Part shown: positions 1 to 27,292 of the stretch, piece by piece | Numbering within the stretch: the stretch's first letter is position 1 | How the letters are laid out: each line of letters opens with the position of its first letter | Origin: a virus | Reading direction: 5' to 3' (one strand) | Virus record (IMG/VR): IMGVR_UViG_3300048930_000650 | Location: 1 to 27,292 of that record | DNA: 27,292 nucleotides | The notes under the pieces: generated by a model | Told to the model about the DNA's origin: nothing | Databases searched by the model: none | Seen by the model: only the letters and a program-made list of their open reading frames with translations | Position numbers and translations under genes: made by a program

Positions 1-378
1 TCCATAAACCAACGCACGTCCAGAAACTCGCGCATTTTCAAAAACTAGCGCCTGTCCATAAACCCGCGCATTTCCAAAAACTAGCGCCTGTCCAGAAACT
101 AGCGCCTGTCCAGAAACCCGCGCATTTTCAGAAACCCACGCATCTCCATAAACCTGCGCATCTCCATAAACCAACGCATTTCCAAAAACTAGCGCCTGTC
201 CAGAAACCAACGCACGTCCAGAAACCCGCGCATTTTCAGAAACCCACGCACGTCCAGAAACTTGCGCATCTCCATAAACCAACGCACGTCCAGAAACTCG
301 CGCATTTTCAAAAACCAGCGCCTGTCCATAAACCCGCGCATTTTCAGAAACCCGCGCATTTTCATAAACAAAACAATC
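1..378. repeat. 18-bp tandem repeat array, 20 copies plus a degenerate copy
   Basis: Twenty contiguous 18-bp units fill 1-360 with no length variation, followed by a degenerate 21st unit at 361-378. The consensus is TYCAKAAACYMRCGCAYB. The unit encodes one six-residue beta-helix turn on the minus strand. Units 1-4 (1-72) and 16-19 (271-342) are 71/72 identical, so a block of about 270 bp shows a higher-order duplication. Constant unit length and an open reading frame indicate a coding repeat rather than a CRISPR or satellite. Confidence 0.95.
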
Positions 379-513
379 CCCTTCGTGTGATAAATTCGCC
401 TCATGCTCGATATATCCACCAATTAAATCGTCTGAAATTCGCTTAATCTGTTTAAGCACCTTATCGTTATGTTCAATCGTATGTCCTGTAAATTCATATT
501 TACGATTACGCAT
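1..513 (-). CDS. Hexapeptide-repeat (beta-helix-like) protein, C-terminus cut by window edge
   Basis: The frame is open from ATG at 513-511 to base 1 (171 codons, no stop), so the gene continues leftward outside the window. A good ribosome site (CGGAGC) lies 5 bases before the ATG. Residues 1 to about 45 form a non-repetitive head containing GGYIEHEANLSHEGDC. From about residue 46 the protein is a strict six-residue repeat of the form G/E-N/D/Q/R-A-R/L/Q/W-V-S/Y/F (for example ENARVS, GQALVF, GDAQVY). This periodicity is that of left-handed beta-helix hexapeptide proteins. Similar GNARVYGNA-type proteins are common and uncharacterised in phages and bacteria. It is the only leftward gene in the window and is probably transcribed from the divergent region at 514-1238. 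Function unknown: surface binding or a structural role is possible. The other reverse frame (FLKMRG-type repeats) is broken by stops in units 3, 5, 6 and 11, so this frame is the coding one. Confidence 0.85.
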   Translation of the reverse strand, partial: MRNRKYEFTGHTIEHNDKVLKQIKRISDDLIGGYIEHEANLSHEGDCFVYENARVSENARVYGQALVFENARVSGRALVYGDAQVSGRAWVSENARVSGRALVSGQALVFGNALVYGDAQVYGDAWVSENARVSGQALVSGQALVFGNARVYGQALVFENARVSGRALVYG

Positions 514-559
514 ACTTGCTCCGTTTTATGCCTGCATTAGTGCAGACACAAGTACTTAA

Positions 560-576
560 TGCATTGCTTGTGCCAA
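560..576 (-). promoter_or_regulatory. Sigma-54-like -24/-12 element
   Basis: The minus strand reads TTGGCACAAGCAATGCA against the consensus TTGGCACG-N4-TTGCA, with two mismatches (the base after GGCAC and the first base of the -12 box). It lies 47 bases upstream of the leftward gene start at 513, which puts an expected transcript start near 548. This makes it the best-placed candidate promoter for that gene. Confidence 0.55.
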
Positions 577-672
577 ACTGCCCGCCAAATAAACGCGCAT
601 TAGCGTATAGTCGCTGTACATTGTTTAAAAGTTTTACAGTTCTTGCTGAGTTTGCTGTAAATTGCCTAAGGC

Positions 673-689
673 CGCAATCCCCGTGCCAA
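673..689 (-). promoter_or_regulatory. Sigma-54-like -24/-12 element
   Basis: The minus strand reads TTGGCACGGGGATTGCG. It has the full TTGGCACG box and TTGC at exact -24/-12 spacing; only the last base departs from consensus. It points toward the leftward repeat-protein gene. Confidence 0.6.
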
Positions 690-728
690 CCCCATGCTAA
701 TCATTTTGCCTGAAATTTTAGTCCAATT

Positions 729-745
729 TTGGCACGATTCTTGCA
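729..745 (+). promoter_or_regulatory. Sigma-54-like -24/-12 element (perfect match)
   Basis: TTGGCACGATTCTTGCA matches the sigma-54 consensus TTGGCACG-N4-TTGCA at every fixed position. The GG is at 731-732 and the GC at 743-744, giving an expected start near 756, facing the late operon. There is no nearby gene start, so a long leader would be needed. Confidence 0.65.
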
Positions 746-750
746 ATAAA

Positions 751-767
751 TGCACAAAATATGCCAA
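751..767 (-). promoter_or_regulatory. Sigma-54-like element, converging on 729-745
   Basis: The minus strand reads TTGGCATATTTTGTGCA, a weaker match (T and A after GGCA, G in the -12 box). It sits 5 bases after the + element at 729-745 in opposite orientation, forming a 39-bp imperfect dyad. Confidence 0.45.
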
Positions 768-780
768 ATCGAAGCAAACG

Positions 781-797
781 CAGGCACGTTTCTTGCA
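781..797 (+). promoter_or_regulatory. Sigma-54-like -24/-12 element
   Basis: CAGGCACGTTTCTTGCA has GGCACG-N4-TTGCA with exact spacing; only the two bases before GG differ from consensus. It lies 52 bp after the first + element. Confidence 0.6.
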
Positions 798-803
798 TAT
801 AAA

Positions 804-820
804 TGCAAAAACCATGCCAA
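804..820 (-). promoter_or_regulatory. Sigma-54-like element, converging on 781-797
   Basis: The minus strand reads TTGGCATGGTTTTTGCA, one mismatch from TTGGCACG-N4-TTGCA. It lies 6 bases after the + element at 781-797 and repeats the dyad arrangement. Confidence 0.5.
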
Positions 821-832
821 ACTGCGTCCCCT

Positions 833-849
833 TGCAATAATTATGCCAA
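833..849 (-). promoter_or_regulatory. Sigma-54-like element
   Basis: The minus strand reads TTGGCATAATTATTGCA, with both boxes and correct spacing and two mismatches after GGCA. It has no + strand partner at the spacing seen in the other pairs. Confidence 0.45.
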
Positions 850-866
850 GTTTCCATAGTTTAAGT

Positions 867-883
867 CTGGCACGGCCCTTGCA
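867..883 (+). promoter_or_regulatory. Sigma-54-like -24/-12 element (near-perfect)
   Basis: CTGGCACGGCCCTTGCA has TGGCACG-N4-TTGCA with exact spacing. The only departure is C for T at the first position, which sigma-54 promoters tolerate. Expected start near 894, reading toward the late operon at 1239. Confidence 0.65.
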
Positions 884-889
884 AAAAAA

Positions 890-906
890 TGCAAAAAGCA
901 TGCCGA
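890..906 (-). promoter_or_regulatory. Sigma-54-like element, converging on 867-883
   Basis: The minus strand reads TCGGCATGCTTTTTGCA, with GGCATG and TTGCA at correct spacing. It lies 6 bases after the + element at 867-883 and forms the third dyad. Confidence 0.45.
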
Positions 907-1008
907 GCGCACATTTTTTAATTGGGGTGGCTTTGTGGATGCGCTACGGGGCAATAATCACGGCATGTACACAGCCATTTTATTGCATATAGGAAGCAAT
1001 ACATTAGC

Positions 1009-1129
1009 TCCCACCCCTCAAAAAAGTTTTTTATTAATGCTTTTAATGCTTTATACCGCACCCCCCACATAAATTTTTTTATAAGACCGGCCTATTTATG
1101 CCTATGGCACCCCCCTAAAAAATTTTTTT
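1009..1129 (+). repeat. Threefold C-tract/A-tract/T-tract repeat
   Basis: Three related blocks begin near 1009, 1059 and 1107, about 48 bp apart. Each has CACCCC or CACCCCCC, then an A-rich run, then six or seven Ts. A fourth copy in inverted orientation is at about 911-933 (T-run followed by GGGGTGG). They lie between the sigma-54-like elements and the first late gene. Function unknown; protein-binding sites or bent DNA are possible. Confidence 0.55.
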
Positions 1130-1152
1130 CTTGCAAAAAGTTGTTGCCAACC

Positions 1153-1169
1153 TGCAAAAAATATGCCAA
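1153..1169 (-). promoter_or_regulatory. Sigma-54-like element close to the late operon
   Basis: The minus strand reads TTGGCATATTTTTTGCA, with both boxes at correct spacing and two mismatches after GGCA. It lies 70 bp before the first late gene but points away from it. Confidence 0.45.
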
Positions 1170-1238
1170 ACTAGGCTTACTAAGTGCTCACCTATTGCAT
1201 TTAATAACTAATATATTCAATCTAAAAGCTCATATAAC

Positions 1239-1853
1239 ATGGCCATAAAAAAGTGCACCAAACCGAAGGCCCAAAATACGGGGTCCAAAAAAAATTTTAA
1301 ACTATCTAGTCGGGCCATAGAGCGGGCTAAAGCCGCAGGCCTACCTGACCCTACCCCCCACAGCCGCGAGCAATTTATAGAGCTTCAGAAGCAATGGTAT
1401 GAGAAGCTAGCCAAGTCTGGCTTTAAAGACCTGGAGTGGGTTGACCACACTACCGGCCTAGGCCACGATACTCCGCACCTCAAAGGCTCCTTAAGCCTAG
1501 GTAGGACCTACCATCCAGGCCGTGCGCTCTATTATGACATGGCACTTGCTTATTTAACTCACTGCAGAAGTTTATCGGGCTTTAATCGCTTCATATGGCG
1601 GCTGCACGCCAACGGCGCCACCTACGACCAAATCATGGACGCCCTGCGCTCAAAATATAAGCACGTGCCCAGCAAGTACACTGTATTCTATACTATTCAA
1701 AAGCTGGCTAAGCTTTGTTACCGCTGGAATCGCAAATACCCAGAAGGCATACTGGTTAAGCGCACCGAAGACCGGTCGGCGATTGTTGAATCTTTTATTG
1801 CAGAAATCATTGCAACCGAGTACAATTGGATTATCGGCGAAGAAGAACTTTGA
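1239..1853 (+). CDS. Protein of unknown function with possible helix-turn-helix
   Basis: This is the first gene of the rightward operon, 204 residues, ending in TGA. I do not recognise the family. The N-terminus (about residues 1-35) is very basic and probably disordered (KKCTKPKAQNTGSKKNFK). Residues about 50-66 read FIELQKQWYEKLAKSGF. Around residues 125-155 the stretch GATYDQIMDALRSKY followed by a second helix looks like a helix-turn-helix. The C-terminus is acidic (IIGEEEL). A basic tail plus a helix-turn-helix next to the control region suggests DNA binding, either a regulator or a small-terminase-like role; this is inference only. The ribosome site before the ATG is weak, but no better in-frame start exists. 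Confidence 0.75.
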   Translation: MAIKKCTKPKAQNTGSKKNFKLSSRAIERAKAAGLPDPTPHSREQFIELQKQWYEKLAKSGFKDLEWVDHTTGLGHDTPHLKGSLSLGRTYHPGRALYYDMALAYLTHCRSLSGFNRFIWRLHANGATYDQIMDALRSKYKHVPSKYTVFYTIQKLAKLCYRWNRKYPEGILVKRTEDRSAIVESFIAEIIATEYNWIIGEEEL

Positions 1854-1883
1854 CGCCCCCTAGGGCCTAAACAGGATTTGTTT

Positions 1884-2117
1884 ATGCATGTACGCGCCAA
1901 CATATATTTGAACATACCAAGTCCAAAGTCGGGCCATACGGTTAGCGCCGCCTTACCTTGCACGGCCACCGGCCACTATGTTCCTGAAACCGGCACCGTG
2001 TTTTTGGACAACGTATATTGCAATGGAAAGTACTACGACATTAAAGAGTTGAGCAAAGATGAGATTGCCAACATATATGATGCGCTGTATGAAGCCGTGC
2101 TGGATTTGGACTTTTAG
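1884..2117 (+). CDS. Hypothetical small protein
   Basis: 77 residues from ATG 1884, with AGGA at 1873-1876 seven bases upstream. A TTG two codons earlier (1878) is in frame but worse placed. The protein begins MHVRANIYLNIPSPKSG, has two CNG/VYC-type cysteines near the middle, and an acidic helical end (IYDALYEAVLDLDF). No family recognised. It starts 30 bases after the preceding gene and belongs to the small-gene cassette ahead of the terminase. Confidence 0.7.
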   Translation: MHVRANIYLNIPSPKSGHTVSAALPCTATGHYVPETGTVFLDNVYCNGKYYDIKELSKDEIANIYDALYEAVLDLDF

Positions 2118-2186
2118 AGTTGCCCACAGGGCATGTGCAATAAATATCTTCAGGGAGATGCGAAGCATCGACCGCCAAGGAGTACC

Positions 2187-2420
2187 GTGCTAAAAATAAA
2201 CGTCACCGAACTAGAACAAGCCATAGCCCTGCTAAAAAAACGCAGCACAGACGTACATTGCACCATTAGGCAAGCAAGCCCGGAAAGCTTGACTATTAGC
2301 TTTACGTCCGTAGACGGAGAATTAATTACCGTAGAGATTTGGACCGAAAGCACGCGCAATTTTGCCAAAGTATCTTCGACTGAGCGCCTAGGCGAAGTAC
2401 TTAAGCGAAGCAAGGTGTAG
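2187..2420 (+). CDS. Hypothetical small protein, GTG start
   Basis: 77 residues. The start chosen is GTG 2187 because AAGGAG at 2177-2182 is a strong ribosome site four bases before it. The in-frame GTG at 2133 would add 18 residues that look non-coding and has no such site. The predicted fold mixes an N-terminal helix (VTELEQAIALLKKRS) with beta strands (LTISFTSVDGELITVEIW). No family recognised. Its stop is separated from the next ATG by one base, indicating translational coupling. Confidence 0.7.
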   Translation: MLKINVTELEQAIALLKKRSTDVHCTIRQASPESLTISFTSVDGELITVEIWTESTRNFAKVSSTERLGEVLKRSKV

Positions 2421-2421
2421 T

Positions 2422-2634
2422 ATGCATATTTATAGTCCAAAAGAACTTTATAAGCTTAAAGACAAGGCCACCACCCTGTTTAAGGAAACCAACTTCAACG
2501 CCTATGACTCGGACCTGCAGCACATTGTATGCATACTGCTAACGTTTGTAGCCGATTATGAAGCACGAACCGGCCAGCAGTTAGACTTTAAGCTAGAGTC
2601 TAGGCAAGCCCACAGCAGCGTAGACGACCTATAG
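2422..2634 (+). CDS. Hypothetical small helical protein
   Basis: 70 residues, starting one base after the previous stop, so probably translated by coupling. Mostly helical (KELYKLKDKATTLFK, HIVCILLTFVADYEARTG). It has one moderately hydrophobic stretch too short and too charged at the flanks to be a confident membrane segment. No family recognised. Confidence 0.65.
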   Translation: MHIYSPKELYKLKDKATTLFKETNFNAYDSDLQHIVCILLTFVADYEARTGQQLDFKLESRQAHSSVDDL

Positions 2635-2658
2635 CCTGCCTAATAAAGGCCAATATAT

Positions 2659-2961
2659 ATGAGCAATGACAGCAACAATCGCGACAATCCTACCATATAC
2701 CCGTCCGTAGACGCCATGGTGGCCGACGCCCTATCGGTTGTAGAAACTGAAATTCTCAAATACAAATCTAAAGTAAAGCAAGGCCGGTCCCTTGAGCCGA
2801 ACGAGGCCAAAATACTCCAGGGCTATATTAAGAGCTTGGTTGACCTTAGCCGAGAAGACCGAGAACGTGCCAAAGAATCGGACCTGTCTAAACTTTCTAC
2901 AGAAGAACTCGTGCAATTACTTGGCAACAAAAAACCACAACTTCCCGAAGGCAAAAAATGA
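2659..2961 (+). CDS. Hypothetical protein, possible small-terminase-like
   Basis: 100 residues, highly charged and helical. The middle reads LQGYIKSLVDLSREDRER and the end DLSKLSTEELVQLLG followed by a basic Pro-rich tail. The LS-T/D-EEL-x-x-LL ending is common in small phage proteins near the terminase, some annotated as small terminase subunits. The resemblance is weak, no DNA-binding motif is certain, and the gene lies about 3 kb before the large terminase. The stop overlaps the next start (ATGA). Confidence 0.7.
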   Translation: MSNDSNNRDNPTIYPSVDAMVADALSVVETEILKYKSKVKQGRSLEPNEAKILQGYIKSLVDLSREDRERAKESDLSKLSTEELVQLLGNKKPQLPEGKK

Positions 2962-3170
2962 TGGTAAAGGTTGTGCCGCTGCCCTGTTCGCACGACGGCA
3001 TTAAGTTTGATATTATATTGCCTGAAGGATACGCTAAAACAATTGAATTGGATATTTATGCATTAAGGGCTTATAGAGGTGCTTCAGTAACAGAAATTAT
3101 TGAGCAAATAGTTCTTGACTTTGTGCAAGAATCGTGCCAAATTGATAATGTGGCAATAATTTACTGCTAA
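2958..3170 (+). CDS. Hypothetical small protein
   Basis: 70 residues beginning MMVKVVPLPCSHDGIKFDI. It overlaps the preceding stop in an ATGA arrangement, typical of coupled translation. It has a beta-rich first half and a helical second half (ASVTEIIEQIVLDFVQ). No family recognised. The preceding gene ends in a GAAGGC run that can act as its ribosome site. Confidence 0.65.
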   Translation: MMVKVVPLPCSHDGIKFDIILPEGYAKTIELDIYALRAYRGASVTEIIEQIVLDFVQESCQIDNVAIIYC

Positions 3171-3193
3171 ATCTTGCTTACTTAGGCGTATAT

Positions 3194-3373
3194 ATGAACT
3201 TAAATGAAATGTATAAGCAGCTGGCAGCCGAACTTGGCGACATAGTATTTAAGCAGCAACTTATGGAACAAAAGCGGCTCGAAGTTATTGCTAAAATTGA
3301 AGCCCTGAATACGCTGGCATCGCAGCCTTCTAAGGCACAAGGGGCCAATGAAACGCAAGAAAAGAAAACTTAA
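3194..3373 (+). CDS. Small coiled-coil-like protein (59 residues)
   Basis: ATG at 3194 to TAA at 3371-3373. The protein begins MNLNEMYKQLAAELGDIV and is almost entirely helical with a heptad-like middle (FKQQLMEQKRLEVIAKIEAL), followed by a polar tail. It fills the gap between neighbours and overlaps the next gene by 26 bases, like other pairs in this cassette. No strong ribosome site is visible. Size and charge pattern resemble small phage accessory proteins; no function can be assigned. Confidence 0.6.
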   Translation: MNLNEMYKQLAAELGDIVFKQQLMEQKRLEVIAKIEALNTLASQPSKAQGANETQEKKT

Positions 3374-3623
3374 AGACTGCCAGCAAGACGCGATGTCGGT
3401 GCTAACTTACTTGCTAGCCGAGGCCTACGAGACCGGCAAAGACTTTCACTACCGCCTCAGGCTACCCTACGGGCCAAAAAAGTCCGAAGACGGAATGATA
3501 GCGCAAGTAGAAATTGTTGTAGATTTTTCAGTATATTTTGACGGAGAATTATCAGATGAGCGAAATGAATCAGAGCGAGTTACAAAGTTTAAAATCACTG
3601 GACCAGACAAAGGCAAACACTAG
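3348..3623 (+). CDS. Hypothetical protein
   Basis: 91 residues with a very basic start (MKRKKRKLKDC), a helix (AMSVLTYLLAEAYETG) and then a beta-rich part (FHYRLRLPYG, AQVEIVVDFSVYFDG). Overlaps both neighbours (26 bases with the gene before, 68 with the acetyltransferase after), consistent with a compact operon. AAGGG at 3337-3341 (AAGGGG of the sequence before the ATG) can serve as ribosome site. No family recognised. Confidence 0.65.
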   Translation: MKRKKRKLKDCQQDAMSVLTYLLAEAYETGKDFHYRLRLPYGPKKSEDGMIAQVEIVVDFSVYFDGELSDERNESERVTKFKITGPDKGKH

Positions 3624-4038
3624 TCCAATCAGCATACGTCCAGCCTCCCAGGCCGACGTGAGCTTTATATTTAACAGCTGGCTCAAAAGCTATCAAAGCA
3701 GCTGCAAGCACATTGCAGCCCCAGTCTACTTTGAATTCCAGCACAAACTAATCGAGTCTATTTTGAAGCGCAGTACAGTACTAGTTGCCGTTAATACAAC
3801 CGATGAGCAGCAAATCTATGGCTACCTAGTCTGCGAAAAAATCCAAGACGTTACTGTGCTGCACTATGCCTATACAAAAAACTTGTACCGCCGAACGGGC
3901 ATTCAAAAAAAACTACTGGCAGCCGCCAACATATCTTTAGCAGAACCTTGCTTCATTAGCCACAAAACAGTCGTTTGTTCTAAGCTTGCTTCCAACAGCC
4001 TGGTGTATAATCCTTATTTGGCCTATGGAGCGCAGTAA
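3556..4038 (+). CDS. GNAT-family N-acetyltransferase
   Basis: 160 residues from ATG 3556, preceded by GGAG at 3543-3546; an in-frame TTG at 3538 is less likely. The N-terminal 25 residues are polar. A GNAT-like start follows (SIRPASQADVSFIFNSW), then VLVAVNTTDEQQIYGYLVCE, and the acetyl-CoA-binding motif A region YTKNLYRRTGIQKKLL, where R-R-T-G-I-Q matches the Q/R-x-x-G-x-G/A loop imperfectly. GNAT enzymes transfer an acetyl group from acetyl-CoA to an amine; the substrate is not predictable. Genes of this kind recur near the terminase in environmental podophages. The stop overlaps the next start (TAATG), linking it to the ClpP-like protease. Confidence 0.75.
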   Translation: MSEMNQSELQSLKSLDQTKANTSPISIRPASQADVSFIFNSWLKSYQSSCKHIAAPVYFEFQHKLIESILKRSTVLVAVNTTDEQQIYGYLVCEKIQDVTVLHYAYTKNLYRRTGIQKKLLAAANISLAEPCFISHKTVVCSKLASNSLVYNPYLAYGAQ

Positions 4039-4502
4039 TGTTGCACTTGACTGGCTCAGTAAACAAGAAAATGCTGCAGGCCGTGATTGATTATTTAGAG
4101 CATGGTCCAGAGCACATATGCGTCAGACTTACGTCGCATGGTGGGGACCCAGATATTGCGTTAGCTATTGCAGGGCTGCTTAAGCAGTGCCCGAACGCTA
4201 TTACAGAAATATATGGCCAGTGCCACAGCGCAGCCACACTAATTTTCGCAGCAGGCTCTAAGCGTCGCATGCAAAAATGGGCATGGGTTATGGTGCACGA
4301 GGGGTCTGAGGAAGTGGCTGGCAATGCGTCAAGCATTAAGGCGCATGCAAAGCAAATGGAGCGCAACGAAACCCACTGGAACTCCATCATGGCCGAGCTT
4401 ACGGGCACCGACGCCAAGGTTTGGGAAAAGTTGAATGAGCGCGACACATATTTGAATGCCGATGAGTGTTTGAAGTTAAATTTAGCCACAGAAATTTTTT
4501 AA
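4038..4502 (+). CDS. ClpP-like serine protease (cytosolic)
   Basis: 154 residues, family S14 (ClpP/crotonase fold). The catalytic triad is visible: Ser64 in GQCHSAATLIFAAG, His87 in VMVHEG and Asp136 in ERDTYLNADE, in the same order and similar spacing as ClpP. The SHGG loop (residues 33-36) corresponds to the ClpP SPGG oxyanion region. It is shorter than bacterial ClpP (about 195 residues) and lacks an obvious propeptide or axial loop. There is no signal peptide, so it should act in the cytoplasm. Phage S14 proteases can serve as prohead proteases, but this gene lies before the terminase rather than beside the capsid gene, so that role is uncertain. Translation is coupled to the GNAT gene by TAATG. 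Confidence 0.85.
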   Translation: MLHLTGSVNKKMLQAVIDYLEHGPEHICVRLTSHGGDPDIALAIAGLLKQCPNAITEIYGQCHSAATLIFAAGSKRRMQKWAWVMVHEGSEEVAGNASSIKAHAKQMERNETHWNSIMAELTGTDAKVWEKLNERDTYLNADECLKLNLATEIF

Positions 4503-4516
4503 CCAAAGGATATAAA

Positions 4517-4747
4517 GTGAATATAAGCAATAATGAACAAGCAGCGCAAGAACAACAGGCGACTGCCGAAGTGCAGGCGGCCTTACAAACCATGCTTGCA
4601 GAAGTAAAACGCAAATTAAAGCCAGAATCCAAAAACGAACTTATTCGAATTATTGGTGCTCTGCTAGTCGATAATTATAGCCTTAAAATGCAATTGCAAG
4701 CCCTGCAACCACAAGAAAGTGTGTCAAATGAAGTGTCTAGTACTTAG
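4517..4747 (+). CDS. Small coiled-coil protein between the two proteases
   Basis: 76 residues from GTG 4517, with AAAGGA at 4505-4510 six bases upstream; upstream in-frame codons overlap the previous gene and are not favoured. Gln/Glu/Ala-rich start (NEQAAQEQQATAEVQAAL), then a helix (LIRIIGALLVDNYSLKMQLQAL). Its 3' end overlaps the start of the exported protease by 20 bases. No family recognised. Position suggests a partner or linker for one of the proteases, which is only inference. Confidence 0.65.
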   Translation: MNISNNEQAAQEQQATAEVQAALQTMLAEVKRKLKPESKNELIRIIGALLVDNYSLKMQLQALQPQESVSNEVSST

Positions 4748-5393
4748 TATATTGTTGGCATTTTCGACTGCCAGTATTGCAACACCTATTGAACTAACCG
4801 AAGAAAATAGTTTTCCTTTTATTGGCCCAGTTGACGCTTTTTCTGTCGATGAGTTTGCGATTGCTTTAGCCTCCCTACGTGCAAAAAACTCCGGCGACAT
4901 TTATGTGCTTATGCACTCAAACGGCGGATACTTAGAAGCAGGGCTTCAGCTTATTAAATTAATGGAAACAGATAAGAAATTGCACGTGGTAGTTGTGTGG
5001 GCTGCGAGTGCTGCCGCCGCAATGTCCCAAAACACCGGAGGCCAAGTGTTTATTGTGCCTAAAGGAAAGTTGCTATTTCATGAAGTAAAGATTCAACTGC
5101 CTATTAGCATTATATCAGAGTCCATGGCCAAACGCATTAACTTAGATTTGCAGGCAAACAACGCTAAGTTTTCGCAAGTGTGTAATAAGCGTATGAAGTT
5201 GCCGTCATATTCTAAGCGCGTTAAAGACAAGGACTGGATTCTAAGTGCTGAGGATGCTGAAACGTTTAGAGCAGCCAAAATCCAGCAGTTTAAATGCTCA
5301 GACAAAATTAAAAGTTATAAAATTACGGTACCTACGTTTGATTTTATTTCAGGCGTGCCAACCGATACCCCAATTTGCGACCTATTACAATAA
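4728..5393 (+). CDS. ClpP-like serine protease with signal peptide (exported)
   Basis: 221 residues from ATG 4728; the in-frame GTG at 4719 only adds three residues ahead of a clean signal peptide. Residues 1-18 form a basic start, a hydrophobic core and a small-residue cleavage site (FSTASIA then TPIE), a type I signal peptide with no lipobox cysteine. The mature part is ClpP/SppA-like: HSNGG at residues 63-67, Ser94 in WAASAAAAMS, His118 in LLFHEV and Asp169 in KDWILSAEDA. Ser-to-His spacing (24) nearly equals that of the neighbouring cytosolic protease (23), so the two are probably related by divergence. Expected location is the periplasm. Targets are unknown; lysis, superinfection exclusion or envelope modification are possible. 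Confidence 0.8.
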   Translation: MKCLVLSILLAFSTASIATPIELTEENSFPFIGPVDAFSVDEFAIALASLRAKNSGDIYVLMHSNGGYLEAGLQLIKLMETDKKLHVVVVWAASAAAAMSQNTGGQVFIVPKGKLLFHEVKIQLPISIISESMAKRINLDLQANNAKFSQVCNKRMKLPSYSKRVKDKDWILSAEDAETFRAAKIQQFKCSDKIKSYKITVPTFDFISGVPTDTPICDLLQ

Positions 5394-5413
5394 AGCTTTA
5401 AAGGAGCTTAAAT

Positions 5414-5641
5414 ATGTTTACAAAAAAAACAAAATTTGAACAATTATCTCTGGAAGCTCAACAACTTTTAGACCCAGTATGGAAATTTTCGCACACCGCT
5501 CTAAAATCTGTACCTATCGAAGAGATAGATAGGCAAGCTATTTTATTTAATAAGTTTTTACATAGAGAAAGCGCACCCAATCTCACACCTAGCTTAACTG
5601 GCTATGCGTTCATAGGCTACATTAATACTTTTAACACTTAA
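5414..5641 (+). CDS. Hypothetical small protein
   Basis: 75 residues with an excellent ribosome site (AAAGGAG at 5400-5406). Begins MFTKKTKFEQLSLEAQQLLD; helical first half, then HTALKSVPIEEIDRQAIL and a Gly/aromatic end (GYAFIGYINTFNT). No membrane segment or known motif. The strong ribosome site suggests high expression relative to its neighbours. Confidence 0.7.
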   Translation: MFTKKTKFEQLSLEAQQLLDPVWKFSHTALKSVPIEEIDRQAILFNKFLHRESAPNLTPSLTGYAFIGYINTFNT

Positions 5642-5667
5642 CCAATAATGGAAATAAGGAATAAAAT

Positions 5668-5904
5668 ATGAAACTAAAAAAAGTACAAACCTATCAGCCA
5701 GTGCTGTTTAATAAGCAAAATGAGACCCATTTTGACATTGGCAACCCAAGATTTGCCAATATCCAGCTGACCTACCTCAAGGACATGGGCGCAGTGCAAA
5801 TCACCATGCCAGGCGTTGATTCGGTAATTGTGTTTAGCACAAACGTTGCTTATGTAAAGCCAGAGTCGGACATTAGCGAAAAAGTGTGGAAGTCTGCTAA
5901 ATAA
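5668..5904 (+). CDS. Hypothetical small beta-rich protein
   Basis: 78 residues, predicted mostly beta strand (PRFANIQLTYLKD, AVQITMPGVDSVIVFSTNVAYV). A GGAATAA-type purine stretch precedes the ATG. It sits directly before the terminase gene, 14 bases away. No family recognised; the position would suit a packaging accessory protein, but the sequence offers no proof. Confidence 0.65.
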   Translation: MKLKKVQTYQPVLFNKQNETHFDIGNPRFANIQLTYLKDMGAVQITMPGVDSVIVFSTNVAYVKPESDISEKVWKSAK

Positions 5905-5918
5905 ACGGCTAACCCTTT

Positions 5919-8399
5919 ATGAGCAAAATTAGGCCCGACCTAGTACTCAAAGAACTTAAAAAACGGGCTGCAACGCAAAGCAAGGAGTTTACTCTTGAAG
6001 ACTTTTGCTTTGATAAGCAGCTTGCGTTTATTCAAGACCCAGCTAGGTTTAAGGTAGCAGTGTGTTCGCGCCGTTGTCTGGCCGAAGATACGCTTGTACA
6101 AACTACTAATGGCCCAATGCCTATACAAAATATTAAGCCCGGCGATTATGTGTATAGTGAGCACGGTAAGCCAGTAAAAGTTGTTAAAACTTTTTATAAT
6201 GGAATTAAACTGGTCCATGCCCTTACAATGAACTCTAGAGTGCTAGTAGAAAGTACTCTTGACCATGTATTTTTAACCACAAACGCCCGTTCCAACACAA
6301 CAAAGCAACTAGCAGTTTCTGAATTTAACAGCGGAACTAAAATAAATCGTATAGAGGTGAATAGACAGCATGGTAAACATATTACAACCGCGTATGCTAT
6401 TGGGGCGCTGTTGGGAGACGGGTGTAGTCGTGAAAAATTTAAATCTAGGCTGTATATATCCTCTGGCACCATGGCAGTACCGCAAAAGGTTGCAGCCCAA
6501 CTAGATACTGTAGCCATAGCGCCAAGGAGCAACAACTACACTTGGACTCTTCCTACTGGAACAGGTCCAGCTTTTTACGCGGAATGGGCACAAAACAGGT
6601 ATGCTCATGAAAAAACATGCGATATTGCGGAAATTCTATCGTGGGACCGCGAGTCTCGGCTACAATTTCTAGCTGGGCTGCTAGACACGGACGGGTCAAT
6701 TACCAATCAGCCAGACGGTCTTCAGTTTAGAATTAGCATGCAAGCAAAGCCAATAATCGAGGCGGCAAGGATATTATTTTTAGATTTGTGGGGCTATTTA
6801 CCAACTTTAAAGTGCGACAACAGACCTAAATATAAAAACGGCCCAGTTTGGGAGTTAACATTAAAACACAATTATTTTGCTGTTAAAGCTTTAAAAGAAT
6901 TAGACCCATTTTTAGTAAGTCCTCAAAAGAAATTTAAGCCAGAATATGAACATAAGCTAGTTAATAATTATAGACCAGATAGAGTTGGAATTAAATTAGG
7001 CAATGCTAGACTTGCTCGCACTTATGATATCCATGTGGAGTCGCCAACTAATTTATATATGCTAGCCAACGGCCTTATTACGCATAATAGTGGTAAAACC
7101 ATAGCATGTGCAGCAGATTTATTGCATACAGCTAGTACTAAAAAAGGCGATGTGGCCTATATTACTCTAAACCGCCGTTCTGCAAAAAAGATTATTTGGC
7201 GTGACCTGCTCCTCTACAATAAAGAATATAAGCTGGGCGGTAAAGCAGACAACACTGAACTCACTTTAACTATGCCAAATGGTAGCGTAATTCATGTTAG
7301 TGGGGCTAAGGATGAGCAAGAAGCTGAAAAGCTGCGCGGTCTTGCCTTGCGCAAAGTTTACATCGACGAAACGCAAAGCTTCAGGCCCTACCTCGAGGGC
7401 ATGATTGAAGACGTGCTAGTTCCGAGCTTAACCGACTATAATGGGTCGTTGGTACTCATTGGAACGCCTGGCCCAGTACCAGCGGGCTTTTTCTACGAAA
7501 TTTCTGGCGGTAAAAAAGAGCGCTCAGAAGGCTGGTCAACCCACCACTGGACCATGCAAGATAACCCACACATATATCTTAAGTCCGGCGTACAGCCCCT
7601 AGATGCAATTAAAGAAATTGCCAAGCAGCGTGGAGTGCAATTAGAAGATGCACGTATTCAGCGTGAGTTCTTTGGCCGCTGGGTACAAGACTCCGACAGT
7701 TTAGTATATAAATTTAGCCCAAATCACAATATTTACTTGCATTCCGCGCCAAATGATGCCATATTTGTTGTAGGCGTGGATATTGGATACGTTGACGCAG
7801 ACGCCATAGCGGTGCTTGCCTACAGCCCATCTGAACGCCGAGTATATTGTGTAGAAGAATATATTCAGGATAAAAGCCCCATAACCCCCTTAATGCTTAA
7901 ATTAAAGCATTTTAAGGAAAAATATCAACCGGTAAAAATGGTTATGGATGCAGGCGGTCTGGGTAAGAAGATTCAAGAAGAACTATTGCAGCGTCACGGC
8001 ATTTTTATTGAGGCTGCTGAAAAAGCCCGTAAGACTGAGTTTATTACGCTACTCAACGACGACCTGACTAGTGGTAGGCTGCAGTTTTTGCCTGAAAGTC
8101 GATTTGAGCAAGATTCCTACCTGCTACAATGGGACTACTCCAATCCGTCCAGGGCAGTAATCGACAGCCGGTACCACAGCGATATAGCCGATGCGGTCCT
8201 GTATGCTTGGCGAGAATGTAAGCATTTTTATGAGCGAGACCAGGTTCCAGTAAAGCCAACTCCAGACCAATACATGGCCGAGTTAGAGGCCAAAGAAGCC
8301 GAAGCCATGGAGCGCCAAAAAGCTGGTGGTAATGCGTTTACGGACGTAAATGATTGGTCTGACTTAGGAATTCCCGATTACGATTACGAAACCGAATAA
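5919..8399 (+). CDS. terL: Large terminase subunit split by an in-frame intein
   Basis: 826-residue precursor: 488 residues of terminase plus a 338-residue intein (residues 53-390). After splicing, CSRR joins SGKT to give the Walker A P-loop, so the precursor cannot hydrolyse ATP until spliced. Other terminase marks: Walker B VYIDE (residues 480-484), RNase H-like nuclease acidic residues Asp621 (GVDIGYVDAD), Asp677 (MVMDAGG) and Asp755/Asp758 (SDIADAVLYAW). The protein drives DNA into the procapsid with its ATPase and cuts the concatemer with its nuclease, docking on the portal encoded downstream. Spliced length is usual for a podophage terminase. The ATG has no strong ribosome site. Confidence 0.95.
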   Translation: MSKIRPDLVLKELKKRAATQSKEFTLEDFCFDKQLAFIQDPARFKVAVCSRRCLAEDTLVQTTNGPMPIQNIKPGDYVYSEHGKPVKVVKTFYNGIKLVHALTMNSRVLVESTLDHVFLTTNARSNTTKQLAVSEFNSGTKINRIEVNRQHGKHITTAYAIGALLGDGCSREKFKSRLYISSGTMAVPQKVAAQLDTVAIAPRSNNYTWTLPTGTGPAFYAEWAQNRYAHEKTCDIAEILSWDRESRLQFLAGLLDTDGSITNQPDGLQFRISMQAKPIIEAARILFLDLWGYLPTLKCDNRPKYKNGPVWELTLKHNYFAVKALKELDPFLVSPQKKFKPEYEHKLVNNYRPDRVGIKLGNARLARTYDIHVESPTNLYMLANGLITHNSGKTIACAADLLHTASTKKGDVAYITLNRRSAKKIIWRDLLLYNKEYKLGGKADNTELTLTMPNGSVIHVSGAKDEQEAEKLRGLALRKVYIDETQSFRPYLEGMIEDVLVPSLTDYNGSLVLIGTPGPVPAGFFYEISGGKKERSEGWSTHHWTMQDNPHIYLKSGVQPLDAIKEIAKQRGVQLEDARIQREFFGRWVQDSDSLVYKFSPNHNIYLHSAPNDAIFVVGVDIGYVDADAIAVLAYSPSERRVYCVEEYIQDKSPITPLMLKLKHFKEKYQPVKMVMDAGGLGKKIQEELLQRHGIFIEAAEKARKTEFITLLNDDLTSGRLQFLPESRFEQDSYLLQWDYSNPSRAVIDSRYHSDIADAVLYAWRECKHFYERDQVPVKPTPDQYMAELEAKEAEAMERQKAGGNAFTDVNDWSDLGIPDYDYETE
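6075..7088 (+). mobile_element. Intein with LAGLIDADG homing endonuclease, inserted in the TerL P-loop
   Basis: The 338-residue element starts at Cys53 (CLAEDTLVQT, intein block A) and ends in HN before Ser391 as the +1 nucleophile. Block B is seen as ESTLDHVFLTT and the C-terminal block F/G as YDIHVESPTNLYMLANGLITHN. Two dodecapeptides mark a LAGLIDADG endonuclease: YAIGALLGDG (residues 159-168) and LAGLLDTDG (residues 251-259), each with its acidic residue, so it looks active in both splicing and homing. All expected terminal residues (Cys, His-Asn, Ser) are present. The insertion point, inside the most conserved ATPase motif, is typical of inteins. Confidence 0.95.
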
Positions 8400-8433
8400 C
8401 GGCCCTAATAATTTAGTATATAAGGAAAGCTAA

Positions 8434-8676
8434 ATGCTAGAAAATATTCAAAATCTACTCGAATTTATCGAGAAAGCCAAGAAGGCGCGAATTAAGTCCT
8501 TCCAAATTGGCGATATTAAAGTGGAATTTTCTGATTTGGCCTTTTTAGACGACATCCCTGAAGTGCCTCTGGAGCCGGTTAAAGCCCGTGAAGAGCGTGA
8601 CACTTCCACAACGTTAGTAGACACTGCGCCTACTACTGACGAGGATGAGCTTTTATTTTGGAGCGCCAAAAACTAA
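8434..8676 (+). CDS. Small acidic protein between terminase and portal
   Basis: 80 residues with AAGGAAAG ahead of the ATG. Helical start (MLENIQNLLEFIEKAKKARIK), a short beta part (SFQIGDIKVEFSDLAF) and an acidic disordered tail (TTDEDELLFW). Small proteins with an IGDIKVEFS-like strand are common at this place in podophage genomes and have no established function. Overlaps nothing; 12 bases separate it from the portal gene. Confidence 0.7.
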   Translation: MLENIQNLLEFIEKAKKARIKSFQIGDIKVEFSDLAFLDDIPEVPLEPVKAREERDTSTTLVDTAPTTDEDELLFWSAKN

Positions 8677-8688
8677 TTGGGTCTATAG

Positions 8689-10560
8689 ATGAATTTTGAT
8701 TACGACTGGTATAAGAAGCAAGGTAAGGAACTGGCTCAAAGTGTGACGCAGTTGGTTGATTTGCTGCGCCGAGACCAATCTTATCGCCAAGAAGAAAATT
8801 TTCGCCATATTAAGCTTTATGGCAACATGGAAGCCTATACTCTCAAAAACTATGGCTTCTATCGCGCCGAACCTACTGCCAGCGTAGTTAATCGCGTGAC
8901 TTTGAACGTAGTTCAGAGCATGGTTGACACCGTTGTGTCTAAGCTTACAAAAAATAAACCACGCCCCAGCTTTCTAACTGACGGCGGAGACTGGTCCGTT
9001 CAGCGCAAGGCCAAAAAACTCACACAATTCATTGACGGGCAATTCTACAGCACAGACTTCTATTCTAAGCGTGCTATTTGCATTCAAGACAGCGCAATCT
9101 TTGGTACTGGCGCACTTAAAATTTATCGCAACGACAATAAGATTTGCAGCGAGCGCGTGTTTATTGATGAATTGTCAGTAGATGAGAATGAAGCACTATA
9201 TGGCGACGTGCGCACGCTTTATCAAGTAAAGTGGTTGCCATTAGAAGTCTTGCAAGAAATGTTTCCTGATAAAAAGGTAGAGATTCAGCTTGCTGGTAGC
9301 CCAGAAATCAGTGAATGGGCCTCCAACACCACTCGCGCCAAAGTCCCCATGATTAAAGTTTATGAAAGCTGGAGACTACCGAGCACCCCCACCTCTAAAG
9401 ATGGTAAGCATGCGATTTGCATTGCGACTGCCACGCTGTTTGAAGAAAAATGGACTAAAGACTATTTTCCTTTTGTGTTTTGGAGATGGACTGTGCGCCC
9501 TATTGGCTTTTGGGGCCAGGGCGTAGCTGAGCAACTCACAGGCATTCAGCTTGAGATTAACAAAATCTTACGCACAATTCAGATTTCTATGCACTTGGTT
9601 AGTGTGCCTAAAATCTTTGTTGAAGCCTCTAGTAAAGTTGTTGAAAGCCACTTAAACAATAAGATTGGTGGCATTATTAAGTATGTTGGGCAGCCGCCTA
9701 TTGAAGGAAAGCTCGGCACAGTTCCTCCTGAACTGTTTAATCACCTAGACAGGCTTTATAGCCGTGCATATGAGGTGGTGGGAGTGTCGCAGTTAGCGGC
9801 CCAGGCCACTAAGCCTCAGGGCCTAAATAGTGGTAAGGCACTGCGAGAATACAATGATATTGAGTCTGAGCGCTTTATGAGTGTTGCTCAGCGAGACGAA
9901 GCCGCAGTACTGCAGGCCGCTGCCCAATATATTGACCTGGCTAAAGAAATCTACGAAGAATACGGTGAATTTAAGGTTAAAACCAAAGGCAACCGCTTTA
10001 TGGAAACCCTGGATTGGGCCGATGTGGACTTAGAAGCTGACCAATACATCATGCAGTGCTTTCCAGTGTCTGCGTTGTCAAAAAGCCCAGCAGGCCGCCT
10101 TCAGGATGTGCAAGAACTTATGGGCGCAGGGCTTATTGGTCGTGAAGATGGCATGAAACTGCTTGATTTCCCAGACTTGCAGCAATTCTACAACTTCAAC
10201 AACGCAGGGCTCGAAGATATTGAGCGCACTATCGAAGAAATTATTGACAAAGGCCTGTATAGCACTCCAGAGCCATATCAGAACTTGCAGCTTGGCGTTG
10301 TTAAAATGCAGCAGGCCTACTTGCTCTATAAGTCGCAAGGTGCGCCTGAAGAGCGCCTGGAGTTATTCAGACGCTGGATTGAGGACGCTCAAACACTGCT
10401 AAACCGAGCCGCTCAAGAACAAGTAAATCAGCAGCGCCAAGTGCTTGAAGAACAAGCCATGGCCGAAGACGTGCAAGCGCAGCAGCAGGCCACAATTGAC
10501 CAAAACGTGGATGTTCAGGCTGCGCCTGAGCCTGGAGTGCCAGTACCTCCTATTCAATAA
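8689..10560 (+). CDS. Portal protein (head-tail connector)
   Basis: 623 residues, within the podophage portal range. It forms the dodecameric ring at the capsid vertex through which terminase packages DNA. Recognisable portal features are an N-terminal helical region with NVVQSMVDTVVSKLTKNKPRP (positions near 80-100), the DSAIFGTGALKIY segment, a central TVRPIGFWGQGVAEQL stretch near 270-290, and SGKALREYNDIESERF in the region of the stem/crown helices. The C-terminal 70 residues are Gln/Ala-rich and probably disordered. Directly follows the terminase module and precedes the scaffold, the usual order. The ribosome site is weak. Confidence 0.9.
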   Translation: MNFDYDWYKKQGKELAQSVTQLVDLLRRDQSYRQEENFRHIKLYGNMEAYTLKNYGFYRAEPTASVVNRVTLNVVQSMVDTVVSKLTKNKPRPSFLTDGGDWSVQRKAKKLTQFIDGQFYSTDFYSKRAICIQDSAIFGTGALKIYRNDNKICSERVFIDELSVDENEALYGDVRTLYQVKWLPLEVLQEMFPDKKVEIQLAGSPEISEWASNTTRAKVPMIKVYESWRLPSTPTSKDGKHAICIATATLFEEKWTKDYFPFVFWRWTVRPIGFWGQGVAEQLTGIQLEINKILRTIQISMHLVSVPKIFVEASSKVVESHLNNKIGGIIKYVGQPPIEGKLGTVPPELFNHLDRLYSRAYEVVGVSQLAAQATKPQGLNSGKALREYNDIESERFMSVAQRDEAAVLQAAAQYIDLAKEIYEEYGEFKVKTKGNRFMETLDWADVDLEADQYIMQCFPVSALSKSPAGRLQDVQELMGAGLIGREDGMKLLDFPDLQQFYNFNNAGLEDIERTIEEIIDKGLYSTPEPYQNLQLGVVKMQQAYLLYKSQGAPEERLELFRRWIEDAQTLLNRAAQEQVNQQRQVLEEQAMAEDVQAQQQATIDQNVDVQAAPEPGVPVPPIQ

Positions 10561-10683
10561 TTGCACCTATAAGCCATTAAGTGCAAATTACGCCAAAAAT
10601 CTAAACAAAATTTAAGGCCAAGGTACGGCCCAAAGTACCGCTGTGCGCAATTAAGCTGCTCAGCAATAAGATAAGGATACCAT
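10561..10683 (+). promoter_or_regulatory. Portal-scaffold spacer with hairpin
   Basis: A perfect 6-bp inverted repeat TTGCAC (10561-10566) / GTGCAA (10581-10586) follows the portal stop directly. A short dyad GGTAC/GTACC lies at 10622-10639, and TAAGGATA forms the ribosome site of the next gene. No T-run follows the first hairpin, so it is not a normal terminator. It may be an RNA processing or stability element. Confidence 0.35.
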
Positions 10684-11622
10684 ATGCAAGACAATAATTC
10701 AGAAGTGCCCCAGTACGGCGGCTCTACGGACCTGGCTCCCGATGCTGTAGAAACTATTAAGCAGGCAATGAATGGCCCTGTTGAGGGCATTCAAGGCGCC
10801 CCAGAAGGTGCTGAAGAGGCTCCTGCAGCCGAAGAAGTTAAAGAGCCGGTGCAAACCGAGCAAGAACAAAGATTTGCAGCTAAATTTGCGGCCCTCAGTC
10901 GTAAAGAAAAGCAAATCCGCCAACAGGAAGCTAAGCTACAGCAGCAAATGAATGATTTGCAAGCCCGACTGCAGCAGTTTGAGGAGCAGCAAAAGTCTAT
11001 GGAGCCGCTCAAGGCCATACCAGAACGGCTTAAAAAGGAGCCTTTTAAGGTCCTAAAAGAGCAGGGCTTCACGCTTGAGCAGATTACCGAAATGATGCTC
11101 AACGACGGCGAACTATTGCCTGAGACCAAAATGACTCAATATGAGCAAAGAATCCAGGAGAAGCTGCAGGCCCTGGAACAAAAGTTGGCCGAAAAGGAAG
11201 CTAAAGAACAGGAAGAAAAATATGAAGCTGCCCTGAACCAGTTTAAAGCGCAACTTACTGATTTTGTTAATAAAGATGAGACTTATGAGCTAATTAAAGC
11301 CAATGACGCCGTGGATGTTGTATTTGAGCTAATCGAACAACATCATCAAGAAACAGGCGAAATTTTGTCTAATGAAGAAGCATGTAATGCAGTAGAAGAG
11401 CACCTGCTAGAAGAAGCTAAAAAGCTGGTGGACCGCGAAAAAGTCAAAAAACTTCTACAACCACAGCCAACTAAAAAGCCAGCACCGGCTCAAGGTGCAG
11501 GAAAGTCGTCACCCACACTTTCGAATGCTCAAGCGGCACAAGCATCTCAAAAACCGAGCCGCACACTAAGTGATGAAGAGTCTAAGGCAGAAGCCGCAAA
11601 ACTCATTCGTTGGATGGATTAG
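10684..11622 (+). CDS. Capsid scaffolding protein
   Basis: 312 residues, very rich in Gln, Glu and Lys. Residues about 1-60 are acidic and Pro/Ala/Gly-rich. Residues about 68-105 form a long coiled coil (LSRKEKQIRQQEAKLQQQMN and onward), and a second coiled coil lies near 150-185. The C-terminal part is Pro/Ala/Gln-rich linker and a charged terminal helix (SDEESKAEAAKLIRWMD) of the kind that contacts capsid subunits. Position between portal and major capsid gene matches scaffolds of podophages. It would direct procapsid assembly and then leave. TAAGGATA precedes the ATG. Confidence 0.85.
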   Translation: MQDNNSEVPQYGGSTDLAPDAVETIKQAMNGPVEGIQGAPEGAEEAPAAEEVKEPVQTEQEQRFAAKFAALSRKEKQIRQQEAKLQQQMNDLQARLQQFEEQQKSMEPLKAIPERLKKEPFKVLKEQGFTLEQITEMMLNDGELLPETKMTQYEQRIQEKLQALEQKLAEKEAKEQEEKYEAALNQFKAQLTDFVNKDETYELIKANDAVDVVFELIEQHHQETGEILSNEEACNAVEEHLLEEAKKLVDREKVKKLLQPQPTKKPAPAQGAGKSSPTLSNAQAAQASQKPSRTLSDEESKAEAAKLIRWMD

Positions 11623-11691
11623 GCATAATGTGCGCCGCCTAGTTTACAGTAGCACAAATAACCAATTACTAATTAATTTAAGGATTTTCTC

Positions 11692-11750
11692 ATGTTAGAT
11701 ATGAGTACGTTCCAAGCTGCACTTAAGCAGCACTATACCTCAGACCGGGT
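11692..11750 (+). CDS. Major capsid protein, exon 1
   Basis: ATG 11692 after a good ribosome site (AAGGA at 11680-11684) opens a 19-codon reading frame, MLDMSTFQAALKQHYTSDR, plus GT of the next codon. This is a typical capsid N-terminus. Unspliced, it would stop three codons later at TAA. Joining to exon 2 at 12465 gives ...SDR-V-E-N-M-V-Y-A-D-N..., matching the VENMVYxDNPLLA pattern of this capsid family. Total spliced length is 1203 bases, or 400 residues, and divides by three. Confidence 0.85.
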
Positions 11751-12464
11751 AAACTAAATCTGCCCCGCCCTATGGAGATGTAGGGCTGTAAACTGGCGTG
11801 TATCGGTGAAGGCTGAGATGCTAATACCGAGGGCCAGTCTCAAGATGAGACGGTCCGTAACGCGTAGGCAATATAAATTTGCCCAAGAGCCGCCAGCATG
11901 CTAACCTAGTTAAAAGGAAGCATGAAAATGTACGCTGAACTTAAACGAAAAAGCTGTTCTAAGTGTGGCGAAGAAAAAGAAGCTACACAGTTTTATAAGG
12001 TTGCAGGTGGAAAACGTCTGCGGTCAGAATGTAAAACGTGCACTAATGCTTATCATAAGCGTTATCGGAATACCGAAGAAGGTGCGGCAGCTACACGAAG
12101 AGCGCGATTAAACTATAAACTTAAGCCTGATAATGTGCTTAGAGATGCCCAAAACAAATCAGAATGGGCTAGGTTTAAAAAGTATGGAATGGTAAAGTCA
12201 GACTATGCGAAAATGCTGAATGACCAAGCCTACCAATGTTTAATTTGCTCTAAACACCATTCTAAAACAAAGTTTGGACTGGTTGTTGACCACTGCCACT
12301 TAACAGGACAAGTTAGAGGCCTGTTATGCGACAGTTGTAATCGTGGATTAGGGTTTTTCACGGATAGCGCTGACACGCTCACTGCTGCCGCAAATTACCT
12401 TACAAAGTTTAAGAAGTAGAGGATAAAAAGCCTTTACGGTAACAAAGAGACGTAGACCCTCTTG
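11751..12464 (+). mobile_element. Group I intron in the major capsid gene
   Basis: The 714-base element has the group I hallmarks: exon 1 ends in U (T11750) and the intron ends in G (G12464). P1 pairs exon GGGT (11747-11750) with GCCC (11762-11765), with U-G at the splice site. P2 is GCCCTA/TAGGGC (11767-11772 / 11781-11786). Nested stems CTGGC/GCCAG (11793-11797 / 11833-11837) and TCGGT/ACCGA (11803-11807 / 11826-11830), hairpin GTCTC/GAGAC (11837-11841 / 11847-11851) and GGCAA/TTGCC (11867-11871 / 11879-11883) fill the 5' half. GGTC at 11852-11855 may pair with GACC at 12455-12458 near the 3' end (possible P7). Subgroup not assigned. The endonuclease gene occupies a peripheral loop. Confidence 0.85.
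11922..12419 (+). CDS. Intron-encoded homing endonuclease, endonuclease VII-like (HNH/beta-beta-alpha-metal)
   Basis: 165 residues with AAAAGGAAG just before the ATG, so it is probably translated from the intron on its own. Residues about 11-38 hold a zinc-ribbon-like set of cysteines (CSKCGEE and CKTC). The C-terminal domain has CLICSKHH and VVDHCHLTGQVRGLLCDSCN, the recombination endonuclease VII/HNH motif with DHCH as active-site residues and paired cysteines holding zinc. It should cut intron-less alleles of the capsid gene and drive intron spread. It fits entirely inside the intron, leaving only 45 bases of intron 3' of it. Confidence 0.9.
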   Translation: MKMYAELKRKSCSKCGEEKEATQFYKVAGGKRLRSECKTCTNAYHKRYRNTEEGAAATRRARLNYKLKPDNVLRDAQNKSEWARFKKYGMVKSDYAKMLNDQAYQCLICSKHHSKTKFGLVVDHCHLTGQVRGLLCDSCNRGLGFFTDSADTLTAAANYLTKFKK

Positions 12465-13608
12465 AGAAAATATGGTCTATGCTGACAACCCCTTGCTTGC
12501 TATGTTGCCCAAAATGGAGCAATTCGGCGGTAAAAACTTGCCCATTCCGATTATCTACGGAAACCCGCAAGGCCGTTCTGCTACATTCAGCACAGCCCAA
12601 GCTAACAAAACTAACTCTCAGCTCAAAGATTTCGTTTTGATTCGTAACCACGATTATTCGTTGGCTTCGATTTCTAACGAAGTACTTGAGGCCTCTAAAG
12701 GCAACGCCAACGCGTTCATGGAAGCTGCTACCGCTGAAATCGACGGTGCAATCCAGTCGGCGACTCGCTCGCTTGCAATTGCCCTCTATGGAACTGGTTC
12801 TGGTTCTATTGGCAGAGTTGCAAACAGCTCGTTTGCTACTACTGTGTTGACTTTGACTGAAGCTAGTGATGTTACTAACTTCGAAGTTGGCATGAAACTT
12901 GTTACTAGCTCTACCGATGGTGGTGGTTCTGTACGTGCCGGTACTTTGACAATCGTTGGCGTTGACCGCGATGCTGGTACTGTTACTATGTCTGGCAACT
13001 TGTCAGCTGGTATTGCTGCAATTGCTCAGAACGACTTCATCTTCGTAGAAGGCGATTACGACCAAAAAGTTAAAGGACTCCGAGCTTGGTTGCCTGATTC
13101 TGCACCAACTTCTTCACCTTTCTTTGGCGTTGACCGCACTGCTGACGTAACTCGTTTGGGTGGTATCCGTTTTGACGGTTCTACTATGCCCATCGAAGAA
13201 GCGTTGATTGCTGCAGCTTCTCGCGTTGCCCGTGAAGGTGGCCGTCCTGACCATTGCTTCATGAACTACAGTGAATATGCTGACCTTGAAAAAGCCCTCG
13301 GCTCTAAAGTTCAGTATGTTGACCTGAAAGTTAACGCTGATATCGGTTTCCGCGGTATTGTGGTAAACGGACCTCGTGGACCTATTAAGTGCATTCCTGA
13401 CCAAAACTGCCCCGGTGGCCGTGCTTTCATGCTCCAATTGAACGTATGGAAACTGTACAGCTTGGGTAAAGCTCCCAAAATCTTGGACACTGATGGTCTT
13501 AAGATGCTTCGTGAATCTTCTGCCGATGCGGTTGAAGTTCGCGTAGGTTACTATGCGCAATTGGGCTCGAGAGCGCCTGGTTGGAACGCTAACGTAAAAC
13601 TTAAATAA
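12465..13608 (+). CDS. Major capsid protein, exon 2 (HK97-type)
   Basis: Encodes 381 of the 400 capsid residues. The segment beginning MVYADNPLLAMLPKMEQFGG with GGKNLPIPIIYGNPQGRSA is typical of podophage major capsid proteins, as is the C-terminal part (SSADAVEVRVGYYAQLGS). An insertion-type beta domain lies around TLTIVGVDRDAGTVTMSGNL. GC-rich third positions and uniform codon choice suggest high expression. ATG 12472 has no ribosome site and would drop the conserved N-terminal region, so the exon join to 11692-11750 is preferred. An intrinsic terminator follows 22 bases after the stop. Confidence 0.93.
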
Positions 13609-13630
13609 GCTTTAGGGCAAATTTAAGCTG

Positions 13631-13656
13631 AAAAAGGCCTGGAAACGGGCCTTTTT
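13631..13656 (+). terminator. Intrinsic terminator after the capsid gene
   Basis: Perfect 9-bp stem AAAAAGGCC (13631-13639) / GGCCTTTTT (13648-13656) with an 8-base loop, followed by more Ts (CTTTTT). It lies 22 bases after the capsid stop and should end or reduce transcription, keeping capsid mRNA in excess of downstream tail mRNA. Confidence 0.9.
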
Positions 13657-13684
13657 CTTTTTGTGCTAATATTTAGCTATAAAT

Positions 13685-13849
13685 ATGCAAGCATATATTG
13701 CCATAGGGGCCTTGGTTTTAGCAATTTGCTTTCAAACTTGGCTAACCTATTATAATCTCAAACAAATTATCGCTGACAAAGAGCAGCGCCTAGAGGCTAG
13801 ACGCAAACAGCGAAAGGCCCGTAAATCGCCTTGGGTTTGGCCCACATAA
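13685..13849 (+). CDS. Small single-span membrane protein (54 residues)
   Basis: ATG 13685 to TAA 13847-13849. Residues 4-20 are a hydrophobic helix (YIAIGALVLAICFQTWL), followed by a charged coiled-coil-like segment (LKQIIADKEQRLEARRKQRK) and the end SPWVWPT. Predicted topology is N-out/C-in by the positive-inside rule. No strong ribosome site. It sits downstream of the capsid terminator and before the GIY-YIG gene. The arrangement resembles small phage membrane proteins, but there is no holin or spanin gene next to it, so lysis is only one possibility. Confidence 0.5.
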   Translation: MQAYIAIGALVLAICFQTWLTYYNLKQIIADKEQRLEARRKQRKARKSPWVWPT

Positions 13850-13850
13850 C

Positions 13851-13876
13851 TTATCGAATACGGTTGACTCCGATAA
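13851..13876 (+). promoter_or_regulatory. Hairpin before the GIY-YIG gene
   Basis: 6-bp inverted repeat TTATCG (13851-13856) / CGATAA (13871-13876) with a 14-base loop, between the small membrane protein and the homing endonuclease. It could be part of a folded element (intron 5' part) or control translation of the nuclease. No T-run follows. Confidence 0.35.
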
Positions 13877-13899
13877 ACACTAAGCTAGTATATTATTAT

Positions 13900-14460
13900 A
13901 TGATTATATACGGCATTTATAAATATAAAAAATTGGTGTATATAGGACAAACACGGCAAAGTCTACGACATAGAGTCTACAAATACAAATCAGACACAAA
14001 ATTAAAACGAAATACAGATAGTATGCCTATTATTAGGGCTATGCTTAAATACGGATTTAGTGCTTTTGAGTTTAAAGAGCTGGCATGTGCGCGTAATTTG
14101 CAAGATTTAGACTATTTAGAATGTAGTTTGATTGCTAAGTACGTCCCAAAATACCAAGCCAGCCCTGGAGGGGTATTTAATAAGAAATGCACTGAGGCCA
14201 CCAGACGTAAAATTTCACAGGCTAACAGACATAGAAATCCAGGCCAATTCCGAATTAAGTCTATTATATGCGTAGACACTGGTCATGTATTTTGTAGTAT
14301 TTCTGAAGCATCTCGCATACTTAGCGTTAATAGGAGAAGTATTTGTAATTGTTTAAATGGATGGTCTAAGTCTGCTGGCGGATATTCGTTTCAATATTTG
14401 CCTAATAAACTCTCATATAATGACCAATGCACCGCTAACAATTCCGTTGGCCGTGACTAA
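13900..14460 (+). CDS. GIY-YIG homing endonuclease with NUMOD domains
   Basis: 186 residues from ATG 13900; upstream in-frame residues (from 13831) overlap the membrane-protein gene and lack homology, so the start is placed just before the nuclease motif. The first motif reads IYGIYKYKKLVYIGQT (GIY and YIG) and is followed by SLRHRVYKYK, then a glutamate in LDYLECSLIAKY. Residues about 110-125 (TEATRRKISQANRHRN) match a NUMOD3 DNA-binding repeat, and the C-terminus (SIICVDTGHVFCSISEASRI onward) matches NUMOD1, ending in helix-turn-helix-like SRILSVNRRSICNCLNG. The enzyme should make a site-specific double-strand break beside the decoration gene. No complete group I core is visible around it, so it may be free-standing. 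Confidence 0.85.
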   Translation: MIIYGIYKYKKLVYIGQTRQSLRHRVYKYKSDTKLKRNTDSMPIIRAMLKYGFSAFEFKELACARNLQDLDYLECSLIAKYVPKYQASPGGVFNKKCTEATRRKISQANRHRNPGQFRIKSIICVDTGHVFCSISEASRILSVNRRSICNCLNGWSKSAGGYSFQYLPNKLSYNDQCTANNSVGRD

Positions 14461-14477
14461 ATGAACACAATTGGTCA
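14421..14477 (+). repeat. Nested inverted repeats at the GIY-YIG 3' end
   Basis: Outer perfect 8-bp repeat TGACCAAT (14421-14428) / ATTGGTCA (14470-14477), enclosing a second stem GCTAAC (14434-14439) / GTTGGC (14446-14451) with one G-U pair. The fold covers the last codons of the nuclease and ends just before a purine-rich AGAGGG. It could be a structured RNA that hides or presents the downstream ribosome site, or the 3' part of an intron. Confidence 0.45.
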
Positions 14478-14489
14478 GAGGGTAAATCT

Positions 14490-14855
14490 ATCGCTAATCG
14501 TAATTTTAACCGTAAACAGGCTCTAGAGAAAGAAATCAAAGAGTTGTACGCAGACGTGTCTATCGGCGCTTCTGGTGCGCCTACTTTGACTCGCGGCTTG
14601 GGCGTAGCTTCTATTGCTCGCAACTCTCAGGGAGTTTACACAGTTACTTTGCAAGACAAGTACATGCGTCTTATGCACGTTGAAATCGCTCAAGTGGTTT
14701 CTGCTGCCGAAGACCTAAAGTTCCAGCTGGTCGCCGAAGACGTTGACAACGCCAAAACAATTCAGTTTCGCTGCATTGCTGTTGCTACTGAAACCGACCC
14801 TTCTTCTGGCTCGCGCCTGTTGATTCGTATTGAAGTTAAAAATTCGTCTGTCTAA
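14490..14855 (+). CDS. Head decoration/fibre-like protein with non-canonical start
   Basis: The coding frame clearly extends upstream of the first legal start (TTG 14544): ANRNFNRKQALEKEIKELYA, encoded at 14493-14552, continues into VSIGASGAPTLTRGLGVASI, a pattern typical of podophage head-fibre or decoration proteins, normally M-x-NRNFNR. The frame is closed by TGA at 14454-14456 and contains no ATG, GTG or TTG before 14544. The natural start position is ATC 14490, seven bases after AGAGGG. Either ATC is used, or the true start lies on an exon moved upstream by the GIY-YIG element. About 122 residues. The protein would sit on the capsid surface, made just after the capsid gene. Confidence 0.7.
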   Translation: MANRNFNRKQALEKEIKELYADVSIGASGAPTLTRGLGVASIARNSQGVYTVTLQDKYMRLMHVEIAQVVSAAEDLKFQLVAEDVDNAKTIQFRCIAVATETDPSSGSRLLIRIEVKNSSV

Positions 14856-14872
14856 GCCCTAGGAGCTGCAAA

Positions 14873-15112
14873 ATGATGATGGATGATAAAAAGAAGCGCA
14901 TTACCACTATTATTGCAAGACTTGGTAAGCCTTCTGAAGAAGCTCCCAAAAACGAAATGGGCGATGAGATTGACGATTCAATGCCGAAAGAAGCCGCAGC
15001 TGAAGAGTTGCTGGCGGCAATTGAGTCTAAGTCTCCAAAAGGCATTATTGAAGCCTTTGAATCGCTTATGGAGCTTTGCGAGCGTAAAGACGAATCTTCA
15101 GAACAAGAGTAA
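14873..15112 (+). CDS. Small acidic hypothetical protein
   Basis: 79 residues with AGGAG before the ATG (14861-14865). Begins MMMDDKKKRITTIIARLGKP and is otherwise acidic and helical (AAAEELLAAIESKSPKGIIE), with an acidic tail (ERKDESSEQE). Common between decoration and adaptor genes in podophages with no known role. Followed closely by a terminator. Confidence 0.7.
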   Translation: MMMDDKKKRITTIIARLGKPSEEAPKNEMGDEIDDSMPKEAAAEELLAAIESKSPKGIIEAFESLMELCERKDESSEQE

Positions 15113-15120
15113 TCTCACTA

Positions 15121-15173
15121 CGTAGGTGCGGAATGGGGTGCCGCTTAAAGCCAACACCGCCTACACTTTTTTT
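15121..15173 (+). terminator. Probable intrinsic terminator before the adaptor gene
   Basis: A branched hairpin: outer stem GTAGG (15122-15126) / CCTAC (15160-15164), inner stem GCGG (15128-15131) / CCGC (15141-15144), followed by seven Ts at 15167-15173. It is less regular than the capsid terminator, so partial termination is likely. Confidence 0.6.
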
Positions 15174-15187
15174 AGATAGGAATTGCA

Positions 15188-15868
15188 GTGGTTACACTTG
15201 CCGAATTGAAAACGCAGGCTCGCCAACGCGCCGACATGGAAGAGTCGGAGTTTGTTAGCGATTCAGAACTTACAAGTTATATTAACGCCTCTATTGCAGA
15301 GCTACATGATTTATTAATTGCCTCCTATAACGACGATTACGTTATGGAAGAGTATTTATTTAATTCTAACGGCTCTCAGTTAGAGTTTGACCTACCAGCC
15401 AACTTCTATAAGCTGCGTGGCGTGGACACTCGGTCGGGCAATGGCAGTTGGACTACTGTAAAGCGGTTTAACTTTAACCGCCGTAACGAAGACCAAAACA
15501 GCTTTGCTTGGAACTTAGCTGGGATGCCTTACCTTGAATATAGACTGGTGGGCAGCAAAATCAGATTTAATCGCACTCCGGACAATGCTACAAATTTTAG
15601 AGTGTGGTATAATCCGGTGGCTGCTAAGCTTGTAGACGATACCGACGAATACGACGACGTGAACCAGTTCGGCGAATATGTTGTAGTTGATGCGGCAATT
15701 AAAATGATGCAAAAAGAAGAGTCTGACGTGCGCGTCCTAATGGCACAAAAAGAAGCCCTTAGACAACGTATTATTGCAATGGCTGCTCAACGAGATGCCA
15801 ACGAACCGGCTAGCGTTACTGACATATATGCGGAAGACACGGATGTTGCCGTGTTTACGCGAGGGTAG
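15188..15868 (+). CDS. Head-tail adaptor (connector) protein
   Basis: 226 residues, GTG start with AGGA seven bases before it. Begins MVTLAELKTQARQRADMEES with a helical domain (SDSELTSYINASIAELHDLL), typical of phage adaptor proteins that ring the portal (T7 gp11/P22 gp4-like in position). The middle is beta-rich (YKLRGVDTRSG, RLVGSKIRFNRTP) and the end helical (ALRQRIIAMAAQRD). Position between head and tail genes supports the call. Confidence 0.8.
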   Translation: MVTLAELKTQARQRADMEESEFVSDSELTSYINASIAELHDLLIASYNDDYVMEEYLFNSNGSQLEFDLPANFYKLRGVDTRSGNGSWTTVKRFNFNRRNEDQNSFAWNLAGMPYLEYRLVGSKIRFNRTPDNATNFRVWYNPVAAKLVDDTDEYDDVNQFGEYVVVDAAIKMMQKEESDVRVLMAQKEALRQRIIAMAAQRDANEPASVTDIYAEDTDVAVFTRG

Positions 15869-15874
15869 TACATA

Positions 15875-16186
15875 GTGGCTGGCATAAAAGACTTTAAAAA
15901 AGTTGGAAACGCAAACGACGACGTTTCAAAGCTTCAAGAGCGACTTCAAGAGTTTTTTGTGCCTCTAGTCAATAATCCGATGCTGGACGGTCTGCTGCTA
16001 ACTAATATCAACGTAGGCACGTCTGAGACTAAAGTAGAGCACCAGTTACGCCGAGCCCCTATCGGCTGGATAATTGTCAACAAGTCGGCCAACGCGGACG
16101 TATGGCAATCGAGCGGTGCGTTAAACACTGCTTTTTTAAATTTACAAGCTAGTGCGCCAGTAACTATTAGCTTGTGGGTATTTTAG
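15875..16186 (+). CDS. Small tail/neck-associated protein
   Basis: 103 residues, GTG start. N-terminal helix (DVSKLQERLQEFFVPLV), then a compact beta domain with RRAPIGWIIVNKSANADVW and a C-terminal TISLWVF. Small proteins with this RRAPIGWIIVN-type beta domain are frequent beside podophage tail genes. Six bases separate it from the adaptor gene. No enzymatic motif. Confidence 0.7.
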   Translation: MAGIKDFKKVGNANDDVSKLQERLQEFFVPLVNNPMLDGLLLTNINVGTSETKVEHQLRRAPIGWIIVNKSANADVWQSSGALNTAFLNLQASAPVTISLWVF

Positions 16187-16211
16187 CACTTTTGTGCAGT
16201 AAAGGTTTTTT

Positions 16212-16871
16212 ATGGCTGTAACTCCGTTTATGAATCTGGTATTGCCGACTCCCTCGGTAACTTTGGGTCCTGAGTGGGCCGATGCCCTGAATACGGCCCT
16301 GAATACTGTTGACGAACATGACCACTCAGACGGCAAGGGTACGCGAGTAAAAACTGCTGGCTTAGATATTAACGCCGACCTGAACTTTAACGAATTTTCG
16401 GCTTTTGGACTAAAATCAGTGCGTTTAGCTGAACAGGTGGCCACGCTTTCTGGCAGCTCAAATGCCCTAAGTTTATTCAGCTACGCTGGCGACCTATACT
16501 ACACATCTGGAGCTGGTACTCCGGTGCAATTGACGTCGGGCGCGTCTATTATTCCAACTCCGTCAGCAGTATCGGCGCTAACCTACACGCCAATTACAAG
16601 TAGCACAGTTATTGCTCCAACCGACACCTTCGTAGTTATGGGCGTATCTACGGCAGCTCCACGCACAATTACGCTACCATCGGCGGCCCTGGTGGCTGGC
16701 GGGCGCATATTTTGGATTAAAGATGAGACTGGTGGAGCCGAGTCTAATCCAATCACAATCTTGCCAGACGGTTCTGACTCAATTGACGGTGCATTATCGC
16801 TAACAATTAACAGTGCTTATGGGTGCGCATTCTTGTTGACCAACGGAGTCGACAAGTGGATGTTAATCTAA
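16212..16871 (+). CDS. Tail fibre-like structural protein
   Basis: 219 residues. Begins MAVTPFMNLVLPTPSVTLGP with EWADALNTALNTVDEHDHSD, a common tail-fibre/appendage N-terminus that binds the virion. Low-complexity Ser/Thr linker follows. The last 65 residues form a beta domain (RTITLPSAALVAGGRIFWIK and onward to INSAYG) repeated in the fibre at the right window edge (LP-A, KD-TG-AESN-ITI-P, IDGA-SLTI). It may be a trimerisation or receptor-binding module. Confidence 0.75.
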   Translation: MAVTPFMNLVLPTPSVTLGPEWADALNTALNTVDEHDHSDGKGTRVKTAGLDINADLNFNEFSAFGLKSVRLAEQVATLSGSSNALSLFSYAGDLYYTSGAGTPVQLTSGASIIPTPSAVSALTYTPITSSTVIAPTDTFVVMGVSTAAPRTITLPSAALVAGGRIFWIKDETGGAESNPITILPDGSDSIDGALSLTINSAYGCAFLLTNGVDKWMLI

Positions 16872-16886
16872 AGCAGTGGGGTTTGC

Positions 16887-19868
16887 GTGTTATCTAAGCA
16901 ACTAATTCCGCTGGCATTCGGACAAGGTCTAGATACTAAGCGGGACAAAAAACAACAATTATTCGGCACACTGCGTGTTGCTGAAAACGTTGTATTTGAA
17001 ACATTGGACAGCGCCCGTAAACGCAACGGTTACAACAGCATTTTGCTTCGCACTACGGCTGGCACTTCCATTCCTAGCGCAGAATATTTATCAAGATTTA
17101 AAGCCGAGCTGCTGTTGTTTGACCAAAATAAATTATATAGTTTTTCTGAAGGCCTGCAGGCTATGCAAGAAAAGGGCAACATATATTCGGTGTTTCCTAC
17201 TAGCTGGCCCGTGCTCAACAATAGCTACAACCACAGCCAACTAGACATGCTGGTAGTTGAAGGCGTAAAAATATTTACGTACGTAGTTTCGGCTACCAAC
17301 GAAGTGCGCTACATTGTACAAGATTTAGCCACGCAGACAATAATTGTTTCTAATGAGTTGGTGGCTTCTAGTGCACGTACACCAAAACTTGCGAATATTG
17401 GTTCCACAGTATTTATACTATATGGGACCGGCACTAACATAGAATATAAGCGATTTGATATTGCAAACCCCGCTCTATTGACTACAGCCTTTACGCTAGT
17501 AAACAACTATGATGCAACCTACCCCAACATGGACGTGGTTACGGCTGGTGGGCGAATTGTGGTTGCTTATTGCGGTTCTAATCCTGCACAGCGCTTATCT
17601 CTAGTTTATGTAGGCATGAATAATGTGCCTTCCACGGTTATTGATTTTGCTGGCCAAGACCCAACTAGTGCGCTGAACTTGGAGCTTGGTTCTGGCGGTA
17701 GACTTATTGTTAGTTGGGCCTCGGCTACCGAAGTTAAATATATGCTGTATGCGGCCAATTTGTTAGGCAGTTTTTTAGCGCCGACTTTGCTTGAAACAAT
17801 CGCAAATGCCAATAAAGTGGCGGGCACTGAAACCTCGGTTGGCAATTACCAGTTTGTATATTCTATAGATGGCTCTAGCAACACCAATGACTATACTAAA
17901 AAAGTAACCGCAAACTCAGCTGGAACTGTGGGCAGTCCAACGGTGCTTGTACGCAGCGTGTCGTTGGCTAGCAAAATATTCTGGGTGCAGTCAGCCTTGT
18001 ATTTTTTGGTGTCGTATGATAGTGTGGAGCAAGCTACATATTTTGTGCTTGACGTTAACGGTACAGTTGTGGCAAAAATCAGCCCATCTACGGCTGGCGG
18101 ACACTTGGCTACTGGCACTTTACCCAAAGCCCACAGCACTGCTTCCGATACAGTCTTAATACCCTCGTTGTATAAAAGCAAACTGTTGGCTGAGAACGGT
18201 GAATTTTTTAGCTTATTAGGCATCACAAACACTGAGCTTGACTTTGTTGTTGAAGACCGATACCAAAACGCGGCTCTAGGCAATAATTTGCTTATTGGCG
18301 GTGGCATAGTGCAGTCCTATGACGGAGAAACGGTTGCCGAGCATGGCTTCCACGTTTATCCAGAGCCTCCAACACTGCAGCAAGTAACTACTGGCACTCC
18401 CAACAACAATGCTACTCGAGATATTGCAGATGGAGACTACGGTTACTGCATCGTATACAGATGGACCGACAATCAAGGCCAAGAACATCGCAGTGCACCA
18501 TCGCAAATAGTTAATATAACTGTTACTGGCGGTCCTAAGGCCGTGGAAGTAACTATTCCAACGCTTAGATTAACACAAAAAGAAAATGTGGTTGTAGAAG
18601 TCTATCGCACTGAAGACAATGGAACTTTATTTTATCTGGCAAACAGCGCCACAGTACCATTTTTTAATGACGAGACCGTAGACACGGTTATATTTTTGGA
18701 TGGGCGGCCAGATGCAAATCTAATCTCTGGTAGGCTCCTGTATACGACGGGAGGCGTGCTTGAAAATATTGCTGCCCCCTCGGCCCGAGTACTAGCTACT
18801 CACACTGCCTCTAAACGCATATTTTTGGCAGGGCTAGAAAACCCCAACCGGCTTCAATACAGCAAAATTACCACCGATGGTCAGCCCGTAGAATTTAACG
18901 ACGATTTAGTGCAAAACGTAGACCCAGTTGGAGGCGAAATCACTGCGCTTGCCAGCATGGATGAAAAGCTGGTTATTTTTGAAAGCGATGCAATATTTTT
19001 TATTTCCGGTACTGGACCAAACAACGCTGGCCAGCAAAACACATTTACTGAGCCTGAGCGCGTAAGCGCCGAAGATGTGGGGTGCTTAGACCCTAAGTCA
19101 GTTGTACTGACGCCTGACGGGCTTATGTTTAAAAGCCGCAAAGGCATTTATTTACTTAATCGCGCATTAGGCCTAGAATATATTGGCGCACCCGTTGAGG
19201 CTTTTAATGCACTAACTATATCGTCGGCTAAGGTAGTTGCTGAGCTAAATCAGGTGCGGTTTACAACTGTTGACGGCGACTGTCTAACTTATAACTACGT
19301 GTACAAATTTTGGGCAACATTTACAAACCACAAAGCCCTGTCGGCTGAAGTCATTGGCAACCAATACTACTACTTGCGAACCAACAAGGAGCTTTATCAG
19401 GAAAACCGCCAAACCTTTAGCGACGCTGGTATTCCTATTAAAATGAGGTTAGAAATTGGCTGGATTTCCTTTACAACTTTACAGGGTTATGCTAGAGTTT
19501 ATAAGATGTTGGTGCTTGGCAATTGGTTGTCTAGGCACGACCTATCTATTAAAGTTGGTTATGACTTTAACGAAGCTTGGGTGCAATCAGCCACTATTAC
19601 GCCCGACACGGCGCAAATTGATGCTGTGGCATACGGTGATGATTCGCCATATGGGGAGCCAGTCGGCAAACCCTACGGCGGTTACGGCAACCCGTATCAG
19701 TTTCGAGTGAATTTTAAGCGGCAAAAGTGCCAGTCAATCAAACTGCTAGTTGAAGATGTGCAAGAAAATGCTGGCGAGGGTTTTAGCCTAAGCCAAATCA
19801 CGTTCCAAGTTGGCGGCAAATCGGGCATGTTCAAGCTCAGCAAAGGAAAACAGTTTGCAACTTCCTGA
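16887..19868 (+). CDS. Large tail protein (tube/needle or tail-stabilisation-like)
   Basis: 993 residues, GTG start. Begins MLSKQLIPLAFGQGLDTKRD with RVAENVVFETLDSARKRNGY, a beginning found in large beta-propeller-like tail proteins of podophages (P22 gp10/T7 gp12-like role at the end of the connector). Long beta-rich body, with a fibronectin-like segment near residue 510-560 (YCIVYRWTDNQGQEHRSAPS). The C-terminus has a Gly/Tyr/Pro-rich loop (YGGYGNPYQFRVNF). Exact family assignment is uncertain. The 3' end overlaps the next gene by 14 bases. Confidence 0.75.
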   Translation: MLSKQLIPLAFGQGLDTKRDKKQQLFGTLRVAENVVFETLDSARKRNGYNSILLRTTAGTSIPSAEYLSRFKAELLLFDQNKLYSFSEGLQAMQEKGNIYSVFPTSWPVLNNSYNHSQLDMLVVEGVKIFTYVVSATNEVRYIVQDLATQTIIVSNELVASSARTPKLANIGSTVFILYGTGTNIEYKRFDIANPALLTTAFTLVNNYDATYPNMDVVTAGGRIVVAYCGSNPAQRLSLVYVGMNNVPSTVIDFAGQDPTSALNLELGSGGRLIVSWASATEVKYMLYAANLLGSFLAPTLLETIANANKVAGTETSVGNYQFVYSIDGSSNTNDYTKKVTANSAGTVGSPTVLVRSVSLASKIFWVQSALYFLVSYDSVEQATYFVLDVNGTVVAKISPSTAGGHLATGTLPKAHSTASDTVLIPSLYKSKLLAENGEFFSLLGITNTELDFVVEDRYQNAALGNNLLIGGGIVQSYDGETVAEHGFHVYPEPPTLQQVTTGTPNNNATRDIADGDYGYCIVYRWTDNQGQEHRSAPSQIVNITVTGGPKAVEVTIPTLRLTQKENVVVEVYRTEDNGTLFYLANSATVPFFNDETVDTVIFLDGRPDANLISGRLLYTTGGVLENIAAPSARVLATHTASKRIFLAGLENPNRLQYSKITTDGQPVEFNDDLVQNVDPVGGEITALASMDEKLVIFESDAIFFISGTGPNNAGQQNTFTEPERVSAEDVGCLDPKSVVLTPDGLMFKSRKGIYLLNRALGLEYIGAPVEAFNALTISSAKVVAELNQVRFTTVDGDCLTYNYVYKFWATFTNHKALSAEVIGNQYYYLRTNKELYQENRQTFSDAGIPIKMRLEIGWISFTTLQGYARVYKMLVLGNWLSRHDLSIKVGYDFNEAWVQSATITPDTAQIDAVAYGDDSPYGEPVGKPYGGYGNPYQFRVNFKRQKCQSIKLLVEDVQENAGEGFSLSQITFQVGGKSGMFKLSKGKQFATS

Positions 19869-20196
19869 ACTGTATAAAGCTTATATTAACGAACGAGAGT
19901 GTGCTGAGGTGCTAGAGCATCCGCACGGCTTTGCGATTTATAAGCGAGTAAACGCAGATACAGCCTACTTACAGGACGTTTTTGTGGAGCCTGAATGGCG
20001 CCGTACTGCGCTCGGTAAAAAACTGCTTAACGACGTTGTAAATATTTGCAAAAAATCTAATATTTCTACATTGTTAACTAGCACAGACATTAGTGCTGCC
20101 GGAGCAGAGCAGTCTGCTTTAGCCATACTACATTGTGGCTTCAAATTATCGCACCTGCAAGAAAATATGATTTGGTATAAAATGGAGATTAAATAG
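19855..20196 (+). CDS. Second GNAT-family N-acetyltransferase
   Basis: 113 residues from TTG 19855, chosen because AAAGGA lies six bases upstream and the in-frame codons before it read the tail gene in another frame. Acetyl-CoA motif: VFVEPEWRRTALGKKLLNDV, with R-R-T-A-L-G as the pyrophosphate loop. A GNAT C-terminal strand follows (GFKLSHLQENMIWYKMEI). It is a minimal GNAT lacking much of the N-terminal part. Overlaps the tail gene and precedes the internal virion proteins. Substrate unknown; not closely similar to the GNAT at 3556. Confidence 0.75.
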   Translation: MQLPELYKAYINERECAEVLEHPHGFAIYKRVNADTAYLQDVFVEPEWRRTALGKKLLNDVVNICKKSNISTLLTSTDISAAGAEQSALAILHCGFKLSHLQENMIWYKMEIK

Positions 20197-20199
20197 TCT

Positions 20200-21468
20200 A
20201 TGGGCAAAAAAATATCCAACGTGGTTAAAAAGGTTACTAAGCCAGTAACATCAGTCATAAAAGACCCACTTAAAAACCCACTTCAAACTGTTGGTGCGAT
20301 TGCTGGTGGAGCCACGACTGCTGGGGGTTTAGGCTCTATTTTAGGAGCAACAGTTGGTAAAGAGGCTGGAAAGTTACTTGGCATGGGTGGCGGCAGTAGT
20401 CCAGGTCCGCAGCTAGACCGCTCAAAATTTGACCTTAATCCGCAAGCGCAACGCTATGAGCAAATGCTGCTTGAAGCCCGAGAGCGTAACCTTAAAAATA
20501 ACCAAGCGTTTACTGAGCAGCTGCAAAAGCAGGCGCGTGGCGAAGGCCCGTCACTGGCCACTGCTCAGCTTAAAGCCGCACAAAACCGAAATTTAGCTCA
20601 AACTTTGGCAGCCGCGCAAGCTCAAAACGCAAGTCCACTATCTACCAGACAGTTGCTTCAACAACGCGGACAATCGAGTCGCGATATTGCGGAGCTTGGG
20701 GGAATGCAGCGTATGCAAGAACAGCAAGCTGCACAACAAATGCTAGGCTCACAGCTTGGTCAAGAGGCTAACATTGCTCGCGGTGATATTTCGCAAGGCT
20801 TTGATATCGCACGCGCACCCGTAGATATGATGGCCAACTATGAGACCAATCGATTTGCAGCTGACGTAGCTCGACGAAATGCCGTTAAACAGCAACAATC
20901 TCAAATTCTTGGGGGTCTGTTGGGAGCTGGTGGGCAAGTGGGAGCTGCGCTACTTTCCGATGAACAGCAAAAAACTTCTCCAAAAAAGAAAACTAACTTT
21001 CAAGAAGCCTTAAGCCGTTATCAGCCAAAAGATGCTGGAGACGCCATTGCCGGAGCCGGAGATATTATTGCGGGGGCAATTAAAGACAGAAAAGAAGAGG
21101 CTGCTGCTCGTCGCAATCCATCTACGAAGCCTATGATGAAAGCTTCTGCTGATATTATGTCTGATGAACAGCAAAAGCAAGCTCCATCTAAACTTCCTTC
21201 AGCCAAAAAAGAAGTTAATGACTTTTTAGACAAGTTGTCCGCACGCCAGTTTGAGTATAAAGATGCGTCATTGCCAGGCACTGCTGAAGGCACTCGTTAC
21301 GGCATTACTGCTCAAGATTTAGAGCGCAGTTCGCTAGGCAAAACACTTGTAAAAAATACTGCGCAAGGCAAAATGGTAGATACTGTGCAAGGATTTGGTG
21401 CAGTGCTGGCAGCACAAGCTGAACTTAATCGCAGATTGAAAAAAATTGAAGGCAAAAAGAAGGCGTAA
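20200..21468 (+). CDS. Internal virion-type protein with S74-like C-terminal domain
   Basis: 422 residues. Residues about 35-67 form a Gly/Ala-rich membrane-active-like segment (AIAGGATTAGGLGSILGATV). A Gln/Ala coiled-coil region follows (residues 85-235). The C-terminal third looks like the intramolecular chaperone S74: SDEQQK occurs twice (near residues 251 and 320), the S-D-x-x-x-K arrangement seen at the self-cleavage site of endosialidase-type chaperones, followed by ARQFEYKD, RYGITAQDLERSSLGKTLV and a terminal coiled coil (VLAAQAELNRRLKKIEGKKK). S74 domains usually trimerise fibres; here it is attached to an ejection-type protein. Function inferred. Confidence 0.65.
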   Translation: MGKKISNVVKKVTKPVTSVIKDPLKNPLQTVGAIAGGATTAGGLGSILGATVGKEAGKLLGMGGGSSPGPQLDRSKFDLNPQAQRYEQMLLEARERNLKNNQAFTEQLQKQARGEGPSLATAQLKAAQNRNLAQTLAAAQAQNASPLSTRQLLQQRGQSSRDIAELGGMQRMQEQQAAQQMLGSQLGQEANIARGDISQGFDIARAPVDMMANYETNRFAADVARRNAVKQQQSQILGGLLGAGGQVGAALLSDEQQKTSPKKKTNFQEALSRYQPKDAGDAIAGAGDIIAGAIKDRKEEAAARRNPSTKPMMKASADIMSDEQQKQAPSKLPSAKKEVNDFLDKLSARQFEYKDASLPGTAEGTRYGITAQDLERSSLGKTLVKNTAQGKMVDTVQGFGAVLAAQAELNRRLKKIEGKKKA

Positions 21469-21470
21469 TT

Positions 21471-22928
21471 ATGGCAGACCCTAGACTTCCAGTGGCACCT
21501 ATGACTCCGGCTCAGCAAGTTGTCGAGCCGCAAGACTCTGTTGTGCCAGAAATTTTGCAGCAAGCGGTGGCAGCAGCTCCGACCCCTGTGGTTGAACCAG
21601 CCTTAACTAGCATGGGCTATCCACAACCGGTTATTCCTATGCCGCCACCAAGTCAATATGCTGTTCAAGACCCAGTTGCTCAGCAGAAACTTGCTCAATA
21701 TGTTCAGCCATCTTCCGAACCTATTTTGCAAGAAGGTGATTTAGCGGCTCTTGAGCCTGCAACTGCCACGGCTCTAACAACGCCGACACAAGAACAAATT
21801 GCGGCAGAATACTTGAAGCTTTCTGCACCAATCCAGCAAGAACAAGCCCGACTAAATGCGATGGATGCAGTTGAAAAAATGCGTCTTGCTGCCGAAAAAC
21901 GTCAGTTGGAGCGAGAAGAAGCTTTAAACGCTAAGCTTCAGGAAGTTGATGCTAGAGTGCGCACTAAGAGCTTTGGCGAACTGTTTGCTAGCGGGTCTAC
22001 TGGCCAAAAAATTGGGTCGGCTCTTGCAATTCTTGCGGGTGGATTATCACAAGGACTAACTGGTGGTAAGTCTAATCCAGTTATAGATTTTATGGACAGA
22101 ATAGCAGAGCAGCAAGCCTCCAAAGATAAATTGAGCCTGGAAGAAAAGGAAGCGTTAAAACGTCAAGTATATCAGCAAGGTGAGTTGGAGCTTAAAAAGC
22201 TTGAAAATGCGACTCAAAACGCATTTCGCAAAGACCAGCTAAAACTTATGCAGCAAGAAATGCAAAATAAGCAAGCAGAAATTACTGCTAGACTTCAAGC
22301 ACAAATAGCTACCAGCATGCCTCAAGACATTTATTCTGGCCGAGAATTAACGCCCGAAGAGGCTCTGAAAGCCCGCGCAAATAAGGACACGGCCCGCCAA
22401 GTAGTTCAATTGCCAAACGGTAAGGCGTTTTTGGCCACCAGCCCTACGGATGCTGCGGAGTTTAAGAAATTTGCTACTGAATCATTTAATGCTATTAAGC
22501 TGCTAGACGATTATAAAAAGCTTGGTTCTAAAGGCTCTATGTTTAGTTTAAAAGACAGAGCGCAGGCAAACACCTTAAAACAAGCTATTGCTGGCGCGCT
22601 TAGACTCCCATTGACTGGTCCTGGTGCGCTTACTGACCAGGAGAGAGAGGCGCTGTTTAAGGCAATCGGAGACCCTTTGTCATTTACCACCTTGCGACCT
22701 GTGGAAACCGCAAAGGTTGACAGGTTAATACAGGCAGTAAAAGCTAGCACTGTTAGCAAGGCTCGGCTTTCTGGAATAGCGGGGCAACTTTTTGATGAAA
22801 AGATGGTAAAAGTTGGTGATAAAGTATATAATGTAGATGATTTAGTGTCGTCGTATAAAAAACGCATGCCAAATCTTTCTGAAGAACAGATTAAACGCGC
22901 TATTGAAAAACAATTTCCAGAACTATAG
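21471..22928 (+). CDS. Internal virion/ejection-type protein, Ala/Gln-rich
   Basis: 485 residues. Pro/Ala-rich N-terminus of about 100 residues, then a long coiled coil (about 125-175, EKMRLAAEKRQLEREEALNA), a Gly/Ser segment (GSALAILAGGLSQGLTGG) that may enter membranes, further coiled coil (about 215-280), and a compact helical C-terminus ending SEEQIKRAIEKQFPEL. Composition and place between tail and fibre genes match podophage internal proteins that form the DNA ejection channel. Two bases separate it from the preceding stop. Confidence 0.7.
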   Translation: MADPRLPVAPMTPAQQVVEPQDSVVPEILQQAVAAAPTPVVEPALTSMGYPQPVIPMPPPSQYAVQDPVAQQKLAQYVQPSSEPILQEGDLAALEPATATALTTPTQEQIAAEYLKLSAPIQQEQARLNAMDAVEKMRLAAEKRQLEREEALNAKLQEVDARVRTKSFGELFASGSTGQKIGSALAILAGGLSQGLTGGKSNPVIDFMDRIAEQQASKDKLSLEEKEALKRQVYQQGELELKKLENATQNAFRKDQLKLMQQEMQNKQAEITARLQAQIATSMPQDIYSGRELTPEEALKARANKDTARQVVQLPNGKAFLATSPTDAAEFKKFATESFNAIKLLDDYKKLGSKGSMFSLKDRAQANTLKQAIAGALRLPLTGPGALTDQEREALFKAIGDPLSFTTLRPVETAKVDRLIQAVKASTVSKARLSGIAGQLFDEKMVKVGDKVYNVDDLVSSYKKRMPNLSEEQIKRAIEKQFPEL

Positions 22929-22936
22929 GCATTAAC

Positions 22937-25123
22937 ATGGCTGATATTAACCCAAACGAACTACCACCACTAGACTTGCAGGAGCTTGATGCGGAACTTC
23001 GCAAAGAGGCGCAGTATGGTGAGCGTCCTGTAGAGGCGGCTTTAGGTAGTGCGGCGAGCGCCGCCACGTTTGGGTTATCCGATGCTGCGTTAACTGCTGC
23101 TGGCGTAAGTCCAGAGCGTCTGCGCGAAGTTCGTGACCGTGAAGCCGAGGCTGCTATGCTCGGCACTGTAACTGGTGTGGTTGGACCTGCACTCCTAACC
23201 GGCGGCACAAGCGCTGCAGCCCAAACAGCCAGTGCTGGGGTTAAGGCCGCTACGGCAGCTGGCCGTGCGGCTGAAGCGGCAGCGGCTAAAGTGCTTGCGC
23301 CGTCGGTAGGCTCTACTGCTGCTAGTATTGCTGCTAAAGGCGCTGGTGGTGCCGTAGAGGGGGCATTAGCGGGTGCAGGGCAGCTTGTATCGGATGTGGC
23401 GCTTGACCGTAAAGATTTATCAGCCGAGTCGGCGCTAGCCACCGTTGGTACTGGTGCACTTTTTGGTGGTGGATTTGGTACTGCGCTTGGGACTATGCAG
23501 GCTACAATTCCTAAAGCTATAGACAAAGTGGGAAGGCTGACTAAAGGTGCTCGCACTACAGTTTCTGAGGCTTTAGACCCGCTTACGGACCCGGTTGAAG
23601 CAAGCTTGCGCGTGAGCACTCCAACTGCTGCCGAGCGACTCAAGCTTCGAGAGTCTTTAGGCAAAAACCTTGATTATTATCCGACCTATCTTAAAGAAGA
23701 ATTAGGCATTGAAACGTTTAGCAGTCCAGGACAATTGCTCGCTAAAAACAAGCAAGTAGTTGCGGAAGCTGGAGAAGCTATTGGAGCTATTAGCAAGCGC
23801 CTGGATGAATTAACTGCTGAGGGTGCCGTACCTATTACCAGAACTCAGGCCTATCAACCGCTGTTGTCGCGTATCGACGATATGATTAGCAAAATCGACC
23901 CCGACTTAGAGGCGGCTGTCCCTCAATTAAAAATTCTTAATAAATATCGTCGTGATGTTATTGCTAAAGCCACAAAAGACGCTCCTTTTAACTTTGCAGA
24001 ATTTAACCGCTACAGGGAGTTTTTGCAACGTCAAAAATATAGAGGAGGCGGCGCACTCGAGAGCATGGAGGCCAATACCGCTAATGAGCTTCGAAATGTT
24101 GCTCGAGACGTCATCGATAGTATTGCTGCAAATGCGTCTAAAACCGAACCAGCACTCGCTACGGCTTTGCAAAAAGCTAATAAAACTTATCACATTGGTA
24201 AAACGGCTGAACAGTTTCTCAAAAAAACCGCCAATACCCAGGCTGGCGTAGACTCGCTGCTCACATTTGTAGGTCAAACTACCGGTCGAGTGGCTCGCAA
24301 TACTGCGGTAGTAACTGACCTTGCTGCCCGCACTGCTAAAGTTAAACAGGCTGTGACTAAGGCAGTAGACAACTTTTTTGATTCTACTGTTAGACCTGCA
24401 AAACAAATGCCAACAGGCCTGGCCAGCACCCAAGTATTATTGGCTAGCGGTTTTGCATCTAATCCTGAAACCGGCAAAATGCCCAAAAACAAGGATGCGG
24501 CCTTTGAGAACGTGCAACAAAACTTGCGCAACCTGCAAAGCGACCCAGAGCGCATGGTTGAACTTATTGCTCGCAAGACGGCCCGCGTATCTAATGCAGA
24601 CCCTGGAGTGGGCGCTGCAATGCAAGTTACGCTAGCCAAAGCAGTACAATTTTTAACTGATAAATTACCCGCTCCCGCAATTCAAGCAGGTCTATTTCAA
24701 CGCCCATACAAGCCATCCAGCATGGAAATGGCTAAATTTGAGCGCTATATGCAAGTGATTGAGCGCCCACTTACGGTTCTCGATGACTTAGACAAAGGCA
24801 CACTAACTCGAGAGCACGTTGAGGCCCTTAAGGCCGTATATCCTGAATTATATGCCGAGGTTCAGCAAGCAGCAATTGACCGCATTACGTCTGGCGCTGA
24901 GGTGCCTTATAATCGCAAGGTGCAAATGTCTATTTTGCTAGATATTCCTGCCGACAGCAGTTTGTCCGCCGACTCAGTCATGCAGCTGCAGCAGAATTTT
25001 CAGCCAGACCAATCAAGCCCTGAGGCAGGTGCAGTAAATCCGACCGTCACGGGCCTTCAAAACATAGACATGGCCGGTAGAGCGGAAACAGACGTACAGG
25101 CTGTGGCTGCCGATGAGCCCTAG
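22937..25123 (+). CDS. Large internal virion/DNA-ejection-type protein
   Basis: 728 residues. Residues 30-200 are extremely Ala/Gly-rich with repeated small-residue stretches (AALGSAASAATFGLSDAALT, GAGGAVEGALAGAGQLV, GTGALFGGGFGTALG) that could span or disturb a membrane. The motif RLREVRDREAEAAMLGTV is common in phage proteins annotated as DNA-transfer or internal proteins. The middle (230-430) is helical and charged, and the C-terminus is less repetitive, with a tail of polar residues. It would be ejected into the cell with DNA. Assignment is by composition, size and position; no enzymatic motif (such as a transglycosylase) is evident. Confidence 0.7.
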   Translation: MADINPNELPPLDLQELDAELRKEAQYGERPVEAALGSAASAATFGLSDAALTAAGVSPERLREVRDREAEAAMLGTVTGVVGPALLTGGTSAAAQTASAGVKAATAAGRAAEAAAAKVLAPSVGSTAASIAAKGAGGAVEGALAGAGQLVSDVALDRKDLSAESALATVGTGALFGGGFGTALGTMQATIPKAIDKVGRLTKGARTTVSEALDPLTDPVEASLRVSTPTAAERLKLRESLGKNLDYYPTYLKEELGIETFSSPGQLLAKNKQVVAEAGEAIGAISKRLDELTAEGAVPITRTQAYQPLLSRIDDMISKIDPDLEAAVPQLKILNKYRRDVIAKATKDAPFNFAEFNRYREFLQRQKYRGGGALESMEANTANELRNVARDVIDSIAANASKTEPALATALQKANKTYHIGKTAEQFLKKTANTQAGVDSLLTFVGQTTGRVARNTAVVTDLAARTAKVKQAVTKAVDNFFDSTVRPAKQMPTGLASTQVLLASGFASNPETGKMPKNKDAAFENVQQNLRNLQSDPERMVELIARKTARVSNADPGVGAAMQVTLAKAVQFLTDKLPAPAIQAGLFQRPYKPSSMEMAKFERYMQVIERPLTVLDDLDKGTLTREHVEALKAVYPELYAEVQQAAIDRITSGAEVPYNRKVQMSILLDIPADSSLSADSVMQLQQNFQPDQSSPEAGAVNPTVTGLQNIDMAGRAETDVQAVAADEP

Positions 25124-25198
25124 TCTAATAAATTTGCACTAATATGGGCATAGTGCTCATAAATCTTGGCCATAAGCCATAACCCATAAGGAGATTTT
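25124..25198 (+). promoter_or_regulatory. Spacer with hairpin and ribosome site before fibre genes
   Basis: A 6-bp inverted repeat GCACTA (25136-25141) / TAGTGC (25151-25156) with a 9-base loop is followed by CATAA repeats and AAGGAG at 25188-25193, the ribosome site for the GTG start at 25199. No clear promoter or T-run is seen. Confidence 0.35.
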
Positions 25199-25546
25199 GT
25201 GGCACGTAAAAATGTCAAATCTTTCGCCATGTTAGAAGATGCGGATTTGTCTGGCAATCTAACAGGCACCATGACAAACGTCCAAAACCTGGATAAAGCT
25301 TCAATTCATATATCTTGGGCAGGTTCGAGCCCCGTAGGCGTCGTTACTGTAGAGGCGCGCAATTCTGAGCGTGACAGCTGGTATACCGTTGATATGGGCG
25401 CTCCAATCAATATTTCTGGCAATTCTGGCGACCATTTACTGGTGTTTAATGAGCTGCCATTTTATGACATGCGCCTACAGTATGTGGCCACTAGTGGTAC
25501 TGGCACCGTAGACGCAATTATAACCATGAAACAATCTGGCGGCTAA
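25199..25546 (+). CDS. Small virion-associated beta protein
   Basis: 115 residues, GTG start with a strong AAGGAG site. Beta-rich (SIHISWAGSSPVGVVTVEAR, LPFYDMRLQYVATSGTGTV), ending IITMKQSGG. Similar small proteins accompany fibre genes in many phages, where they probably form an attachment or capping unit. Precedes the repeat-bearing fibre protein by one base. Confidence 0.65.
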   Translation: MARKNVKSFAMLEDADLSGNLTGTMTNVQNLDKASIHISWAGSSPVGVVTVEARNSERDSWYTVDMGAPINISGNSGDHLLVFNELPFYDMRLQYVATSGTGTVDAIITMKQSGG

Positions 25547-25547
25547 C

Positions 25548-26204
25548 ATGGCACAATTCGTATATCCAGCACAGTCCGTATCTATTCCAGGTGTTGCCAC
25601 TGAAGCCACTTTATTGCAGGTAGAAGCTAACACAGCCGACACAGTGCAAGAACTGCAGGACGTTAATTCGGAGTTAAACACACAATCCGCCAGTCTTGCA
25701 AGTATTGATGCAAAATTAACTGCTCCTGTGGCTGTAGACGGACCATTAACCGATGCTGAACTTCGTGCCACTCCTGTGCCGGTGTCTGGCCCATTAACTG
25801 ACGTTCAATTGCGCGCCACACCAGTCGATGTTGCAGGGCCGTTGACTGACGCCGAATTGCGGGCGACTGCTGTGCCAGTATCCGGCCCACTAACGGATGC
25901 CGAACTTCGAGCCAGTGCCGTGCCCGTATCGGCAGCAAGTTTGCCGCTACCCACCGGAGCAGCTACGGAAGCCACGCTTTCTGCAGTACAGTCTGCCGTG
26001 GACAATTTGGACGCAAGGGTGGCAGGTAGTCTTGTGCCAGAAGAATTTGATTACCAAGATATTAGCTATGTTGGAGCCGGTAACGGTGCTGGTGAAGTGT
26101 TTCAGGTGGTTTATAAGCTTGGTGGTTCTGGTGGTACAACCGTAGCCACACTTACTCTTGCCTACGACAGTTCAAATCGTGTAACCAGCGTAACTAGGAG
26201 CTAA
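25548..26204 (+). CDS. Fibre-like protein with four 16-residue repeats
   Basis: 218 residues. N-terminal coiled-coil-like region with ATEATLLQVEANTADTVQEL and a related segment after the repeats (ATEATLSAVQSAVDNLDARV), which may trimerise. Residues 65-128 hold four tandem copies of GPLTDAELRATPVPVS, differing at few positions. The last 70 residues form a small beta domain (Gly-rich, EVFQVVYKLGGSGGTTVATL). Repeats of the PLTDAQLRA type are common in phage fibre shafts or hinges. The stop is two bases before the next ATG. Confidence 0.7.
   Translation: MAQFVYPAQSVSIPGVATEATLLQVEANTADTVQELQDVNSELNTQSASLASIDAKLTAPVAVDGPLTDAELRATPVPVSGPLTDVQLRATPVDVAGPLTDAELRATAVPVSGPLTDAELRASAVPVSAASLPLPTGAATEATLSAVQSAVDNLDARVAGSLVPEEFDYQDISYVGAGNGAGEVFQVVYKLGGSGGTTVATLTLAYDSSNRVTSVTRS
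25740..25931 (+). repeat. Four 48-bp repeats within the fibre-like gene
   Basis: Four consecutive 48-bp units encode the GPLTDAELRATPVPVS motif. Protein identity between units is high while the DNA has diverged at third positions, so selection acts on the protein rather than recent DNA duplication. Confidence 0.85.
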
Positions 26205-26206
26205 TC

Positions 26207-27292
26207 ATGGCATTAAAATTTAATGCTCTGAGCGGCCAACTAGACATTGTCTATGACAAGGCTAGTGAAATTAGCACCGACGACAGTTCGTGGACAGAAC
26301 TTAGCGGCACAGATGTACAGGCGGCCCTAGACAGCGTAGACACACTCATAGCAGCACTACCGGACCCAATTGTTTATCAAGGCACTTGGTCGGCAGCTAC
26401 CAACACGCCTACACTCGCGAACACCGACACTGGCGTTACTGGTTATTTATACCAAGTAAATGCAGCTGGAACTGTTGATTTCGGCGCAGGCAACATAAGC
26501 TTTGAAATTGGCGATAAAGTAGTAAACAACGGGACCATTTGGGAAAAATGGGACATGACCGACGCCGTTATTAGCGTTAACGGGCAGGCGGGCGTAGTTG
26601 TGCTTGACACGGATGATGTGTCCGAGGGTGCTTCCAACCTTTATTTTACAGACTCCCGAGCGCAGGGCGCGATTACTGGCGGAGCCTCGACTATTGTCAC
26701 CTCTAACTTAACCGCTAATCGTGCGCTGACCAGCAATGCGAGCGGTAAGGTGGCTGTATCGGCAGTAACTGACACAGAACTTGGCTACGTTAGTGGCGTG
26801 ACTTCGGCAATTCAAACGCAGTTGGATGCCAAAGAGCCAACTATTACTGTGCTTCCAGTATCTAAAGGTGGTACAAACTCAAGCACGGCCTTAAACAATA
26901 ATCGAGTTATGCGCTCCGACAGCGGCTCTATTATTGAGGCAGCTGCGATTACAGCCAGCCGCGCATTAATTAGCGACACTGACGGCATACCAACGCATAG
27001 CCCCACTACAAGTACTGAGCTTGGCTACGTAAGCGGCGTAACGTCTGCAATTCAAACGCAGTTGGATTTTAAACAACCGCTGCAAGAAACTGCCAACGTA
27101 AACTCAAACATTACTTTAGCCGCAGACGCCATCCATCTTGTGAACACGTCGGCTGCTCGCCTTTTAACGTTGCCTGCGGCAGTAAATAATATGGTTGTTA
27201 TTGTTAAAGATGCAACCGGAGATGCTGAATCCAACACAATAACCATTGTACCAGCATCCGGCACGATTGACGGCGCAGGCTCTTTAACTATC
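26207..27292 (+). CDS. Tail fibre protein, 3' end outside the window
   Basis: Open from ATG 26207 (AGGAG eight bases upstream) to the window edge, 362 residues with no stop, so the C-terminus is missing. Begins MALKFNALSGQLDIVYDKAS, a typical fibre start. DVSEGASNLYFTDSRAQGAI near residue 140 and LGYVSGVTSAIQTQLD twice, 80 residues apart (near 192 and 272), are classic fibre-shaft repeats. The last residues (LTLPAAVNNMVVIVKDATGD and onward) repeat the beta module of the protein at 16212. It most likely binds the host receptor. Confidence 0.8.
   Translation, partial: MALKFNALSGQLDIVYDKASEISTDDSSWTELSGTDVQAALDSVDTLIAALPDPIVYQGTWSAATNTPTLANTDTGVTGYLYQVNAAGTVDFGAGNISFEIGDKVVNNGTIWEKWDMTDAVISVNGQAGVVVLDTDDVSEGASNLYFTDSRAQGAITGGASTIVTSNLTANRALTSNASGKVAVSAVTDTELGYVSGVTSAIQTQLDAKEPTITVLPVSKGGTNSSTALNNNRVMRSDSGSIIEAAAITASRALISDTDGIPTHSPTTSTELGYVSGVTSAIQTQLDFKQPLQETANVNSNITLAADAIHLVNTSAARLLTLPAAVNNMVVIVKDATGDAESNTITIVPASGTIDGAGSLTI

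Follow-up and report, generated by a model that had tools for sequence, protein, structure and literature searches.

The involvement of host sigma-54 in phage transcription has a precedent in YuA, the promoters of which were reportedly found by Ceyssens et al. in 2008 to depend on rpoN, in a test using an rpoN mutant. Three high-activity -24/-12 promoters are annotated in the late region of this genome (NC_010116), as single sites among co-directional late genes, and no pairs or arrays were seen there. In E. coli, most sigma-54 binding appears to be transcriptionally inactive, and sigma factors compete with one another at intergenic sites (PMC4591121). The sigma-70 bidirectional promoters of the same species have pseudo-symmetric core elements, with divergent starts approximately 18 bp apart, and one binding event shuts out the other (PMC12825309). 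Descriptions of how phages take over host transcription usually concern the main sigma factor, and a search of open-access full texts returned nothing on point for phage sigma-54 arrays or decoys.

The window, i.e. the whole 27.3-kb linear record from an uncultured virus, contains an array of -24/-12 elements in the 725-bp gap separating a leftward ORF (1-513, minus strand) from a rightward ORF (1239-1853, plus strand). The former, cut by the contig end, encodes a beta-solenoid (YdcK-type) repeat protein (PF18836, phrog_7964/5070) and is built of 18-nt repeats belonging to a repeat family common across phages; as a route to relatives of the window it was abandoned, because the commonness of the repeat led to unrelated phages being returned. 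The latter encodes 204 aa without a database family, is 32% identical to a homologue in the viral contig L009, and is the first in a rightward series of ORFs leading to the terminase (5919-8399, plus strand), a P22/SU10-type portal (8689-10560, plus strand) and an SU10-like major capsid protein (12472-13608, plus strand). The terminase ORF includes matches to Hint_2 and LAGLIDADG_3, both below the curated cut-offs, and seems to carry an intein-like insert in the large subunit. No close cultured relatives of the window were detected, with the capsid giving one match at 22.6%, the portal none, and the 204-aa ORF as a query no confirmed match. Between the array and ORF 1239, at 1011-1129, there are three repeats in which a C-run is followed by A/T-runs (CACCCCCC..AAATTTTTTT).

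All ten elements proposed in the first-pass annotation are present at 560-1169. Six of the ten are taken up by face-to-face pairs with -12 boxes 5-6 bp apart, a geometry that had gone undescribed. Pair A (729-767) consists of elements 730-745 (+) and 751-766 (-), reads TTGGCACGATTCTTGCA-ataaa-TGCACAAAATATGCCAA and scores 21.9 and 15.9 bits, with predicted divergent starts near 756 and 740. Pair B (781-820; elements 782-797 (+) and 804-819 (-)) reads AGGCACGTTTCTTGCA-tataaa-TGCAAAAACCATGCCAA, at 15.5 and 20.6 bits, and pair D (867-906; elements 868-883 (+) and 890-905 (-)) reads CTGGCACGGCCCTTGCA-aaaaaa-TGCAAAAAGCATGCCGA, at 18.1 and 14.1 bits. With initiation assumed to occur 12 nt beyond the GC, the divergent starts of the window pairs would be 15-16 bp apart. 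The four unpaired elements of the array, TTGGCACAAGCAATGCA (560-575, 15.7 bits), TTGGCACGGGGATTGCG (673-688, 13.7 bits), TTGGCATAATTATTGCA (833-848, 20.8 bits) and TTGGCATATTTTTTGCA (1153-1168, 19.7 bits), all lie on the minus strand, as does an extra perfect element at 3124-3139 (TGGCACGATTCTTGCA, 21.9 bits), which was absent from the earlier description, is identical to 730-745 in 16/16 bases and is found within a coding ORF (2958-3170), antisense and near its 3' end. Only element 560(-) is placed as an ordinary promoter might be, its predicted start falling approximately 36 nt upstream of the start codon (ATG) of ORF 1-513.

Scores were taken from a matrix of 71 published ChIP-mapped sigma-54 sites from E. 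coli (PMC4591121) and Salmonella (PMC3844500). The ten elements follow TGGCAYR-N4-TTGCW, the GG and GC being a fixed distance apart, and their 13.7-21.9 bits fall among the scores of the 71 reference sites, save that site 730, like 3124, reaches 21.9 bits against a reference maximum of 21.0. With this E. coli/Salmonella matrix, 15 matches of at least 12 bits are found in the window, of which ten fall within 560-1169, compared with a mean of 3.45 in Markov versions covering the full 27 kb. Against TGGCACG-N4-TTGCA, the plus-strand elements 730 and 868 have no mismatches, in keeping with the full or near-full matches claimed at 729 and 867, the T said to be missing before the GG at 781 is indeed the one mismatch of 782(+), and 673(-) departs only in the final A. 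Six other minus elements had been placed two or three bases from the consensus, which is accurate for 560, 833, 890 and 1153 (two each) and for 751 (three), whereas 804 differs at only one position, leaving the minus elements nearer to consensus than had been stated. The assertion that such repetition cannot be chance also stands, as approximately 0.08 matches would be expected in 610 bp, against the 10 observed.

As exact scans impose most of the motif, the identity of the elements was tested on a set not chosen by motif, comprising the unconstrained partners in face-to-face pairs together with sites located by homology in cultured phages; a few of the partners, which had four mismatches and were apparently out of register, were excluded by hand, and 69 elements remain. 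The mean Jensen-Shannon divergence of these from the reference sigma-54 profile is 0.0185, and their variable columns fit the reference when tested against permuted columns (P = 1e-4). The frequencies at -21 are C.60 and T.37 in the phage elements (reference.57 and.35), at -20 G.63 and A.29 (.57 and.34), at -12 C.91 and T.06 (.87 and.09), and at -11 A.61 and T.30 (.53 and.38). A second profile, compiled over 55 contigs, has Y at -27 and R at -19, both being positions on which no constraint was set. Since an unrelated regulator is not expected to mimic the degenerate columns, this agreement supports a sigma-54 identity, and the original description of the motif as sigma-54 type is borne out both by the matrix scores and column by column. 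At the level of sequence, these comparisons establish the array elements as sigma-54-type recognition elements, present far above chance and in a specific face-to-face geometry; that the host sigma-54 holoenzyme binds them is, on the same grounds, highly probable.

The distribution of this geometry was studied by scanning a viral collection for exact TGGCAYRNNNNTTGCA facing its own reverse complement. Face-to-face pairs are found in about 130 viral contigs, which come from at least 40 groups between which no shared genes were detected, the groups having been delimited by the homology that partial contigs allow to be detected. The spacers are mostly 2-5: there are 93 contigs with spacers of 3-12, in which 117/131 sites have a spacer of 3-5, and 43 with spacers of 0-2, nearly all at 2, while the 20 spacer values from 13 to 32 together yield 61 contigs, scattered across the range. 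The back-to-back arrangement occurs in 86 viral contigs, many of them identical to face-to-face contigs. By contrast with the 93 contigs, a reversed control motif of equal composition is found in 2, and only 4 face-to-face pairs, with spacers of 7 or 10, were returned when bacterial and archaeal genomes totalling 257 Gb were scanned in the same way. An artefact of chance or composition, for which no point could be found, can be dismissed almost entirely on the basis of the reversed control and of the ten elements seen where approximately 0.08 are expected.

Many viral contigs contain 4-11 elements inside approximately 200-300 bp. No common protein families were detected in 40 array contigs, from the DNA fetched around the arrays, in which genes were called by simple ORF rules. 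Among 28 array phages, most of them nearly whole, terminase, polymerase-like, portal and capsid-type families recur, but none is universal, and no universal regulator family was detected, although small or divergent proteins could escape such a search; the lack of a common regulator family argues for a host factor. The nearest relatives of the window are mostly without arrays: strong sites occur at 0.35 per 27 kb in 80 relatives found through the capsid, many of them fragments missing the homologous region, against 11 in the window. One relative, L009, has at 1075-1140 three identical TGGCATGGTACTTGCA elements with a 25-bp period, all antisense to the flanking genes. Other arrangements are also seen. 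A 124-kb viral contig (L207) has seven back-to-back pairs at 700-3850 with a constant 10-bp spacer, several of which precede a CRP-like site (TGTGA-N6-TCACA) and a TTGACA box, and in a 236-kb contig (L143) face-to-face pairs recur every 500-1600 bp at 7300-11100, near gene boundaries, most being flanked by GGGGAGAAAA / TTTTCTCCCC inverted repeats.

Cultured representatives were identified through a composite array-pair query, which matched unannotated gaps in the Pseudomonas phages phiPMW, vB_PpS_SYP and XD2. Pseudomonas, the host of these pair-bearing phages, has rpoN. The SYP pair reads TTGGCACGATTCTTGCA-AT-TGCAATTTACATGCCAG, its left half being identical to window 729-745. For the XD2 region there are 162 matching records, of which all but one (161) are Pseudomonas phages, many of them Pakpunaviruses; the presence of the pair was checked in a subset of the matches. 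Across 14 aligned cultured phages (Pakpunaviruses and relatives), there is essentially no variation in TGGCA, TGCAA..GCAA or TGCCA, in contrast to the N4 stretches, which vary. Four phages (SYP, XD2, K5 and phiPMW) have an outward sigma-70 promoter beside the pair, its -35 box and the pair being 11-12 bp apart. The first 1.1 kb of K5 (L312 131-1093) contains seven sites scoring 13 bits or more, in both orientations, all inside the 1,182-bp terminal repeat and four of the seven inside CDS K5_002. The first-pass annotation had held that a motif spread through coding sequence would count against its reading; such spread is seen in part, in element 3124 and in this terminal repeat. In phiPMW, the right-hand element of the pair, TTGGCATGATTCTTGTA (L294 6019-6034), is identical throughout to the sigma-54 site published for pspG of E. 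coli. Sigma-54-type sites in SYP and the cultured Pakpunaviruses enclose conserved stretches without annotation (L298 1369-1720, L295 5850-6100), which have sigma-70 promoters of their own and look like small noncoding RNAs; an Rfam search near the sites returned nothing above the gathering score.

The proposal that these elements drive a late operon does not fit their positioning. The nearest plus element, 868, predicts a start approximately 345 nt before ORF 1239, 7/10 elements face away from that ORF, and no orientation bias is found across phages, with 32 edge elements directed toward gene starts and 34 away (p = 0.43 relative to gene ends, in array contigs thinned for shared genes). Several arrays are positioned between convergent genes. 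In the largest group, the array divides a replication-side operon from an endolysin-terminase-portal operon, and in this best-sampled group a sigma-70-like TTGACT-N17-TATACT lies between the array and the first gene of the terminase operon. More generally, no more than 100 bp from arrays there are 22 sigma-70 promoters directed outward, against 6.9 expected, and 9 directed inward; in one case (L170) the array sits between two divergent consensus sigma-70 promoters, each approximately 20 bp from the array edge. No convincing sigma-70 promoter was seen beside the array in the window itself. The activator family PF00158 has no match in the window or in 28 relatives, and in 50 array records, many of them fragments, it is represented by only three partial, weak AAA-type matches; PF04552 (sigma-54) is absent from the same 50. 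A sigma-54 or activator encoded by the phages was set aside, as these searches identified no convincing gene. An RNA hairpin or terminator was likewise rejected, as the N4 stretches of the two halves of a pair are not complementary.

The favoured explanation, which is nonetheless held to be only evenly balanced, is that the array provides docking sites for host sigma-54 holoenzyme that act by occupancy, not as promoters. The elements, mainly in face-to-face pairs with -12 boxes 1-6 bp apart, would be recognised by the holoenzyme, which would sit on them in stable, inactive closed complexes, with occupancy itself as the proposed function. Bound holoenzyme might compete with, or insulate, the adjoining phage sigma-70 promoters, and multiplying phage genomes could draw sigma-54 polymerase off host promoters, thereby acting as a sink; where a host activator is present, initiation from the elements would be possible, yet not required. 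In favour of this are the sigma-54 profile, the pair geometry with its spread over unrelated phages and conservation in cultured ones, the lack of relation between orientation and gene starts, the excess of outward sigma-70 promoters and the sites in the K5 terminal repeat, together with the apparent inactivity of most sigma-54 binding, and the sigma competition, in E. coli (PMC4591121); against it are the promoter-like placement of 560(-), the lack of an adjacent sigma-70 promoter at the window array and the mostly array-free closest relatives. Furthermore, two holoenzymes could not fill both halves of a pair at once, and hence a pure sink would not need the pair geometry. That symmetry is best accounted for by the explanation ranked next, although it is on the whole doubtful: bidirectional sigma-54 promoters, on which holoenzyme would bind either way round and, with a host activator, generate divergent starts 15-20 bp apart that feed both flanking operons. 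Start separation equals 21 minus the spacer, giving 15-16 bp in the window and 16-19 bp at spacers of 2-5, which resembles the commonest separation of 18 bp at E. coli sigma-70 bidirectional promoters (PMC12825309); the position of the largest-group arrays between replication-side and terminase operons, and the three annotated promoters of YuA, also agree with it. It is more difficult to reconcile with the independence of orientation from gene starts, even if symmetric pairs weaken that test, or with arrays between convergent genes and elements inside genes; nor was a phage activator found in the records searched, and in several cases the flanking genes are already served by sigma-70 promoters.

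An operator array, bound by some DNA-binding regulator (encoded by the phage or otherwise) with a site that only resembles a sigma-54 element, would explain the palindromic form, the sharp spacer preference and the adjacency to sigma-70 promoters, all typical operator features. It is nevertheless improbable, since the profile of the sites is, in each column, that measured for sigma-54 and the 28 array phages have no regulator family in common, notwithstanding the small or divergent proteins that could escape detection. Less probable still, and very unlikely, is the original reading of ordinary one-directional sigma-54 promoters of a late operon, which has the quality of the motif and the annotated precedent of YuA in its favour, but which has to contend with the distance of the nearest plus element from ORF 1239, the seven elements facing away and the lack of any relation to gene orientation across phages. 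The wider form of the favoured explanation, that many unrelated lytic phages independently carry dense, near-consensus face-to-face arrays that capture sigma-54 holoenzyme in an inactive state, both tuning local phage sigma-70 promoters and starving host sigma-54 programmes, is advanced more tentatively, as somewhat less than an even prospect.

If the arrays do act as a sink, host motility, pili, nitrogen and stress programmes would be starved during infection. The questions raised concern the presence of sigma-54 polymerase on incoming phage DNA, its effect on early phage transcription and the depletion of host sigma-54 output, and a direct test is feasible since the pair is conserved in cultured, easily grown P. 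aeruginosa phages (PAK_P2, K5 and relatives). Among uncultured viruses, the arrays would serve as a marker for phages of rpoN-bearing hosts.

The phage arrays share with the -24/-12 promoters of proteobacteria (E. coli and Salmonella) the 16-bp element and its degeneracy, as represented by the 71 published sites; however, host sites are scattered, mostly single and oriented, whereas the phage sites form tight arrays of face-to-face pairs. The inactive sigma-54 sites of E. coli are alike in the non-transcribing bound holoenzyme proposed here and in sigma-70 competition at intergenic positions, but they are chromosomal, single and mostly inside genes (PMC4591121), whereas those of the phages are concentrated on phage DNA. 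The bidirectional promoters of E. coli use sigma-70, whereas sigma-54 requires an activator and the phage pairs are repeated in arrays. YuA makes use of the same host promoter class, but its elements read into late genes, whereas the window has no plus element close to ORF 1239; its genome contains 0 16-mers matching TGGCAYRNNNNTTGCW, and its three annotated promoters score weakly on the matrix. Sigma-54 promoters in phage being already known from YuA, it is the face-to-face array arrangement that appears to be new, and these phages appear to exploit host sigma-54 in a manner not described in the open-access papers searched.
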